Assembly: GCA_020059465.1 (NCBI GenBank)
Contig: JAGVBZ010000009.1
Coordinates: 1-64,000, forward strand
Direction of reading: 5' to 3'
DNA from: Brevinematales bacterium
GTDB taxonomy: Bacteria; Spirochaetota; Brevinematia; Brevinematales; GWF1-51-8
DNA: 64,000 nt
The position numbers and the translations under genes were made by a program. A model generated the notes under the pieces. That model saw nothing but the letters and a program-made list of their open reading frames with translations, was not told the origin of the DNA and did not search any database. Below are positions 1 through 64,000 of this stretch, one piece after another (positions within the stretch are counted from its first letter, which is position 1; each line of letters opens with the position of its first letter).

Positions 1-172
1 CCCTTCGGCAGGCTCAGGGTGACGTCGCAGGCTTAAGGTTAATATAGCAATTAGCTATCGTAATGGGATTAGCCCTACGCAGCAGCCCCTTCGGTAGGCT
101 CAGGGTGACGTCGCAGGCTTAAGGTTAATATAGCAATTAGTTATCGTAATGGGATTAGCCCCCACGCAGTGG
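1..172. repeat. Two tandem copies of an 86-bp repeat
   Basis: The segment CCCTTCGGCAGGCTCAGGG at position 1 recurs at 87, and the copies match closely through GGGATTAGCCC and CACGCAG. The second copy ends about 50 bp before the mutY start. A GGGATTAGCCC-CACGCAG-GGG hairpin motif in it also appears near 23.25, 23.36, 23.46 and 36.03 kb, so it belongs to a dispersed family. No coding sequence is seen here. The unit may extend left of the window. Confidence 0.85.
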
Positions 173-225
173 GTTGACATTACTGCGGGGAATTGGTATC
201 ATATTGGAAAACGCATGGATGGACA

Positions 226-1302
226 ATGGACGAACAGCTTAACGCGATCGCAGCCCTCGCGGCATGGTTCGGGGAACATAAACGCCCGATGCCGTGGCGG
301 GACAACCCCACGCCGTACAACGTACTGATATCGGAGTTCATGCTCCAGCAGACGCAGGTCGGTACGGTCATCGAATACTTCAACCGGTTCATCAAACGAT
401 TCCCGGATATCCGCAGGTTGGCGCGGGCGAGTTATGAGGACGTGCTCAAGCACTGGGCGGGGCTGGGGTATTACAGCCGTGCGCTCAGTCTCCACGAGAC
501 CGCAAAACTGATCGCGGAAATGGACGAGTTTCCGCGCACGAAAGAGGCGCTTTTATCCCTTCCGGGTATCGGCCCGTACACTGCGGGCGCGGTGCTGTCG
601 ATCGCGTTCGATATCCCCGAACCTCTCTTGGACGCTAATGTCGAACGGGTATTGTCGCGGGTGGAACGAGTCCCCGGGTCGAAGGACTTCAAGAAGCAGT
701 TATGGCTCCACGCGTCGGTGTGGGTGAATACCGCCTATTCGCATAATATCGCGCCGTCCGTGATCAATCAGGCTCTGATGGAGCTTGGCGCGACCGTCTG
801 CAAACCGAAGAACCCCGCCTGTACGGAATGCCCGCTTTATCTCGCGTGCGGGGCGAGGACGGCCGGGGAGACCGGTTTGTACCCGCCGGAGAAGCCGAAG
901 AAGGAATGGATCGAGGTGGACGAGGAAGTCTACTGTATCTTTAACAGCGAAACGAAGTTCCTGCTCAGGAAACGCGGCGGGCACGAATGGCGCGCAGGGC
1001 TTTGGGACCTGCCGGACACCCTTCCTGTGCCGGAAAGCAGGCTGATGTTCCGGGGCGCGGCGGATATTCGGCTGACAGTCACCCGGCATAAGGTATCCCG
1101 TACCGCGGTGATCTACCGTTATAAGGGCAAGATGAACCGGCTCGATAAGGAGAAGTTTTATTGGATGGCTCCCGCCGAGCTTGAATCGCCGTCCGTACCC
1201 TGCGGGCCGAGCCTCCTCCGTACGATGAAAAAGGTCATGGAGATGTTAGGAACGGGGGAAACGGGTGACCAGCAGATAGACGAAGAAAGGCGCCCCGATT
1301 AG
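226..1302 (+). CDS. mutY: A/G-specific adenine glycosylase MutY
   Basis: DNA repair glycosylase that removes adenine mispaired with 8-oxoguanine. The N-terminus has the family block PMPWRDNPTPYNVLISEFML followed by QQTQV. A helix-hairpin-helix LPGIGPYTAGAV lies near residue 120. The 4Fe-4S cluster loop CKPKNPACTECPLYLAC follows near residue 190, and a C-terminal NUDIX-like region completes a normal length of about 358 residues. The ATG at 226 is preferred because it has GGATGGA upstream and gives the usual short N-terminus; an in-frame TTG at 193 is possible. The 3' end overlaps the convergent permease gene by 57 bp. The product should be cytosolic. Confidence 0.95.
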   Translation: MDEQLNAIAALAAWFGEHKRPMPWRDNPTPYNVLISEFMLQQTQVGTVIEYFNRFIKRFPDIRRLARASYEDVLKHWAGLGYYSRALSLHETAKLIAEMDEFPRTKEALLSLPGIGPYTAGAVLSIAFDIPEPLLDANVERVLSRVERVPGSKDFKKQLWLHASVWVNTAYSHNIAPSVINQALMELGATVCKPKNPACTECPLYLACGARTAGETGLYPPEKPKKEWIEVDEEVYCIFNSETKFLLRKRGGHEWRAGLWDLPDTLPVPESRLMFRGAADIRLTVTRHKVSRTAVIYRYKGKMNRLDKEKFYWMAPAELESPSVPCGPSLLRTMKKVMEMLGTGETGDQQIDEERRPD

Positions 1303-2184
1303 GGATGTCATCGCCCCGAGCGGAAGGATTGTGCCGGGCACGAGGATTTTCGACAGGATGCCCGCGATCAGCAGGATGAGAAACCCTGTCAGCGCGAGAG
1401 GCGCGGCCGATTCCCGATGGGTCGGGCGCAGGAGCATTTTAACGATATGCGGGACAATCAGCCCGATAAACCCGATCATCCCCGCGATAGATACACCGAC
1501 CGCCGCGGACAGGCTGACCGCGATAAAGCCGACGGTTTTCAATCGCTGAGTATCCACCCCTACCGCAGACGCCATCTCGTCCCCGGACAGATAGATATCG
1601 AGTTCCTTCCCGCAGATCAGCAGGAAAAGTAACGGCGGGAGCGCGCCGAATCCGAGGACTGCGAGTTCGGGCAGGGTGATATAGTCGATATTCCCCAGGA
1701 GCCACGAGATGGACGAGCGGAAATCGTTGGGGCGCATCAGGTTCTGCAGAAGCACGATTCCCGCCGATGCGAACGAATTGAATCCCACACCCGCAAGGAC
1801 AGCCACCCCGATAGAGAACCCGTTACGCCGCCCGCTGAACAACAGGATCAGCAGTCCGACCGCGACTCCTCCGGCGGCCGCAAATACGGTGCGGAACAGG
1901 ATGAGAGGCGCGACCGAAAGGAATACCGCGACTACCGAACCGAGGCCCGATCCGCCGGATACGCCGAGGATATACGGTTCGGCAAGGGGGTTTGCCAGCA
2001 GGGTCTGGAGTATCATCCCGGAGAACGAAAGTATCACCGCGATAAAGAAGTACTGCACGAGCAGGTTCAGACGTATCGCCGGAACGGTGTCGAACGCCGC
2101 GCCGGGCTTAACCATCACAAAAAAAACTGCGGCGGCGGCGATAAAAATAAATATAACGATGTAAAAAACGATACTTTTTTTCAC
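1246..2184 (-). CDS. FecCD-family ABC transporter permease (iron-siderophore/cobalamin type)
   Basis: Inner-membrane permease of the BtuC/FecCD type, 312 residues, with about nine hydrophobic segments. Typical blocks are visible: LANPLAEPYILGVSGGSGLG in the first third and GMIGFIGLIVPH in the last third. The start is a GTG with a weak ribosome site. Family members work with a periplasmic binding protein and an ATPase, but neither partner is next to it here: mutY is convergent on one side and a divergent operon lies on the other. The substrate cannot be told from sequence. It overlaps mutY by 57 bp tail to tail, so the two transcripts would be antisense over that stretch. Confidence 0.9.
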   Translation of the reverse strand: MKKSIVFYIVIFIFIAAAAVFFVMVKPGAAFDTVPAIRLNLLVQYFFIAVILSFSGMILQTLLANPLAEPYILGVSGGSGLGSVVAVFLSVAPLILFRTVFAAAGGVAVGLLILLFSGRRNGFSIGVAVLAGVGFNSFASAGIVLLQNLMRPNDFRSSISWLLGNIDYITLPELAVLGFGALPPLLFLLICGKELDIYLSGDEMASAVGVDTQRLKTVGFIAVSLSAAVGVSIAGMIGFIGLIVPHIVKMLLRPTHRESAAPLALTGFLILLIAGILSKILVPGTILPLGAMTSLIGAPFFVYLLVTRFPRS

Positions 2185-2274
2185 AGGCGGTATCCGTTCC
2201 TAAATGTTTTCCTTATATTCTATGTTGTTTTTAAATTTATTTCTATGAAAATCGCTTTATTTCGCATATCAAGA

Positions 2275-2302
2275 TTGACTTTTTAACGTCTTCCCCTATA
2301 AT
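2275..2302 (+). promoter_or_regulatory. Sigma-70-type promoter of the 2.3-kb operon
   Basis: TTGACT at 2275-2280 and TATAAT at 2297-2302 with a 16-bp spacer, 17 bp before the first start codon of the plus-strand run. This suggests housekeeping transcription of the flagellar sigma factor operon. Confidence 0.7.
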
Positions 2303-2318
2303 ATGATGCGGGAGTGGA

Positions 2319-3050
2319 ATGATTATGAAAAATATACTAATGAGTAAAATTACGCTGATCGCGGCAGTCGGCGGAGCGGTTCTTGCGTTGCTTTTGGGGC
2401 TTTTTTCCGGCGTTGATTTTATATCGATCATTATCCGTATGCTGATCGCCGGGTTAGTGCTGGGCGGCGCGGCGCTGGGGCTTCAGATCGTATTTCCCAA
2501 GCTGATCGGCGAGGAAGCGATGAAAGTGCTTTTCCCGAATTGGGATGGGGGCGAAAACAGCGATCCGTTGGCGGACGATAGCCAGAGTAAACCGCGTGTG
2601 GATATTACCGATGACAGTGAAATGAGCGCCGACGATTTATACTCGGGCGGCGAGCCGATGGAGAGTTCAAGTCACGACAGCAGGAGTACCGATTTTACAG
2701 ATGATTCCGGTTATCCGGATGATCATGTATCGAGCAATACGCCGCCTTCGCAGAATCAGCAATTCCGCGAGCTTGATTTCGAGAGCAGCGCCCCGAAGGT
2801 TTATCCTAAAGAAGAGGATATGGGACATATTGCCCATCAGGAGGAAGACGGGGGGTCGGGAAACGGCGATTATGTTGCCGACGAGTTTAACCGTCTGAAA
2901 GAACGCGCGAAGGAAAGCCCTGCGCAGGATTCTTCCGAGTTTAAGGAAAGTAATTCTTCCGATGCGGTGTTTAAAGTTAAAAACACGCGGATAACAGCCG
3001 ACCCGAAAATAATCGCAAAGGCGATAAAGACGGTGATGAACAGGGATTGA
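2319..3050 (+). CDS. Conserved membrane protein with acidic disordered tail, upstream of flagellar sigma factor
   Basis: A 243-residue protein of unrecognised function. Two hydrophobic helices fill about residues 8-65, followed by a long acidic, serine-rich and probably disordered region. It ends in a short basic helix DPKIIAKAIKTVMNRD. GGGAGTGGA precedes the ATG at 2319; an in-frame ATG at 2325 is also possible. It is first in a same-strand run leading to the FliA-type sigma factor. That position suggests an envelope or motility-linked role, but this rests on context only. The helix-plus-tail layout looks like an anchor with a peptide that could dock on a partner. Confidence 0.75.
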   Translation: MIMKNILMSKITLIAAVGGAVLALLLGLFSGVDFISIIIRMLIAGLVLGGAALGLQIVFPKLIGEEAMKVLFPNWDGGENSDPLADDSQSKPRVDITDDSEMSADDLYSGGEPMESSSHDSRSTDFTDDSGYPDDHVSSNTPPSQNQQFRELDFESSAPKVYPKEEDMGHIAHQEEDGGSGNGDYVADEFNRLKERAKESPAQDSSEFKESNSSDAVFKVKNTRITADPKIIAKAIKTVMNRD

Positions 3051-3090
3051 GCGCCGCGGGTAAATCCAAATAACAGGATAGGATACTGGA

Positions 3091-4263
3091 ATGGCAGTTG
3101 AATCTCAGATATTGATTAATAATTACGGGGTTACGGAAGAATTCGCGGATAAGCTGCTCTTATTCACCAAAAACGATGTAGAGGGGGCTATCCGTATTCT
3201 CGAGGCCGCCGAACGCGATGTGATCGTTCTGAAGGCCAAGTTTATTTCAAGTAAAAAACTGGTTTACGGCGCTGTCGTACTTTTTTATAATTTTCAGTTT
3301 AATATTCCGCAGTATGTATTCTGCGCATTATCCGGAGATATTAACCTGTCCCGTATCCGGATAGAATCCGATTGGCGCGATTATATTCAGGAAATCACCC
3401 GTTTTATGGAGGGGAAGGAGGCCGAGTTTGAGCTAGCGTCGCGGATCGAAGCTGAAATCCTTTCACCCGAGAATGTTCCCTATATTACTTCCTCGTTTAT
3501 CGATAAGCAGACATACGATATGGTCAATCTGAAGCGTTTCATGCTGAACTGTATCAGCAAGATATTGCTGGATAACCAAATCGTTTTCAAGCTCTCCTCG
3601 GCGGAGATCGACGTTTTTAAATTCAATACGTTCCTATCGGGTACGAAAGTGGGGCTGAAGATTATCCCGAAACAGGGGATAAAAGAAGTCATGATGGTCA
3701 ACCTGAAGATCGATCCTGTACTCGCTCCAATCGGAGGTACGGATATCGAACGGACATATCTCGGCGACGAGATCCTGGTGAAGATTATGGACGACCGCGA
3801 TATAGCGCGTTATATCGCCGATTTAATCGGAGGGCGCGACGATACGGGAATACCCAAAGGGGTATGGGGGCGAGTCGCAAATAACCAGAAATCGCAGGAG
3901 ACCGGGAATAACCTGATCAACCTGCAGTTCGGTCCGGGGTTGTTCGGTTCGTTTGTAATAGGAAGTAAGGTCAGGGTGCAACTGAAGGAACGCGAAATAC
4001 GACCAGAACAGCAAACCCAGCAGCCGCATGCGGAAACCAAAGCAGGGCTGGACGAGGATTCGATGAAGCAGATTCGTGAAATCGGCGCGATGAACGAGCC
4101 CCAGAAGGCCGGGGAATCTCCCGGAATGTACGCCCAGCGGCACGCGGAAATCGGGGCAAAATCGAAGAAGGATAAAAGCGCGAAGTTTTATAAAATTATC
4201 AGTCTGGTCGTTATGATTCTCGCAATTGTGATTATACTGGTTCTTGTGATATTTGGGACATGA
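3091..4263 (+). CDS. Conserved hypothetical protein with UBA-like N-terminus and C-terminal membrane anchor
   Basis: 390 residues, function not recognised. The first 45 residues (GVTEEFADKLLLFTKNDVEG, then AIRILEAA) look like a UBA/CUE-type three-helix segment, which I infer only from the pattern. The middle is a globular alpha/beta region without known motifs, and a lysine-rich linker leads to one C-terminal transmembrane helix near residues 368-388. That gives a tail-anchored layout with the bulk in the cytoplasm. It lies 40 bp after the previous gene and about 100 bp before the flagellar sigma factor, so cotranscription and a motility link are plausible. Confidence 0.75.
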   Translation: MAVESQILINNYGVTEEFADKLLLFTKNDVEGAIRILEAAERDVIVLKAKFISSKKLVYGAVVLFYNFQFNIPQYVFCALSGDINLSRIRIESDWRDYIQEITRFMEGKEAEFELASRIEAEILSPENVPYITSSFIDKQTYDMVNLKRFMLNCISKILLDNQIVFKLSSAEIDVFKFNTFLSGTKVGLKIIPKQGIKEVMMVNLKIDPVLAPIGGTDIERTYLGDEILVKIMDDRDIARYIADLIGGRDDTGIPKGVWGRVANNQKSQETGNNLINLQFGPGLFGSFVIGSKVRVQLKEREIRPEQQTQQPHAETKAGLDEDSMKQIREIGAMNEPQKAGESPGMYAQRHAEIGAKSKKDKSAKFYKIISLVVMILAIVIILVLVIFGT

Positions 4264-4370
4264 TTTTTTACAAAATACTGTAAATAAAGTAAGAAAATAT
4301 TGTAGAAACAACTTGAATAAGTTATAATTTTACACGGATTGTTGTGAAGCGGAATTTTGGGAGTTTTTCC

Positions 4371-5174
4371 ATGAAGGGTTATGAAGAACTGGAACTGCTT
4401 GATGAAGAAGAGCTCTGGGATAAATATATTAAAAGCCACGATCAGAAAATCAGAAACTATTTCATAGAGAAATACGCTCCCCTTGTTAAATATGTAGCCG
4501 GGCGTATCGCTATGAATGTTCCGAACTCGGTGGAGTTCAACGATCTGGTAAGTTACGGTATCTTGGGGCTGATAGACGCTATCGATAAGTTCGACCCGAA
4601 ACGGGAGATCAAATTCAAGACCTATGCGGTCACCCGTATACGCGGATCGATTTTCGACGAGCTTCGCGCGATAGACTGGCTGCCCCGTTCGGTACGCCAG
4701 AAAGCGAAAGAGATCGAACGGACGATCGCCGACCTCGAGGCAAAACTCGGGCGTTCCGCGAAAGACGAAGAGATCGCCGAAGCGATGGGGGTTACTGTAG
4801 ACGAGTTCCATACCCTGCTCCTCCGTGTCAGCGGCAATTCGCTGATTTCAATGGATGAAAACTGGTTTATGAACGACGGGAGCGATAACGCGCCCATGTC
4901 GATAGAAGAGACACTGGAAAGTTCCGACAGCTACAATCCCGATGTGGTCGCGGAGAAGGATGAGATTAAAAAGCTGATCGCGAGAGCGCTGATGGATCTG
5001 CCCGAACGGGAGAAACAGGTCCTGATTCTGTATTATTACGAGGGTCTGACGCTCAAGGAGATCGGCAGTATTTTAGCCGTGACGGAATCCCGTGTATCCC
5101 AACTGCATACGAAGGCAATCATGCGGCTTCGCGGCAAGCTGGAAAAGATCAAAGAGGGCTTCATCCAAAAGTAG
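4371..5174 (+). CDS. fliA: FliA/WhiG-family RNA polymerase sigma factor (sigma-28)
   Basis: Directs RNA polymerase to late flagellar and chemotaxis promoters in the family. Region 2 includes YAPLVKYVAGRIA and DLVSYGILGLIDAIDKFDP, followed by FKTYAVTRIRGSIFDELR. Region 3 starts at WLPRSVRQKAKEIE and region 4 carries LTLKEIGSILAVTESRVSQL. The ATG at 4371 has GGGAG about 8 nt upstream and gives a normal length of 267 residues; a GTG at 4344 would add nine residues. No anti-sigma factor FlgM or structural flagellar genes are in the window. The hpf gene follows about 65 bp later. Confidence 0.95.
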   Translation: MKGYEELELLDEEELWDKYIKSHDQKIRNYFIEKYAPLVKYVAGRIAMNVPNSVEFNDLVSYGILGLIDAIDKFDPKREIKFKTYAVTRIRGSIFDELRAIDWLPRSVRQKAKEIERTIADLEAKLGRSAKDEEIAEAMGVTVDEFHTLLLRVSGNSLISMDENWFMNDGSDNAPMSIEETLESSDSYNPDVVAEKDEIKKLIARALMDLPEREKQVLILYYYEGLTLKEIGSILAVTESRVSQLHTKAIMRLRGKLEKIKEGFIQK

Positions 5175-5239
5175 CGGGTTAACACCTTGTACGGCTTAAA
5201 ATAAGCAGTTCTACTTACTGAATATATATGGAGGATCAG

Positions 5240-5539
5240 ATGAACATTTCCTACACCGGCAGACATTTTGATATCGACGGGGAAATGAAGGATTATATCG
5301 AAAAGAGATTAAAAAAGATTAAATTTTATTTTAGTCAGATTATTCAGGTAAATATTATCATTGAAAAAGAACGCGCCAATTATGTTGTAGAAATCAAGGT
5401 AAGTTCGAATCATGACGTGTATTTCGCTAAAGAAACGTCGACCGAATGGAAAGAATCGGTCGATCTTGTTACGGATAAAATCGAGCACGAAGTAAAAAAG
5501 AAGATGGATAAAATTAAGGATCATCACCAGTCCTTATAA
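5240..5539 (+). CDS. hpf: Ribosome hibernation-promoting factor, short form
   Basis: Short HPF/YfiA protein of 99 residues that binds the small subunit and stalls ribosomes in starvation. The N-terminal MNISYTGRHFDIDGEMKDYI and a later VVEIKVSSNHDVYFAKE are typical of the beta-alpha-beta-beta-beta-alpha fold. The C-terminal dimerisation domain of long HPF is absent. The start at 5240 is set by GGAGG seven bases upstream; the in-frame ATG at 5228 actually contains part of that ribosome site. It sits just before hprK, an association also seen in other bacteria where hpf lies near PTS regulators. Confidence 0.93.
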   Translation: MNISYTGRHFDIDGEMKDYIEKRLKKIKFYFSQIIQVNIIIEKERANYVVEIKVSSNHDVYFAKETSTEWKESVDLVTDKIEHEVKKKMDKIKDHHQSL

Positions 5540-5552
5540 ATAGGATTAAAAA

Positions 5553-6533
5553 ATGGCTGAGGAACTTAAACTCAAGAGTATCAAGGTTTCCAAGCTTTTG
5601 GAGATCGACGAAAGCCAGAATTTTCTGATGGGGTTTGAGGTTCTCGCCGGCGGCGCGGGTTTGGATAAGGATATCACCTGCCCGGAAATAAACCGTCCGG
5701 GACTGACGCTTTCCGGGTTTATGGAGCATTTCGCAAGCGAGAGAATCCTGGTTCTCGGGCGCGGCGAGGTGGCTTATATCGAGAAGCTCATTGCCGATAA
5801 CGAGACGGAAAATGTTGAAAAGTTTTTTAGTTTCGATATTCCCGTATGTATTGTTACCCACGGGCAGAGTATCCCACAGTATGTAATGGATTTTGCGGAT
5901 ATGCGGTCGATCCCGGTGCTCAGGACAAAGTTATCGACCGAGAAGTTTATCGCTTTGATTACGACTATTCTGGACGATCTTTTTGCATCGTACGCGGTAT
6001 TCCACGGGAATCTTGTTTCGATATACAATATCGGTGTAATGATACTCGGATCCAGCGGCATCGGGAAAAGCGAAAGTGTTCTGGGGTTGGTCGAACGCGG
6101 GCACAAGTTTATCAGCGACGATATGGTGCGGGTAAAAAAGCTCCGTACCCCCAGCGGTTTCGAGCTGAAGGGCGAACCGTATGTCGACTACGGCCCGTAT
6201 ATTGAAATACGCGGAATCGGGATTATCAACGTCTCGCAGTATTACGGCGAGGGACGGGTGCTCAATTTCGAGCATATGGGTTTGGTGGTGAAACTGGTCG
6301 AATGGCGCAGCGATTATAATTACGACCGGTTGGGTATGGAAGAACAGTACATGAATATTTTAGGTTTGGATATCCCTATGAAGGAGATACCCGTATCGAG
6401 CGGCAGGAACGTACCCCTTCTAATCGAGGTGGCGGCCTACCGGGAAGTTATGCGTCGGCTGGGTTATAATTCCGCCGAGGAGCTCGAACGGAAGGTAATA
6501 AACTTCATGAAAAAAGAGAGGGAATTGGAATAG
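5553..6533 (+). CDS. hprK: HPr kinase/phosphorylase
   Basis: Phosphorylates and dephosphorylates a serine of HPr, coupling carbon and energy status to regulation. 326 residues. The N-terminal domain is followed by the conserved HG (in FHGNLVSIYNIGVMILG), then the P-loop GSSGIGKSES near residue 165. The family signature EIRGIGIINV follows near residue 223. The gap to hpf is 13 bp, and ptsH begins about 35 bp downstream, so enzyme and substrate are encoded together. No EI or sugar-specific EII genes are in the window, so a regulatory rather than transport PTS is likely. Confidence 0.96.
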   Translation: MAEELKLKSIKVSKLLEIDESQNFLMGFEVLAGGAGLDKDITCPEINRPGLTLSGFMEHFASERILVLGRGEVAYIEKLIADNETENVEKFFSFDIPVCIVTHGQSIPQYVMDFADMRSIPVLRTKLSTEKFIALITTILDDLFASYAVFHGNLVSIYNIGVMILGSSGIGKSESVLGLVERGHKFISDDMVRVKKLRTPSGFELKGEPYVDYGPYIEIRGIGIINVSQYYGEGRVLNFEHMGLVVKLVEWRSDYNYDRLGMEEQYMNILGLDIPMKEIPVSSGRNVPLLIEVAAYREVMRRLGYNSAEELERKVINFMKKERELE

Positions 6534-6568
6534 ATGAAGGTTAATTACTCGGGACGGCGGAGTGGCCG

Positions 6569-6838
6569 ATGAAGCGTATTAGTGTAACTATCTCCAACGA
6601 GTACGGACTGCACGCGAGACCGGCTTCGCTGCTTGCGAATACGGCAAGTCAATACACCAGTGAAATCCGTATCATCAAAGAGGGCAAGGAAGTCAATGCG
6701 AAGAGTATTATGAATCTTCTGCTTCTTGCCGCCGGTAAGGGAACTATCATCGACGTAACCGCGGAAGGTACCGATGATAACGACGCGCTTGAAGCTATTC
6801 GTTTCCTAATAGAAGAAAGGAAGTTCGATGAAAAATAA
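6569..6838 (+). CDS. ptsH: Phosphocarrier protein HPr
   Basis: 89-residue HPr. The PEP-dependent phosphorylation site is the histidine of GLHARPAS (about residue 15). The HprK site is the serine of NAKSIMNLL (about residue 46), and both are intact. It sits directly behind hprK and overlaps the next gene by 11 bp, so translation of the membrane protein that follows may be coupled. With no EII genes nearby, it most likely serves signalling between HprK and transcriptional or metabolic targets. Confidence 0.96.
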   Translation: MKRISVTISNEYGLHARPASLLANTASQYTSEIRIIKEGKEVNAKSIMNLLLLAAGKGTIIDVTAEGTDDNDALEAIRFLIEERKFDEK

Positions 6839-7292
6839 GTTCATCGCGGTTCTCCTGATATTTTCTCTGACATTTCTGTTTATCTCCCCCCTAACCGCCC
6901 AACAGGCAGCGCCTAAAGCGGATGCCAAGTTCAGTAAACCGTTTGCTATTTTTCTATCGGTGGTCTCCCCGGGCATGGGGCAGATGTACAGCGGGCAAAT
7001 CGGAAAGGGTTTGTCGATATGGGGAGCGTCGTCTATTTTAGTGATGGGATTCCTGACTACGGTCGCCGATTTTGATTTCGATTCCGTCGGCGGCGCGTTT
7101 CCCTTCAATATCGGGATGAAATTTAAGGCTAAGCTGAGCAACGAGGAAACGTTCTGGGCAGTCGGACTTGGCGTTACCTATGCGTTTTTATACCTCTATA
7201 ATGTCCTGGATATTTCCCTTTTTGAAAACAGTCCGGTTTCCGTCAGTCCGACCGCGGACGGGTTTACCGCGGCTTATGAAATCCGTTTTTAG
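6828..7292 (+). CDS. Small secreted/membrane protein, DUF5683-like, copy 1
   Basis: 154 residues with an N-terminal signal sequence ending near LTAQ. It then has the pattern SVVSPGMGQMYSGQIGKGL followed by hydrophobic stretches, resembling the small membrane families with a GxGQxYxGxxxxG turn (TM2/DUF5683-like). It overlaps ptsH and is followed 15 bp later by a paralog with the same turn (AGAGQFYLGDYTKGSLLF). Function is unknown. The pair sits between the PTS signalling genes and a two-component system; an envelope role is only inferred. Confidence 0.7.
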   Translation: MKNKFIAVLLIFSLTFLFISPLTAQQAAPKADAKFSKPFAIFLSVVSPGMGQMYSGQIGKGLSIWGASSILVMGFLTTVADFDFDSVGGAFPFNIGMKFKAKLSNEETFWAVGLGVTYAFLYLYNVLDISLFENSPVSVSPTADGFTAAYEIRF

Positions 7293-7307
7293 GCGGGGGA
7301 GTCACAT

Positions 7308-7844
7308 ATGAAATTTCGGCTGCATCTCTCCTGTTTCCTTCTTTTTCTCTTCCTGCCGGTCATACTTTTCTCTCAGGATCCTTTTGCCGAGCCTTCCTTC
7401 GACGACGATAGTGTGCTGAGCGTACCGCATATCACGAATCAGGTGAATTATGCGCTGGCGCTGCAATCCTATAAAAAAGACCCGTTCGCGGGTGTCGCGT
7501 TCTCGATGATTTACGCGGGCGCGGGTCAATTCTATCTTGGGGATTACACCAAAGGTTCGCTGCTTTTTCTCGGCGAAACTCTTTATCATGTTTTTAATTA
7601 CGGGATACGCCTGAGATTCCAGACGATTTATGGGGATTCCGCGGGTTTCAATACACTCTCGGCGACCGACCAGATACTTGTGGTATCGTCATTTTTTATC
7701 TATATCGGGATCAAGGCGTTCAGTATGTATGACGCTTTTACCATCGCCGATGCGTTAAACCGTAAGATCGATAAAAAACTTCAGAGCCTGACCTTATCGT
7801 TCGATCCCGAACACATTTCCGTATCCTATGGTATAGGATTCTGA
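7308..7844 (+). CDS. Small secreted/membrane protein, DUF5683-like, copy 2
   Basis: 178 residues, signal sequence at residues 1-23, and the shared motif FSMIYAGAGQFYLGDYTKGS near residue 65. Two hydrophobic segments follow. It looks like a tandem paralog of the gene just upstream, though the two have diverged a lot outside the motif. It ends 1 bp before the DUF4390-like gene, so the genes are almost certainly one transcript. No catalytic motif is visible and no function can be assigned. Confidence 0.7.
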   Translation: MKFRLHLSCFLLFLFLPVILFSQDPFAEPSFDDDSVLSVPHITNQVNYALALQSYKKDPFAGVAFSMIYAGAGQFYLGDYTKGSLLFLGETLYHVFNYGIRLRFQTIYGDSAGFNTLSATDQILVVSSFFIYIGIKAFSMYDAFTIADALNRKIDKKLQSLTLSFDPEHISVSYGIGF

Positions 7845-7845
7845 C

Positions 7846-8436
7846 ATGCGCCGGAGAAGACACTCCATCTTATTGATTCTGCTGGGTGTGTTCCTATGCG
7901 TTCTTGTTCCGCGGGTTTATGCGGCGAAGTTTAAAATTGCGGAAATGGAGATTAAAAACCAGAATATCCTGATTTCCATTCACAGTTATTTTTTAGATGA
8001 ACTCGATGTGATCAAAATTCTGAATGACGGAATCGAGGTCGATGTAATGTACGAGTTTTGGGTAATGCGTAATTCGGGGGCGATTTTACCATCTGAGACC
8101 ATAACTAATTTTTCGTTCAAGTACACTGTAAAGAAGGATATTATCAATCAGGGATACGAGATCGAATGGCTGAAGGAAGGCATACTGAAAACGATGTGGT
8201 CGGATAACCTTGATCAGGTGCTTTATCTGATCATGAATCCGAAGGGTGTGAAGATCATAAATATCGAAAACTTATCCGGGTCGGAATCTTATTATATCGA
8301 AACGCAGTTAAATGCGAGTTCGTTAAAACTATATCCGCCGCTGAGTCTGATATATAACCTTTTTGGGAAATGGAGTTATTCGACCGCAAGAATCCAATCC
8401 GGGATGTTTAATAAAAATGGCTTCTTTGTCAAATAA
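7846..8436 (+). CDS. DUF4390-like exported protein
   Basis: 196 residues with an N-terminal signal sequence (MRRRRHSILLILLGVFLCVL). The body has the pattern of alternating strands and NQNILISIHSYFLDELDVIK expected for DUF4390, a periplasmic family often found just upstream of NtrY-type kinases. The family match is from memory of the pattern and moderate. The 3' end overlaps the kinase gene by 20 bp, which supports a functional link, for example as a periplasmic partner of the sensor. Confidence 0.6.
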   Translation: MRRRRHSILLILLGVFLCVLVPRVYAAKFKIAEMEIKNQNILISIHSYFLDELDVIKILNDGIEVDVMYEFWVMRNSGAILPSETITNFSFKYTVKKDIINQGYEIEWLKEGILKTMWSDNLDQVLYLIMNPKGVKIINIENLSGSESYYIETQLNASSLKLYPPLSLIYNLFGKWSYSTARIQSGMFNKNGFFVK

Positions 8437-10159
8437 AATTATCTATATTCTGCGTATTCTAATCATTGGGGTATTTTCCGTTTATCTGTCGGTACAAACC
8501 TATTCATGGCTTCTCTCTATCAGCGCAAACCAGACTCTTATGACTATTATTCCTATCGTGGTATTGCTCTCGTCCTCGGTAGGTCTGTGGGTTATTTCAA
8601 ACTTCCTGAAAATCTTCATATTTCAGCAGCGCGGCGTAAAGGGATACCAGCTTCGCGGGAAAATATCTTTCTATTTTCTATTGGTTTCCATAGGTTCGAT
8701 TATTCTTGTCGGCGGAATGATGTATTATCTGATCATTCTCATCGAGAATACGTTCCTGAACCGGGAACGCGATATCAGCAATGTGCTGATGAAAAATTAT
8801 AATGAAATGGTAGAATTGGAAAAACAGAATTTCGAGCGCGATACATTGGTACATGTGCTGAAAAACCCCGCTCAGTTTTCGGTGATTTTTAAGATAACCA
8901 ACGACGAGATAAAATTTGTGAAAGAGGAATCGGGAATACTTTCGGGAGAGGTCCTGCAATCGGAAGGGAAGATCGTCGGGTTTTACAGTTCCGTCGTCAG
9001 GGCGCGCGTAACCCAGATGTTTTATCTGGGCATGAATCATAATGTTTCCGTCTTTCATTACCAGAAAAAAGGGCTGTTTTTCGTTCAGCATGTGCCCCAA
9101 TACCTGTACCGCCCCTTGGAGATCCTCGAGGAAAGCACGTCCAATTTCAATTCGCTGAACAATATGCGGGATAAGATACAGCCTGTCACGATCATGGCGT
9201 TAATCATATTTTCCGTGCCTATCCTGCTCGCGGTATTTTTTGTCAGCCAGTCGTTCGCCCGGAATACCACGTCGAATATCGAGGATATTGCGACCGGTAC
9301 GAAGATTATCGCGGACGGTAACCTGAACTACCGTGTGAAAATCAGTTCCCGTGACGAGATCGGCGACCTCGCGGTCAATTTCAATAAAATGGCGCAGAAG
9401 CTGAAAATCGCGACCGAGCAAATCAAGCGTATGGAACGTCTGGAGGCATGGCAGGAGATGGCTAAACGCCTCGCCCACGAGGTCAAGAACCCGTTAACAC
9501 CGATTAAGCTGTCTGCCGAGCGGCTTATGTACACCTACGGGGTGAAGACCCCTGATGAATTTGCGAAGGTGCTCGATAAGACGGTATCGACCGTAATAAA
9601 CGAGACCCAGCGGTTGGAGACGCTTGTCAACGAATTCTCGAAGTTCGCGAGGCTTCCGTACCTGAGTATCACCAAATCGGATATAATCGCGGTGCTCCAT
9701 GAGATCGGCGAATTTTTCCGCGGGGCGTATCCCGACTTCAGACTCGATTGCGAATGCCATCAGCCGGAGTTTTTTGTGGAATTCGACGTCAATCAGTTCA
9801 AGCAGGTTGTGATAAATATTATTACAAACGCGATAGAAGCCTGTACCGAAAATGAAAAATATGTTAAAATGACCACGAGCGTAAATGACGAGCGGATTGT
9901 TATCGCGATACGGGATAAAAGCGGGGGGATTAGTCAGGAAGTCCAGGAAAAAATGTTCGAGCCGTACTATACGACCAAAGCAAGCGGTACCGGGCTGGGA
10001 CTTGCGATAGCAGAAAGAATTATTCTCGAGCACGGCGGTAATCTATGGTTCGAGACCGATAACGAAGGCACTGTTTTCTATCTGGAACTTCCGATCGTTC
10101 ATGATAGCGGACATACCAAAGGAGGAACTTCTGTTGAAGAACAAAATACTGGTGGTTGA
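8417..10159 (+). CDS. ntrY: NtrY-like membrane sensor histidine kinase
   Basis: About 580 residues. Transmembrane segments lie near residues 10-30, 38-60, 80-105 and 270-295. A HAMP domain follows (GNLNYRVKISSRDEIGDL) and then the H-box HEVKNPLTPIKLSAERL typical of NtrY. The N-box (NIITNAIEAC) and G-box (GTGLGLAIAERIILEHGG) complete a functional kinase. The ATG at 8417 is chosen over a TTG at 8363 because it gives the expected N-terminus. The gene overlaps both the upstream DUF4390-like gene and the downstream regulator. Family members sense envelope or nitrogen/redox cues; the signal here is unknown. Confidence 0.92.
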   Translation: MASLSNKIIYILRILIIGVFSVYLSVQTYSWLLSISANQTLMTIIPIVVLLSSSVGLWVISNFLKIFIFQQRGVKGYQLRGKISFYFLLVSIGSIILVGGMMYYLIILIENTFLNRERDISNVLMKNYNEMVELEKQNFERDTLVHVLKNPAQFSVIFKITNDEIKFVKEESGILSGEVLQSEGKIVGFYSSVVRARVTQMFYLGMNHNVSVFHYQKKGLFFVQHVPQYLYRPLEILEESTSNFNSLNNMRDKIQPVTIMALIIFSVPILLAVFFVSQSFARNTTSNIEDIATGTKIIADGNLNYRVKISSRDEIGDLAVNFNKMAQKLKIATEQIKRMERLEAWQEMAKRLAHEVKNPLTPIKLSAERLMYTYGVKTPDEFAKVLDKTVSTVINETQRLETLVNEFSKFARLPYLSITKSDIIAVLHEIGEFFRGAYPDFRLDCECHQPEFFVEFDVNQFKQVVINIITNAIEACTENEKYVKMTTSVNDERIVIAIRDKSGGISQEVQEKMFEPYYTTKASGTGLGLAIAERIILEHGGNLWFETDNEGTVFYLELPIVHDSGHTKGGTSVEEQNTGG

Positions 10160-11498
10160 CGACGAACCCGCAATTTGCGAGACGATATCGGATATCCTCA
10201 ACGACGAGGGTTACGATGTTATCACGGCCGCCGACGGACTGGACGCGGAGAAGAAAATCCTGACCACCGATATGGACGCGGTCATTCTCGACGTGATGCT
10301 TCCGTATAAGGGAGGACTCGACCTGCTCGACTTAATGCATACCGACCTCTCGATCGTGCCGGTTGTGATTATTTCCGGCCACGGCAATATCAAGATGGCG
10401 GTGGACGCGATGAAGCGCGGGGCGTACGATTTTATCGAGAAGCCGTTATCGATGGAGCGTCTTATCAGCACTGTCCGCAACGCCGTACGTGTCAAGGAAC
10501 TCCAGACCGAGAATATCAGCCTGCGTTCCAAGCTCGAAAAGCCCGTGCAGTTTATCGGGGAAAGCGCCGCTATCAGGACTATCCTCGACAAACTACCGAG
10601 TATCGCGCAGAGCAACGCGTCGGTGCTGATTACCGGGGAGAACGGCACCGGGAAGGAAATGATCGCGCGGATGATACACGCCCAGGGCGCCCGTAAGTTC
10701 CACGCGTTTGTCGGGGTGAACTGCGCCGCGATCCCGGAGAATCTGATCGAATCGGAGCTGTTCGGGCATGAGAAGGGCTCGTTTACCGGCGCGCACAAGC
10801 AGAAGAAGGGAAAGTTCGAGGCGGCGCATAAGGGCACCATCTTCCTTGACGAGGTCGGCGACCTCAGCCTGACCGCGCAGGCGAAAGTGCTGCGTGTCCT
10901 GCAGGAGCGCGAGCTAGAGCGTGTGGGCGGCAACGAGATCGTGAAGGTGGACGTGTGTGTGCTCGCCGCGACTAATAAGGACCTGACCGAAGCCATCCGT
11001 ACCGGAAAGTTCCGTCAGGACCTGTACTACCGCCTGAACGTCATCCCTGTGCAGATTCCATCCCTGCGCGAACGGAAGGACGATATCCCGCCCCTGATCG
11101 ACTTTTTTATCGAAGAGTTCGCCGGAAAGAACGGGCGCGAGGTGAAAATCTCCAAGCCCGCGGTGAATCTCCTGATCAATAAAACATGGCCGGGCAATGT
11201 CCGCGAACTGCGGAACTTTGTCCAGCGCCTGATCGTGCTCACCCCCAGCCCGGTGATCGAACCGGAGGACGTGCTGAAGTGCAGTTTTCCCGAGGAGGCG
11301 AACCTCGACACCAAGTACGAGAACCAGACTCTGAAGGACGCCAAGCACCAGTTCGAGAAGGGCCTGATTATCAACCGTCTCATCAAATGCGGGATGAATA
11401 TCACCAAGGCGGCGGAGTCGCTGGAGATCGAGCGGACATACCTGCATAAGAAGATTAAGGAGCTGGAGATCGATAAGGAACTGGAGTTCAAGGAGTAG
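10134..11498 (+). CDS. ntrX: NtrX-like sigma-54-dependent response regulator
   Basis: 454 residues. The receiver domain has acidic pair VVDDEP and phospho-acceptor aspartate in VILDVMLPYKGG. The AAA+ domain has Walker A GENGTGKE and ESELFGHEKGSFTGA, where the sigma-54 contact loop reads GSFTGA rather than GAFTGA. Walker B is GTIFLDEVGD. A Fis-type helix-turn-helix NITKAAESLEIERTYLHKKI ends the protein. GGAGG lies eight bases before the TTG at 10134, so that start is preferred to the ATG at 10101, which lacks a ribosome site. It overlaps ntrY. The last ~25 bp of the gene recur downstream at 12.14 and 12.80 kb. Confidence 0.93.
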   Translation: MKNKILVVDDEPAICETISDILNDEGYDVITAADGLDAEKKILTTDMDAVILDVMLPYKGGLDLLDLMHTDLSIVPVVIISGHGNIKMAVDAMKRGAYDFIEKPLSMERLISTVRNAVRVKELQTENISLRSKLEKPVQFIGESAAIRTILDKLPSIAQSNASVLITGENGTGKEMIARMIHAQGARKFHAFVGVNCAAIPENLIESELFGHEKGSFTGAHKQKKGKFEAAHKGTIFLDEVGDLSLTAQAKVLRVLQERELERVGGNEIVKVDVCVLAATNKDLTEAIRTGKFRQDLYYRLNVIPVQIPSLRERKDDIPPLIDFFIEEFAGKNGREVKISKPAVNLLINKTWPGNVRELRNFVQRLIVLTPSPVIEPEDVLKCSFPEEANLDTKYENQTLKDAKHQFEKGLIINRLIKCGMNITKAAESLEIERTYLHKKIKELEIDKELEFKE

Positions 11499-11504
11499 GG
11501 GATG
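11474..11504 (+). repeat. ntrX-end direct repeat, copy A
   Basis: The 31 bp covering the last codons and stop of ntrX and the ATG of the next gene, with core GGAGTTCAAGGAGTAGGGG. Copy B (12143-12173) differs at one base and copy C (12796-12829) at a few. In each case the AAGGAG supplies the ribosome site of the gene that follows. Confidence 0.9.
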
Positions 11505-11795
11505 AAGACGCTTGCTGAAATAGTAGAAGTTTTAAAATCGGAAAAACCTGTACTGGAAAAGAAATATCATATCAAAGAAATCGGTGTGTTCGGGTCGTAT
11601 GTGCGCGGTGAACAAACTGAAAAAAGCGATTTGGATATATTGGTATCGTTCACCGAAAACCCCAATCTGTTCGAGTTTTTTGACCTTCGGGATAATATTG
11701 GAAAGGTGCTGAAAACAAAGGTGGATTTAGTGACAAAAGATTCACTCAAGCCGAATATCGGGAAACATATTTTAAGTGAGGTGAGGTATCTGTGA
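11502..11795 (+). CDS. mntA: MNT-domain nucleotidyltransferase antitoxin (MntA), module 1
   Basis: 97 residues. The minimal nucleotidyltransferase signature GSYVRGEQTEKSDLDILV is complete, with the GS pair and the DLD metal-binding aspartates. In known MntA/HepT systems this protein neutralises HepT by adding AMP residues to it. The start lies 4 bp after the ntrX stop within the repeat, and the gene overlaps its toxin partner by 4 bp (GTGA). It is more AT-rich than ntrX, which fits an acquired module. Confidence 0.92.
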   Translation: MKTLAEIVEVLKSEKPVLEKKYHIKEIGVFGSYVRGEQTEKSDLDILVSFTENPNLFEFFDLRDNIGKVLKTKVDLVTKDSLKPNIGKHILSEVRYL

Positions 11796-12145
11796 AGGAA
11801 GAGAGGGAAGAAATAGATTTTATTAACGATATTATAGAATCTATCAAGAACGCAATTGATTTTACGAGCGCAATGAAATTTGAAGAATTTAACCGCGACG
11901 TAAAGACTCAACTTGCAGTCACCCGTCTCTTTGAAATTATAGGTGAGGCTGCAAAACATATACCATCGGAAATAAAACGTAAGTTCCCGGAAATTCAATG
12001 GAAAAAGATGACGGCTATGAGAAATATGATGATCCATGAGTATTTCGGGATAAATAATGAAATCATCTGGAAAACGGTCAAGGAAATATTTCCGGGATTA
12101 AAGGTACAAATAGAGGGAGTGAGGAGCATTTTAGATAAAAAGTAA
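11792..12145 (+). CDS. hepT: HepT-family (DUF86) RNase toxin, module 1
   Basis: 117-residue helical protein with the HEPN RNase motif Rx4HxY seen as RNMMIHEY near residue 79. HepT toxins cleave RNA and are blocked by the adjacent MNT antitoxin. The GTG start overlaps the stop of mntA, the usual coupled layout. The stop codon TAA is the first triplet of the ntrX-end repeat copy B. The motif is intact, so the toxin is probably active. Confidence 0.92.
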   Translation: MKEEREEIDFINDIIESIKNAIDFTSAMKFEEFNRDVKTQLAVTRLFEIIGEAAKHIPSEIKRKFPEIQWKKMTAMRNMMIHEYFGINNEIIWKTVKEIFPGLKVQIEGVRSILDKK

Positions 12146-12173
12146 GGAACCGGAGTTCAAGGAGTAGGGGATG
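12143..12173 (+). repeat. ntrX-end direct repeat, copy B
   Basis: Thirty of 31 bases match copy A at the end of ntrX (GGAACCGGAGTTCAAGGAG versus GGAACTGGAGTTCAAGGAG). It includes the stop codon of hepT module 1 and the ATG of the second antitoxin. Confidence 0.9.
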
Positions 12174-12470
12174 GAAAATTCTAGGGATATATTACAGGTT
12201 ATTCAGAATAACAAGGATAGAATAAAAGGGTTCGGCGTGCGGAAAATCGGGATATTCGGGTCGTATGCCCGGGATGAGCAGCGCCCCGATAGCGACGTTG
12301 ATTTGATTGTAGAATTTGAGGAAGGCAGAAAGAACTTCGACAGCTATATGGAGCTTTGTTTCTTTCTTGAGGATATTTTACATAAAAAAGTGGAAGTGCT
12401 GACGCCCGAAGGTATCGACCCGCTGATTAAACCGGGTATTGAAAAAGAGACGGTGTATGAAAGACTATAA
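12171..12470 (+). CDS. mntA: MNT-domain nucleotidyltransferase antitoxin (MntA), module 2
   Basis: 99 residues with signature GSYARDEQRPDSDVDLIVEF, so the nucleotidyltransferase active-site pattern is present. It is clearly divergent from the module 1 antitoxin, so this is not a fresh local duplication. Its ribosome site lies in repeat copy B. It overlaps its HepT partner by 14 bp. Role by family: AMPylating antitoxin of a HEPN RNase. Confidence 0.92.
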   Translation: MENSRDILQVIQNNKDRIKGFGVRKIGIFGSYARDEQRPDSDVDLIVEFEEGRKNFDSYMELCFFLEDILHKKVEVLTPEGIDPLIKPGIEKETVYERL

Positions 12471-12798
12471 CGTATTTTTACAGCATATTCTTACCGAAGC
12501 TGATGTGCTGGAAAGAAACTCGGTGAATTTACGGTATGACGATTTCATCCGAAATGAAATATTATGCAGGGCGTTTATCCGGAGCCTTGAGGTTATCGGC
12601 GAAGCGGTAAAAAATATCCCTGACGATTTTCGGGAAAAGTATCCCGAAGTGGAATGGAAAAAGCTCGCGGGAATGCGCGATAAACTGATTCATCATTATT
12701 TCGGGATAGATTACGAAATGGTCTGGGATGCGGTAAACCGTAAAGTACCGCAGTTGAAAACACAGGTTATCAGTATTATTGAGGCAGAAAGATATTAA
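12457..12798 (+). CDS. hepT: HepT-family (DUF86) RNase toxin, module 2
   Basis: 113 residues from the ATG at 12457 (a TTG at 12439 would lengthen it). The HEPN motif Rx4HxY appears as RDKLIHHY near residue 75, preceded by WKKLAGM and followed by FGIDYEMVWDAV, as in module 1. Sequence outside the motif differs from the first toxin. The stop codon begins repeat copy C. It is expected to act on RNA and to be held by the upstream MNT protein. Confidence 0.91.
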   Translation: MKDYNVFLQHILTEADVLERNSVNLRYDDFIRNEILCRAFIRSLEVIGEAVKNIPDDFREKYPEVEWKKLAGMRDKLIHHYFGIDYEMVWDAVNRKVPQLKTQVISIIEAERY

Positions 12799-12829
12799 TC
12801 AGGAACCGTAGTTCAAGGAGTAAGGGGAA
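12796..12829 (+). repeat. ntrX-end direct repeat, copy C
   Basis: GGAACCGTAGTTCAAGGAG followed by TAAGGGG matches copies A and B with one substitution, one inserted A after the GTA and three extra bases after the stop codon. It again bridges a hepT stop and the ribosome site of the next gene. Confidence 0.85.
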
Positions 12830-12833
12830 TACT

Positions 12834-14120
12834 ATGAAAGTAATAATCTGTATCTTTTTTTTATTGGTTTCATGTGCGATATCTTATTCTAATGATGGAT
12901 ATACGATATATCACCCGATTACGGGCAGGGTGCTTTTTGTAAAAAATAAATATATCGAGATGGTTTGGGAAAAAGTCACCTATGATTCGGGATGTTTTAC
13001 AACAGTTTTTATGTTCAGTAATTCATCAGCAATAACTCAGGATGTGAAAATTGGGTTTCCGATTAATACTCAATGGGAAATTATGCAGGATGATCTTTCA
13101 ACTCGGCCGATAGAAGAACAGGTAACGAATAAATTGGATTTTGTTACTAATTCTTTAGCATTTAAAAGTTTTATTAATGGAGAATTTTTTTATAGAAAAG
13201 TCCTTTTAATTACAAACACAAAAGGTGAGACAAAAGACTATGATGTTGTATATATAGGCGATGTTAAGTTTTTACCAAGCCAATCATTAATTGTTTCGAA
13301 TAGCTATTTTCAAAAACCAAACAAAACAATCATGAGTGACGGCTGTGAATATAATAAACTTCACTATATCCTGAAAACAGGATCGACGTGGAAGAAACCG
13401 ATAAAAAAATCGGAAATTCAAATAAAGATTCCGTATATAGCCGATCCGTTTATTTCTAATAAGCAGGCAATTTATTCTTTCACACAAAGCTATAAAATAT
13501 TTCCATTGAAATATTTTATTAAAATCCATCCATTTCCTAAAAATATTACAGTTGCAGGTGACGGTTACCTGCTAAAGTGGGATTATAAGAATTTTATTCC
13601 TATTCAGGATATTTATATTCAGTGGGGATGGTCGGAGTTTTTTTCTTCAAAAGGTTTATCGATACCAGAAATCTTTTTTCCGGCAGATAAACAACTAAAG
13701 GAAGATTATGGTTGGGGATTTTGTAATGAAATTTCAAAAATGGTTCATAGTGAGAATGATAAAGAATTCTTTTTAAATCATAAAATGTTAGTTAAAGAAC
13801 TTCAAGATAAAGAAAGATTTTATGATTTTATTATAGCTTTAGGTTTTGGAATTATTAATCAATATGAACACACAAAAGAAACGGGGATATTCTGGATTAA
13901 CGATTCAGAATCCAGCATGAGGTTTGTTGTAAACGGAATTCATGCGGTAAACGGATATAAATTCAAGACCAAATTCTGGCAGAACTTTTTCAAACATTTC
14001 TCATGGTATGCTCCTAAAAATGACGAGTATGGTTTTAGTCCACAGGAAGAGGCATTTATAAAAAAGGTAATGGAAAGTTCTGAAAAATTGGAAAAATTAC
14101 GAAATCAGGATAAATTTTAG
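12834..14120 (+). CDS. AT-rich putative lipoprotein with YARHG-like C-terminal segment
   Basis: 428 residues. The N-terminus has a lipobox LVSC at about residue 14, so a membrane-anchored lipoprotein is likely. A beta-rich body of unknown family follows. Near residues 360-410, AVNGYKFKTKFWQNFFKHFS followed by WYAPK resembles the YARHG domain pattern of extracellular proteins; this match is tentative. Base composition is much more AT-rich than the core genes. The gene is read from the ribosome site of repeat copy C, so it belongs to the same accessory block as the toxin-antitoxin modules. Confidence 0.7.
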   Translation: MKVIICIFFLLVSCAISYSNDGYTIYHPITGRVLFVKNKYIEMVWEKVTYDSGCFTTVFMFSNSSAITQDVKIGFPINTQWEIMQDDLSTRPIEEQVTNKLDFVTNSLAFKSFINGEFFYRKVLLITNTKGETKDYDVVYIGDVKFLPSQSLIVSNSYFQKPNKTIMSDGCEYNKLHYILKTGSTWKKPIKKSEIQIKIPYIADPFISNKQAIYSFTQSYKIFPLKYFIKIHPFPKNITVAGDGYLLKWDYKNFIPIQDIYIQWGWSEFFSSKGLSIPEIFFPADKQLKEDYGWGFCNEISKMVHSENDKEFFLNHKMLVKELQDKERFYDFIIALGFGIINQYEHTKETGIFWINDSESSMRFVVNGIHAVNGYKFKTKFWQNFFKHFSWYAPKNDEYGFSPQEEAFIKKVMESSEKLEKLRNQDKF

Positions 14121-14124
14121 ATTA

Positions 14125-14649
14125 TTACAATATACTCTTCCCCTTCGAGTCCACCGCGACAATCACCGGGAAATCCTCCACCTCGAGCTTATACACCGCC
14201 TCCGCGCCAAGCTCCGGATAGGCGACCAGTTCCTGCTTCTTGATACGCTTGGCGAGATACGCGCCGGTTCCGCCGAACGCCGCCAGATAGACCGCGCGGT
14301 ATTTCCGGCATGCTTCCAGCACGTCGGGGGAACGCTCGCCCTTGCCGATAGTGCCGCGGATGCCGCGTTCGATGAGCTGGGGGGTCATTTTGTCCATACG
14401 CGCCGATGTGGTCGGGCCGGCCGATCCGAATAATCCGTCCTCGCGCGGGGGTGTGGGCCCGCAGTAGTAGATCAGGTTGTTCTGCAGGTCGAACGGGGGC
14501 TCTTCGCCTTTCTCGATCCCTTCGATCATCTTTTTATGCGCCTGGTCGCGGGCCGTATAGACAATCCCGGTCAGGCGCACCATATCGCCCGCTTCGAGCT
14601 GGAGGAGTTCCTCCTCGTCGCGGATAGGTACGTTCAGTTTCTTTATCAT
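14125..14649 (-). CDS. Fumarase class I / tartrate dehydratase beta subunit (FumB-type C-terminal domain)
   Basis: 174 residues. The family pattern LEAGDMVRLTGIVYTARDQAH is followed by CGPTPP and FGSAGPTTSARMDKMTPQLI, characteristic of the beta subunit of two-subunit Fe-S hydro-lyases that interconvert fumarate and malate. A good GGAG ribosome site precedes the ATG. The alpha subunit, which carries the Fe-S cluster ligands, is normally adjacent and upstream, but the 360 bp upstream here hold no such gene. The alpha gene must lie elsewhere or be missing. The gene is convergent with the AT-rich lipoprotein gene, 4 bp apart. Confidence 0.9.
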   Translation of the reverse strand: MIKKLNVPIRDEEELLQLEAGDMVRLTGIVYTARDQAHKKMIEGIEKGEEPPFDLQNNLIYYCGPTPPREDGLFGSAGPTTSARMDKMTPQLIERGIRGTIGKGERSPDVLEACRKYRAVYLAAFGGTGAYLAKRIKKQELVAYPELGAEAVYKLEVEDFPVIVAVDSKGKSIL

Positions 14650-14873
14650 TCCCCTTCTCCAAATAGACTGATGGACGGTTCAAAAAACTCATAACATTTA
14701 TAACAAAGGGCGTTATAGATATATATGATACGTCCAATGGGCACAACCATACCGCCGGGATACGGCGGTTATTAGAAGTGCCTGATGTTTAGTATACACC
14801 CGAAAAACTGAAAAAGCAATAACTTGCGCTATTGATTTAGGGGATGTACAATTGTTGGGGTGTGGGAGGAAGG

Positions 14874-15017
14874 ATGAGGGTCTCCTTCGGCTTAGTTGAA
14901 ATAATTTCGCCGGAATTTTCACAAATCATTGCTCTGCCGGATGACGGTGGGCTTCGTTCTGTCAAATATGAAGTATATGCCCGAAAGGGATTTATAGGAG
15001 CGAAAATAGCGGCATGA
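14874..15017 (+). CDS. Possible small protein (47 aa) coupled to queH
   Basis: An open frame MRVSFGLVEIISPEFSQ... with GGAGGAAGG directly upstream of the ATG. Its stop overlaps the queH start as ATGA, a hallmark of translational coupling. No similarity is recognised. It could be a real small gene or a leader that sets queH translation. The preceding stretch 14650-14873 has only a small CCGCCG/CGGCGG hairpin near 14752-14772 and no other gene that I can support. Confidence 0.4.
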   Translation: MRVSFGLVEIISPEFSQIIALPDDGGLRSVKYEVYARKGFIGAKIAA

Positions 15018-15616
15018 AACGCTTACTTCTCCATGTATGCTGCGCGCCGTGTCTCTCCGGATGTCTGCCTCCCCTGATAAAACAGTCCCCGTGGGAACGT
15101 GTCCTGCCGTACGCGCCCGATTTCTCCATCCAGCTTTTCTATTATAATCCCAACATTTATCCCGAGATCGAGATGGAACGCCGTTTCCTCGAGGTACGCA
15201 AGCTCGCGCACCTTTGGGGCGATATCCCCCTGCACTGGGGGCGGTATAATATCGGGGAATGGTTCCGCCAGAGCAAGCCGATGCGTAAGGAGCCGGAACG
15301 CGGCGAACGCTGCAGGAACTGCTATAAAATGCGTCTGAGGGAGACGTTCGAGCAGGCGAAAAAAGGCGGGTTCGACGCTGTCGCGAGCACTTTGACATTG
15401 TCGCCGCTGAAAAATACAGTTGCCGTAAACGAATCCGGGGCGGAGCTTGAACAAGAGTATGGGATAGAGTACCTGACTACCGACTTTAAGAAACAGCACG
15501 GTTTCCAGCGTTCGATTACGACATCCCACCAGATGGCGCTGTACCGCCAGAATTACTGCGGGTGTTTTTATTCGCTGTACGGCGATCAGGATATAGACGA
15601 ACCGGCTATCGGCTGA
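15014..15616 (+). CDS. queH: Epoxyqueuosine reductase QueH
   Basis: Catalyses the last step of queuosine formation in tRNA, reducing epoxyqueuosine; it is the non-cobalamin alternative to QueG. 200 residues. The cysteine motifs of the DUF208/QueH family are all visible: HVCCAPC near the N-terminus, RCRNCYKMRL near residue 97, and YRQNYCGCFYSL near the C-terminus. These bind an Fe-S cluster and a second metal site. The frame TSHQMALYRQNYCGC is family-typical. The start codon overlaps a possible small upstream gene. The 3' end overlaps the convergent gene by 11 bp. Confidence 0.95.
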   Translation: MKRLLLHVCCAPCLSGCLPPLIKQSPWERVLPYAPDFSIQLFYYNPNIYPEIEMERRFLEVRKLAHLWGDIPLHWGRYNIGEWFRQSKPMRKEPERGERCRNCYKMRLRETFEQAKKGGFDAVASTLTLSPLKNTVAVNESGAELEQEYGIEYLTTDFKKQHGFQRSITTSHQMALYRQNYCGCFYSLYGDQDIDEPAIG

Positions 15617-16448
15617 GTTCGAAAATCTCGAGAAACATCTCCGAATCGATATGCGGCCCGGAAACCAGCGCGATCACGCGCGGGTGATGCGTGAAATTGA
15701 GGAATCGTACCTTTCTGATATGGTATCCTTCCGGCAGGCGTACCGACGTCTGGTCGTAGCTGTAGCTCGAATCCTCGCGCAGTTTCTCGGTAGAGATACG
15801 GATCTGGTTCTCCGCGCCCAGCACCCATATCCCGTTCCGGTACAGGATTTCCTCGGGCTCGATGTCGGTGACACGGATATTCCGTTCGGTATTACGGTCG
15901 AAATCGTAGAAACCGTACTCCTGCGTGATCCGATCGCCGTAGATATACCCGTACTGCGAATGCGATATATCGATGGGGGTATATTTTCGGGTGGTGCTCC
16001 AAAACGAGTAAAACTTCGGGTAATCGTTGTCGATCTCCTCTCCGTCCAATTCTGCCAGTTTATTCCCGCCCAGCACATACTCGTAGAACACCCCGTCGGG
16101 AGTGGACATCAGGATAGTATCGTCGTACCAGATATACAGCCGGGTATTGAACACGCCGATCTCCTGTTTTTCTATCGGCAGGATATCGTAGTGCCCGGCC
16201 TTGAGGTCGGCGAATACCATACAGTCGTTCTCGGGGCACAGCAGCATAATCGAGTTCTGGGCGTGACTGTATAGCGAGGAATATATCTTCAGTCCCGGGA
16301 AAAGCGGGATTTCGTTCATCCCGGTCAACTGGTTATCCAGGACGAGGATGCCCTCGTAGTTTTTATTGATCACTACCCGGTCGCCTACGCTTTCCATAAA
16401 GTAGGTATCGTTATCCCTGATTTTCAGTTCTTTCACTTTTTGAAACAA
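15606..16448 (-). CDS. Hypothetical protein, beta-rich (propeller-like)
   Basis: 280 residues, no recognised family. There is no signal peptide, so it is probably cytosolic. Repeating short strands with aromatic and glycine turns (VFNTRLYIWYDDTILMSTPD, GIWVLGAENQIRIST) suggest a beta-propeller-like fold, which is an inference from pattern. The TTG start at 16448 is supported by GGAGGG a few bases upstream. It lies 21 bp downstream of cstA on the same strand, so cotranscription is likely, but a link to peptide or pyruvate uptake is not shown. Confidence 0.65.
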   Translation of the reverse strand: MFQKVKELKIRDNDTYFMESVGDRVVINKNYEGILVLDNQLTGMNEIPLFPGLKIYSSLYSHAQNSIMLLCPENDCMVFADLKAGHYDILPIEKQEIGVFNTRLYIWYDDTILMSTPDGVFYEYVLGGNKLAELDGEEIDNDYPKFYSFWSTTRKYTPIDISHSQYGYIYGDRITQEYGFYDFDRNTERNIRVTDIEPEEILYRNGIWVLGAENQIRISTEKLREDSSYSYDQTSVRLPEGYHIRKVRFLNFTHHPRVIALVSGPHIDSEMFLEIFELSR

Positions 16449-16469
16449 TTCCGCCCTCCAGTTCGATGG

Positions 16470-18545
16470 TTATGCCAGCGACGGTTTTTTACGGATAACT
16501 CCCCAGAAATCGAAAATGAGAATAAAATTCAGCGCCAGCATCACGGCGACGATGATTCCAACCATCAGCGGCGTGACCATAGCCTGCGCGTCTGCCGCAG
16601 CCTGTATCTCCGGAATAGATACTACAATAAGATACCAGAACAGCGCGGCGGTCACTGTGATCCAGAGGAACAGCGCGGGTATGAGCGCGATCAGCCCGCT
16701 CCGGTAATCTTTTTTCATCACCCACGCCGCGATTGTGATGAGCGCGATGGACGCGAGCATCTGGTTCGCCCCGCCGAATGCCGGCCAGATCACCGTATAG
16801 GTCCCGCTCCATGCGAGCAGGATGCCGAGGAACGCCGGTATGAACGATGCCGTCCAACGGTTCGAAAGGAATTTAAACAATCCGGCGGACTTATCCTTGA
16901 GGGGTTCGGCAAGCTCGGTGACGATGTACCGCGCGAGGCGGTTGGTCGTATCGAGGGTAGTCAGCGCGAACGACGCCACCCAGAGCGCGGCGAGGGTTGT
17001 CATTACCGCGACCGATATCCCGAACGCCTTATTGACCGCGTAGCCGAACGCCCGCGAGAACAGTACTACGGCGTCCCCGCTGGATTTCAGGAACGCGTTA
17101 TAATTTTTAACATAGTTATCCACTCCGGTAATCATCCCGGCCTTGTCGCCCGCGATAAAGAATATCGAAGAACCGACTAAAAGGACGACCAGCGCCGCGA
17201 GGAGTCCCTCGGTCAGCATACCGCCGAACCCGATAAAAAGGGCGTCCTTTTCCTTATTGAGCTGTTTCGCGGTCGTTCCCGACGCCACGAGCGAATGGAA
17301 TCCCGACAGACTGCCGCACGCGATAATCAGCGGGATAATCGGCCAGAACGGAGTGGGCTTTCCCGCGATAGCCGGGACTGTGAACGATGTAAAGTCCGGG
17401 ATTGTCATGCTCTGGTGCAGGAATAGGAGCGCGGTGCCTCCGAGAAATATCCCGATATAGAGTATCCATGAGTTCAGGTAGTCCCTAGGCTGAAGGAGTA
17501 CTGTCACCGGAAGAGACGCGGCGACTATAATATAGACAAGCAGGATGATGAGCCATATTTCATACGGGAGCGGAATCCCCAGCAGGTAGCCGAGCGATTC
17601 GCCTCCGCGGTATACCGTCCAAAGTTTCGCTTTCGGCGTCATGAGCGGATTGACGGGGAAGTTTAATAGAACTTTTGCGTCGACCATCACGGTTTGGTTA
17701 GCGATGGAGATAATGCCTATTTTTACCGATGAGTCAATTCTTAAATCAGAAACGGAATAAGAGGAATCATCGATAATTCTTAAAGCGTTGGTCGGGAGAT
17801 TTTTAAATGCGCCAGCAGGAAGCGGCGTGACCATTTTACTATCGAGTACCTGATAATAATAAATTCCGGCGTTCGTGCCTCCTGTCTGCACGTTGACGAC
17901 CAGCATATCGGTTTCGGCTTTTACTTCGATGGTCGATACCCAGATCGCGCCCGCCATCATCAGGACGCCGATGATAGTCGAGAGGATAAAGTTGCTTTTG
18001 AGGCGGTAGAATATCAGGCTGAACAGGAGCGCGACGATCATGAAAAGGATGCTGGCGAGCGCCACCTGCGGGCTTTTTACGAACGTGTTGCCGATCAGGG
18101 AGCTGAACGCGGCGACTACCAGTACGAGCACGAAAAGGATAAACCACGCGAAGATCGTTCCTGTACGCGGCTTGATATGCTTCCGCGCGATCCATTGAAT
18201 CGATTTGCCCTCGTGACGGATCGACGCGGCGAGCGCGAGATAATCGTGTATCGCGCCGATAAAAATATTTCCGAAAAGTATCCATAAAAGCGCGGGAACC
18301 CATCCCCAGATCAGCGCGAGAATCGGTCCGACTATCGGCGACGCTCCCGCTATCGACGCGAAATGGTGCCCGAACAGGACGAGTTTATTGGTCGGCACAT
18401 AGTCGATCCCGTCGTTGAGACGGTGGGCGGGAGTAGCGCAGTCATTGTCCGCGCATACGATCTTCCGTTCGACATACCGCCCGTATACGAAATAAAATAT
18501 AAGGTAGATTGCAACTACGATGAGAAGGAGCCATAGCGTGTTCAT
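16470..18545 (-). CDS. cstA: CstA-family carbon starvation protein (peptide/pyruvate transporter)
   Basis: 691-residue inner-membrane protein with about 16-18 hydrophobic segments. The N-terminal landmark HRLNDGIDYVPTNKLVLFGH, then FASIAGASPIVGPILALIWG, is diagnostic of CstA/BtsT. A large periplasmic-type loop lies near residues 210-320. Family members import pyruvate or peptides in starvation. The ribosome site GGAGG precedes the ATG. The downstream hypothetical gene is only 21 bp away. In other bacteria CstA-type genes answer to carbon status; no operator is visible here. Confidence 0.95.
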   Translation of the reverse strand: MNTLWLLLIVVAIYLIFYFVYGRYVERKIVCADNDCATPAHRLNDGIDYVPTNKLVLFGHHFASIAGASPIVGPILALIWGWVPALLWILFGNIFIGAIHDYLALAASIRHEGKSIQWIARKHIKPRTGTIFAWFILFVLVLVVAAFSSLIGNTFVKSPQVALASILFMIVALLFSLIFYRLKSNFILSTIIGVLMMAGAIWVSTIEVKAETDMLVVNVQTGGTNAGIYYYQVLDSKMVTPLPAGAFKNLPTNALRIIDDSSYSVSDLRIDSSVKIGIISIANQTVMVDAKVLLNFPVNPLMTPKAKLWTVYRGGESLGYLLGIPLPYEIWLIILLVYIIVAASLPVTVLLQPRDYLNSWILYIGIFLGGTALLFLHQSMTIPDFTSFTVPAIAGKPTPFWPIIPLIIACGSLSGFHSLVASGTTAKQLNKEKDALFIGFGGMLTEGLLAALVVLLVGSSIFFIAGDKAGMITGVDNYVKNYNAFLKSSGDAVVLFSRAFGYAVNKAFGISVAVMTTLAALWVASFALTTLDTTNRLARYIVTELAEPLKDKSAGLFKFLSNRWTASFIPAFLGILLAWSGTYTVIWPAFGGANQMLASIALITIAAWVMKKDYRSGLIALIPALFLWITVTAALFWYLIVVSIPEIQAAADAQAMVTPLMVGIIVAVMLALNFILIFDFWGVIRKKPSLA

Positions 18546-18690
18546 TGCGGCCTCCGATTCTAAATAAAATGGGACGCAATATTGTAAAAACGGATGGAGA
18601 TTTAGTCAAGATAGGAATCAGCGGAAATACGGAATTGGAAAAATCCGCCGGGAAATGAAGTTGTCGGAAAATAAACATGCGAGATATGTA

Positions 18691-18972
18691 TCAGTAAATG
18701 GAAGACAAATTCCCCTTTTCTTCTTTTTTTACTTTTTTAAAGAAACCGCAATCGAGACAAGTGAGTTCTTTTTTTGCCATGTTGCCCTGAACAATTCCAC
18801 AGCAGTAAGTTCCAGCGATAGACCAGCAAATCCTGCCGCCGTTTATCCCTCTGTTTAAACCGTTCGCGGATTCCTCCTTTGCGGCGGGGCAAACTCCCAT
18901 TTCTTTTTCTTTCGCGCCGCCGGGCTCACGTCCGCAATTCAGATACTCCCAGCAATTCACCGTCTTCGACAT
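18691..18972 (-). CDS. Small cysteine-rich protein (two-CW domain type)
   Basis: 93 residues with eight or more cysteines in the arrangement CWEYLNCGRE, GVCPAA, GGRICWSIAGTYC and CLDCGFFKKV. This matches a small domain often found alone or attached to sensory proteins in anaerobes and thought to bind metal or an Fe-S centre. The GGAG ribosome site and the conserved spacing of cysteines support a real gene. It is monocistronic between cstA and a transporter. Actual function is not known. Confidence 0.8.
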   Translation of the reverse strand: MSKTVNCWEYLNCGREPGGAKEKEMGVCPAAKEESANGLNRGINGGRICWSIAGTYCCGIVQGNMAKKELTCLDCGFFKKVKKEEKGNLSSIY

Positions 18973-19196
18973 GCTATTCTCCTCGGCAGGGAAATAATAA
19001 CTCTATGAATATAGTAGTATTATAAAACTTTAATTCATCTTTGTCAATAAAACATTCAATTATTTATTCATCGGCAGGCGGGAAGCGCGGATATCCTTTT
19101 TCACAATGGTATCTCATGTTTGTTATGAATACCCGCCGCAGGAATTTTTCCAGAACGGGAGGATGATCGGCACTTCCTCGATGAATAAAATAAGTC

Positions 19197-19225
19197 TTGC
19201 ATGAGGAAATCAGAGAATGTATAAT
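19197..19225 (+). promoter_or_regulatory. Promoter of the first alanine symporter gene
   Basis: TTGCAT at 19197-19202 and TATAAT at 19220-19225, spacer 17. The second symporter copy has the same TTGCAT...TATAAT promoter with a 16-bp spacer, showing the promoter was duplicated with the gene. The 280 bp upstream (18973-19196) hold nothing else I can support. Confidence 0.7.
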
Positions 19226-19251
19226 ATCCGAAATTATTTACGGGGAATAAA

Positions 19252-20631
19252 ATGGAATCGTATATCGAAGCTATCCACGGCGGAATAAAATTCATCAACG
19301 GGTATTTATGGGGCCCGCCGATGCTGATCCTTCTGATCGGCACACACCTCTTTTTAACTGTCAGACTGCGGTTTATCCAATCCTATACGTTTTTCGGCAT
19401 CAAGCTGTCTGTGAAAAAGGACGAGGAGGGTAAGGGCGACGTCAGCCATTTCGGGGCGCTGACCGCGTCTCTCGCAGCGACGATCGGCACGGGTAATATC
19501 ATCGGGGTCGCCACCGCCATATCGATGGGCGGGCCGGGCGCGGTATTCTGGATGTGGATCACCGGGGTACTGGGTATCGCCACCAAGTACGCGGAGGGCG
19601 TGCTGGCGGTCAAGTACCGGGTAACGACGTCGGACGGTACGATGCTGGGCGGGCCGATGTACGCGCTCGAGAAGGGGATGAAGATGAAGTGGCTTGCCGT
19701 GCTCTTCAGTATCTTTACCGCCCTCGCCGCGTTCGGGATAGGGAATATGGTGCAGGCGAATTCTATTGCAGGTATGGTAAAGGACACGTTCCAGATAGAC
19801 CCGGTTATCACAGGGATCGTGCTCACGGTATTGACGGGGCTTGTAATCCTTGGAGGCGTCGAGGTGATCGCGGCGGTCAGCAGTATGCTCGTGCCGTTTA
19901 TGGCGTTCTTCTATGTAGTCGGATGTATCATCATTCTGGTCATGAACGGGAATTTTATTATTCCCGCGCTCGGTCTCATCATTCAGTCGGCGTTCACCCC
20001 GCAGGCCGCCGGAGGCGGGTTTGTCGGCGCGACCATCATGATGACGCTGCGGTACGGTATCGCGCGCGGGCTGTTCTCCAACGAATCGGGGCTGGGCTCC
20101 GCGCCTATCCTCGCGGCGTCCGCCAAGACCCGTAATCCGGTGCGTCAGGCCCTCGTATCGTCGACAGGCACGTTCTGGGACACGGTGGTCGTTTGCGCGA
20201 TGACGGGGCTGGTGCTGGTGACCACGATTATGAAATTCCCCGACGCATTGGTCAATTATAAGGACGCGCAGCTGACAAAGATGGCGTTCTCGCAGATTCC
20301 GGTGGTCGGGCCGATCGTGCTGACCGGGGGACTGCTGACGTTCGTCTACTCCACTATCCTGGGATGGTCGTACTACGGAGAGCGCGCGGTGGAGTACCTG
20401 TTCGGCAAGGTGTCGATTATCCCGTACCGCGTGGTGTGGGTGGTCGCGGTATTTGTCGGGTCGGTGCTGAGCCTGAACCTCGTGTTCGATTTCGCTGACG
20501 CGATGAACGCGATGATGGCTATCCCGAATATTGTCACCCTGATATTCCTGAGCGGAGTGGTGGCGTCCGAGACGAAAAAGTACCTTTGGGCGAATAATAT
20601 TGACGCGGTCGCCGAGGAGATCGGGGGATAA
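19252..20631 (+). CDS. Sodium:alanine symporter family protein (AGCS), intact copy
   Basis: 459-residue inner-membrane amino-acid/Na+ symporter of the AlsT/AgcS family. Signature blocks are GTGNIIGVATAISMGGPGAV near residue 85 and SNESGLGSAPILAASAKT near residue 275. About ten to eleven hydrophobic segments are present. GGGGAAT precedes the ATG. Likely substrates are alanine or glycine, by family only. A second copy, clearly homologous throughout, lies 1.1 kb downstream but has an internal stop, so this copy is probably the functional one. Confidence 0.95.
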   Translation: MESYIEAIHGGIKFINGYLWGPPMLILLIGTHLFLTVRLRFIQSYTFFGIKLSVKKDEEGKGDVSHFGALTASLAATIGTGNIIGVATAISMGGPGAVFWMWITGVLGIATKYAEGVLAVKYRVTTSDGTMLGGPMYALEKGMKMKWLAVLFSIFTALAAFGIGNMVQANSIAGMVKDTFQIDPVITGIVLTVLTGLVILGGVEVIAAVSSMLVPFMAFFYVVGCIIILVMNGNFIIPALGLIIQSAFTPQAAGGGFVGATIMMTLRYGIARGLFSNESGLGSAPILAASAKTRNPVRQALVSSTGTFWDTVVVCAMTGLVLVTTIMKFPDALVNYKDAQLTKMAFSQIPVVGPIVLTGGLLTFVYSTILGWSYYGERAVEYLFGKVSIIPYRVVWVVAVFVGSVLSLNLVFDFADAMNAMMAIPNIVTLIFLSGVVASETKKYLWANNIDAVAEEIGG

Positions 20632-20664
20632 CGCGGTGGGAAGAATGAAATTTAACTTTTATAA

Positions 20665-20829
20665 TTATATTATTTAAGCACAAATACATATGTATATCTT
20701 GCCGTAAAAATAGGCGGAAAAATTAATTCTCTATTAGGTAAAGAGGCTTTAAAAAAAGGTATTGCGTATGGAGTTACTTTTGGTTTAAGTCTTGCGAACC
20801 ACATATATCCGAAGCATTTGGGAATTTAA
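20665..20829 (+). pseudogene. 3' remnant of an unidentified gene in the AT-rich islet
   Basis: A 54-codon open frame with no possible ATG, GTG or TTG start. It reads ...VKIGGKINSLLGKEALKKG... and ends in HIYPKHLGI. Its stop overlaps the ATG of the next small frame as TAATG, so it looks like the tail of a gene that once headed this small operon and lost its front end. Composition is far more AT-rich than the symporters on either side. Family not recognised. Confidence 0.5.
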
Positions 20830-21002
20830 TGTACAATATATACGGACCTCAGAATAATCCCTTCAATGGTCCTTATAATACACCGATTGTGACTTCATAC
20901 CAAATGATGCAAACACAGAACAGTTATTATAACCGTATCAACTCGATGGGAATATATGCCCCCAATTCGTATTCTTCAGGATTTAGTTACTACAACCATT
21001 AG
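20829..21002 (+). CDS. Small Tyr/Asn/Gln-rich protein (57 aa)
   Basis: 57 residues, very rich in tyrosine, asparagine, glutamine, serine and proline (MYNIYGPQNNPFNGPYNTP, then SYYNRINSMGIYAPNSY). It has no charged core and is low in complexity. It is coupled to the truncated frame upstream (TAATG), and its stop sits 12 bp before the next start. No known family. The composition suggests a sticky, surface or structural peptide, but this is a guess. Confidence 0.5.
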   Translation: MYNIYGPQNNPFNGPYNTPIVTSYQMMQTQNSYYNRINSMGIYAPNSYSSGFSYYNH

Positions 21003-21014
21003 GAGAGGAAAAAG

Positions 21015-21359
21015 ATGTCATCCTTTAGTACAAACAGCATGTTTCAAATAGGTACGTTTGTAAATAAGACAGTAACGAATTTAATAACTAATAATAAAAA
21101 CGAAATTGATTTTTCAAAACCTTCCGGAAACCCGAAAGGATGGTGGTTCCAGATCGTGTTTGGAGATATACTGAATTGGTTTCATAGAAATGGAATGACG
21201 CCGATGTGGTTTGCAACCCTATTTATTTGTTTATTCTTTATTCCTCTGTCGATTAGTTCATATAAAGGTAAAAATAATAAAAGCTATATATTATATATAT
21301 TAATTATAATTATTGGTTTGATAACAAGTATTTTTATTCAAGTAAAATCATATAGTTAG
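21015..21359 (+). CDS. Small membrane protein in AT-rich islet (114 aa)
   Basis: 114 residues with AGGAGAGGA before the ATG. A polar N-terminus with many Asn/Thr is followed by GWWFQIVFGDILNWFHRNGM and two hydrophobic helices near residues 57-75 and 85-107. No family is recognised. With the two frames upstream it forms a short operon of foreign-looking composition between two symporter paralogs, so it may be the remainder of an acquired element. Confidence 0.6.
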   Translation: MSSFSTNSMFQIGTFVNKTVTNLITNNKNEIDFSKPSGNPKGWWFQIVFGDILNWFHRNGMTPMWFATLFICLFFIPLSISSYKGKNNKSYILYILIIIIGLITSIFIQVKSYS

Positions 21360-21394
21360 ATAAAGGAGTCCCAAATGCCTGAACCGAACGGGAG

Positions 21395-21625
21395 ACATGA
21401 TACTTTCTGTATCCAAAGAATCCCGCGAGGAGCGCGGGACAAGCGCCTGTCCCGAGGGATAAAGCTTAGGAGAAGAGCGGTAAAATTCGTTACGGGCGTA
21501 ACTCGCCGTTAGAGGAGAGTACAAAAGCTGAAGATAGAAAGGCTCGGACAAACGCCCTTTCACGAATTTCACCGGAGTAAGAAGCGCTTTAAAGCGCGGG
21601 GGAAAAAGCAAACAGCCGGGAAAGA
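21395..21625 (+). repeat. Composite structured element, copy 1 (plus)
   Basis: In order: a degenerate ACTTTCTGTATCCAAAG segment; GATAAAGCTTA at 21458-21468; 5' stem arm CGGTAAAATTCGTTACGGGCG from 21478; AACTCGC at 21500-21506; GCTCGGACA at 21542-21550; 3' arm CGCCCTTTCACGAATTTCACCG to 21574; then GAAGCGCTTTAAAGCGCGG from 21581. The same order recurs at four other sites with different stem sequences. It lies between the AT-rich islet and the promoter of the broken symporter. Confidence 0.85.
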
Positions 21626-21653
21626 AACCAAGATGAAGAATACGAAAAAAGAC

Positions 21654-21681
21654 TTGCATGAAAAAACGGTAATTCTATAAT
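21654..21681 (+). promoter_or_regulatory. Promoter of the broken symporter copy
   Basis: TTGCAT at 21654-21659, TATAAT at 21676-21681, spacer 16. It is similar to the promoter of the intact paralog, so the pseudogene is probably still transcribed. Confidence 0.65.
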
Positions 21682-21706
21682 ATTCCGACTACTCATGGGA
21701 AATAGA

Positions 21707-23089
21707 ATGGAAGCTTTTATCGGGGCTGTACACGAAGCAATGGAATTCCTCAACGGGTATCTATGGGGCCCGCTGATGGTATTCCTCATCATCGGCACGC
21801 ACCTGTTTCTGACCGTCCGGCTGCGTTTTATCCAATCATACACATTTTTCGCAATCAGGCTTTCGGTGAAACCGGATGAGAAGGGAGAGGGCGACGTCAG
21901 CCAGTTTGAGACGCTGATATCGTCGCTGGCGGCGACGATCGGAACCGGAAATATTATCGGGGTCGCATCCGCCATATCGTTCGGCGGGCCGGGCGCGGTA
22001 TTCTGGATGTGGATTACCGGTGTTTTGGGGATCGCGAGCAGATATGCGGAAAGCGTACTGGCTATCAAGTACCGTGTGAAGCTTCCCGACGCGACAATGC
22101 GCGGCGGCCCGATGTACGCGCTTGACAGGGGAATGAAGATGAAATGGCTTGCGGTGCTCTTCTGCGTATTTACCGCGCTTGCCGCGTTCGGAATAGGCAA
22201 TATGGTGCAGGCGAATTCCATCTCCGGGATGGCAATGGAGGCATATGGGATAGACCCGCTGATAACCGGCAGTTTCCTGACAGTATTGACCGCGCTCGTG
22301 ATCCTCGGGGGCGTCCAGGTTATCGCATCTGTCACGAACAAGCTGCTTCCGTTTATGGCGTTATTCTACGTATTGGCATGCATTGTTATTCTCATTCTCA
22401 ACTGGAATTTTATACTGCCCGCCCTCGATATAATCGTTTAAACTGCGTTCACTCCAAGGGCGGCTGGAGGGGGATTTATCGGCGCGAGTATCATGATGAC
22501 GCTGCGTTTCGGAGTCGCCCGGGGGATATTCTCGAATGAATCGGGGCTGGGTTCCGCGCCTATCCTCGCCGCGTCCGCCCGGACACGGAATACTGTACGA
22601 TATGCCCTTGTATCGGCGACTGGGACGTTCTGGGACACTGTGGTGGTCTGCGCGATGACGGGGCTTGTGATGGTGACTACGGTTCTGAAATTTCCCGATG
22701 TTCTGGTCAACTCAAAGGGTATTTATATGACGCAGACCGCGTTTGCGCAAATCCCGGTCGCAGGCCCGTTTATTCTCACCGGCGGACTGCTGCTTTTCGT
22801 GTTTTCCACTATACTGGGATGGTCGAGTTACGGAGAGCGCGCGGTGGAGTACCTTTTCGGGCACAGGTCGATCATGCCGTACCGCGTGATGTGGGTGATC
22901 GTCGTATTCGCGGGCTCTTTACTGGTTCGGCAGATCGTGTTCGATTTCGCGGACACTATGAACGCTTTGATGGCGATTCCGAATTTAGTGACATTGGTAT
23001 TCCTGAGCGGCGTTGTGGCTGCGGAGACAAAGAAATACCTATGGTCGAAGAACCTCGATAAAGTCGCCGGGGAAATCAGGGGTGATTAA
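21707..23089 (+). pseudogene. Sodium:alanine symporter (AGCS) paralog with one in-frame stop
   Basis: The frame aligns end to end with the intact symporter at 19.25 kb, beginning MEAFIGAVHEAMEFLNGYLW and ending in KNLDKVAGEIRGD. A single TAA at 22439-22441 replaces the glutamine codon found in the paralog (IIQSAFTP becomes IV-stop-TAFTP). The rest of the frame is open and the conserved blocks GTGNIIGVASAISFGGPGAV and SNESGLGSAPILAASART are intact. One C-to-T change (CAA to TAA) would explain it. It could be a recent nonsense mutation, a sequencing error, or a read-through stop; the first is the simplest. The start at 21707 follows the paralog; an in-frame ATG at 21695 is possible. Confidence 0.88.
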
Positions 23090-23246
23090 TGCTTATCACG
23101 GACTGGCGATAGAAAATTTATACAGCAATAATACCGGGGTTAGTGTACGAAGTACACGCAGTACACACCCAGTGTGCCGCATGATTGATATCAATTAAAC
23201 GTTATACCTTCAACACGGGCTGTATTCTGATATGGATAAAATGCCT

Positions 23247-23490
23247 GATATCGGGATTAGCTCACACGCAGTGTGCCGCTTGCGGGCTTTTCCAGTGAAA
23301 TCAGGCGGGTCGAACGATCACGGGCTATTTATTTATCTGGGCGGATACTGGATATCGGGATTAGCTCACATGCAGTGCGCCGCTTGCGGGCTTTTCCAGC
23401 GTAATCAGGCGGGTCGAACGATCACGGGCTATTTATTTATCTGGGCGGATACTGGATATCGGGATTAACTCACACCCAGTGTGCCGCCGC
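23247..23490. repeat. Tandem repeat, period 104 bp, two full copies plus part
   Basis: GATATCGGGATTAGCTCACA occurs at 23247 and 23351, with a third start at 23455. Each unit continues with GCAGTGTGCCGCTTGCGGGC and GGGTCGAACGATCACGGGC. The CACACGCAGTGTG part is a small hairpin, and the motif is shared with repeats at 1-172 and 36.03 kb. The stretch 23090-23246 before it carries related short palindromes (GTGTACGAAGTACAC) and no gene. Confidence 0.85.
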
Positions 23491-23668
23491 TCCAACCGTT
23501 ATGGTTATCGCGACGGCACATTTCCGTCTCATTCCTGAACTGCCGTTTCCGGAAGTTCCTGTCATACCGCTCTTTTTCGCGCGCTGAGGGAATAACCGAC
23601 GCCTTGTTCAGGTTGTTTTTTCCCTCCAGCGAGGCGAGCACGATCGTGTTCCGGGGTTTCTTTTTCAT
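23465..23668 (-). CDS. Small basic protein (67 aa), hypothetical
   Basis: Starts MKKKPRNTIVLASLEGKN with GGAGGCGGGAG directly upstream, one of the best ribosome sites in the area. It is rich in Arg, Lys and Asn. The last residues run into the 104-bp repeat, so the natural end may have been altered by repeat insertion. No family recognised. The strong start signal is the main reason for calling it. Confidence 0.5.
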   Translation of the reverse strand: MKKKPRNTIVLASLEGKNNLNKASVIPSAREKERYDRNFRKRQFRNETEMCRRDNHNGWSGGTLGVS

Positions 23669-23770
23669 CTCCCGCCTCCTGAATATAATAGTATATCATA
23701 TCAATAATATCGGTAAAAATCAAGCGGATTTACGGTAAAACAGAAATCTTTCCAATTGTCATGTTTAGCC

Positions 23771-23799
23771 TTGCAATTATTTCTATTTCAGGCTATAAT
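23771..23799 (+). promoter_or_regulatory. Promoter upstream of otsA
   Basis: TTGCAA at 23771-23776 and TATAAT at 23794-23799 with a 17-bp spacer, 28 bp before the TTG start of otsA. Probably drives the otsA-otsB-treS run. Confidence 0.7.
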
Positions 23800-23827
23800 A
23801 TAGAAAAGAAATTATCAGGATTGTATT

Positions 23828-25279
23828 TTGAAACGAATTGTAATGATTTCAAACCGGCTGCCCGTGAAGCTTTCCAAGACGAGTAATAAGGTTCATATCA
23901 GTTTCAGCGCGGGAGGACTTGCGACCGGCCTCTCCTCGTTCTTCGAATCCCGTCCGGCGCTGTGGATCGGATGGAGCGGGATTACCGAGGAACGGCTTAC
24001 CGAAACGGAACAAACCGATATTCAGGAAAAAATGTCTGCAAAGGGTATGTATCCCGTGCACCTCTCCCGCCGTGAAGTCGAACAGTATTATTACGGGTTT
24101 TCGAATAAAACATTGTGGCCGCTGTTCCATTATTTCCAGCTCCTCGCGAAATATGAAGGGTCGTATTGGAAAGAGTATGTCAATGTCAACAGGAAGTTCG
24201 CCGACGCGGTAATCGCGCAGATAAAACCGGACGATATCGTATGGATCCACGATTATCAGCTTCTTCTTCTGCCCGCCATGATCCGCGAAAAATTGCCCGA
24301 TATCCCCATAGGGTTTTTCCTGCATATTCCGTTTCCCGTCTACGATATTTTCCGTCTGCTTCCGTGGCGGCGGGAACTTCTCGAGGGGATGATGGGCGCC
24401 GACCTGATCGGTTTTCATACCTATGATTACGTTTCTTATTTCTTCGATTGCCTGCGGAATATTATGGGTTTGGAGCATTCGCTCGGGCAGGTACGGATCG
24501 GGAACAGAACGGTGAAGATCGACACGTTCCCGATGGGTATCGATTATAAGAAGTACCATGAAAGCGCGGTTTTGCCGGATGTAAAGAGAGAAGCCGCGAA
24601 AATGATGTCGCAGATGAAGGATAAAAAAATCCTGCTGTCGGTGGACAGGCTCGATTATACGAAAGGGATTATCCAGCGAATCGAATCGTTCGAATACTTT
24701 CTCGATAAGCATCCCGAATACCGGGAGAAAGTTACCCTTATTCTGGTAGTATCGCCGTCGCGCGACGGTATCGAGGATTATATCTCGATCAAGAAGGTGG
24801 TCGAGGAGAAGGTCGGCGCGCTGAACGGAAAATACAGCTCGATCGGATGGGATCCGGTCAAATATCTCTACAGGACAATGAATTTCCGTGAAATGATGGC
24901 GCTGTATCGAATGGCGGATATCGGACTAGTGACCCCTCTGCGGGACGGGATGAATCTGGTCGCGAAAGAATATGTAACCGCGTGCGAAGACGGCCGGGGG
25001 GTTCTGATATTAAGCGAGTTTGCCGGTTCTGCCAAGGAATTGGGAGAAGCCCTGCAGGTCAACCCATATAATTATGAAGAGGTGTCTGAGGCGATAGCCC
25101 GGGCGTTGCAGATGCCGCAGGATGAAAAAGAGCAGACCCTGAAGGTGATGCACCGGCGTCTGGAAAACTACAATATTACCCAATGGGCCGAAGATTTTAT
25201 CGAGAAGCTCTTAAGCGTGCGTATGCAGAACGAATTTATCACTAAAACGACGCTTGCTGGTGAGGAAATCGGGAAATAG
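23828..25279 (+). CDS. otsA: Trehalose-6-phosphate synthase
   Basis: GT20 glycosyltransferase that makes trehalose-6-phosphate from UDP-glucose (or ADP-glucose) and glucose-6-phosphate. 483 residues. Landmarks are ISNRLPVKL at the N-terminus, VWIHDYQLLLLPAMIREKLP, GFFLHIPFP, DRLDYTKGI and GMNLVAKEYVTA. The TTG start has AGGA upstream. The protein stops in a linker-like tail (TTLAGEEIGK) exactly where the OtsB domain begins in another frame, as if a fused OtsA-OtsB enzyme had been split. The next genes complete a trehalose pathway. Cytosolic. Confidence 0.95.
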   Translation: MKRIVMISNRLPVKLSKTSNKVHISFSAGGLATGLSSFFESRPALWIGWSGITEERLTETEQTDIQEKMSAKGMYPVHLSRREVEQYYYGFSNKTLWPLFHYFQLLAKYEGSYWKEYVNVNRKFADAVIAQIKPDDIVWIHDYQLLLLPAMIREKLPDIPIGFFLHIPFPVYDIFRLLPWRRELLEGMMGADLIGFHTYDYVSYFFDCLRNIMGLEHSLGQVRIGNRTVKIDTFPMGIDYKKYHESAVLPDVKREAAKMMSQMKDKKILLSVDRLDYTKGIIQRIESFEYFLDKHPEYREKVTLILVVSPSRDGIEDYISIKKVVEEKVGALNGKYSSIGWDPVKYLYRTMNFREMMALYRMADIGLVTPLRDGMNLVAKEYVTACEDGRGVLILSEFAGSAKELGEALQVNPYNYEEVSEAIARALQMPQDEKEQTLKVMHRRLENYNITQWAEDFIEKLLSVRMQNEFITKTTLAGEEIGK

Positions 25280-26022
25280 CCTCCCGTTACGCCGCAAGCA
25301 AAAAAGCGCTGATACTGCTGGATTACGACGGAACCCTTGTCCCGTTCAGCGACAGGCCTGAAAAAGCCTCGCCGGATAATTCGCTGTATTCAATCCTGAA
25401 ACAACTTGCGGAAATTCCCGGTACCGATACTGTGATTATCAGCGGAAGAGAACGCGGGAGTATCGGCAAGTGGTTTGAGGGGATACCTATCAACCTGATG
25501 GCTGAGCACGGAGGATGGTTTTTCCCAAAGGGTGAGAAGGAGTGGCGTTCCGGGGCGCATTCCTCCACCGAATGGAAACAGGAAATCCGTCCCGTACTGG
25601 AACGATTCGTGCTCCGTACGCCGGGGTCGTTTATCGAGGAAAAAGACTTTTCGCTTGTCTGGCATTACCGTAAGTCCGACCCGGAGCAGGGGGTCATACG
25701 CGCCAGCGAACTGAAAAATTCATTAATGAGCCTGACGCAAAACCTGAATATCGGGATACTCGAGGGCAATATGATCATCGAAATCAAGGACACCGGTATT
25801 TCGAAAGGGCAGGGCTGCAGGTTCTGGGTCTCGCGCGATCAGTACGATTTTATCCTTGCCGCCGGCGACGATCTGACCGACGAGGATATGTTCGGTGTGT
25901 TGGACGAAAATGCGGTGACTGTGAAGGTGGGCTACGATTTTTCCCGCGCGAAATTCAATGTCGCAAATTACAAAGATATCAGGGGGATTCTATCCCGTCT
26001 GATAGAATCAAAAAAGAAATAA
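25264..26022 (+). CDS. otsB: Trehalose-6-phosphate phosphatase (start unclear; frame-broken fusion with otsA?)
   Basis: HAD-type phosphatase that releases trehalose. HAD motif I is ALILLDYDGTLVPF at about 25306-25347, followed by VIISGRERGSIGKWF, LMAEHGGWFF and the motif IV acidic block AAGDDLTDEDMFG. The open frame begins after a TGA at 25261. It contains no ATG, GTG or TTG before a GTG at 25432, which lies downstream of motif I. A start that preserves the active site must therefore be non-standard (an ATA at 25276 overlaps the otsA stop), or the domain is reached by a -1 shift from otsA, or an indel has split a fused gene. The catalytic residues are intact, which argues against long decay. 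Confidence 0.85.
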   Translation, partial: GNREIASRYAASKKALILLDYDGTLVPFSDRPEKASPDNSLYSILKQLAEIPGTDTVIISGRERGSIGKWFEGIPINLMAEHGGWFFPKGEKEWRSGAHSSTEWKQEIRPVLERFVLRTPGSFIEEKDFSLVWHYRKSDPEQGVIRASELKNSLMSLTQNLNIGILEGNMIIEIKDTGISKGQGCRFWVSRDQYDFILAAGDDLTDEDMFGVLDENAVTVKVGYDFSRAKFNVANYKDIRGILSRLIESKKK

Positions 26023-26032
26023 GGAATTTTAT

Positions 26033-27658
26033 ATGAAAGACTATTGGTATAAGGATGCTGTATTTTATGAATTATATATTCGCGGTTTTCAGGATTCCAA
26101 CGGGGACGGAAAGGGCGATATTCCGGGGCTTACGTCACGGTTGGATTATCTCCATGATCTGGGGATAGACTGTATCTGGCTTCTCCCGATGTATCCCACT
26201 CCCGGGCGTGACGACGGATACGATATCGAGGACTATAAAGCGATCAATCCCGAATACGGTACGATGGATGATTTTAGGGAATTCTTGAAACAGGCGCATA
26301 AGCGGGGGATTCGCGTGATCGCCGATCTCGTACTGAATCATACATCCGACCGTCATCCGTGGTTTGTCGAGGCGCGAAAGGGACCGTCGTCGCCCTATCA
26401 TGATTATTATGTCTGGTCGGACGACCCTCACAGGTATCCCGACGCGAGCATTATATTTATCAACCATGAAACCTCGAACTGGGCGTGGAGCGCCGAATGC
26501 CAGCGTTATTACTGGCACCGTTTTTTCTCGCATCAGCCCGACCTGAATTTCGATAATCCGAAGGTGCAGGACGAGATCCTCGATGTCGTGCGTTTCTGGC
26601 TCGATCTGGGGCTGGACGGATTCCGGATGGACGCGGTGCCGTATCTTTATGAGCGCGAGGGCACGAACTGCGAGAGCCTCCCTGAAACCCACGCATACCT
26701 GAAACGTATCCGGCAGCTGCTGGACGATAAATATCCCGACGCGGTACTGATCGCCGAAGCGAATCAGTGGCCGGAGGATCTCCGGCAGTATTTCGGCGAC
26801 GGCGACGAACTGCATATGGCGTTCAATTTCCCGCTGATGCCGCGTATTTTTATGGCGGTCAAGCAGGAGCATCACGGGCCGATTATCGATATTATCAAGA
26901 AAACCCCCGTGCTCCCGGAGAACTGTCAATGGGCTACCTTTCTGCGGAATCACGACGAGCTTACGCTTCTCATCTGCACCGACGAGGAACGCGACTACAT
27001 GTTCCACGAGTATGCGAAAGACCCCCAGATGAAACTTTATACCGGGATTCGCCGGCGGCTTGTTCCGCTTCTGGAGAAAGACTACCGGAAGGTGGAACTC
27101 CTGAACGTCCTGCTGTTTACCCTGCCCGGCTCCCCAGTGATCTATTACGGGGACGAGATCGGGATGGGGGATAATATATTTCTCGGCGACCGCAACGGCG
27201 TCCGCACCCCGATGCATTGGGACGATAACCGGAACGCAGGCTTTTCGACATGCAACCCGTCGCGTCTCTACGCCCCTGTGATCACCGACGCGGATTACAG
27301 CTACACGAGCGTCAACGTGCAGGTCGAGGATAAAATCCCCACTTCCATACTGAACTGGATGAAAAAAATGATCCGTATCCGCCGCCATTATAGATCGTTC
27401 TCGCGCGGAGAGCTTCGTTTCATCTATCCCGAGAATAAAAAGATACTGGTCTATGTGCTCGAGTACGAGGGACAATGGATGCTTTGCGCGTTTAATATGG
27501 CGTCCAGTTCCCAATCGGTACAGATCGATTTAAGGGACTTCAACGGGTGCGGGCTGGTGGAAGTGATCGGGGATGCGGAATTTCCGCGGATCGGCGAACT
27601 TCCGTACCTGCTGACATTCGGCCCCTACGGGTATTATCTATTCGAAATAAAGCGGTAG
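26033..27658 (+). CDS. treS: Trehalose synthase / maltose alpha-D-glucosyltransferase (GH13)
   Basis: Interconverts maltose and trehalose. 541 residues. N-terminal KDAVFYELYIRGFQDSNGDG is followed by catalytic blocks GFRMDAVPYLYE (nucleophile Asp), LIAEANQWPEDL (acid/base Glu) and FLRNHDELTLL. The insert GDGDELHMAFNFPLMPRIFM is typical of TreS. No C-terminal maltokinase domain is attached. It begins 10 bp after otsB, so de novo synthesis (OtsAB) and maltose-linked turnover (TreS) are in one transcript. An alpha-amylase of another subfamily is less likely given the TreS-specific insert. Confidence 0.9.
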   Translation: MKDYWYKDAVFYELYIRGFQDSNGDGKGDIPGLTSRLDYLHDLGIDCIWLLPMYPTPGRDDGYDIEDYKAINPEYGTMDDFREFLKQAHKRGIRVIADLVLNHTSDRHPWFVEARKGPSSPYHDYYVWSDDPHRYPDASIIFINHETSNWAWSAECQRYYWHRFFSHQPDLNFDNPKVQDEILDVVRFWLDLGLDGFRMDAVPYLYEREGTNCESLPETHAYLKRIRQLLDDKYPDAVLIAEANQWPEDLRQYFGDGDELHMAFNFPLMPRIFMAVKQEHHGPIIDIIKKTPVLPENCQWATFLRNHDELTLLICTDEERDYMFHEYAKDPQMKLYTGIRRRLVPLLEKDYRKVELLNVLLFTLPGSPVIYYGDEIGMGDNIFLGDRNGVRTPMHWDDNRNAGFSTCNPSRLYAPVITDADYSYTSVNVQVEDKIPTSILNWMKKMIRIRRHYRSFSRGELRFIYPENKKILVYVLEYEGQWMLCAFNMASSSQSVQIDLRDFNGCGLVEVIGDAEFPRIGELPYLLTFGPYGYYLFEIKR

Positions 27659-27832
27659 GGATGACGCTTTTTCGTTGAAATATCGCCGACTCTATGTTAA
27701 TGTATACTATAAATGGTGAATAAGCGCCCGGGTGATATATAACGCATGAAATATAAAAACTTTTGAATTTTCAGTTGATTTTTATGAAAAATGGAGCATA
27801 ATATATATATGATTTCATTATCGGAGGATAGT

Positions 27833-28492
27833 ATGAAAAAGCTGGCCTTGGTTTTCATCATTATTTTTACATCGAGTATGGTTTACTCGCTGGATATGGT
27901 TCTGGGACTGAAGGCTAATTTTATTCCGTCGATCGGCGCCGCGAAATCCGCGCTTGACGAGAATAATTACCAGGTGCAGGAAAGATATTTCAATAATATC
28001 GGGGGCGGAGTATTTTTTGACGCGGTTTATGCCCGTCTCGATGTCGAATATAATATGAGTCTCGGGGGGAATGTCGATGTTCTGAGGCTTATCTCCGGCG
28101 GTAAAGAAGTATCTACCTCTCCGACCAATTATTCCAAAGCGACAGTCTCCGCGCTTTCGTTCGACCTGATGTTTAAGCTCCCGATCGATATCGCTATCGG
28201 CAGTATCTGGGTCGGCGCCGGTTTCGGATACAGAGTTTATCTTGCGATGGATTATAACGGCGACGGCGTCGATGATTTAGCAACGGAGTTCAGCAGGATG
28301 AACGATATTTATGCGCTTATCGGCGGCGGATTGAACCTTAATTTCGGTACGGCGATATACCTCATCCCGTCCGTCACCTTCGGGTACAACCTGATGCCGA
28401 AGATGAATAAAGCTGTGGAAAGCCCGGCGAATACTTATGCTTATTGGATGTATGAATACAAATATAATGTCGCGTTAGGGATAAGGATTTAA
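27833..28492 (+). CDS. Outer-membrane beta-barrel-like exported protein
   Basis: 219 residues from the ATG at 27833, which has GGAGG seven bases upstream. A signal peptide (MKKLALVFIIIFTSSMVYS) is followed by alternating amphipathic strands with aromatic ends, for example GGGVFFDAVYARLDVEYNMS and AIYLIPSVTFGYNL. The last strand ends YKYNVALGIRI, as in small OM barrels. No specific family. It has its own promoter: TTGATT at 27775 with CATAAT at 27797. It is flanked by treS and glgX but is transcribed separately. Confidence 0.7.
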   Translation: MKKLALVFIIIFTSSMVYSLDMVLGLKANFIPSIGAAKSALDENNYQVQERYFNNIGGGVFFDAVYARLDVEYNMSLGGNVDVLRLISGGKEVSTSPTNYSKATVSALSFDLMFKLPIDIAIGSIWVGAGFGYRVYLAMDYNGDGVDDLATEFSRMNDIYALIGGGLNLNFGTAIYLIPSVTFGYNLMPKMNKAVESPANTYAYWMYEYKYNVALGIRI

Positions 28493-28557
28493 CGGTATAC
28501 CTTGGCGGTATCGCCGTTGATGATAACAAATGAAAAATTAGACTGGCAATCCGGAAT

Positions 28558-28587
28558 AGAGGGCTGTCGGAAGACGGCCCTTTCTCA
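28558..28587 (+). terminator. Rho-independent terminator after the barrel gene
   Basis: GGGCTGTC-GGAA-GACGGCCC with a T-rich tail CTTTCTC, about 65 bp after the stop codon. The stem has one G-T pair. Confidence 0.65.
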
Positions 28588-28619
28588 TTTAGAAACATCT
28601 CCTGGAAAATCAAAAATTT

Positions 28620-28639
28620 ATTCCGCATCCATGCGGAAT
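28620..28639. promoter_or_regulatory. Perfect palindrome abutting the glgX promoter
   Basis: ATTCCGCATCCATGCGGAAT: two 9-bp arms with a 2-bp centre. Its right edge touches the TTGACA box of glgX, so a dimeric regulator bound here would affect RNA polymerase. It could also fold as a short hairpin ending the upstream transcript, but no T-run follows. Confidence 0.55.
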
Positions 28640-28667
28640 TGACAAACATAATGTATTATACTAATAT
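28639..28667 (+). promoter_or_regulatory. Promoter of glgX
   Basis: TTGACA at 28639-28644 and TAATAT at 28662-28667, spacer 17 bp, 26 bp upstream of the glgX start codon. Confidence 0.65.
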
Positions 28668-28692
28668 TATTGCTTGATATTAAGGACGATTT

Positions 28693-30840
28693 ATGTCAAA
28701 GATTGTTGAAATCGACGGGATGAAGACGGAATCGGGGAATCCTTACTTATTTGGGGCAACTGTTGTGGGGAACGGGTGCAATTTCGCAGTGTTTTCCCGT
28801 CACGCAGCATCCGTGACGCTTTTACTTTTTAACAGCCACACCGCGCTGACCCCTACCCATGTCATCCCGTTGGACCCGAGCAGGAACCGTACAGGCGACG
28901 TATGGCATATTCTGGTGCATGACGTCGAGGACGGGCAGTACTACGGGTATATGGTGGACGGGCCGTACAAGCCTCTCGAAGGGCACCGTTTTAACGGGAA
29001 CAAACTGCTGATCGACCCGTACACAAAGGCTGTCGGGGGCGAGTATTACTGGAACGAGACCTCGGCGTACGGGTACGATAGGAACTCTCCCGAGGGCGAT
29101 CTGTCGTTCAGCGCGGAAAAAAATATCAATATTAAAGCGAAAAGTATGGTTCTCGACGTATCCTCGTTCGAATGGGACGACGACCGTCCCCTGCGTATCC
29201 CGATGAACGATACGATTATTTACGAAGCGCATGTCCGTTCGCTGACCAGTCACGATTCCTCGGGGGTCAAGCATCCCGGAACCTATTTGGGAATTATCGA
29301 TATTATCCCATATCTCAAGGAATTGGGCATCACCACTCTCGAACTCCTGCCCGTCCAGCAATTCAACGAGAAAGAAAATTTCCATACCGATCCGGAGACC
29401 GGATTGCCGCTTGTGAACTACTGGGGCTATTCCACTCTGGCTTTTTTCGCGCCGTGCTCGTGGTACGCGTCCGACAGGGTAGGAATGACGGCAGTGAGAG
29501 AATTCAAGGAGATGGTAAAAGCGCTGCATAAAGCGGGAATCGAGGTAATCATCGATGTGGTCTATAATCACACGGGTGAGGGGAACGAGTACGGGCCGAC
29601 TCTCAGCTTCCGGGGATTGGACAATTCCGTTTATTATATGCTCGATCACGGGCGTTATTATAACAATTATTCCGGATGCGGAAACACTCTGAACTGCAAC
29701 CATCCGGTGGTCAAACGTCTTATTCTCGATTCGCTCCGGTACTGGGTGGTGGACATGCATGTGGACGGGTTCCGTTTCGATCTCGCCGCGATACTGGGGC
29801 GCGACGAAAAAGGCAACTGGATGCCGAGCTATTCAGTGCTTTCCGAGATCAGCCGCGACCCGATTCTTTCCAACGCGAAAATTATCGCTGAGGGATGGGA
29901 CGCCGCGGGGCTGTACACTGTGGGCGGATTCCCCAACGGATGGGCGGAGTGGAACGGGAAGTTCCGCGACAATACCCGCGCGTTCATCAAAGGAGATCCG
30001 GGGATGGTGCCCGAGATCGCGAAACGGATTGCCGGCAGCGCGGACATATTCGAGCACCGTCAGGGAAAGCCGTATCACAGCATCAATTTCATCACCGCGC
30101 ACGACGGGTTCACGCTGAGCGACCTCGTCAGTTATAATGAGAAACACAATGAACGGAACGGTGAAGGGAATATGGACGGGGAGAACTTAAACCTCAGCTG
30201 GAACTGCGGAGTGGAGGGCGAGACCGGCGATCCTGCTGTCAACGAGTTGCGTATCCGGCAGATGAAGAATTTTTTCCTGATGCTGATGGTGAGCCAGGGC
30301 ACGCCGATGATTTTCGGGGGCGACGAACTGGGATTTTCCAAGCAGGGAAACAATAATACCTACTGTCACGACAACGAACTGAACTGGATCGATTGGGGCT
30401 TGAAATCGGCTAATAAGGAATTATACGAGTTCTGCAAATTCATGATACATTTCCGTAAAAAGCACCATGCGCTTCGGCGGGAACATTTCTTCACCGGGCT
30501 AGATATGAACGGCAATGAGATGCCGGATATCAGCTGGCATGGTGTGCGTCCGGGCGAACCGGACTGGGGCCATGAATCTCGCGCGATCGCGTTCATGCTC
30601 GACGGGGCGTCGCATGAAACGGGAGCGAGTCAGCCCGACAATGATATCTATGTCGCGTTCAACGCCCACTGGGAGGAACAGCTCTATATTCTGCCCTATC
30701 CCGTCCGGGGTAAAAAGTGGTATGTCGCCGCGGATACGTCGGTCAGGCCGGGATTTTTCCCCGCCGGTAAGGAACGCCCGCTCGATACCAACGGAATCCG
30801 CTTAAAACCGAGGAGCGCGGTCATCCTGATCGATAAATAA
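28693..30840 (+). CDS. glgX: Glycogen debranching enzyme / isoamylase GlgX
   Basis: GH13 debranching enzyme that hydrolyses alpha-1,6 branches of glycogen. 715 residues. An N-terminal CBM48 domain (NPYLFGATVVGNGCNFAVFS) is followed by the catalytic barrel with MHVDGFRFDLAAILGR (nucleophile), IIAEGWDAAGLYTVGGFP (acid/base) and FITAHDGFTLSDLVSYN. The GlgX/TreX-type segment NWGLKSANKE-like (DWGLKSANKELYEF) is present. The ribosome site AAGGACG precedes the ATG. It is monocistronic, downstream of the trehalose operon; together they suggest cycling between glycogen, maltodextrin and trehalose. Confidence 0.95.
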   Translation: MSKIVEIDGMKTESGNPYLFGATVVGNGCNFAVFSRHAASVTLLLFNSHTALTPTHVIPLDPSRNRTGDVWHILVHDVEDGQYYGYMVDGPYKPLEGHRFNGNKLLIDPYTKAVGGEYYWNETSAYGYDRNSPEGDLSFSAEKNINIKAKSMVLDVSSFEWDDDRPLRIPMNDTIIYEAHVRSLTSHDSSGVKHPGTYLGIIDIIPYLKELGITTLELLPVQQFNEKENFHTDPETGLPLVNYWGYSTLAFFAPCSWYASDRVGMTAVREFKEMVKALHKAGIEVIIDVVYNHTGEGNEYGPTLSFRGLDNSVYYMLDHGRYYNNYSGCGNTLNCNHPVVKRLILDSLRYWVVDMHVDGFRFDLAAILGRDEKGNWMPSYSVLSEISRDPILSNAKIIAEGWDAAGLYTVGGFPNGWAEWNGKFRDNTRAFIKGDPGMVPEIAKRIAGSADIFEHRQGKPYHSINFITAHDGFTLSDLVSYNEKHNERNGEGNMDGENLNLSWNCGVEGETGDPAVNELRIRQMKNFFLMLMVSQGTPMIFGGDELGFSKQGNNNTYCHDNELNWIDWGLKSANKELYEFCKFMIHFRKKHHALRREHFFTGLDMNGNEMPDISWHGVRPGEPDWGHESRAIAFMLDGASHETGASQPDNDIYVAFNAHWEEQLYILPYPVRGKKWYVAADTSVRPGFFPAGKERPLDTNGIRLKPRSAVILIDK

Positions 30841-30893
30841 CTGCTGCGTAATCTTTCGGGTTCAAGTAGGCTATTCCCGGTATCAAGCCGAAG

Positions 30894-31282
30894 GAATACA
30901 GTCCTTAAACGAATTATTTCGTCTTGGTGAGCTTGTCGAACCATATCGTGTAACGTGTATGAATAAATTACATATTCGTAATTTCCCTCGGCAGGCTCGG
31001 GATGACATATTTATCTGTCATTGCGAGGCAAAGCCGAAGCATTCGATTCCCGGGCAGTCGTACACAGACCGTTTCGCAGAAGCTCGCGGCGACAATCCCT
31101 ATCATTGCGAGGCAAAGCCGAATGAATACAGTCCTTAAACGAACTATTTCGTCTTGGTGAGCTTGTCGAACCATATCGTGCAACGTGTATGAGTAAATTA
31201 CATATTCGTAATTTCCCTCGGCAGGCTCGGGATGACATATTTATCTATCATTGCGAGGCAAAGCCGAAGCATTCGATTCCCT
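30894..31282. repeat. Direct repeat: two ~158-bp copies, 230 bp apart
   Basis: GAATACAGTCCTTAAACGAA begins copies at 30894 and 31124. Both run through GGTGAGCTTGTCGAACCATA and CCTCGGCAGGCTCGGGATGA to GCCGAAGCATTCGATTCCC, differing at about four bases. An extra TCATTGCGAGGCAAAGCCGA lies between them near 31103. The gap 30841-31350 has no gene I can support. Confidence 0.88.
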
Positions 31283-31350
31283 CATATCATCGACTCCGCT
31301 TGCATTTATTTATACCAGTAATTATAATCATCCTTTCAAAGGAGAGTGCC

Positions 31351-31911
31351 ATGCCGTATTACAAACGAATCGTAGGGAAAAAGTGCTACCTGTCGCCGGT
31401 TAATCCGGACGACGCGCCGAAATATGTCGAGTGGCTGAACGACCTCGAGATTACGGTCAACCTCACGCCGATGTCGATCAATATTGTCAATGAAAAGGAA
31501 TTTATAGATAAAAACCTCAAAGAGGGCAATCCCGTCTTTGCAATCGTCGACATCGAAACCGAAAAACCGATCGGGAACTGCGGGCTTCACGATATCGGGT
31601 GGATCGGACGGCATGCGGAGTTCGGAATTTTTATCGGCGATAAGGATTACTGGAACAAGGGGTACGGCGAGGAGGCGACTCGCCTGATCCTCGATTACGC
31701 CTTCAATATACTCAACCTCAATAACATTTTCCTGAAGGCGATGGAGTACAATAAACGGGCGATTCGGGTGTACGAGAAGGTTGGATTCAAACAGATCGGG
31801 CGCTGGCGGAAAGCGGTGCAGATTGCGGGAAAGCGTTACGATTTCGTGATGATGGACATCCTCGCGGATGAGTTCGACAGCCCGTATGTAAAAAACTTTA
31901 TTGAGGAATAA
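31351..31911 (+). CDS. GNAT-family N-acetyltransferase, copy 1
   Basis: 186 residues of the RimJ/RimL-like branch (Acetyltransf_3). The acetyl-CoA loop region is DKDYWNKGYGEEATRLILDY, followed by NNIFLKAMEYNKRAIRVYEK and VGF. The start at 31351 has AAAGGAGAG upstream; longer frames begin in the repeat and are rejected. A closely related gene follows 4 bp later. The acceptor substrate (protein N-terminus, antibiotic or metabolite) cannot be told from sequence. Cytosolic. Confidence 0.9.
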   Translation: MPYYKRIVGKKCYLSPVNPDDAPKYVEWLNDLEITVNLTPMSINIVNEKEFIDKNLKEGNPVFAIVDIETEKPIGNCGLHDIGWIGRHAEFGIFIGDKDYWNKGYGEEATRLILDYAFNILNLNNIFLKAMEYNKRAIRVYEKVGFKQIGRWRKAVQIAGKRYDFVMMDILADEFDSPYVKNFIEE

Positions 31912-31915
31912 TCCC

Positions 31916-32497
31916 GTGCCGCACTATAAAAAACTGATCGGCAAGCTCTGCTATCTTTCCCCTCGCGATCCGGACGATTTTAAAAAACTCGCCGAATGGC
32001 TGAACGATGTCGAGACGTCGATGAATATGAGTATTCGTATCGCGCCGAATGAAATCGAGCAAAAGGGGGTAGTGGAGGGATGGTTAAAAGCGGGTGATCA
32101 CGGTTTCGCGATAGTCGACCTTGCGACGGATAAGCATATCGGAGACTGCGGACTGCACCAGATTGATTGGGTGAACCGCACTGCGGCCTTCGGAATCATA
32201 ATCGGCGAGAAAGAGTACTGGGGGAAGGGTTACGGCACAGAGGCGACGCGCCTGATCATGGATTACGGGTTCAATATCCTCAATCTGGAAAGCGTCCGTC
32301 TCCAAGTGAAGGAGTTCAATAAACGCGGTGTGCGCGCGTATGAAAAGGCGGGGTTTAAGACGATAGGTATTCAGCGGAAGGAGACGTTTTTCGGGCGGAA
32401 GGCGCTGGATGTGGTGAATATGGATATCCTCGCGGAGGAGTTCGAAAGCCCGTATGTTCGGGGCGTTATGGATAAGGTGTTAAACGGCGCGGTTTAG
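31916..32497 (+). CDS. GNAT-family N-acetyltransferase, copy 2
   Basis: 193 residues, tandem paralog of the preceding gene. It starts PHYKKLIGKLCYLSP as the first starts PYYKRIVGKKCYLSP. The GTG at 31916 has GAGGA eight bases upstream within the end of the first gene, indicating coupled expression. The acetyl-CoA segment reads EKEYWGKGYGTEATRLIMDY, followed by NKRGVRAYEKAGF. The two copies share their fold but differ in many residues, so the duplication is old. It overlaps the convergent gene by 4 bp. Confidence 0.9.
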   Translation: MPHYKKLIGKLCYLSPRDPDDFKKLAEWLNDVETSMNMSIRIAPNEIEQKGVVEGWLKAGDHGFAIVDLATDKHIGDCGLHQIDWVNRTAAFGIIIGEKEYWGKGYGTEATRLIMDYGFNILNLESVRLQVKEFNKRGVRAYEKAGFKTIGIQRKETFFGRKALDVVNMDILAEEFESPYVRGVMDKVLNGAV

Positions 32498-32967
32498 CGT
32501 TTATGGATATCGATCAGGATTCCGGTCGATTCGGTATACCTGATCTCCACAGTCTCCCCGGACTCGTATTGATGGAAAATCTTTTCGGATACGTCGAATT
32601 CCAGATCCCCCATGATAAGTATATGATTTTTACTCTGAGATGAATCGCTATCGATCCGTTTGCCGGTTATCTGAGCGAATTTTGTACATTGATGTACGCC
32701 CGCCATATCCTTGTGATAACTGTTTTCCAGCCTGCGAATTGTGAATGCCAGAATTCCCGAAAGAACGAACCATATTCCGCCGGCCAACGCAATCCGGGTC
32801 GTTGGTTCGGCCAGCCCGATAATCAGGAGTGCGAGACCGGCAAGCATGAGTCCTAAAAAGATGAAAAACACCTGTCTGTAGCCGGGCGCGGACACGGCTT
32901 TCTTAACCTTCCTGATTTCCCGAGGAGTCATCGCCTCTGTTTTTTGCGCAGAATACTTGTTTGACAT
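32494..32967 (-). CDS. Two-TM membrane protein with C-terminal beta domain, copy 1
   Basis: 157 residues of unknown function. Helices at about residues 33-50 and 58-78 form a hairpin. A cytoplasmic or periplasmic domain with ITGKRIDSDSSQSKNHILIM, FDVSEKIFHQYESGETVEIR and YTESTGILIDIHKR follows, resembling the small beta domain of several two-TM families. The ribosome site AGGGAG precedes the ATG. The gene upstream on the same strand is a paralog with matching layout. Confidence 0.75.
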   Translation of the reverse strand: MSNKYSAQKTEAMTPREIRKVKKAVSAPGYRQVFFIFLGLMLAGLALLIIGLAEPTTRIALAGGIWFVLSGILAFTIRRLENSYHKDMAGVHQCTKFAQITGKRIDSDSSQSKNHILIMGDLEFDVSEKIFHQYESGETVEIRYTESTGILIDIHKR

Positions 32968-33063
32968 TCACAACTCCCTAAATGACACATTTCAGCGGGC
33001 GGCGGGAATGCGGTTTTATTGATATGATGCCCGATGGGAAATTAATATGTTGGACGTGAAGGT

Positions 33064-33546
33064 TTAGCGTTTTATGATACCCAGCAGTACCCTCGCGTTC
33101 TTGGAATACCGAATCTCGACAAATACGCCTGTATCGAAATTTTTGTAAGTTTCCTCCGACGCCTCGAATTCGATCCCGTTGATGATGAGAAGATAACGGG
33201 TGACAATGGTGTTCCGCTGTTTCTCTTTTTCGACTCTTTTTCCTAATATCTCGCCGGCCTCGACAATTTTCCGCTGTTCGGCGATATCTTTTTTATAATC
33301 ACCCCCTACCCATTTCACGGTAAACGCGAGGAACGCGAACACGACAAGCCATATTCCGCCGATGATGGATACCGTGGTATTATAAACCGCGGCGCCGATG
33401 ACAAGAAAAATCAATCCGCCGAACGCGATGCAGAGAAAAATAATGAAAGAAAACGGCGACGACGCATGTTTCATCGCTTTTTTGACCAGCTTTACATCTT
33501 CGGGAGACATGAATTCGGTACGTAATTGTGGTTTCTTATCCGCCAT
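33064..33546 (-). CDS. Two-TM membrane protein with C-terminal beta domain, copy 2
   Basis: 160 residues, paralog of the gene just downstream: N-terminal basic segment MSPEDVKLVKKAMKHA, two helices at about residues 35-53 and 60-80, and the same ending YSKNARVLLGIIKR. AGGAGGAG lies before the ATG, a strong start. The pair is transcribed away from the PP2C phosphatase gene that begins about 150 bp to the right. No catalytic residues are seen and no role can be given. Confidence 0.75.
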   Translation of the reverse strand: MADKKPQLRTEFMSPEDVKLVKKAMKHASSPFSFIIFLCIAFGGLIFLVIGAAVYNTTVSIIGGIWLVVFAFLAFTVKWVGGDYKKDIAEQRKIVEAGEILGKRVEKEKQRNTIVTRYLLIINGIEFEASEETYKNFDTGVFVEIRYSKNARVLLGIIKR

Positions 33547-33701
33547 TTTTCTCCTCCTGTTTTATTATTATAATAAAAGTTTTAATACATAGCAATACCG
33601 GCGCGGAAATTATTATTTATTTAGTTGACAATCCTGCATTATGTAATAGAATAATGAAAGTATCTCCGTGACGGGAAACAAGAAAAATCCGCGAGGCGCG
33701 T

Positions 33702-35138
33702 TTGACCCTGCAGATATTGATATCCAAACTGAAGAAAGCGTTGTTCATCCGGGATTTCGAACCGGTGCTTCGCGACGAATTTATCCGGCATATGAATCTG
33801 ACCAATTTCCGCCGTATGATGATCGGTCTTCCGGTTATTTTCATACTGATCGCGGTTTATGTTTATTTCGATATCCGTTTTATTATCGGAACCGGATTAT
33901 TCCCGTTTTATCTTGCGCTCTACGGACAGATCGTAGTATTGTCAATCGCGGTGATCAGTTATCTGATTATCAGAAAAACCTTAAAGAACCCGGACGCGCG
34001 CAGTACGGTGTTTTCGAAACAGATCGTTTTCATCTTCTTTCTTTTATTTATTATTATCGACGCGCTGGGCGTGTATAGTACGATCAAGATTTCAGGGTCG
34101 ATATCGCTCTATCTGTTCACACTCTTCGCGATTACGGCGTTTGTGTATTTTACTTTTTCTCAGAGCTTGTGGATCTATACGATCGGTTGGAGCATCGCTG
34201 CAGTCATGTCCATCATCCTGCTGCACGGTACGTTTCAGGTACTTTCGGTTGTTTTTAATCTGACGATATTCACAGTTCTATCGTGGCTATGCTCGCGGGT
34301 GCTGTTTTTCGATCTTAAGCGTATTTTTATCAATCGCAAAACGATCGAGGATAAGAATACCGAACTGAACCTTGCATACCGCTCGCTGGAGGAACGTGAA
34401 AAGATCATCGAGGCTGAGTTGGAACTTGCGCGGAAGATGCAGTCCAAATTCCTGCCGAGCGATTTTTCGGATTTCCCCCAGATCGGGATCGCAGTCCGGT
34501 ATCTTCCGTTAATCAAGGTCGGCGGCGATATCTACGATATCTGCCATTTCGGCGATAATTCGATCCGTATCCTGCTCGCCGACGTGACCGGGCACGGGGT
34601 CGAAGCGGGACTGGTAACTATGCTGTTAAAGAGCGAGTATGAGAAACGGAAGCTTTCGTCGCTCGATCCCGCGTCCGTGCTCAGGGAACTGAACGAGAGC
34701 TTTATCAGGACATACAGCGGACTGATCCTGCTATTCCCGGCGATCCTGATCGATATCGACTTGCGGCACGGGAAAATTGTTTACGCCTCCGCTGGAAATA
34801 TCAACCAGTACCTGATCCGTTCCGGCGGCGAGGTAGTCGTATTGTCGAAGACCGGCCCGATCATAGGGGTCGAGCTTCAATCGGGCTATACCCAGCGTGA
34901 GACCGAATACCGTTCGGGAGACCGTCTCGCGCTTTTTACCGACGGGCTGACCGAGGAATTCAACGAGGACGGCGACGAATTCGGGGAGGAGCGTGTCCTG
35001 AGCATGCTGAAGGAATCGCCGGGGCCGGGCGGGCTTGAGGAGACGATCCAGCGGATTGTCAACGAGATGCGGAACTTCATAGGCAGTAAGGGAATGAACG
35101 ACGATGTGACGTTCATCCTGATAGAAAAAATGGGATAG
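33702..35138 (+). CDS. Membrane-anchored SpoIIE/RsbU-type PP2C serine phosphatase
   Basis: 478 residues. Residues 40-195 contain about six hydrophobic helices, then a coiled-coil-like linker (LEEREKIIEAELELARKMQS). The SpoIIE phosphatase domain is complete: KVGGDIYDI, LLADVTGHGVEAGLVTM, DRLALFTDGLTEEFNEDGDE and GMNDDVTFILIEK supply the metal-binding aspartates. Such proteins dephosphorylate an anti-sigma antagonist (STAS protein) in partner-switching circuits. No STAS or RsbW-like gene is near, so the target is elsewhere. The TTG start has GAGG six bases upstream. Confidence 0.9.
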   Translation: MTLQILISKLKKALFIRDFEPVLRDEFIRHMNLTNFRRMMIGLPVIFILIAVYVYFDIRFIIGTGLFPFYLALYGQIVVLSIAVISYLIIRKTLKNPDARSTVFSKQIVFIFFLLFIIIDALGVYSTIKISGSISLYLFTLFAITAFVYFTFSQSLWIYTIGWSIAAVMSIILLHGTFQVLSVVFNLTIFTVLSWLCSRVLFFDLKRIFINRKTIEDKNTELNLAYRSLEEREKIIEAELELARKMQSKFLPSDFSDFPQIGIAVRYLPLIKVGGDIYDICHFGDNSIRILLADVTGHGVEAGLVTMLLKSEYEKRKLSSLDPASVLRELNESFIRTYSGLILLFPAILIDIDLRHGKIVYASAGNINQYLIRSGGEVVVLSKTGPIIGVELQSGYTQRETEYRSGDRLALFTDGLTEEFNEDGDEFGEERVLSMLKESPGPGGLEETIQRIVNEMRNFIGSKGMNDDVTFILIEKMG

Positions 35139-35173
35139 GGACTTCGGATTTGGACGACGGAACACCGATAACT

Positions 35174-35202
35174 TTGACAGAAAATCCGATGCCCTTTATA
35201 AT
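35174..35202 (+). promoter_or_regulatory. Consensus promoter of the tRNA pair
   Basis: TTGACA at 35174-35179, TATAAT at 35197-35202, spacer 17: an exact sigma-70 consensus, 13 bp before tRNA-Cys. The strength fits a stable RNA operon. Confidence 0.85.
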
Positions 35203-35215
35203 ACTATTTACCGAC

Positions 35216-35286
35216 GGGGATGTAGCCAAGTGGTAAGGCCGGGGCCTGCAAAGCCTTCACCGAGGGTTCGATTCCCTCCATCCCCT
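35216..35286 (+). tRNA. tRNA-Cys (GCA)
   Basis: The acceptor stem GGGGATG pairs with CATCCCC, the D-arm is AGCCAAGTGGTAAGGC, the anticodon loop CTGCAAA gives GCA, and the T-arm reads GAGGGTTCGATTCCCTC. The encoded CCA is absent (discriminator T). Confidence 0.95.
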
Positions 35287-35299
35287 ATCTATTTACCCC

Positions 35300-35384
35300 G
35301 CCGGGATGGTGGAACTGGTAGACACAAGGGACTTAAAATCCCTTGGGCGTAATGCTCGTGCGGGTTCGACCCCCGCTCCCGGCA
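35300..35384 (+). tRNA. tRNA-Leu (TAA)
   Basis: 85 nt with a long variable arm (TTGGGCGTAATGCTCGT) typical of class II tRNAs. The acceptor is GCCGGGA/TCCCGGC, the anticodon loop CTTAAAA gives TAA, and the T-arm is GCGGGTTCGACCCCCGC. CCA is not encoded. It lies 13 bp after tRNA-Cys, in the same transcript. Confidence 0.95.
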
Positions 35385-35474
35385 GTCACTGCGTGACGGC
35401 TAGACCCGATGTCAAACGTTGCGATAGTAGAAATAATCAGCCCGTGATAAAGATGGATATTCCCGTCAAAACAC

Positions 35475-35912
35475 GGGCTATTTCTTTGGAATAAAGAATA
35501 TAGCTGTCAATGCGATACCCGAAGGGTAGAAGCATCCGGTGAAATACGCAGATTAGTATATAGGCCGCTACACATGGTTCGCGGAGATAAAGTGTTTTCG
35601 TTGGTTTATAAATCTTTTCGCGCTATTGCTATGGGCTATTTCTTTGTAGTGAAGAAAGTAGCTGTCAATGCGATACCCGAAGGGTAGAAGCATTCGGTGA
35701 AATAACTCAGATTATTATAATGGCCGCTTCACTTTGTTCGCGGTGACAAAGTGTTTTCGTTAGTTAATATAACTTTTCGCGCTATTGCTATGGCCTATTT
35801 CTTTGGAGTAAAGAAAGTTGCTGTCAATGCGATACCCGAAGGGTAGAAGCATCCGGTGAAATAACGCAGATTATTATATAGGCCGCTTCACTTTGTTCGC
35901 GGTGACAGGGTT
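35475..35912. repeat. Tandem repeat of ~158 bp, nearly three copies, behind the tRNAs
   Basis: GCTGTCAATGCGATACCCGA occurs at 35503, 35663 and 35820. Each unit starts near GGGCTATTTCTTTG and runs through AAGGGTAGAAGCATCCGG, GGCCGCTTCACTTTGTTCGC and CTTTTCGCGCTATTGCTATG. Copies differ by scattered substitutions and small indels. No open frame persists in all three units. Confidence 0.88.
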
Positions 35913-36303
35913 TTGCCGTTTTTTTCATCAGACTGCCGGGCATCGCAAACGATAGGGTTCGGCAGGCTCACATTGGCAGGATGGTACAGATTCGGGCTAT
36001 ATTTCATAAGGCAAACCTGTTCGATATCGGGATTAACCCACACGCAGCGGGTTTAAGATATCAAGTCAAAATACCGATTCTTATAACTCGTTTGAAAGCT
36101 CAGGATAAACACGGCGATCGAGAATTTCCGACTGATAACGGGACTAACCCGCACATAGTATACGCAGCACTTGCCGTGAAAGGAATAATCTAGTAAATTA
36201 AGCTGTACGACGGGATAAATGAAAAATATATTTTCATAATACTTAGGAATCTATGTGCTTTTCCTGTATATATAAGCACCATCGTATTAATACGGGGTAA
36301 TTT
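35913..36303. other. Intergenic stretch with dispersed repeat fragments before dnaG
   Basis: Holds GGTTCGGCAGGCTCAC near 35958. GATATCGGGATTAACCCACA at 36023 is followed by CGCAGCGGGTT, the hairpin motif shared with 1-172 and 23.25-23.49 kb. A weaker relative (GGGACTAACCCGCACATAG) lies near 36140. No gene is supported. A 70-codon frame crosses the repeats but has no ribosome site. Confidence 0.6.
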
Positions 36304-38106
36304 GTGATACCGCAAAACGTTATCGATGAAATTTTGACGAGGGTTTCAGTCTCCGAGTTAATCGGGCAATTTATTGAGATAAAAAAGAGCAGTAATAGAA
36401 ACCATTTGGCTTTATGTCCCTTTCATAACGAAAAAACACCCTCGTTTTCGATCAGCGACGACAAGGGGCTGTATCACTGTTTCGGCTGCGGAGCTTCCGG
36501 GAACGCTATCACGTTCCTGAAGGAGTACCGCAAGCTTACATTTCGGGAATCTCTCGAGGAACTCGCGAAAATCGCGGGGATTGATCTTACCAAGTATTCC
36601 GATGACGGAGAGGCCTCCGATAACAGGCAGAAAGATCGTCTTTTTGCCATGCAAACGGAGGCTATGAAGTATTTCTACCGCAATCTCACCGATCCGAAGG
36701 GGATGGAGAACGGCGGTATCGCATTGCAGTATCTCAAGGGCAGGAATATCAGCCCCGAGATGATAAAGATGTTCAGGATAGGCTACGGCGGTTCCTCATG
36801 GCAGGGGCTGACCGATTACCTGAAAGAGCAGGGATATAAAGAGGAGGAGATGATTACGGGTTCGCTCGCGGTAAACGGCAAACAGGGCGTATTTAACCGG
36901 TTTAAAGACAGGGTGATTTTCCCCATAATGGATACCCGCGACCGGATCATCGGGTTCGGCGGGAGGATTTTGACCGACGATAAGACCGCGGCGAAATACC
37001 TGAACAGCGGGGAAACCCCCATATTTCATAAGGGCAGTCAGCTTTTTGCGCTGAATTTCGCGAAGGAGGAGATTTCCCGCACCAATCATGCATTGGTAGT
37101 GGAAGGCTACATGGATGTAATCGCGCTGTATCAGCACGGGATAAAAAACGCGGTAGCCCCTCTCGGAACCGCGCTTACCGAAAATCAGTTGGTCGTCTTG
37201 AAGCGATTTTGCGAGAATGTAACGTTTATTTTCGACGGGGACGATGCCGGGGTGAAGGCGGCGGACAGGGCGCTTGATTTAACGGCGCTGTCCGGGACGG
37301 ATATCCCTCATTCGGTCGTTATTCTGCCGAATAAAATGGATCCGTACGATTTCGTGATGAAGAACGGCGGTGAGGCGTTTAACGAGTTTGTGAACTCCAA
37401 ACGTCTGGAACCGATCGATTTTAAGATACGTTACCATGCGAAACGGATTGACCCCGGGAAGAATAAGCTGAAATTCCTTTTTGTCTTGTTCTCATATATC
37501 GAGAAATTAAAAAGCGCCGTTCTGAGGCAGAACTCGTTGAAAGCGGCGGCGGACTTTTTAAGGATTGACCCCGAGATTATTAAGGAAGAGTACGGTAATT
37601 TTTTAAAGAAGAAACCTATCGGACAGTTTGTCCGGCAGGAAAATAAAAACGCCGAGGAAAAGGTCGACCGGCTGGAACTGGATTATCTCGCGGCTGTGAT
37701 CGCGGATATGACGCTCCTGCCGGAAACGTCGAAAGTGATCGAGCCGGAGATGATAGCGAACGGCGAGTTCCGCGACCTCTACGAAAGTATGCTCGGCGAT
37801 ATGACGGAGCCTACGCAGGGAATTCTCGCACGGGTGACTAATAAGGCGCTTACCGAAGAGGTAAGCCATTACAGTCTCCGGCCGGAACTGAATCCGGGTT
37901 TTATCGCCGCGTACCGTCTGAGAGCGCGATATGTACAGCATAAGACAACCGTTCTGCGGAACGAGGTCGCCCGTCTGGAAAAGAATGATACAGCCGGAGA
38001 CGAGGCGAAAAGGATCGGCGAGATCCGGCGGGAATTACAGCAATGGGCGCTGGAACTGGAAGATATTAAGTCGTTTATCTCGCAGTATGAAATTGAAAAA
38101 ATATGA
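36304..38106 (+). CDS. dnaG: DNA primase
   Basis: Makes RNA primers for replication. 600 residues. The CHC2 zinc ribbon is CPFHNEKTPSFSI...CFGCGASGN near residues 39-65. The RNA polymerase core has GFGGRILTD near residue 220 and the TOPRIM domain has VVEGYMDVIALYQHG with FDGDDAGVKAADRALD. A helical C-terminal domain for DnaB contact follows. The GTG start has GGGG about 8 bases upstream. It lies 13 bp before rpoD, the conserved macromolecular-synthesis order; rpsU is not present. Confidence 0.97.
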   Translation: MIPQNVIDEILTRVSVSELIGQFIEIKKSSNRNHLALCPFHNEKTPSFSISDDKGLYHCFGCGASGNAITFLKEYRKLTFRESLEELAKIAGIDLTKYSDDGEASDNRQKDRLFAMQTEAMKYFYRNLTDPKGMENGGIALQYLKGRNISPEMIKMFRIGYGGSSWQGLTDYLKEQGYKEEEMITGSLAVNGKQGVFNRFKDRVIFPIMDTRDRIIGFGGRILTDDKTAAKYLNSGETPIFHKGSQLFALNFAKEEISRTNHALVVEGYMDVIALYQHGIKNAVAPLGTALTENQLVVLKRFCENVTFIFDGDDAGVKAADRALDLTALSGTDIPHSVVILPNKMDPYDFVMKNGGEAFNEFVNSKRLEPIDFKIRYHAKRIDPGKNKLKFLFVLFSYIEKLKSAVLRQNSLKAAADFLRIDPEIIKEEYGNFLKKKPIGQFVRQENKNAEEKVDRLELDYLAAVIADMTLLPETSKVIEPEMIANGEFRDLYESMLGDMTEPTQGILARVTNKALTEEVSHYSLRPELNPGFIAAYRLRARYVQHKTTVLRNEVARLEKNDTAGDEAKRIGEIRRELQQWALELEDIKSFISQYEIEKI

Positions 38107-38119
38107 GGAGATATAGATT

Positions 38120-39817
<1,698 letters not shown>

Positions 39818-39828
39818 CGATATAGACG

Positions 39829-39855
39829 GGGCTGTCTGAAAGGGCAGCCTTTTTA
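39829..39855 (+). terminator. Rho-independent terminator after rpoD
   Basis: GGCTG...CAGCC stem (GGGCTGTCTGAAAGGGCAGCC) followed by TTTTTAT, 12 bp after the rpoD stop codon. Confidence 0.8.
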
Positions 39856-39870
39856 TAATAGGAGAAGATT

Positions 39871-40218
39871 ATGAATAATGAAGAAATTTGTCCGATATGT
39901 AAACAACAAGCTAAAAAGACATATTTAAATGGATTAACGACTCATGTTTCTGCAGTAGATAATGATGGAATTATATATTTTGTAGAGTGTAACGAGTGTG
40001 GTAGTTATAGTATTACAGTTGCTGGTGAAATATATTTAACACAAATAATATTAGATTCATATAAAATATCATGTATAAAAGAATATATATCGAAAAAAGC
40101 ACAGGAAAGAAAAGATTACGTTTCATTGAAAGCCCCATTAATAAAGCAAATTATTGCAGAGTGTTCAAGAAAAGATGAATCACAAAAGAATTCAGGAAAA
40201 ATTGGCTTTTTAGGATAG
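39871..40218 (+). CDS. AT-rich small protein with zinc-ribbon-like N-terminus
   Basis: 115 residues. Cysteine pairs CPIC (residues 7-10) and CNEC (about residues 46-49) could bind zinc, and a helical C-terminal part follows. AGGAGAAG lies before the ATG. The composition is clearly more AT-rich than dnaG-rpoD and lysS, so it is probably acquired. No family is recognised beyond the ribbon pattern. It sits between the rpoD terminator and the repeat cluster. Confidence 0.65.
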   Translation: MNNEEICPICKQQAKKTYLNGLTTHVSAVDNDGIIYFVECNECGSYSITVAGEIYLTQIILDSYKISCIKEYISKKAQERKDYVSLKAPLIKQIIAECSRKDESQKNSGKIGFLG

Positions 40219-40289
40219 AATAACATTTAGATCTAAAGGTATATGATTCAATTTATACTTCATTGCTGTTAATCAGCGTAAGTCCGTGT

Positions 40290-40515
40290 GAAAGCAGTTT
40301 TCTTTCTTTCCCGCATCGGAAAGAAAGAAACAAAGAAAGGATGCCGCGAAAGATAAAGCTTAGAAGAAGAGCCGGGAAATCCTAAAAAGACTTAACTCGC
40401 AATTAAGTTCTCTGAAAAGCGAAATAGAATCATGCTCGGACAAGCGTCTTTTTAGGATTTCCCGGGAGTATAAGCGCTTTATACATCGCGGTGAAACAGC
40501 TAAAGACAAAATTTG
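40290..40515 (+). repeat. Composite structured element, copy 2 (plus)
   Basis: Hairpin TTTCTTTCTTTCC/GGAAAGAAAGAAA at about 40300-40330, then CAAAGAAAG, GATAAAGCTTA at 40352-40362, and the stem arm CCGGGAAATCCTAAAAAGAC at 40372-40391. AACTCGC is at 40394-40400 and ATGCTCGGACAAGCG follows from 40432. The matching arm GTCTTTTTAGGATTTCCCGG is at 40446-40465: a perfect 20-bp inverted repeat. The tail has AAGCGCTTTATACATCGCGG and GAAACAGCTAAAG. It faces copy 3. Confidence 0.9.
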
Positions 40516-40534
40516 AAAGGTGTGAATAATCCCT

Positions 40535-40752
40535 TTTTGGCTGTTGCCCCCGCCGCTATGTCGCGACTTTTTATAGCGAAACGGATTAGAAACGCAGTTG
40601 TTTGAGCATGACTTGGCTTTGCTAATAGAGGGGCCTGAAGTGAGTTACAGCGTTTCCCGTTTCGCGTCACTCTTCACAGGAGCGGCATCAAGGCGGGCAG
40701 TCTTTCTTTGGACACTTTCTTTCTTCTGCAAGAAAGAAAGTGTCATAGCCTC
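40535..40752 (-). repeat. Composite structured element, copy 3 (minus)
   Basis: Read on the minus strand. It has a 15-bp perfect hairpin GACACTTTCTTTCTT/AAGAAAGAAAGTGTC (40711-40744), CCAAAGAAAG, GCCCGCC and GAAGAGTGACGCGAAACGGG. Next come AACTCAC and ATGCTCAAACA, the returning arm GCGTTTCTAATCCGTTTCGC, then CGCTATAAAAAGTCGCGAC and GCAACAGCCAAAAA. The A/T-rich GATAAAGCTTA box is not recognisable. It abuts the lysS stop and faces copy 2 across about 20-50 bp. Confidence 0.85.
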
Positions 40753-42234
40753 TTATTCCCCTTTCGGCTTCAGCGTCGGGAATAATATCGTATCGCGGAT
40801 GGAGTTCGTGTCGATCAGGAACATGATGATCCGGTCGATCCCGATGCCCAGCCCGCCCGCTGGGGGCATTCCATGCTCGAGCGCGTTGATATAATCCTCG
40901 TCGATAAACATCGCCTCGGCGTCGCCGCCGGCCTTCCTTCGCGCCTGCTCCTCGAAACGCTCGCGCTGTACGAACGGGTCGTTCAGCTCCGAGAACGCGT
41001 TGCATAACTCGCGCCCCATACAGTACGCCTCGAAACGCTCCACGAACTCGGGATCGTCGGGCTTATATTTCGCGAGGGGTGAAATCTCGGCGGGATATTC
41101 GTACACGATAGTCGGGTCGATCAGTTCCTTTTCGACGCATTCCCCGAAGATCATATCGAGGATGCCCCATTTTCCGAGGAACTTGTCGATTTTATGGATA
41201 CCCTTGGACTTGGCGGCCTCCGCCGCGTCCTTCGCGTCCTTTATTTTCGATACGTCGATCCCCGCGATATCGCGGAGTGCGTCGGTGTATTTCAGTTTCT
41301 TCCAGTTCCCGAAGTCGAGCTTCTTCCCCTGATATTCGAAATCCGCCTCGCCCTTGACCGCGAACGCGATCCCCTTCATCATGTGCTCGAAATGATCCAT
41401 CATCGTCTGGTAGTCTGCGTACGCCTGATAAAGCTCGAGCATCGTGAACTCGGGGTTGTGACGGGTGTCGATACCCTCGTTACGGAAGTTGCGGTTGAGT
41501 TCGAACACGCGCTCGAATCCGCCGACAATGAGGCGTTTGAGGTATAGTTCGGGCGCGATACGCAGGTAGAGGTCGACATCGAGGGCGTTATGATGGGTGA
41601 TAAACGGCCTTGCGGCCGCTCCGCCGGGAATAACCTGCATCATCGGGGTCTCGACCTCAAGGAATCCCCGCTCGGTCAGGAAATTCCGGATGAACGCGAT
41701 GACCTTGGAGCGCACGATAAAGTCCTGTTTGACCGACGGGTTGATAATCAGGTCGAGGTAGCGCTGGCGGTAACGGAGTTCGATATCGGACAGGCCGTGC
41801 CACTTCTCGGGAAGCGAATTGACCGCTTTCGCGAGCAGGGTCGATTCCTCGACCAACAGCGTGATCTCGCCCTTATGCGTCTTGAACACGTTTCCTTTGA
41901 CGCCGATTATATCGCCGATATCGTACAGGGTGAACATATCGAAAAGCTCGTCGCCGAGGATATCCTTCCGGGCGTAAATCTGGATATCGCCGCGGTCGTC
42001 CTTGATAGTCGCGAAGATCGCCTTCCCGAAACTGCGCCACAGCATGACGCGCCCGGCGATCGTGGTCTTGAATTCCTGTTCTCCGTTCTCGAGGAACTGT
42101 TTTTTTATATCTTCGGAATACGCTTCGGGCTTGAAACGGTTCGGATAGGGGTTGATATTCCGCTTTTTTATTTCGTCTAATTTAGCGAGACGGCTTTTCC
42201 GCTCGTCGGTGATATTCTGGGACACTTCGGACAT
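40753..42234 (-). CDS. lysS: Lysyl-tRNA synthetase, class II
   Basis: Charges tRNA-Lys. 493 residues from the ATG at 42234 (GGAGT upstream); a longer frame to 42303 lacks support. The N-terminal OB-fold has KTTIAGRVMLWRSFGKAIFA. Class II motif 2 is FRNEGIDTRHNPEFTMLE and motif 3 is GLGIGIDRIIMFL. The segment TPMMQVIPGGAAARPFITHH is family-typical. Length and motifs are normal. It is monocistronic, and its 3' end runs into copy 3 of the composite element. Confidence 0.97.
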   Translation of the reverse strand: MSEVSQNITDERKSRLAKLDEIKKRNINPYPNRFKPEAYSEDIKKQFLENGEQEFKTTIAGRVMLWRSFGKAIFATIKDDRGDIQIYARKDILGDELFDMFTLYDIGDIIGVKGNVFKTHKGEITLLVEESTLLAKAVNSLPEKWHGLSDIELRYRQRYLDLIINPSVKQDFIVRSKVIAFIRNFLTERGFLEVETPMMQVIPGGAAARPFITHHNALDVDLYLRIAPELYLKRLIVGGFERVFELNRNFRNEGIDTRHNPEFTMLELYQAYADYQTMMDHFEHMMKGIAFAVKGEADFEYQGKKLDFGNWKKLKYTDALRDIAGIDVSKIKDAKDAAEAAKSKGIHKIDKFLGKWGILDMIFGECVEKELIDPTIVYEYPAEISPLAKYKPDDPEFVERFEAYCMGRELCNAFSELNDPFVQRERFEEQARRKAGGDAEAMFIDEDYINALEHGMPPAGGLGIGIDRIIMFLIDTNSIRDTILFPTLKPKGE

Positions 42235-42452
42235 TTGATTACTCCGTAAAAATAGTGCAACAGTATAAAAGAAACCCGTTAAAATATCAAGGCGCGTACC
42301 CAAAACCGGTTAGGAACAGTATGAAAGTATGGAGAAACACTCTGCGGCGGAGGTCTGATGGAAATGATTGCTGGTTGGAACTTCGTTGCACAGGAGATTT
42401 GATTTTTTCATGTACGGGTTTTACAATATTACCGTATTTTAGGGAGGATGTA

Positions 42453-42830
42453 ATGAAAAAGGTTTTCGGCATATTCGCTATAATTCTATTTTTTACCGCA
42501 TGCGGGCAGAAAGCGGCAGTTGGGATAGACGCCCTGATCGCCGATTCCGAGAAAAACATATCGACGCTGATGGACCAGTACCTTGCGAAAGGGTCGTTTA
42601 CTAAAGAAGCGCTTGCCGAGTACGACCGAATCGAGCGCGCGATCAACAGCGCCCAATTCAGCTTGGAAATCGATAAGGCCGCGACCGATCTGCAGAGGAC
42701 GCAGTTGAAGCAGAAGCTGATGGATTCGGGGAAACGTATCGAAGCTATTGCCGCGTCGAAAGGGGTGAACCTTGCCGAGTTTAATAAAAAACTCGACCTT
42801 GAGCATATCAATTTTCTGAGCGTGGAGTGA
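42453..42830 (+). CDS. Small lipoprotein, helical
   Basis: 125 residues. GGGAGGATG precedes the ATG at 42453, and the signal peptide ends in a lipobox FFTAC (MKKVFGIFAIILFFTACGQK). The mature part is helical and charged, with no recognised domain. Longer frames from 42255 lack a ribosome site. It stands alone between lysS (divergent) and the sigma-factor operon. Likely an envelope lipoprotein of unknown role. Confidence 0.75.
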   Translation: MKKVFGIFAIILFFTACGQKAAVGIDALIADSEKNISTLMDQYLAKGSFTKEALAEYDRIERAINSAQFSLEIDKAATDLQRTQLKQKLMDSGKRIEAIAASKGVNLAEFNKKLDLEHINFLSVE

Positions 42831-42998
42831 CCGCTGCGCGGGCTATTCCGTTATCTCAAAACCCCTTATATTTTTCCAATACCTACCCTGTCTGATATAT
42901 AATTAATTACCGCGAAATAACCGTAAGAAATATCTCTTGATATTGTAACTATGCGCTGAACGGCGAGTATATATAGTCGAGGAAAACGGAAACCCGGG

Positions 42999-43544
42999 AT
43001 GAATATGGATGAAGAAAAGTACTATCTGACTCTGGCAAAACAGGGCGACTACCAGGCATTCGAACGGATCGTGAAAACGTACCGTGACCGAATCTATGGG
43101 ATCATTTTCCTCAATCTCAGGAACCGTGAGGACACGGAGGACGTGTTTCAGGACGTGTTTTACAAGGTATTTGTGAATTTAAAAAGTTACGACAGCGGAC
43201 GGAAGTTTTTTACATGGCTGTACACGATCACGCTGAACACGGTCTATACGTTCATACGGAAACGGAAACGCCGCGCGGCTGAGATCGCGGTGGAGTTTAT
43301 CGACGATATTCAGGTAGAGGGAGGAGAGGATTTCACCCGGGAAGATAAGATGGCGCTTTTACAGGCGTTGGACGGCCTCCCGGATGACGAACGCCAGTTG
43401 ATCATCCTCCGTTATATGGAGGCGGCGGGGATCGAGGAGATCGCGGAGATTACGGGTCTGAGCGAATCGAACGTAAAAGTCAAGCTGCACCGTATCCGCA
43501 AACGGATTTATGAGATGATGGAGGGACGAGATGGAAAAGGATAA
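42999..43544 (+). CDS. ECF-subfamily RNA polymerase sigma factor
   Basis: 181 residues with only regions 2 and 4. Region 2 includes GDYQAFERIVKTYRDRIYGI and TEDVFQDVFYKVFVNLKSYD, then FFTWLYTITLNTVYTFIRKR. Region 4 has LPDDERQLIILRYMEAAGIE and GLSESNVKVKLHRIRKRIYE. It overlaps the next gene by 14 bp, the usual position for an anti-sigma factor, and that gene encodes a single-pass membrane protein. Envelope genes downstream (44.0-46.3 kb) may be its targets or operon partners. The upstream 170 bp hold no obvious -35/-10 pair that I trust. Confidence 0.93.
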   Translation: MNMDEEKYYLTLAKQGDYQAFERIVKTYRDRIYGIIFLNLRNREDTEDVFQDVFYKVFVNLKSYDSGRKFFTWLYTITLNTVYTFIRKRKRRAAEIAVEFIDDIQVEGGEDFTREDKMALLQALDGLPDDERQLIILRYMEAAGIEEIAEITGLSESNVKVKLHRIRKRIYEMMEGRDGKG

Positions 43545-43983
43545 ATCGGGAGAGTTACGTCTGACTGTCCGGGTACCGGAAGGGATCGAACTGAGAACGA
43601 TGGACACGATCAGGAAGCGGATGGCCGCGAGAGTCCTGCTCCGGAATATCCTGCGTTATGCGGCGGGTGCGGTCGCGGCGCTGGCGGTGGTGCTTACCGT
43701 CTGGTTCGGCGTACTCCCTCATGACAGCACGAAGATCGTCCTGATATACGCTTACCACGGTGAAAAGAAAGTCGAGGTAGCGGGCAGTTTTAACGGGTGG
43801 GACGAACGGATCGCGATGAAGCATGACCTGAAGAATGATGTATGGACGGCGGAAATCACGGTCGAAGGGAAGGGAGTATTCGAATACCAGTTTATTGTCG
43901 ACGATGTGATCTATACCGCCGGACAGGCGGAATACAAGGTGAAGGATGAACAGGGTAACGAAGTCGGGATTATGTCCCTATAG
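43531..43983 (+). CDS. Single-pass membrane protein with CBM48-like glycogen-binding domain, putative anti-sigma factor
   Basis: 150 residues. A basic cytoplasmic segment (residues 1-40) and one transmembrane helix (about 42-62) are followed by an extracytoplasmic domain, KKVEVAGSFNGWDERIAMKH then WTAEITVEGKGVFEYQFIVD. This has the pattern of the AMPK/CBM48 glycogen-binding family, including the GSFNGW turn. It overlaps the ECF sigma gene by 14 bp, so an anti-sigma role is the natural reading, although the N-terminal part has no recognised zinc anti-sigma motif. A carbohydrate-sensing or glycan-binding domain on the outer side would be an unusual input. Confidence 0.8.
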   Translation: MEKDKSGELRLTVRVPEGIELRTMDTIRKRMAARVLLRNILRYAAGAVAALAVVLTVWFGVLPHDSTKIVLIYAYHGEKKVEVAGSFNGWDERIAMKHDLKNDVWTAEITVEGKGVFEYQFIVDDVIYTAGQAEYKVKDEQGNEVGIMSL

Positions 43984-44007
43984 AATCAGCAGTTTAGGAG
44001 GAAACAT

Positions 44008-44592
44008 ATGAAACAGGTATTAATAGCAGTATTGGCGGTTTTTATTGCCGGAATGGTATACGCGCAGGATGCGGCGGCCGAATCTGAGGCGTTTAAGGCG
44101 GCCACTCAGGAAGAGATCCAGCTTACCGCGGCGCTTTCGCAGAATATGGGCGAGGTAACCGCGTTGAAGGTGATGAACCAGCTCAAACTGAACGCGAAAT
44201 CGCAGAACCAGTATAAGGAAACCCTTCAATTCATGTACCGTTATATGAAAAAGAACGGCAACGTGAAGGACGCCGATACCGCCCTTGCGGTGGGCGAGAC
44301 CTACGCGAAGAACTGCGGGGCGATTGCGGGCACCGCGCATGAGAAACAGGTAATGATGATGAGCATGGTGCAGAAAATGGTTGCGAATCAGATGAAAAGC
44401 AAGAACGGCGGCGACGCCGTGAAGAATCAGGAAAAGATAAAGATGCAGACCCAGGCGATGATGAAGACCAAGCTCCAGGAAAAAGGGATGAGCGGAGAGG
44501 GCGCGATGTACAAGTACCAGTACCGTTACCAGTACAAATGGGCGTCCATGCAGGATATGAAAAAAGCTGTTCCGGTCACACCCAAACATTAG
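44008..44592 (+). CDS. Exported protein of unknown function, helical, Met/Gln/Lys-rich
   Basis: 194 residues with AGGAGGA before the ATG and a signal peptide ending MVYAQ (about residue 20). The mature protein is helical with a C-terminal tail rich in Met, Gln, Lys and Tyr (MYKYQYRYQYKWASMQDM). No known family. It is 24 bp behind the CBM48-type membrane protein and 9 bp before the next gene, so it belongs to the sigma-factor operon. Role not known; periplasmic location inferred. Confidence 0.7.
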   Translation: MKQVLIAVLAVFIAGMVYAQDAAAESEAFKAATQEEIQLTAALSQNMGEVTALKVMNQLKLNAKSQNQYKETLQFMYRYMKKNGNVKDADTALAVGETYAKNCGAIAGTAHEKQVMMMSMVQKMVANQMKSKNGGDAVKNQEKIKMQTQAMMKTKLQEKGMSGEGAMYKYQYRYQYKWASMQDMKKAVPVTPKH

Positions 44593-44601
44593 GATAAGAG
44601 T

Positions 44602-45261
44602 ATGATGCGAAAAATAGGAAGGATAATCCCTTTCATATTGCTCTCCATTAGTATGGCCTATGGTTATCAGGCGGAATTAGCCCCCGTTCTCAACGGATGG
44701 GGGCTTTCCCCGTCTGAAACGGCGGTGATCGAGGCGATATTCAGGGACGGTATCGAGAAGAAAGTCGAGCCGAAGGAGATGCTCGATTCGCTGAAGGAAG
44801 CGAAACTGAAAAAGTTTTCGTTCTACGACTCGTCGATCGAACTGATGAAGAAGGTCAAACTGATCGCCGAGATCGGGAGTCTCGATATTCCCTATGCCGA
44901 TGACGGCGAAATGAAGAAATACGCTTATTACCTCGGACAGATGCTGAATATTCCGCAGATGGAGAACCTTTACCGGGAGATGAAGGAGAAAAAAATGCCG
45001 AAAACACAGGTGAAATCTGTTTATGAACTGATGTTTTTTCTGAATTCCAAAGGGGTGCCTGTGTCGGAGAATTATCAGGCGGTTTATCTGATGGTCAAGA
45101 CCGGACAGGCGGGGCCGGGCGATCTCGAACAGGTAAAAAATGCCGTCCTGAAATCGGCAAATCTTAAAAAATCGCCGCCCGAAATCGTAAGTCTGATAAA
45201 AAACGGGCTTCTCAAGGGAAAAACCTTAAAAGTGATCCTGTACGAGATGGAAAAGAAATAG
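44602..45261 (+). CDS. Exported helical protein of unknown function
   Basis: 219 residues with a signal peptide (IGRIIPFILLSISMAYG). The body is helical with repeated short patterns such as GLSPSETAVIEAIFRDGIEK, VEPKEMLDSLKEAKLKKF and SPPEIVSLIKNGLLKGKTL, perhaps three copies of a related helical hairpin. Third in the operon headed by the ECF sigma factor, 10 bp before a barrel gene. No function is recognised. Start could be the second ATG at 44605. Confidence 0.7.
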   Translation: MMRKIGRIIPFILLSISMAYGYQAELAPVLNGWGLSPSETAVIEAIFRDGIEKKVEPKEMLDSLKEAKLKKFSFYDSSIELMKKVKLIAEIGSLDIPYADDGEMKKYAYYLGQMLNIPQMENLYREMKEKKMPKTQVKSVYELMFFLNSKGVPVSENYQAVYLMVKTGQAGPGDLEQVKNAVLKSANLKKSPPEIVSLIKNGLLKGKTLKVILYEMEKK

Positions 45262-45271
45262 GAGGACCTAT

Positions 45272-46273
45272 ATGAAAGGGAAAATAATTATTATCGGGTT
45301 AATACTCGGTTCGCTGATAGGGGCCAACGTTTTATGGGGCGAATCGTTTTTCTTTAAGGCGGGGGCCGGAGCGGGGTACGATTCGAACCTTTTCTCCGAC
45401 CGTGACGCGATCGCCGGGATAATGGGCACGTTAAAAATACAGGGCGAGGGAATATTCGGGGAGGAACCGCTCCAGTTCTACGGGGGACTCGACCTATACG
45501 CCGAATTGAACCAGTACTATACGTTGCTTGACGGGAAGGCCGGCGCCGGGCTGATCATCAAACCGAATATCTACAGCATAATCAAAGCGGTCGGCTCCTA
45601 CCAATACTATATGAATGTTTTCGGCGCCGTGGAGGCGATGGCCGAGTTCAAGGGCGACCTGACGCCCGGACTGACAGGCGGGGTGAAGTACGAGCTTAGG
45701 TCGCAGGGCTCGCTTTCCGGCTCCACAAACGAAACTTATATCAATCACGGCTTCAAAGCGGGGGTGTTTTTCGATATTACCGATTTCCTGCTGGCCGATA
45801 TCAGTGTGAACGGCGGACTGCGGACATATACCGAGGTGATACCGTCGGCGCCCCTCGGGAATAATATGATCGGCGGGACTGCGGCGTTTATCCTGATCCC
45901 CGACTATAACACCGATATAAAGGCGGGGTATTCGTTCGCGAATTACAGTTCTTCGCGGGGCGGGCTGACCGTGTTTTCCACTACCAATATGCTGTACACC
46001 TATAATAACGCGACCCTGCATTCTGTGTTCGCGGAATTGGATTTCGAGATTTCGCTGGAATGGTCGGTTTCGCTTCTGGGAAGGGTCGATTTTATTTATC
46101 TTCCCGACGCCGCGAAAAGCGAGACCGCATACATCGCAGGGATACGGACGGATATATTTATCGACCCGTCGGTGAAGCTGGAAATCCCTGTGGTATTCTC
46201 CGGCCTTGCGAGCGAGGTCGCCGAGAACTACAATAAGCTTCGGGTGAATTTCGATATTAATTTCCTTCTATAA
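45272..46273 (+). CDS. Outer-membrane beta-barrel protein
   Basis: 333 residues. AGGAGG before the ATG and a signal peptide ending LWGES. Many amphipathic strands with aromatic girdles follow, for example FFFKAGAGAGYDSNLFSD at the mature N-terminus (a pattern of barrel proteins with a GYDSN start) and a final strand LRVNFDINFLL. It is the last gene of the sigma/CBM48 operon and is followed by a terminator. It could be a porin or an exporter barrel; no specific family is assigned. Confidence 0.75.
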   Translation: MKGKIIIIGLILGSLIGANVLWGESFFFKAGAGAGYDSNLFSDRDAIAGIMGTLKIQGEGIFGEEPLQFYGGLDLYAELNQYYTLLDGKAGAGLIIKPNIYSIIKAVGSYQYYMNVFGAVEAMAEFKGDLTPGLTGGVKYELRSQGSLSGSTNETYINHGFKAGVFFDITDFLLADISVNGGLRTYTEVIPSAPLGNNMIGGTAAFILIPDYNTDIKAGYSFANYSSSRGGLTVFSTTNMLYTYNNATLHSVFAELDFEISLEWSVSLLGRVDFIYLPDAAKSETAYIAGIRTDIFIDPSVKLEIPVVFSGLASEVAENYNKLRVNFDINFLL

Positions 46274-46294
46274 ATAAAACCCACCCCAGATATA

Positions 46295-46334
46295 GAACCC
46301 CCTCCGGCGAATCTTTGCGAAGGGGGTTTCTATT
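46295..46334 (+). terminator. Rho-independent terminator of the ECF sigma operon
   Basis: GAACCCCCT...AGGGGGTTTC with an 18-nt inner loop that can pair further, followed by TATTATATA. 21 bp after the barrel gene stop. Confidence 0.75.
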
Positions 46335-46449
46335 ATATATTTAACTTTTATTACTTGCATAGCCGAATGGTGACACTTGACACGGTCATACACAAATGCA
46401 ATCGTCATACCGTTTGCTCTGTATTCGAAGCCCCCTCAGCGTTCCGTAA

Positions 46450-47025
46450 TTAAACCCTGAGCGATCCGCGGAATGCCCTGACACTGTAGTAGGATGGCGC
46501 GCTGTTGTGATATACGAAGACACTGCCGTAGCGGCGGTCTGCAAAGAGGGCTCCGCCGAGTTTTCTGATACCGGAGGGTGTTTTTACCCAACTCGACGTC
46601 TTGGTATCGAATTCCCCCAATTTCTGCAATTTCCTGTATTCTTCCTCCGTTAAAAGGTCGACACCCATGCCGGCCGCCATATCAACCGCGTTATTCTCTG
46701 GTCTAAATTTTTTCCTGGATTCCATTCCTTCCCTGTCGTAGCAGACATTTCTGCGGCCTGCGGGACTCTCCGCTGAACAATCATAAAAAATGTATTCGCC
46801 TTCCCTTTCATCAAATCCGACTACATCCGGTTCACCACCGGTTCTTTCCATTTCATTCAGCGACCACAGTTTTTCAGAATTAGCCCCAAGCTTTAATTGC
46901 ACCTCATCCCATTCGATTCCTTTATGACGGTTCATATTATTCTCAAACCGGGCTTTCAGCGTCTTGAGCAGTTTTTCACTTTGTTCCGCCGGTACCTTTT
47001 TTTGTTTGCTGTTTATTTTGCTCAT
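46450..47025 (-). CDS. DUF4256 family protein
   Basis: 191 residues. Conserved blocks of this uncharacterised family are visible: TLKARFENNMNRHKGIEWDE, GGEPDVVGFDEREGEYIFYD, NAVDMAAGMGVDLLTEEEYR and GGALFADRRYGSVFVYHN. It has no signal peptide and is presumably cytosolic. No function is established for the family. It is monocistronic and divergent from the hydrolase gene that follows on the right. The ribosome site is weak. Confidence 0.88.
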   Translation of the reverse strand: MSKINSKQKKVPAEQSEKLLKTLKARFENNMNRHKGIEWDEVQLKLGANSEKLWSLNEMERTGGEPDVVGFDEREGEYIFYDCSAESPAGRRNVCYDREGMESRKKFRPENNAVDMAAGMGVDLLTEEEYRKLQKLGEFDTKTSSWVKTPSGIRKLGGALFADRRYGSVFVYHNSAPSYYSVRAFRGSLRV

Positions 47026-47251
47026 CTGGTTTTATCACCCCCATTGAATTTTTGAACCTTTTTCAGAACCTCGGATTCATTTTAATTCAATGGAAAATCC
47101 GAGTCAATAGTTTTGTGCGATAATATGAAATCAGATTTTTCGAACCCCCTTTTTACACGGAATGACAGGGACACCCGGCAGATAAATGTTTTACATATGG
47201 ACATTTCGAGGGAAAAATCTTATAATATGTGAAATAAAATTGGGTGTGTAT

Positions 47252-48223
47252 GTGAAGGATAACGAGCGGGGGCAGAGCGTAATAGGGCATGCGCTCTTCT
47301 GGTTTCTGATAGCGGCGGCACTGATCTCGGGTCTCGTTGCGTATAACGAGGCGCCGTTTCTATACTGGGAATCGAATAATTACCGCGAATCGGACATGAC
47401 CAAACTGATGGACGAACGCGCCGCGCCGATTTGGTCGATTCAGGGCAATAAAAAAGCGGTGCTGTTCATACACGGGTTTGCCGGTTCTCCAGCCACATTC
47501 AGGGACTACGCGGCGCTTGCGATTGACGAGGATTATGACGTATTCGTGCCGCTCCTGCCGGGGATGGGCACGGTTCCGGCGGATATGTACGACCAGAGTT
47601 TTTCCGGTTGGTACCGTTATATTCAGGAAATCTACCTGAAGTACCGCAAAAATTATAAGGAATTTTATATTGTCGGGATGTCGATGGGCGGGTCGCTCGC
47701 GCTGAAGCTTGCCGAAAACTTCGAGGCCGCGAAAACCCCTTTGCTTGCTCCCACGGGCATCGCTGTGATTTCTACTCCTGTATTTATCAATAATATATTC
47801 GAGTATGGAATTATTGTTCATCCCGCCGCTTATGTCTGCCGCATCATCTCTCTTTTCACAAACGAGATCGACGGAGATTACTCGATCTACGGCGAGGGCG
47901 GCGCGGATGTGCGGGAATGGCTGGGTTATAACGGGGTATTTCCGAGGCAGATCCAGTCGATAAAAATCGGGCTGAAACGTCTCAAGGACGACCTTGCAAA
48001 GATCGCTGTCCCGGTATATATGGCGCACGCTGTCGGTGATAAGGTTGTGCATTATCTGAATATGGATTATATCGATAAGCATATTTCATCGAAACTCAAA
48101 CAGGTTCGGGTTTTCGATCTGGGCGGCGCGCCCCATAAACAGCATCTGCTGGTTCTGCTCGACGACACCCGCGAGATAATCTATAGCGAGATGATGGAGT
48201 TTTTCAGGAATATCCCTAAGTAA
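47252..48223 (+). CDS. Membrane-anchored alpha/beta hydrolase (esterase/lipase-like)
   Basis: About 323 residues from the GTG at 47252; an in-frame ATG at 47186 would add 22. One N-terminal hydrophobic anchor (ALFWFLIAAALISGLVA) precedes an alpha/beta-hydrolase domain with AVLFIHGFAGSPATFRDYA (oxyanion HG), the nucleophile elbow GMSMGGSLAL, an acidic residue in VGDKVVHYLN and a C-terminal histidine in APHKQHLLVLLD. This resembles monoacylglycerol lipase/carboxylesterase families. It is followed 10 bp later by a CapA-like lipoprotein gene, so an envelope role is likely. The substrate is unknown. Confidence 0.85.
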   Translation: MKDNERGQSVIGHALFWFLIAAALISGLVAYNEAPFLYWESNNYRESDMTKLMDERAAPIWSIQGNKKAVLFIHGFAGSPATFRDYAALAIDEDYDVFVPLLPGMGTVPADMYDQSFSGWYRYIQEIYLKYRKNYKEFYIVGMSMGGSLALKLAENFEAAKTPLLAPTGIAVISTPVFINNIFEYGIIVHPAAYVCRIISLFTNEIDGDYSIYGEGGADVREWLGYNGVFPRQIQSIKIGLKRLKDDLAKIAVPVYMAHAVGDKVVHYLNMDYIDKHISSKLKQVRVFDLGGAPHKQHLLVLLDDTREIIYSEMMEFFRNIPK

Positions 48224-48233
48224 GGACTTACCA

Positions 48234-49301
48234 ATGAACGCCTTCCGTATAATAATCATTTCAGTAGTTTCCATAATTTCGCTCGCCGGGTGCGGGGAAA
48301 AATCGCCTGCCGGCGAAACATCGATAGTAATCGCTTTCGCGGGCGATACGTTTTTTGACAGGCGGCTCCTCCCGGGATTTAAGAACGGTGGCGATCTCTT
48401 CCGCGACGTGCGCATCGCTGTGGCGGACTCCGACTTCTTTATCGTCAATCTTGAGACCCCGATATCCTCGGGCGGTACGCCGTACGATAAACCGTTCGTA
48501 TTCCGCGCGAGTCCCGATAAGGCGGAGTTGCTCACCAACGCCGGGATAAACGTGGTTGCGCTCGCGAATAATCATATGATGGACTACGGCCTGAAGGCGT
48601 TGATAGATACAAGGGATATTCTTTCCAAACACGGGATAGCGTATACCGGCGCAGGAACTAACCTCGCGCATGCCTCGATGCCTGTCATTCTGGAGAAGAA
48701 CGGCATCAGGATCGGGTTCCTTTCGTTCGGGCTGAACGGCCCCCTCGACCTGATGGACGCCACACCCAAACGGGAAGGGACTGCGCCGATCCATCTCAGC
48801 AATATCCTGCCTATTCTTAAAGCGCTCCGTCCGCAGGTCGATTTTCTCATTGTCGCGCTGCATGACGGCGAGGAGTATTTCGAGGTGCCTATTCTGCGGG
48901 TGCTGACGAATTACCGCGCGATTATCGACGCGGGGGCTGATCTGATAATCGGGCATCACCCGCACATCCTCGAGGGAATCGAGAAACGCCCGAACGGGGT
49001 GATTTTCTACAGTATGGGAAATCTCCTGTTCGACCAGAAATACGCGGCCACAGTACAGACGATGATCGGAAAGGTCAAGCTGACCAAGAAAGCGCAGAAA
49101 ATTACCGCGGAGTACTCGATTATTCCGCTGATCCGGAACACGGCGACTTTCATACCCGAGTTTGCGAAGGAGAAAAACGCCCTCGCGGTCGTCAGCCAAC
49201 TAAAAAAGATCAGCGTTCCGTTAGGGGGGATGCAGCCCGTATTTCAGAAACTGACCAATCAAAAATATATTGTCTATAGTGTGACATGGACAAACGGATA
49301 A
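48234..49301 (+). CDS. CapA-family (PGA_cap) lipoprotein, copy 1
   Basis: 355 residues. The signal peptide ends in lipobox SLAGC. The metallophosphatase-like CapA domain follows: VIAFAGDTFFDRRLLPGF, FFIVNLETPIS, VVALANNHMMDYGLKALIDT, LIIGHHPHILEGIEKRPNGV and IFYSMGNLLFD. The family is named for poly-gamma-glutamate capsule genes, but many members act elsewhere and the reaction is unproven. No other capsule genes (pgsB/C) are near. A second member at 53.4 kb shares the layout. The next gene starts 12 bp after the stop. Confidence 0.92.
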   Translation: MNAFRIIIISVVSIISLAGCGEKSPAGETSIVIAFAGDTFFDRRLLPGFKNGGDLFRDVRIAVADSDFFIVNLETPISSGGTPYDKPFVFRASPDKAELLTNAGINVVALANNHMMDYGLKALIDTRDILSKHGIAYTGAGTNLAHASMPVILEKNGIRIGFLSFGLNGPLDLMDATPKREGTAPIHLSNILPILKALRPQVDFLIVALHDGEEYFEVPILRVLTNYRAIIDAGADLIIGHHPHILEGIEKRPNGVIFYSMGNLLFDQKYAATVQTMIGKVKLTKKAQKITAEYSIIPLIRNTATFIPEFAKEKNALAVVSQLKKISVPLGGMQPVFQKLTNQKYIVYSVTWTNG

Positions 49302-49312
49302 AGGGGGAGGGA

Positions 49313-49840
49313 ATGAAAGTCCGGCTATTGATTATAATTTTATCGGTTATCTCCGCCTGCGGGCTGTTCCGGCAGACATTCTCCGGGCGTCTGGACGAAG
49401 CGAAGAATAACGGAAAAATCGCGGAGGTTTTCTACGGACTTTACGCGGGCGCGTCTCAACCGGCGGATATGTTTATCAAAAGGCTGGAGGAGATCAACTC
49501 GGCCGATACGGCGGCGTTTATCTATCACGGATGGTATGCGGCGTCGCGGAGCACGCTGAAGGATTTCGGGAAGCGTCTTGCCGAGGCAGAAGTGTCCGGC
49601 GCGATGAGTCCGGAATATTTCGGGGCGTACGCTGGATCGACGTGGAGTCTTGAGCAGTTTATGGAGCGGATCGCGGCGGTTTCTGCCGAAAGCGGGATAC
49701 CTGTAAACGATCGTATCTATTTCGCCGCGGGCTATTATTCGATCCAGGAATTCTCCGCGCGGTATGAAAAGATAAAAAAGGATGGAAATTGCCCAGCGCA
49801 GTACCTCGGCGCGTGCGCGGCAGGCGTGTGGGAATGGTGA
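49313..49840 (+). CDS. Repeat lipoprotein of unknown function
   Basis: 175 residues from the ATG at 49313 (GGGGGAGGG upstream). The lipobox is VISAC. The body is built of about four 30-36-residue repeats: YGLYAGASQPADMFIKRLEE, YHGWYAASRSTLKDFGKRLA, YFGAYAGSTWSLEQFMERIA and YFAAGYYSIQEFSARYEKI. The repeat resembles a helical solenoid unit with aromatic-glycine turns. Not assigned to a known family. It is probably cotranscribed with the CapA-like and hydrolase genes upstream. The 300 bp after it (49841-50145) are AT-rich and hold no gene, only the promoter of the next one. Confidence 0.75.
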   Translation: MKVRLLIIILSVISACGLFRQTFSGRLDEAKNNGKIAEVFYGLYAGASQPADMFIKRLEEINSADTAAFIYHGWYAASRSTLKDFGKRLAEAEVSGAMSPEYFGAYAGSTWSLEQFMERIAAVSAESGIPVNDRIYFAAGYYSIQEFSARYEKIKKDGNCPAQYLGACAAGVWEW

Positions 49841-50065
49841 TATACAGGATTGATTACAAGATTCTTTTGAATAGGCGAAGCCCGCAGATTCTGGTTTCCA
49901 ATTCCCGCAAAGTTATATCGTTTTTATATCAAAGATCACCCGTCCGTGCAGAAAAACATCAGAAACCCTCCGGGCATCTATAGGCCGATATCAGGCATGT
50001 CAGTATATAATAACAAAATAAATAAACAACAGTATATTAAAGAACAAAAATATATAATAATAAAC

Positions 50066-50094
50066 TTGATACGTGTGGAAATGTGTGCTATATT
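50066..50094 (+). promoter_or_regulatory. Promoter of the beta-helix lipoprotein gene
   Basis: TTGATA at 50066-50071 and TATATT at 50089-50094 with a 17-bp spacer. A second TATAAT lies at 50100-50105 without a matching upstream box. Confidence 0.65.
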
Positions 50095-50145
50095 ACTCGA
50101 TATAATATTTATACTTGCGTAAAAACTATTACAACAGGAGGATAT

Positions 50146-51228
50146 ATGAAGAACAAGTTTTTTCTGTTTTTGCTATTTTGGGGGATGCTTGCGTTATCGG
50201 GATGCGATCTGCTAAACCCCGCAGGGACGAATGATGGCGACGAAGAGGCTGTTTTGCCGTATGTAAAGATTACACAGAACATCACTGCAAACACGGTGTT
50301 TTTATCCAACAAAACATATTATATCGAAAGCGGCGTGTATGTGGATAACAATTCCGTACTGACCATTCAGGCCGGTGCGGTTATCAAATTCAACGCGGGA
50401 GGCTGGATGGAAACCACAGCCGGTTCGGAGATTCACGCTGACGGCACAGTATCGAACCGGATCGTGTTTACGTCAGCGAATGATAACTCGGTAGGCATTG
50501 CGGTTGCCACCGGTACACCGACTCCCGGTTACTGGGCTGAGATCAGGATGAATAACAGCACCGGTACGCGCTTCAAATTCTGCGATTTTAAGTATGGCGG
50601 AAACGGCTCGTATAATATGCTCTATCTCGGGAATCAGATCGTATCCGTCGACAGCTGCCGCTTCATGTATAATAATAATTATGCCCTCGATGCGAGCGAA
50701 CAGCCCGCCGGAGCGGTGATAAAAAACAACCTTTTTGCATGGAACCAAAAGCCTATCCATATTTCGACCAAGTTAAGTATCCATGATACGAATTTAAACG
50801 TATTTGTCAGCAACTCCATGAACGCGATTTTTGTCAACGGTGAGCACATTAACGGTTCGGTCACATGGGGTGTGACCAGCGTCAGTTTCCTGATCGGTTC
50901 CGGACAGGGCTTCTATGTTCAGCAGCCCTCCGGATTATTAAGAATTCTTAATGGAGTTGTAGTGAAGTTAACCGGCGGATCGTGGATTGGTTTCGAAGGC
51001 GGGGTGAATAATCTTAGGGTCGGATCGAATGTCTATTTCACCGACTGGCGGGATGACGAGCACGGCGGCGATTCCAACGGAGACGGGTCGTTGACATCCC
51101 CCGCTGCGGGCGCATGGGACGGATTATATAATAATACAACAGGGATATATGTAATGAATACAAACCAAATATTATTTGATAGCGACCAATCAGGGAATGA
51201 AACAAATTTCACTTTCTTAGCTCCGTAA
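50146..51228 (+). CDS. Lipoprotein with right-handed parallel beta-helix-like body
   Basis: 360 residues. CAGGAGG lies before the ATG. The signal peptide has lipobox ALSGC, followed by an Ala/Asp/Glu linker. The body has strand-turn repeats with LTIQAGAVIKFNAGGWMETT, AGSEIHADGTVSNRIVFTSA and FKFCDFKYGGNGSYNMLYLG, typical of parallel beta-helix surface proteins. A late repeat LRILNGVVVKLTGGSWIGF echoes the first. No catalytic site is evident. It has its own promoter and a strong terminator, so it is monocistronic. Likely surface exposed. Confidence 0.8.
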   Translation: MKNKFFLFLLFWGMLALSGCDLLNPAGTNDGDEEAVLPYVKITQNITANTVFLSNKTYYIESGVYVDNNSVLTIQAGAVIKFNAGGWMETTAGSEIHADGTVSNRIVFTSANDNSVGIAVATGTPTPGYWAEIRMNNSTGTRFKFCDFKYGGNGSYNMLYLGNQIVSVDSCRFMYNNNYALDASEQPAGAVIKNNLFAWNQKPIHISTKLSIHDTNLNVFVSNSMNAIFVNGEHINGSVTWGVTSVSFLIGSGQGFYVQQPSGLLRILNGVVVKLTGGSWIGFEGGVNNLRVGSNVYFTDWRDDEHGGDSNGDGSLTSPAAGAWDGLYNNTTGIYVMNTNQILFDSDQSGNETNFTFLAP

Positions 51229-51241
51229 TAATATCTAAAAT

Positions 51242-51273
51242 AAAAAAAGGCCGCTCGATGCGGCCTTTTTTTA
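51242..51273. terminator. Bidirectional rho-independent terminator
   Basis: AAAAAAAGGCCG-CTCGATG-CGGCCTTTTTTT: a strong stem with A-tract and T-tract on the two sides. It sits between the convergent beta-helix lipoprotein and GNAT genes. Confidence 0.92.
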
Positions 51274-51293
51274 TGTGTCGGCGATTTCTGATA

Positions 51294-51707
51294 TTACTCC
51301 ATCCGCATGCGGATGAGACGGTCTTTAAACCCCACACTCCGGTAGAATTCGATAGCGGCGGTGTTCCACACCAATACCTCTAGGTCGAAGCTCCCGGTAT
51401 TCATCGTTTCCTTCAGCAGGCGTATCCCCTCGGAACCGTATCCTTTCCGGCGGGATTCCCGGCGGATAAAAAATTGGCGGATATAAAGCGGTTCCTCGTT
51501 CAGGTTTATCAGGGCATATCCCGCTGTCTCGCCCGCCTCGATAAAAAGGTATACCGCATACCCGGAGTTCTCGTTGAGAAACCCCCTCATCCGTTCGACG
51601 ATCTCGCCGTCGGTCATGTAGTTATCGATCTGCTCGTCCTCGCGGAGTTCCTTGTTCATGCGGGCGAGGAGGTCGAGGGATTCGACGCCGGCTTTTTGGA
51701 TATTCAT
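51294..51707 (-). CDS. GNAT-family N-acetyltransferase (short)
   Basis: 137 residues. The acetyl-CoA loop is REESRRKGYGSEG-like (FFIRRESRRKGYGSEGIRLL), followed by LEVLVWNTAAIEFYRSVGF, the usual motif B region. The protein acceptor is unknown. It starts 9 bp after the stop of the lipoprotein gene on the same strand, with a weak ribosome site, so it probably depends on that transcript. It is not closely similar to the GNAT pair at 31.4-32.5 kb. Confidence 0.88.
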   Translation of the reverse strand: MNIQKAGVESLDLLARMNKELREDEQIDNYMTDGEIVERMRGFLNENSGYAVYLFIEAGETAGYALINLNEEPLYIRQFFIRRESRRKGYGSEGIRLLKETMNTGSFDLEVLVWNTAAIEFYRSVGFKDRLIRMRME

Positions 51708-51716
51708 GGCGATTTA

Positions 51717-53141
51717 TTAATGCAGGCCGATATGGCCGTTGTCGATCGTTACTGTGACGGGCTTGCCGTTCGCACCGAACTTTACGTCCGCCCACATATA
51801 CGGCCCGGATATCCTGCCGTCGATGCATGTGAAAAATCCGTCCTGTGTCATGTACGAGTACCCGTAACCGTTCTTTTCTGGAGATTGGGCGATATCGCTG
51901 ACAAAGTCGTACGGCCCGAATGTATCGGCGCCGTTCTGTACGAAAAACTGTCCCTCGGTGCCGTGAGAGAACAGAAAGCGGTTATCCCCATGGAGACTTG
52001 CGGGGTCGGACGCTTTTTCAAACGGGCCGTATACCTGATCTCCGGTACGGACATAATGCGAAAGTTCGTTGACATAGTTCATATCGAACGTCTTTTTCGA
52101 TGTGTAATGGAACGCAATCTGATCACCGCCGGAGGAGAACGCCACCGGGCCGGCGCTCTCGAACGGGCCGTACTCGGAGTTTTTATACGTCAGATATATC
52201 TTATCGTCCTTCTTGAAACGGATCACGAACGCCGACCTGTCCTTATTGTATTCCGGCATTCCCGCCCATTCGTAGGGACCATACTCCGTTCCGTCGACGG
52301 ATATCATCATAAGCCCCTGTTTCTGGAACGTATAGACCGGTTGGGGGGATTCTCCGTAGAACGCAAGCTTATAGGTATCGGGTACATTATACTCGTAAGG
52401 GCCGTACTCCTTCCCGTCAAGATGGAGGTATGCCCGGCCGCCGTTTACGAAGAAGAAACCGTAATGCCCGCCATCGCGTGAGAATACCGGCTTAAAAGCG
52501 GAATCGTATGGGCCGTAGGATTTCCCGTCGATATGGATATAGGTTTTATTTTCCGCTCCGGAATAGATAAATCCATAGTGCCGTCCGTCATGGGAAAAGA
52601 CGGGTGAGTCGGCGTAAACATACGGCCCGAGGTTGTCGCCGTTCCGGTAAACATATTCCATATCGCCCTTTTTATAGACAAATCCGAACGCCCCGCCATC
52701 GGCGGAAAACACTCCGGTATATGCGTCGTCGTACGATCCGATAGCAGTACCGTCTAATATCACCTTAACCCCATCTGTTCCGGGAAGCGAAATTGCATAA
52801 CGTCCGGCCGATGACGGAAAAACTACCCATCCGTAACTCTTCGACGGCCCCTGCAGGCTTCCGTTGATATTCACAAAAAATTTACCGTCGCGCATGCAGT
52901 ACGCCGCGAAAAAAGATCCGTCGGGCGAGAATTGAGGACACCTGACCTCGTCGTACGGGCCGAGTAACGCGCCGCCGGCGAAGAGGAACTGTTTGCCCTC
53001 TTTTGCAAACGCGACCAGCATCCGGGAACCGTCGGGCGAAACTACCGGATTGCCGAGTATTTCCGAATCGCCGATGTTTATTCTGTTTCCACATGATGTA
53101 AATATCGATATGATAATTAGTAATAACGTAGTCCGAAACAT
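51717..53141 (-). CDS. Lipoprotein with repeated YGPY motifs (beta-propeller-like)
   Basis: 474 residues from the ATG at 53141, where GGAGTGGAAG precedes it; longer frames to 53447 lack support. The lipobox is IFTSC. About nine or ten repeats of 40-50 residues end in G-Y/S-G-P-Y or F, such as HIDGKSYGPYDSAFKPVFS, HLDGKEYGPYEYNV, SVDGTEYGPYEWAGMPEYN and KNSEYGPFESAGPVAFS. Each has a DGxxYGFxY strand pair, suggesting a WD40/WG-like propeller on the cell surface or in the periplasm. Function unknown. The GNAT gene follows. Confidence 0.85.
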   Translation of the reverse strand: MFRTTLLLIIISIFTSCGNRINIGDSEILGNPVVSPDGSRMLVAFAKEGKQFLFAGGALLGPYDEVRCPQFSPDGSFFAAYCMRDGKFFVNINGSLQGPSKSYGWVVFPSSAGRYAISLPGTDGVKVILDGTAIGSYDDAYTGVFSADGGAFGFVYKKGDMEYVYRNGDNLGPYVYADSPVFSHDGRHYGFIYSGAENKTYIHIDGKSYGPYDSAFKPVFSRDGGHYGFFFVNGGRAYLHLDGKEYGPYEYNVPDTYKLAFYGESPQPVYTFQKQGLMMISVDGTEYGPYEWAGMPEYNKDRSAFVIRFKKDDKIYLTYKNSEYGPFESAGPVAFSSGGDQIAFHYTSKKTFDMNYVNELSHYVRTGDQVYGPFEKASDPASLHGDNRFLFSHGTEGQFFVQNGADTFGPYDFVSDIAQSPEKNGYGYSYMTQDGFFTCIDGRISGPYMWADVKFGANGKPVTVTIDNGHIGLH

Positions 53142-53362
53142 CTTCCACTCCGCCGGATAGTTTTCGATATTATACCGGGCGATGTTGAAAAAATCAACTG
53201 GCGGGCGCATCGCCAATCCGATGCGGAAACCGGGTTCCGGCGTCTTTTCACAAAACTTTTCGCGAAGAAGTACTATGCAAAGCGTTATACTCCCGAGTGA
53301 TACTAAAGAACAGTATTTTGCGTATTTTGACGATTCGTGTATATAATACTTAGGGAGAGAAG

Positions 53363-54406
53363 ATGATTCGCGGTATATTTCTGCTCGGATTTCTATTCTT
53401 TCCCGGGTGTACGGGGACAGAACAAACCCCAAAACCGGGAAGAGCAACGATCTGTTTCGCGGGCGATATCACGTTCGACTACGCTGTAAAAAAGACTCTT
53501 GCCGCAAACATCGACCCGTTCCGTGAAGTGAAATCGTTTGTTTCGTATGCAGACCTTGCGGTGTTTAATCTTGAGACGGCGGTCACCACCAACACTATTC
53601 AGGTAGTGAAGTCGTTTAATTTTAAAAGCCCGCCGGAAGTGCTTTCACTGATCACTAACGCCGGGTTCGATATCGCTACGATTGCGAACAACCATTCGAT
53701 GGACTACGGCTGGGCGGGGCTGAACGAGACTATCAATGCATTAAAAGACTATAAAATAGAATACGGCGGGGCGGGGAGCAACCTCGCGGCGGCGTCTGTA
53801 CCGCTGATAAAGGAAGTGAACGGGATAAAAATCGCATTCCTGTTTTACGGTTATGTCAATCCCCCGTCGCTCTATGCGTTAACAAACCGGCCGGGGATAG
53901 CGCCGCTCGACAGTAAGGCGATGACCGAAGCGATTGCCGCCGCGAGGACGAACGCCGATTTCGTGGCTGTGAGCGTGCATTGGGGCGACCAGTATGAGGA
54001 TTACCCCAACCATTTTCAGGTGACGCTCGGGCATGCGCTGATCGACGCGGGAGCGGACCTGATTATCGGACATCATCCTCATGTCCTCGAGGGTATCGAG
54101 TTCTACGGGAACGGCGCGATCTTCTACAGCATCGGGAACTTCGTATTCCCGCAATGGGCGGATATCAGGATGATGTATTCAGCGCTGGTATGGGCCGTAC
54201 TGGAAAAGAAGGACGGAAAGATTATAGCGAAGTATGAAGCAATGCCGCTCATGCGCGATTATGAATACTATTATCCCGCTCGTCCATCGGAAGAATTGGA
54301 AAAAACGATTATTGCTCATTGGATAAATATCTCAAAGAAAAAAATTGAATTTCGGTACAGTGATATTGAATGGGCGCCTTTATTTGATATTGTAAAAAAG
54401 GAGTAG
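53363..54406 (+). CDS. CapA-family (PGA_cap) lipoprotein, copy 2
   Basis: 347 residues with GGGAGAGAAG before the ATG and lipobox FFPGC. The CapA blocks are ICFAGDITFDYAVKKTL, DLAVFNLETAVTTN, IATIANNHSMDYGWAGLNET, DLIIGHHPHVLEGIEFYGNG and IFYSIGNFVFPQ. Compared with copy 1 at 48.2 kb the metal-site pattern is the same (GD, NLE, NNH, HWGD, GHHPH) but overall identity is modest. It is followed 9 bp later by a PrsW-like protease gene. Probably anchored on the periplasmic side; the substrate is not known. Confidence 0.92.
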   Translation: MIRGIFLLGFLFFPGCTGTEQTPKPGRATICFAGDITFDYAVKKTLAANIDPFREVKSFVSYADLAVFNLETAVTTNTIQVVKSFNFKSPPEVLSLITNAGFDIATIANNHSMDYGWAGLNETINALKDYKIEYGGAGSNLAAASVPLIKEVNGIKIAFLFYGYVNPPSLYALTNRPGIAPLDSKAMTEAIAAARTNADFVAVSVHWGDQYEDYPNHFQVTLGHALIDAGADLIIGHHPHVLEGIEFYGNGAIFYSIGNFVFPQWADIRMMYSALVWAVLEKKDGKIIAKYEAMPLMRDYEYYYPARPSEELEKTIIAHWINISKKKIEFRYSDIEWAPLFDIVKKE

Positions 54407-54415
54407 GAACGGCTT

Positions 54416-55216
54416 ATGACGGAAGCGCTGATAATCCTGAGCGCTGCTGTAGCCCCGGCGCTCTTCTGGCTGTGGTTTTTTTACAGCAGGGATAAGATCG
54501 AGAAGGAACCGCTCGGACAGGTTGTCCGGGTGTACCTGTTCGGAATGCTCTCCATTATTCCCGCGCTGATTATACAGCTTTTGTTTTCGACTGACACATG
54601 GATAGATGCAGTGATAATGGCGCCGTTGACCGAGGAGCCGTTTAAGCTCCTTTGTCTCCTTATCCTGCTGAAGCGCAGGAACGGCAAGCTCCGCAGGAAT
54701 TTTAACGAGCCGATGGATGGAATTGTTTACGGAGCGGCGACCGCGTTGGGATTTGCGACTGTCGAGAATGTGTTTTATATTGTCAGCGCGGCGGCGAATG
54801 GAGAAATGGGTGCGTTATCGGTACTTCGGGGAATTTTTTCCGTACCGGGGCACGCCCTATGGGGCGCGTTCTGGGGATATGCGGTATCGAAGGCTTGGTT
54901 TTCTACGGGTTCGCAGGGCAGAAAGTTCGCAATCATCTTTGGCGGCCTCTCTGCGGCGATGCTGTTTCACGGGCTGTTCAATTTCGGCGCGAGTATGTCG
55001 GATATAGCGGGTATCGGAATGATTATCGCGCTGAGCGTGCTCTTCTGGATACTGGTTATGCGCCGGATCAAACGCGCCGAGGCCGATTCGCCGTTCACGA
55101 ATCCCTCCGCGGCGCCTACCGGTCAGACAGCGGAAGCTCAGGGCGCGCAATGGCCGGACAAGTCCGGCGGTATAAGCCCATCAGATGACGATAAAAATTC
55201 AGGTACGGGAATATAA
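54416..55216 (+). CDS. prsW: PrsW-family intramembrane protease
   Basis: 266 residues with about seven to eight membrane helices. The glutamate site of the family is seen as APLTEEPFKLLCLLILLKRR near residue 66, followed by GIVYGAATALGFATVENVFY near residue 102 and GVFSVPGHALWGAFWGYAVS-like sequence, which contain the other conserved E and H residues. PrsW in Bacillus performs site-1 cleavage of an anti-sigma factor. A membrane anti-sigma candidate lies at 43.5 kb in this window, but no link is shown. The C-terminal 40 residues are polar and variable. Confidence 0.88.
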   Translation: MTEALIILSAAVAPALFWLWFFYSRDKIEKEPLGQVVRVYLFGMLSIIPALIIQLLFSTDTWIDAVIMAPLTEEPFKLLCLLILLKRRNGKLRRNFNEPMDGIVYGAATALGFATVENVFYIVSAAANGEMGALSVLRGIFSVPGHALWGAFWGYAVSKAWFSTGSQGRKFAIIFGGLSAAMLFHGLFNFGASMSDIAGIGMIIALSVLFWILVMRRIKRAEADSPFTNPSAAPTGQTAEAQGAQWPDKSGGISPSDDDKNSGTGI

Positions 55217-55239
55217 ATACTGATCCAGAGGTAACGCTT

Positions 55240-55515
55240 ATGAAGAAGGGCATGGAAGATTTAATTAAAGGTACCGTTATCAATATTGTCGATGAAAACA
55301 TGTTCGATATGAAGGTGACACATGTCGGGCATACGGTGCACGGGAATTATAAACCGAGTGAGAGAGTTCATATCAGCGCGCTCGAAGGGGAAAGTCTCCT
55401 CGCTAAACGTTCGATATCCGATCTGGAGAAAATGATCAAAGGTAAAGAAGTCCGCTGCCATGTCCTGACCCGCGATCTGTTCGGCCGTCTGGTCGCAAAA
55501 GTACAGGTGCTGTAA
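55240..55515 (+). CDS. Small SNase-like (OB-fold) protein
   Basis: 91 residues. GTVINIVDENMFDMKV, a middle SLLAKRSISDLEKMIKGKEV and the end RDLFGRLVAKVQVL follow the order of the staphylococcal-nuclease-like fold (the D-x-[FY]-G-R block is typical). The loop with the first catalytic Arg/Asp is not well matched, so nuclease activity is doubtful. There is no signal peptide. It begins 23 bp after prsW with AGAGGTAA upstream. A nucleic-acid- or protein-binding role is an inference. Confidence 0.65.
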   Translation: MKKGMEDLIKGTVINIVDENMFDMKVTHVGHTVHGNYKPSERVHISALEGESLLAKRSISDLEKMIKGKEVRCHVLTRDLFGRLVAKVQVL

Positions 55516-55567
55516 GAAAAAGAATTCCGATACGTTCATCATGCAGTATCAATAATCTGATAAAGAA

Positions 55568-55665
55568 CCCCCCGTGAATAGGTTTATTGACGAAATGCGC
55601 CTCGCAGTAATATAAAGCAAGCGGAATTCCTTATTCGTCAACAAGCCCATACGGGGGGCTTTTAA
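55568..55665. terminator. Long imperfect hairpin between convergent genes
   Basis: The left arm CCCCCCGTGAATAGGTTTAT plus TGACGAA (55568-55594) pairs with TTCGTCAACAAGCCCATACG plus GGGGG (55634-55658), followed by CTTTTAA. A 39-nt inner segment can pair further. It probably ends transcription of the SNase-like gene. Its size, about 90 nt, is well beyond a usual terminator, so another structured role is possible. Confidence 0.6.
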
Positions 55666-55680
55666 TGTTCGGTAATCTCT

Positions 55681-57324
55681 CTATTTCAAGTTATAAAGGA
55701 AATAAGTCTTGTCCGCCGCCAGCCCGGTATTCTTGAAGTTCAAGTCTACCGTCTCATTTTCGTCGCCGAGATTTGCGACTACTATAATAGTATCGTCGAG
55801 ACCGTAACGCAGGAAGGCCAGAATATGGGAATTGCCGGTAGTCACCAGGACCAAATCCCCGCGCTTCAACGATGTCTCGGACTTGCGCAGGGCGATCAGC
55901 TTCTTATAGGTGTTCCAAAGAGAATCGGGGTCTTTAATCTGCGCCTCGACATTGTTTCCCTTTCCGCCGGATGTGTAGACCGATATCCACGGCTTCCCGG
56001 TGGTGAACCCGTTCGCCTTACTTTCATCCCACTTCATCGGATTATACTGGCCCTGAAGCGCATACTCCGTGCCGTGATAAACATAAGGGGTACCGGGGAA
56101 TGTCATCAACAGCGCTGCGGCGGCTTTCAAACGGTCGTCGCCCTTGCCGATAGCCTCGACCAGGCGCGGGACGTCATGGTTCTCGAGAAAGTTCGCGAAA
56201 TATATTTGCGGTATGTCCTTCGGACGTTTATTGAATATATTCAGTATCCCGTACTTAGAACCGCTCTTGAGCGCGTCCCGGACAGCGTACATCAGCCCGA
56301 AACTGAAACACTGGTCGAATCCTCCGCCCCCCATATAATACTTTGCCACAATCGAATCGGATTCCCATACCTCGCCGACACTCATCGCGTCCGGCTTCGT
56401 TTTCTTGATATTCGCCTGATACTCTTTCATATAAGCGAGAGTCGATGCGGTATCCGCCTGCAGCGGATGCGGGCCTTCCTCGATCAGGTAACGGATCGCG
56501 TCGAGACGGTACCCGTCCACACCCATATCGAGCCAATGCGACGCTATTTTCAGGAACTCCTTGCGGACTTCGGGATTGCTGAAATTGAACTCGCCGCCCC
56601 ATGTGGCGTAAAAGTATTCCTGCCGGATCTTGTCGTAGTGCCATACCTTATCGGGGCTTCCGCCGCCCCACGGCATCTGCCATTTCCCGGCGGGGATCGT
56701 CTTCGACCAAATATACCAATCCTTATATTTAGGGTCTTTTTTCTCCGACGCTTTAAACCATTCGCTGTTCGTCGCGCCGTGATTGATGACCATATCCATA
56801 ATGACCTTCACGCCGATGGAATGAGCTTTAGCCATATATTTCTTGAAATCGTCGATCGTGCCGTAATCGGGGTCGGTCGCATAGTAGTCAATCGCCTCGT
56901 AGCCGAGCGCGCGCCCGATACCGCCGTCATGCAGGCTCTTAAAGACCGGCAGCGTCCATATCGCGGTCGCGCCGAGATTGGTGATATAGTCGAGTTTTTC
57001 GACCAATCCGTTAAAGTCGCCCACACCGTTACCGTCGCTGTCGTAATAACTGCGGACATAGAGCTGATAGACCACCGCGTCCTTCCACCATCCCTTCGAT
57101 TGGTCGACCTTCGTCGGATCGGAGAAGTTCGATATTTTGATAATCTTCACCTCGTAGGGCTTCAGTTCGAGCGAGTAGTTGGAAAAACTCTGCGGTGTGA
57201 GGTCTGCGATATTGCGGTATACGAATCCCGCGGGGTTCGGGGGCAGGTCTGGACGGGTCTGCCCGCACGAGACGGTCAATGCGAATAATAATACCGCCGG
57301 TAATATGGAAAAAACTTTTTTCAT
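55681..57324 (-). CDS. Alpha-amylase family lipoprotein (GH13)
   Basis: 547 residues. Signal peptide with lipobox LTVSC, so the enzyme is tethered to a membrane facing outward. GH13 blocks are all present: VVYQLYVRSYYDSDGNGVGD, VIMDMVINHGATN, GVDGYRLDAIRYLIEEGPH (nucleophile Asp), SVGEVWESDSIVAKYY (acid/base Glu) and FLENHDVPRLVEA. It resembles the alpha-glucosidase/neopullulanase end of the family. It likely trims malto-oligosaccharides outside the cytoplasm, feeding TreS and GlgX (26-31 kb) inside. Monocistronic with GGAGCG before the ATG. Confidence 0.92.
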   Translation of the reverse strand: MKKVFSILPAVLLFALTVSCGQTRPDLPPNPAGFVYRNIADLTPQSFSNYSLELKPYEVKIIKISNFSDPTKVDQSKGWWKDAVVYQLYVRSYYDSDGNGVGDFNGLVEKLDYITNLGATAIWTLPVFKSLHDGGIGRALGYEAIDYYATDPDYGTIDDFKKYMAKAHSIGVKVIMDMVINHGATNSEWFKASEKKDPKYKDWYIWSKTIPAGKWQMPWGGGSPDKVWHYDKIRQEYFYATWGGEFNFSNPEVRKEFLKIASHWLDMGVDGYRLDAIRYLIEEGPHPLQADTASTLAYMKEYQANIKKTKPDAMSVGEVWESDSIVAKYYMGGGGFDQCFSFGLMYAVRDALKSGSKYGILNIFNKRPKDIPQIYFANFLENHDVPRLVEAIGKGDDRLKAAAALLMTFPGTPYVYHGTEYALQGQYNPMKWDESKANGFTTGKPWISVYTSGGKGNNVEAQIKDPDSLWNTYKKLIALRKSETSLKRGDLVLVTTGNSHILAFLRYGLDDTIIVVANLGDENETVDLNFKNTGLAADKTYFLYNLK

Positions 57325-57499
57325 AGCGCGCTCCGTGTTTTTTATTTGCTATATTGTAACACGGATGCGGGAAATGTAAAGGAGTATGTTGAAAACAGCG
57401 CCGGCCATCGAGCGGAGCCGAGATGTAACGGGATTTTCCTTTTCTCCAAATAAAGGATAATAGGGATAGAAAAACGCCCCTTTTTATATAAATACATAA

Positions 57500-57690
57500 T
57501 TCATACTTTCTTTCCTTCGGGGGAAAGAAAGTATGCAAAGAAAGCCCGCCCGCCGGAATGCCGCTTACGGTAAGAAGGGCGCAAAACGGAAAACGCCGGA
57601 ACTCCCTACGGTCGAACAGCGGCGTTTTTTCCCGTTTTGCTGGGAGCAAGCGCGGCATAACGGCGGGGTAAAAATCGAGCAGCATAAAAC
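57500..57690 (+). repeat. Composite structured element, copy 4 (plus)
   Basis: Hairpin CATACTTTCTTTCC/GGAAAGAAAGTATG (57502-57535), CAAAGAAAG, GCCCGCC and ATGCCGC come first. A CTTACGGTAAGAAGGGC stretch replaces the GATAAAGCTTA box. The stem arm GCAAAACGGAAAACGCCG is at 57581-57598, with AACTC at 57600, GTCGAACAG at 57611 and the returning arm CGGCGTTTTTTCCCGTTTTG to 57640. AGCAAGCGCGGCATAACGGC and AGCAGCATAAAA follow. It faces copy 5. Confidence 0.85.
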
Positions 57691-57794
57691 CTGTAAAGCT
57701 TACCTCTCACCGTGTGAAAGGCAATTAGGGATACCCTTCGGCTACGCTCAGGGCAAGTAAGGGATAGAAGTACCCCCCTTTTTCCTGTATTCTG

Positions 57795-57995
57795 TCTTTT
57801 TCTTTTGCCTTTGCCTTTTGTTTTCCTCCGCGCTTTATAAAGCGCTTCTACTACCGGGAAATCCGACAAAGGACACATGTTCGAGCATAGCGAGTTGTGT
57901 CCGACTCGGATTTTCCGGCTCTTCCCTTAAGCTTTATCCAGCGCGGGGTGTCTTTCTTTGGTAGCTTTCTTTCTGCACAAGCAGAAAGAAAGTAC
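57795..57995 (-). repeat. Composite structured element, copy 5 (minus)
   Basis: On the minus strand: hairpin CTTTCTTTCTGC/GCAGAAAGAAAG (57965-57992), CCAAAGAAAG, CCCGCGC and GATAAAGCTTA (57928-57938). The stem CCGGAAAATCCGAGTCGGAC has a returning arm GTCCTTTGTCGGATTTCCCG. The loop is minimal, AACTCGC directly followed by TATGCTCGAACA. The tail is AAGCGCTTTATAAAGCGCGG then AGGAAAACAAAAGGC. The 105 bp between copies 4 and 5 include CCCTTCGGCTACGCTCAGGG and no gene. Confidence 0.9.
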
Positions 57996-58139
57996 ATCCT
58001 CTATTGATTCGCCAATCGCGGGAGGGGAGTATTAAAATATATGTATTATACTTGACGATGTCTGATATTATTATACTATCCCTGATTTCACCCGAGCAGA
58101 AAACTGTGCTAAAATATAGGGTAAAATCGGGGGGAGAAA

Positions 58140-58256
58140 ATGTCAAAGGAACGATGGAATGCCCAGAAGAAATGGGAGTTAACCAGACATGGTATCATTT
58201 TCAACGGGCTTCGGAAGCGAAATAATGATATTATAATATCTGAAAGGGAATATTAA
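58140..58256 (+). CDS. Small protein (38 aa), hypothetical
   Basis: The frame MSKERWNAQKKWELTRHGII continues FNGLRKRNND and ends SEREY, basic and amphipathic. GGGGGGAGAAA lies directly upstream of the ATG, a strong ribosome site. A TTGACG/TACTAT promoter-like pair lies at 58052-58079, and a rho-independent terminator follows 16 bp after the stop. The full promoter-gene-terminator layout supports a real small gene. No family is recognised. Confidence 0.55.
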   Translation: MSKERWNAQKKWELTRHGIIFNGLRKRNNDIIISEREY

Positions 58257-58271
58257 TTTGATCGAAATTAT

Positions 58272-58302
58272 AAAAAGAGCGGGTTAAAAAACCCACTCTT
58301 TT
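58272..58302. terminator. Bidirectional terminator
   Basis: AAAAAGAGCGGGTT-AAAA-AACCCACTCTTTT: the stem has one mismatch, with A- and T-tracts on the two sides. It separates the small gene from the convergent FG-GAP pseudogene. Confidence 0.85.
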
Positions 58303-58319
58303 ACAAACATCTGTGATTT

Positions 58320-59063
58320 TTAATCGATCCCGAAAATCCATGCGGAACCCATGTCGGTGAATCTATGGGTGTCATCTAGAATAGCTCCGATTATTGCTAT
58401 TGTTCCCTTCGAGTTCAAAGCTACGCTATAACCGAAACTGTCATTCGCAGCACCATCAGGAGCGATATATTTCGATTGTACCCAAGACCCCGTCCATTTA
58501 TAGATATAAGCTGAACCTTGATTGACGTTTGCACCGTTATCGTCATCGCGGGCACCTGTTATAAATGCATTACCATCCGGCGTCATTGCAACACACCACC
58601 CAAAATTATCGCCTGCGACTGAGTCCGTTCCCATACGACTGGTAACTCCCCATGCGGATGAGCCTAGTTTATTTATAAAGCAAGCACCAAATAAAGAATT
58701 ATAACCATAGGCACCAACCAAAGCTGTGTTGCTGTTATCGGAAACCGCTACGTCGCATCCTGCGTATCAATTTGCCAAATACCCCGATTGAAGTAGTTTA
58801 TTCTTCAGATAAATATACTTTATATTCGTGAGTGAACAGTGACCCCAATGGTCTTTCGCGTAGATTTTTATCGTGTGAGTTGTTTCCCATGCCAGTGCGA
58901 CAATGTTAGTACTCCAGATTGTTGTGCCAGCGAGTTTCTTGAACGCTCCGCCGTTTACGGAAACAAAAATTCCATCGACACTTGTCATATCTGAGGCTGT
59001 GCCGGGAATTAGATAATGATTGCTGACTGTATTCCATATCAAATTATCCCCTCTATTTTCCAC
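58320..59063 (-). pseudogene. Decayed FG-GAP-repeat surface protein
   Basis: One minus-strand frame is interrupted by a TGA at 58767-58769. After the stop it reads YAGCDVAVSDNSNTALVGAY and then repeats FGWCVAMTPDGNAFITGARD and FGYSVALNSKGTIAIIGAIL, typical FG-GAP/integrin-alpha-like units. Before the stop it has an Ig-like piece (DGIFVSVNGGAFKKLAGTTI). No signal peptide or good start remains at the 5' end, and the first FG-GAP unit is cut. It was probably a cell-surface repeat protein that lost its front and gained a stop or was joined by a deletion. Confidence 0.75.
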
Positions 59064-59094
59064 AAGAACCTAAAAAATAATTTTTTCGAATCCC

Positions 59095-59123
59095 TTGACA
59101 ACTCGCGGAAATAAATATATAAT
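59095..59123 (+). promoter_or_regulatory. Consensus promoter of the sulfur operon
   Basis: TTGACA at 59095-59100 and TATAAT at 59118-59123, spacer 17: an exact consensus, 43 bp before the HcyS-like start codon. Such a strong promoter would normally need a repressor to be controlled. Confidence 0.85.
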
Positions 59124-59153
59124 ATACTATAATAATGATAGTAATAATAGTAT
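59124..59153. promoter_or_regulatory. Inverted repeat just downstream of the -10 box (possible operator)
   Basis: ATACTAT (59124-59130) and ATAGTAT (59147-59153) flank an AT-rich centre that contains TGATAGTA. It covers the transcription start region of the sulfur operon, a place where a dimeric repressor would block initiation. Rrf2-type sulfur or iron regulators are an obvious idea, but this is inference only. Confidence 0.5.
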
Positions 59154-59166
59154 ATAGGAGGCGCTT

Positions 59167-59379
59167 ATGAAAATAAGTATCAACGGGGATTTGAAAGATT
59201 TTGCAAAAGACTCACTTTCATTAGGCGAACTAATCGCTCTTCAGAATATAGAATCTCCCGAAATGGTGTCTGTTCAACTTAACGGCAATTTTGTAGAACG
59301 CGGGAGTTTTCAGAGTACGTTTCTAAATGAAGGTGATAGCGTGGATTTCCTATATTTTATGGGCGGCGGGAGGTTTTAA
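59167..59379 (+). CDS. hcyS: ThiS/MoaD-like sulfur carrier protein (HcyS type) with C-terminal extension
   Basis: 70 residues, ubiquitin-like beta-grasp: ISINGDLKDFAKDSLSLGEL, VSVQLNGNFVERGSF, LNEGDSVDFLYFMGGGRF. Instead of ending in GG, the protein ends GGGRF, so the last residues must be removed before the glycine can carry a thiocarboxylate. A JAMM protease gene in the same operon fits that job. In Wolinella the HcyS system makes homocysteine this way. AGGAGG precedes the ATG. It overlaps metY at its last base. It is not likely to be the thiamine ThiS, since no thiazole genes are near. Confidence 0.88.
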   Translation: MKISINGDLKDFAKDSLSLGELIALQNIESPEMVSVQLNGNFVERGSFQSTFLNEGDSVDFLYFMGGGRF

Positions 59380-60611
59380 TGAACGGTTTTACGACAAAGG
59401 CGCTTCACGGGGTTCGTGAGCCGGATCTTCATCGCGCGCTGCGGCCTCCCGTGTATGAAAGCGTTACCTTCGAGTTCGACTCCTCGGCCGACTTGGAGAG
59501 CGCGTTTCAGGGCAGGAAACCCGCGCATACCTACTCGCGCATCACCAATCCGACGGTCGCGGAATTCGAAAAAAGGCTTACCTATTTATCCGGGGCTATC
59601 GGTACAATCGCTGTTTCATCTGGGATGGCGTCCATTGCCAATACGATTCTATCGATCGCGGGCGCGGGGGATAATATTGTCATTTCACCGTTTTTATTCG
59701 GTAATACGTTCTCTCTACTCTCCTCCACTCTTAAACGTTGGGGATTGGAGATACGTCTCGCCGATTTTTCCGATACGAACGCTATCGAAAAATTATTGGA
59801 CGATCGAACCCGGGCGGTTTATCTTGAGTCTATCACAAATCCGCAGCTCGCAGTATATGATATTCCTCAAATCGCGCGTATTGCTGAAAAATACGGTGTT
59901 CTCGTTGTTCTCGATAATACGGTATTGACCCCCTATGCATTTAACTCGAAATCCGCCGGGGTGCATGTGGAGGTTCTTTCGGCGACTAAATATATATCGG
60001 GAGGGGGCACTGCCGTCGGCGGCGCGATTATCGATAACGGTACTTATGACTGGTCGAGGAATCCTCACCTCCGTGACGATGTGAAAGCGTTCGGTCAGTT
60101 TTGTTTTCTCCGGCGGCTGCGTCAGGATGTGTACCGGAACACCGGGACTTGCATGTCCCCCCATACCGCTTATCTTCTCAGCCTCGGATTGGAAACCCTT
60201 GCGCTTAGGGTTGAAAGAAGCTTCGGTAACGCGTTACATATCGCGGAGTACTTATTGGAGAGAAATGATACTAATACCGTGAATTACCCAGGGCTGAAAT
60301 TTTCCGGATCCCACCAACTGGCGGAATCGTTGTTTGGAGGAAAATACGGGGGTATTCTTACCTTTTCACTGAAGAATAAGGAAGACTGCTGCCGTTTCAT
60401 GGATGCGTTGAAAATCATCCGGCGCGCGACGAATATCAACGATAATAAGACGCTGATAATCCACCCCGCGTCTACTATATATTGTGAATTTTCGCCAGAG
60501 GAACGGATAAAACTCGGTGTGCCCGATAATCTGCTCAGGCTCTCGGCGGGTATCGAGGATACCGGAGACCTGATCGAGGATATAGAACAAGCGTTAAAAA
60601 TACTGGATTAA
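59379..60611 (+). CDS. metY: O-acetylhomoserine sulfhydrylase / Cys-Met metabolism PLP enzyme
   Basis: 410 residues. PLP-dependent enzyme of the cystathionine gamma-synthase superfamily. The N-terminus has PPVYESVTFEFDSSADLESA, followed by YSRITNPTVAEFEKRL, SSGMASIANTILSIAGAGDN and the PLP lysine in VLSATKYISGGGTAVGGAI. In the protein-thiocarboxylate pathway MetY takes sulfur from HcyS-thiocarboxylate and acetylhomoserine to give homocysteine. The ATG shares its A with the stop of hcyS (TAATG), showing tight coupling. Cystathionine synthase or lyase activity cannot be excluded by sequence, but the neighbours favour sulfhydrylation. Confidence 0.92.
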   Translation: MNGFTTKALHGVREPDLHRALRPPVYESVTFEFDSSADLESAFQGRKPAHTYSRITNPTVAEFEKRLTYLSGAIGTIAVSSGMASIANTILSIAGAGDNIVISPFLFGNTFSLLSSTLKRWGLEIRLADFSDTNAIEKLLDDRTRAVYLESITNPQLAVYDIPQIARIAEKYGVLVVLDNTVLTPYAFNSKSAGVHVEVLSATKYISGGGTAVGGAIIDNGTYDWSRNPHLRDDVKAFGQFCFLRRLRQDVYRNTGTCMSPHTAYLLSLGLETLALRVERSFGNALHIAEYLLERNDTNTVNYPGLKFSGSHQLAESLFGGKYGGILTFSLKNKEDCCRFMDALKIIRRATNINDNKTLIIHPASTIYCEFSPEERIKLGVPDNLLRLSAGIEDTGDLIEDIEQALKILD

Positions 60612-60622
60612 CGGAGGCGGAT

Positions 60623-61429
60623 ATGGATTTTACCGAAAACCAATTGGAACGATACAGCAGACACATCATCCTGAAGGATGTGGGAATTGAAGGACAGGAA
60701 AAGATCCTTTCCGGAAGTGTGCTGATTATTGGAGCCGGAGGATTAGGCGCGCCTATCGCGCTCTATCTCGCCGCGGCGGGTGTCGGCCGTATCGGTATCG
60801 CCGATTTCGATAAAGTCGAACTTTCCAACCTTCAGCGTCAGGTGATCCACTTTACCTCGGATATCGGTAAACGCAAGGTCGATTCGGCTGTGGATAAAAT
60901 GAATGCGATCAATCCCGATATAGAAACTGTCGCCCACGGGGATTATCTAAACTCCAAAAATATCCAGAAAATCATCCGGGGATACGATTTCGTGATCGAT
61001 GGTACGGACAACTTTGCGTCAAAGTTTCTTATTAACGACGCCTGTGTTTTCGAGAATAAACCGTTTTCTCACGGCGGTATACTGCGCTTTGACGGACAGA
61101 CGATGACAATAATCCCGAACATCTCGCCCTGCTACCGTTGCGCGTTCCATGAGCCGCCTCCGGCAAACGCTGTCCCGACCTGTTCGCAGGCAGGGGTTTT
61201 AGGTTCTGTCGCCGGAATGCTCGGAACAATTCAGGCAACCGAAGCGCTGAAATTCCTCACCGGCGCAGGAGACCTCCTGACAGGCAGGCTCCTGATGTTC
61301 GACGCGAAAACCATGCGTTTCAGAACCGCGGAACTTCGCAAAAACCCGAATTGCCCCGTCTGCGGCGATCATCCTTCCATTACCGAGTTACTTGACGGCG
61401 AACAGGCGATATGCGATTTGAAGCAATAA
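60623..61429 (+). CDS. hcyF: ThiF/MoeB-type adenylyltransferase for the sulfur carrier (HcyF type)
   Basis: 268 residues of the E1-like family that adenylates the C-terminal glycine of a sulfur carrier. RYSRHIILKDVGIEGQEKIL is followed by the ATP loop LIIGAGGLGAPIALYLAAAG, NLQRQVIHFTSDIGKRKVDS and DGTDNFASKFLINDACV. Zinc cysteines are CYRCAF and CPVCGD, and a cysteine-containing loop PTCSQAGVLGSV follows. No rhodanese domain is fused, so sulfur must come from another donor, plausibly TusA/DsrE or sulfide from the reductase. It starts 11 bp after metY with GGAGG. Confidence 0.92.
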   Translation: MDFTENQLERYSRHIILKDVGIEGQEKILSGSVLIIGAGGLGAPIALYLAAAGVGRIGIADFDKVELSNLQRQVIHFTSDIGKRKVDSAVDKMNAINPDIETVAHGDYLNSKNIQKIIRGYDFVIDGTDNFASKFLINDACVFENKPFSHGGILRFDGQTMTIIPNISPCYRCAFHEPPPANAVPTCSQAGVLGSVAGMLGTIQATEALKFLTGAGDLLTGRLLMFDAKTMRFRTAELRKNPNCPVCGDHPSITELLDGEQAICDLKQ

Positions 61430-61442
61430 ACGGAGGTATAAA

Positions 61443-61925
61443 ATGGCGGAACAAAAGAAAAAACTGTCGCTCGTCGTATTCAGCGGCGATTTCGATAAAC
61501 TGGTTGCGGCGTTCACTCTCGCGAGCGGCGCGGCCGCGGTTAACTATGAAGTCAACCTTTTTTTCACATTCTGGGGCCTGAACGCGGTCAAAAAGAAAAG
61601 AGGCCGCCGGTTCACGGGCAGGGGCTTCCTGGCGCGGGTATTCGGATTTCTCATGGGCGGACGGAAAAATGTTCCCTTGAGCCGGATGAACTTCGGCGGT
61701 ATCAGCCCCAAACTGATGACGGGTATGATGAAAAAGCGGAATGTGGCGACATTGGATGAACTGGTCGACGCTTCCATCGCGCTTGGGGCAAACTTCTATG
61801 CTTGCGAAATGTCGATGGTCATACTCGGGCTGACTCTGAACGATTTTATTCCCGAAGTCAAGGAAGTCCTCGGAGTGGCGAAATTTCTGGAAATATCCGG
61901 GGACGGCGAAACGCTGTTTATATAA
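61443..61925 (+). CDS. DsrE-family sulfur-relay protein (DsrE2-like)
   Basis: 160 residues. LSLVVFSGDFDKLVAAFTLA is followed by a basic loop, AVKKKRGRRFTGRGFLARVF, and FGGISPKLMTGMMKKRNVAT. The conserved cysteine is in GANFYACEMSMVILGLTLND. This matches the DsrE/DsrF/DsrH-like branch (peroxiredoxin-like DsrE2) that passes persulfide to TusA. It lies 13 bp after hcyF and 11 bp before tusA, in the usual DsrE2-TusA pairing. A hydrophobic N-terminal half may associate with the membrane. Confidence 0.88.
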   Translation: MAEQKKKLSLVVFSGDFDKLVAAFTLASGAAAVNYEVNLFFTFWGLNAVKKKRGRRFTGRGFLARVFGFLMGGRKNVPLSRMNFGGISPKLMTGMMKKRNVATLDELVDASIALGANFYACEMSMVILGLTLNDFIPEVKEVLGVAKFLEISGDGETLFI

Positions 61926-61936
61926 AGAGGTGGAAT

Positions 61937-62158
61937 ATGGAATTTTTAGATATCACGCGCGAACACTGCCCTATGACGTTCGTAAAAACCAAGCTCCGGC
62001 TTTCCAAGATGAAACCGGGCGAACGGGTGGAGATTTATCTGACAGAGGGCGAACCACTGGACAATGTACCCAAGTCGGTAGCCGAACAGGGGGATAAAAT
62101 AATCGAAGTGGCGCACTTGGAGAAGAATATCCACAAGGTAGTGGTAGAAAAATGCTGA
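61937..62158 (+). CDS. tusA: TusA-family sulfur-transfer protein
   Basis: 73 residues. The CPxT motif near the N-terminus (ITREHCPMTFVKTKLRLSKM) carries the sulfur-binding cysteine. MKPGERVEIYLTEGEPLDNV and the C-terminal strand complete the two-layer fold. AAAGAGGTGG precedes the ATG at 61937. It overlaps the JAMM gene by 7 bp. In this operon it is expected to accept sulfur from the DsrE-like protein and hand it to the HcyF/HcyS pair, rather than to act in tRNA thiolation. Confidence 0.92.
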   Translation: MEFLDITREHCPMTFVKTKLRLSKMKPGERVEIYLTEGEPLDNVPKSVAEQGDKIIEVAHLEKNIHKVVVEKC

Positions 62159-62577
62159 AAATAACGAAAAACGTTTATGATGCGGTAATCGCTCACGCGA
62201 AACGGGAAGCGCCTATTGAGTCTTGCGGTTATTTTGCGGGAAAGGACGGTATTGTTACGGAATTATTTACCCTGACGAATACCGATAAAAGCTGCGAGCA
62301 TTACTCGATGGATCCCGCCGAGCAGTTCGCGGCGGTCAGGTCCGCCCGGGCAAAAGGGCTCTCCGTCATTGCGGGGTATCATAGTCATCCCGCCTCACCC
62401 GCTCGGCCTTCGGAGGAAGATATCCGTCTCGCATACGACCCCGCCCTGCTCTATGCGATTATTTCGCTGGCGGCATCTGAACCTGCCATGAAAGTTTTTA
62501 GTATAAAAAAAGGAGAAGTGACTGCCGTTGATTTGGAGGTGATCGATGTTAACATACAAAATACCGCGTCAACTTGA
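62152..62577 (+). CDS. hcyD: JAMM/MPN+ metalloprotease (HcyD type)
   Basis: 141 residues. The zinc site is complete: IESCGYFAGK (upstream Glu) and the motif GYHSHPASPARPSEEDIRLA, which is HxHP-x7-SxxD. Prokaryotic JAMM proteins next to ThiS-like carriers remove residues beyond the GG. The sulfur carrier of this operon ends GGGRF, which requires that cut. It overlaps tusA at its start and the sulfite reductase gene by 32 bp at its end, so all are translated together. Confidence 0.92.
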   Translation: MLKITKNVYDAVIAHAKREAPIESCGYFAGKDGIVTELFTLTNTDKSCEHYSMDPAEQFAAVRSARAKGLSVIAGYHSHPASPARPSEEDIRLAYDPALLYAIISLAASEPAMKVFSIKKGEVTAVDLEVIDVNIQNTAST

Positions 62578-64000
62578 AGGGGAAATAAACGCGCTTGACG
62601 AATTAATCGCGGATTATAATGCAGGAAAAATAGATAAGACGACCCTGAAGGCGCACCGTGTCCCGTTCGGCGTCTACGAACAGCGGACTCCCGATACGTT
62701 TATGGTCAGGGTACGCTGCGCGGGTGGCGTTATTACCCCGGCGCAGCTCGCGGCTGTCGCAGATTGCGCGCGGCATTACGGAAGCGGGCGTCTGCATATT
62801 ACCACCCGCCAGGAAGTGCAGATTCACGATGTGGCATTGGAAGGGCTTATTCCGGTTATCCGCAGTCTCAAGGAGGCGGGGCTATCGACGCGCGGAGGCG
62901 GCGGCAATACGCTCAGAAATATCACCGCTCCGGCGGATGCCGGAATTTCGCGCGATGAACCGTTCGATGTTACTCCGTACGCGGTCGGTCTGACGGAACA
63001 CCTGATCTCGGACGGCGATTCATGGAATCTTCCCCGCAAGTTTAAAATCGCGTTCTCCTACGGTACGAACGACGGTATCTTTCCTTCGGTAAACGATTTG
63101 GGTTTTGCCGCGAGGAGAGAACACGAAAAGAACGGATTTGCGGTTTTCCTCGGGGGCGGGATGGGAGCAAGACCGTCGACCGGAATCCCGGTCATCGGAT
63201 TTATCTCCGCGGAAGAGATTCTAGGCGCAGCTCTTGCGGCGCGAAGCTTATTCGCAAAATTTGGCAACAGGAAGAACCGCCACGCCGCGCGGCTGCGTTT
63301 TGTAAAAGATAAATACGGCGCGGCTGAATTCGTACGTATGTTTCATAGAGAGTGGCGGGATCTGAAAGAAAACACCCCGCTCCTTTTACCGGATACGGAA
63401 ATCTCTCCGCGGCATTCCCCGGATTTGGAACCGGAAACGCCTCTGGATATACCGGAGTATGAGGTGTGGAAGAAATTATATGCGCGGGTACAGAAAGACG
63501 CAGAATTGTATTCCATTGAAATTCCTATTGTTCTAGGGGACTTGTCCACAGAAACTGCGGAAACGCTCACCCTGTTTCTCGAATCGTTCGGCGACGATGT
63601 AATCAGGTTTACTGCCAGTCAGAACATCCTATTACGAAATATCCCCGGCTTGCTGCTGGGTAACGTATATAAAATCTTGTCGCAGTTATTCAAGCTGAAC
63701 CGTTCCCAGTATAACGGCGGACTGACAGTCTGCGCGGGAGCGTCGACCTGTCAGCTCGGTATCTGCCTCTCCCGGGGCGCGGCGTCGGAAACAATATGGC
63801 TGATTGAAAAATCGGGCTTTGATTTAGGCGGAAAAGAAACGCCAGCGATTAAGATTTCCGGATGCCCGAACTCCTGCGGACAGCACTGGACCGCCGATCT
63901 GGGTTTTTACGGGACGACGTTCAAAAAAGACGGGCGGCTTTATCCCGCGTATGTTGCGGTTGCCGGCGCGAAGGATACTCCGGACGGCGCGGTTTTCGCC
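62546..64000 (+). CDS. sir: Sulfite/nitrite reductase, siroheme Fe-S (partial, cut by window end)
   Basis: 485 codons open to the window edge with no stop. GGAGG lies before the ATG at 62546. Two ferredoxin-like repeats are visible: FMVRVRCAGGVITPAQLAAV and HITTRQEVQIHDVALEGL in the first half. The siroheme/4Fe-4S ligands are in CAGASTCQLGICLSRG and KISGCPNSCGQH. In context it reduces sulfite to sulfide for homocysteine synthesis; a nitrite reductase is less likely because every neighbour is a sulfur gene. The end of the protein and any following sulfate-activation genes lie outside the window. Confidence 0.92.
   Translation, partial: MLTYKIPRQLEGEINALDELIADYNAGKIDKTTLKAHRVPFGVYEQRTPDTFMVRVRCAGGVITPAQLAAVADCARHYGSGRLHITTRQEVQIHDVALEGLIPVIRSLKEAGLSTRGGGGNTLRNITAPADAGISRDEPFDVTPYAVGLTEHLISDGDSWNLPRKFKIAFSYGTNDGIFPSVNDLGFAARREHEKNGFAVFLGGGMGARPSTGIPVIGFISAEEILGAALAARSLFAKFGNRKNRHAARLRFVKDKYGAAEFVRMFHREWRDLKENTPLLLPDTEISPRHSPDLEPETPLDIPEYEVWKKLYARVQKDAELYSIEIPIVLGDLSTETAETLTLFLESFGDDVIRFTASQNILLRNIPGLLLGNVYKILSQLFKLNRSQYNGGLTVCAGASTCQLGICLSRGAASETIWLIEKSGFDLGGKETPAIKISGCPNSCGQHWTADLGFYGTTFKKDGRLYPAYVAVAGAKDTPDGAVFA

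Follow-up and report, generated by a model that had tools for sequence, protein, structure and literature searches.

An ECF sigma factor gene and its probable anti-sigma partner with a CBM48-fold outer domain in a conserved operon of Brevinematales

The motif Hx3Cx2C serves as the signature of zinc-containing class I anti-sigma domains and is borne by about 48% of the membrane-bound representatives (ASDIs), but class I domains without zinc exist as well (PMC7406223). The two-helix, zinc-free domain of CnrY is sufficient for the inhibition of an ECF sigma factor (PMC4598750, PMC7406223). Carbohydrate-binding anti-sigma factors are exemplified by RsgI of Clostridium thermocellum, whose outer sensors comprise CBM3, CBM42, PA14 and GH10 domains (PMC12203970). 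Here we compare with these systems a gene pair from the first 64,000 nucleotides of contig JAGVBZ010000009.1 of a Brevinematales bacterium, a stretch that is referred to as the window throughout. In our judgment the pair probably constitutes an ECF sigma/anti-sigma switch at the membrane, which is equipped with a CBM48-fold sensor and governs an autoregulated envelope operon.

The sigma factor gene and its overlapping partner

The gene pair and the parts of its second product are located as follows:

42999..43544, + strand: ECF sigma factor with regions 2 and 4 (Pfam Sigma70_r2 and Sigma70_r4_2; NCBIfam TIGR02937)
43531..43983, + strand: predicted membrane anti-sigma factor with an outer CBM48-fold domain (overlap with the sigma gene, recurrent pairing, zinc motif in kin)
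43531..43659, + strand: basic N-terminal segment in the cytoplasm (residues 1-43) that includes the juxtamembrane motif PEGIELRTMDTI (motif common to kin; zinc ligands absent)
43660..43716, + strand: single transmembrane helix, residues about 44-62 (hydropathy, model)
43726..43980, + strand: CBM48/AMPK1_CBM-fold domain, residues about 66-150 (Pfam, AF2, Foldseek, residue tally)

The first open reading frame encodes 181 aa with matches to Sigma70_r2 (5.4e-14), Sigma70_r4_2 (3.3e-16) and TIGR02937 (3.7e-30), all above the cut-off. The product contains sigma regions 2 and 4 only, which is the hallmark of ECF (group 4) sigma factors. The second frame encodes 150 aa and overlaps the first by 14 bp. 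A preliminary description of this DNA had placed an ECF gene and an overlapping neighbor at 42999-43983, and the profile matches from Pfam and NCBIfam agree with it. It had also described the second product as a basic segment, one helix and an outside domain with the AMPK/CBM48 pattern, and this layout is borne out. Residues 1-43 carry a net charge of about +5, the only hydrophobic stretch begins at residue 44 (hydropathy maximum 2.29), and the AF2 model consists of one long helix (19-60) that is followed by strands alone. Charge, hydropathy and model thus agree on a cytoplasmic N-terminus, one transmembrane helix and an outer sensor. The sensor scores above the curated cut-offs of PF16561 AMPK1_CBM (4.3e-10; 40.1 vs. 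26.8 bits) and PF02922 CBM_48 (26.1 vs. 22.4 bits). The structure prediction, in which a different fold would have spoken against the assignment, returned the beta-sandwich of CBM48 in a medium-confidence model (10-row alignment, mean pLDDT 71.6, ten-residue blocks of the domain between 71 and 89), and Foldseek ranks CBM48 domains highest for it, namely those of SEX4, SNF1/AMPK beta and CBM48-esterases.

Recurrence of the pair and the case for an anti-sigma factor

About 390 genomes of Spirochaetota were searched with family profiles, and the inspection of the best full-length matches resulted in a set of 31 genomes, namely 30 Spirochaetota from 13 families and one metagenome-assembled genome (MAG) of a PVC phylum. 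An ECF gene is located directly upstream of the TM-CBM48 gene on the same strand in all 31 of them; because the loci were selected for the best scores against a profile that started from the window gene, this count attests to the stability of the family and is no frequency among CBM48 proteins at large. The two genes usually overlap or are separated by at most about 110 bp, and an apparent gap of 306 bp at one locus (L100) adjoins an incomplete sigma frame. Within the phylum of the PVC MAG the pair is present in 10 of 241 genomes including the MAG itself, so that the listing of genomes with an ECF gene before a TM-CBM48 gene, which the preliminary description had proposed as a check, comprises all 31 inspected genomes and nine more from the PVC phylum. 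No ECF neighbor was present beside the secreted double-CBM48 proteins and GH13 enzymes that also match the profiles. The trees of the sigma and the anti-sigma proteins have their main clades in common and are broadly congruent.

Several other CBM48 proteins were encountered in these genomes. Six Spirochaetota loci (L012, L016, L018, L019, L050, L052) encode a protein of about 220-270 aa that has a signal peptide and consists of two AMPK-like CBM48 domains in tandem, with no enzyme attached. Family f20 has another CBM48 gene, with a lipoprotein-like product, immediately behind the anti-sigma gene (L039, 1125-1478, - strand; L044, 1123-1458, - strand). Small PVC-phylum proteins of about 93-149 aa (L114-L124) harbor a single CBM48 domain with no sigma gene on the same strand beside them, and several have a lysine- and alanine-rich N-terminus.

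The canonical zinc motif Hx3Cx2C is present in 10 of the 31 family members, within the roughly 90-120 residues that precede the membrane helix. One zinc-type member has suggestive matches to Pfam zf-HC2 and NCBIfam "antisigma" (2.5e-9), both below the cut-off. The lineage of the window has a short cytoplasmic segment of about 43 residues that is devoid of zinc ligands, and Hx3Cx2C, the criterion for the class I zinc domain, is absent from the window protein. The juxtamembrane motif P-x-G-L-x-x-R-V-M-x-x-I, a pattern chosen post hoc, is found in 14 of 31 sequences compared with a mean of 3.0 over 2000 shuffles (largest value 9). Its copy in the window is a candidate sigma-binding helix and may be the counterpart of the last, sigma2-binding helix in anti-sigma domains.

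The partners of ECF genes in operons are sometimes targets of the sigma factor. The product of 43531-43983 might accordingly be a membrane protein with no other tie to the sigma factor than a common operon, and the short N-terminus without the zinc motif in the lineage of the window would fit such a role. We regard it as very improbable, because the gene has a fixed position right behind the sigma gene in every relative, ten relatives bear the canonical anti-sigma motif, the trees of both partners are broadly congruent, the N-terminus is cytoplasmic according to its charge, and a zinc-free domain of two helices suffices in the case of CnrY (PMC4598750, PMC7406223). The reading of the product as a single-pass anti-sigma factor paired with the ECF sigma factor is hence well supported by its kin.

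The outer domain and the glucan genes of the window

The preliminary description had proposed a sigma circuit that reads alpha-glucan outside the cytoplasm. Asn150 belongs to the glucan contacts of AMPK. For a residue tally 40 proteins were aligned on AMPK beta1, whose sequence and numbering as used here agree with PDB alignments. Mutants of the AMPK contacts W100, K126, W133, L146 and T148 exhibit a markedly reduced glycogen binding (PMC2642990). The equivalent of Trp100 is kept in 40 of 40 proteins and that of Lys126 in none (0/40). Position 133 is occupied by Trp in all ten PVC and all ten zinc-type members, and Asn150 is retained in all ten PVC members and in half of the zinc-type ones. 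In the window copy Lys126 is replaced by Gln, Leu146 by Gln, Thr148 by Asn and Asn150 by Val, and the equivalent of Trp133 is either Ile or Tyr due to an ambiguous alignment, so that Trp100 is the only one of the six contacts that persists. Its genus-mates likewise have Gln126, Tyr or Ile at the ambiguously aligned position 133, and Val at 150 with the exception of a His in L022. According to this pattern and the AMPK mutants, some family members may plausibly bind alpha-glucan, whereas the window copy is unlikely to do so.

The glucan genes on which the proposal had drawn are broadly as described:

23828: OtsA
25432-26022: at best a candidate OtsB, a 196-aa ORF
26033: GH13 (TreS-like)
28693: GlgX-like
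55681-57324: lipoprotein-like amylase

A circuit in which the outer domain binds glycogen or maltodextrin and the sigma factor controls the amylase, GlgX, TreS and further genes could invoke the true CBM48 fold with SEX4 and AMPK beta as closest structures, the retention of Trp100, Trp133 and Asn150 in the groups named above, and the existence of carbohydrate-binding anti-sigma factors such as RsgI (PMC12203970). It is nevertheless distinctly improbable given the replacements at positions 126, 133, 146, 148 and 150 and the effect of contact mutations in AMPK. The location of the genes argues in the same direction: OtsA, the TreS-like gene and GlgX at 23.8-30.8 kb and the amylase at 55.7-57.3 kb are 12-20 kb away from the pair, and dnaG, rpoD and lysS lie between the pair and the former three. 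Among 25 neighborhoods of the pair a GH13 gene is clear in only one (L066) and weak in one more (L022). The site TGTAAC-N17-GTATA, which precedes the sigma gene, was not found before the amylase, GlgX, TreS or OtsA genes, and a glucan regulon was rejected for this reason. In the lineage of the window, ordinary alpha-glucan binding by the CBM48 domain is improbable. The domain may instead recognize a different ligand, perhaps some other polysaccharide or a protein of the operon, or act as a structural stop.

The operon and its proposed circuit in comparison with known systems

The pair is preceded by a conserved site and followed by three genes:

42944..42971, + strand: putative ECF-type promoter, TGTAAC-N17-GTATA, roughly 55 bp upstream of the sigma start (conserved position)
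44008..44592, + strand: exported protein A, 194 aa with a signal peptide, no known family (same-place orthologues in relatives)
44602..45261, + strand: exported protein B, 219 aa, no known family (profile comparisons across families)
45272..46273, + strand: outer-membrane beta-barrel-like protein, 333 aa (conservation, AF2, Foldseek)

The site at 42944 is the sole exact match within the window and recurs with the same spacing and hexamers in three relatives (G001, G002, G003), where it likewise stands about 55 bp ahead of the sigma gene; a variant, TGTAAT-N17-TGTATT, precedes the sigma gene of L023/G008. With 2-4 exact sites per genome the counts do not exceed those of a backward-pattern control, and the evidence for a promoter is therefore the conserved position, which suggests an autoregulation of the operon. 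Besides the site of the sigma gene, one single exact site is conserved in three genomes (L127, L130 and L136 in G002, G001 and G000). It is located about 25 bp before a conserved gene for a lipoprotein of 491-494 aa, which is possibly a second target of this sigma factor or the target of another ECF sigma factor. An ad hoc promoter pattern, TGAAC-N15-GTC, was discarded; its four matches in the window are not clearly above chance and none precedes the sigma gene.

Orthologues of protein A occupy the same place in four relatives (G001, G002, G003, G008), and exported proteins that are alike in size and place are found there at other loci. Protein B is the most constant gene downstream of the pair. 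Profile comparisons link its groups across lineages, some directly (Bwin-Bf43 with E 5.9e-5, other pairs down to 4e-19) and others through intermediates, compared with E values of at least 0.1 against barrel controls. One or two exported proteins accompany the pair at the loci of its kin, and the barrel-like gene follows them in about half of the loci, among them L021, L022 and L023. Neither Pfam nor NCBIfam assigned a family above cut-off to protein A, protein B or the barrel. The AF2 model of the latter comprises a signal helix and 16 long strands (pLDDT 65.7), and all of its 50 best Foldseek matches belong to outer-membrane barrels or to the machinery that assembles them. In family f8 (L006/L024, L007/L055, L013/L056) the sigma gene comes after a gene for a small exported protein of 127-153 aa, in which RD or Q repeats abound in some cases; protein B is encoded behind the anti-sigma gene, and a barrel gene was not found at these loci. 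Two PGA_cap (capsule synthesis CapA-like) genes are located in the window, at 48234-49301 downstream of the cassette and at 53363-54406 about 5 kb further.

The barrel model has BcsC at Foldseek ranks 1-3 and a PgaA-type polysaccharide channel at rank 12, with PelBC and AlgE also in the top 25, a likeness to polysaccharide channels that provides a weak lead. The circuit might monitor a polysaccharide of the envelope or the extracellular space that is not an alpha-glucan, and the operon with its CBM48-fold sensor and barrel might serve the export or anchoring of this polymer. The matches of the sensor model to CBM48-fold domains of feruloyl esterases, including an entry in complex with xylobiose, and the two PGA_cap-family genes would be in line with such a function. 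We still consider it improbable, since general porins score nearly as high against the low-pLDDT barrel model, the operon encodes neither a glycosyltransferase nor a polysaccharide synthase, and the PGA_cap genes are not conserved beside the pair.

The switch that we favor would operate as follows. The 150-aa protein would use its cytoplasmic N-terminus to keep the sigma factor at the membrane until the periplasmic CBM48-fold domain meets a signal, which could be a ligand or a wrongly assembled component of the envelope. The sigma factor would then be released, with regulated intramembrane proteolysis as the probable route; the genome encodes an M50 site-2-type protease, as do 14 of 14 control genomes. 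Free sigma would transcribe its own operon from TGTAAC-N17-GTATA, and the outcome would be more sigma factor, anti-sigma factor, exported proteins and barrel-like protein. The short N-terminus of the window protein without the zinc motif weighs against this model, and so does a putative regulon that rests on one conserved upstream site.

The system would add the AMPK-type CBM48 fold to the known outer domains of anti-sigma factors. The cassette, a defined set of sigma factor, anti-sigma factor, two exported proteins and barrel, is common to many spirochaetes and some PVC bacteria, in which ECF circuits are little studied. A full-text search of a largely open-access literature collection retrieved no paper on CBM48-bearing anti-sigma factors. 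A bolder generalization strikes us as rather unlikely, namely that Spirochaetota and a PVC phylum share a widespread, undescribed class of ECF circuits whose anti-sigma factor reads an outside polysaccharide with its AMPK-like CBM48 domain and feeds back on an operon for a barrel and its exported partners, with a switch of the ligand in the lineage of the window.

The outer domain agrees with the glycogen- and starch-binding CBM48 modules of AMPK beta, SEX4 and LSF1 in its fold and its G-x-F-N-x-W core, but differs from them in its contact residues, as outlined above, and in belonging to a membrane-bound protein with a predicted location outside the cytoplasm. Class I zinc anti-sigma factors (ASDI/ZAS) are approached by relatives such as L035/L059, L036/L060 and L041/L065, which have Hx3Cx2C before the membrane helix, whereas the window's lineage combines about 43 zinc-free residues inside with a CBM48-fold outer domain. 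The cytoplasmic part would by analogy resemble the zinc-free two-helix part of the class II protein CnrY, which wraps the ECF sigma factor CnrH (PMC4598750), although CnrY lacks a CBM48 domain and acts in concert with CnrX, a metal sensor. With RsgI the protein has in common the single-pass architecture, a cytoplasmic N-terminus, putatively sigma-binding in the window protein, and an outer domain of a carbohydrate-binding type (PMC12203970). The partner of RsgI, SigI, represents a separate sigma70 class and not an ECF sigma factor; RsgI contains a periplasmic autocleavage domain, in contrast to the few residues between membrane helix and CBM48 domain in the window protein, which thus has neither a SigI-type partner nor this domain; and RsgI regulates cellulosome genes, whereas the window pair unites a CBM48-fold sensor with an operon for envelope proteins. 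Judged by analogy, RsgI is the nearest precedent in mechanism and represents another family.
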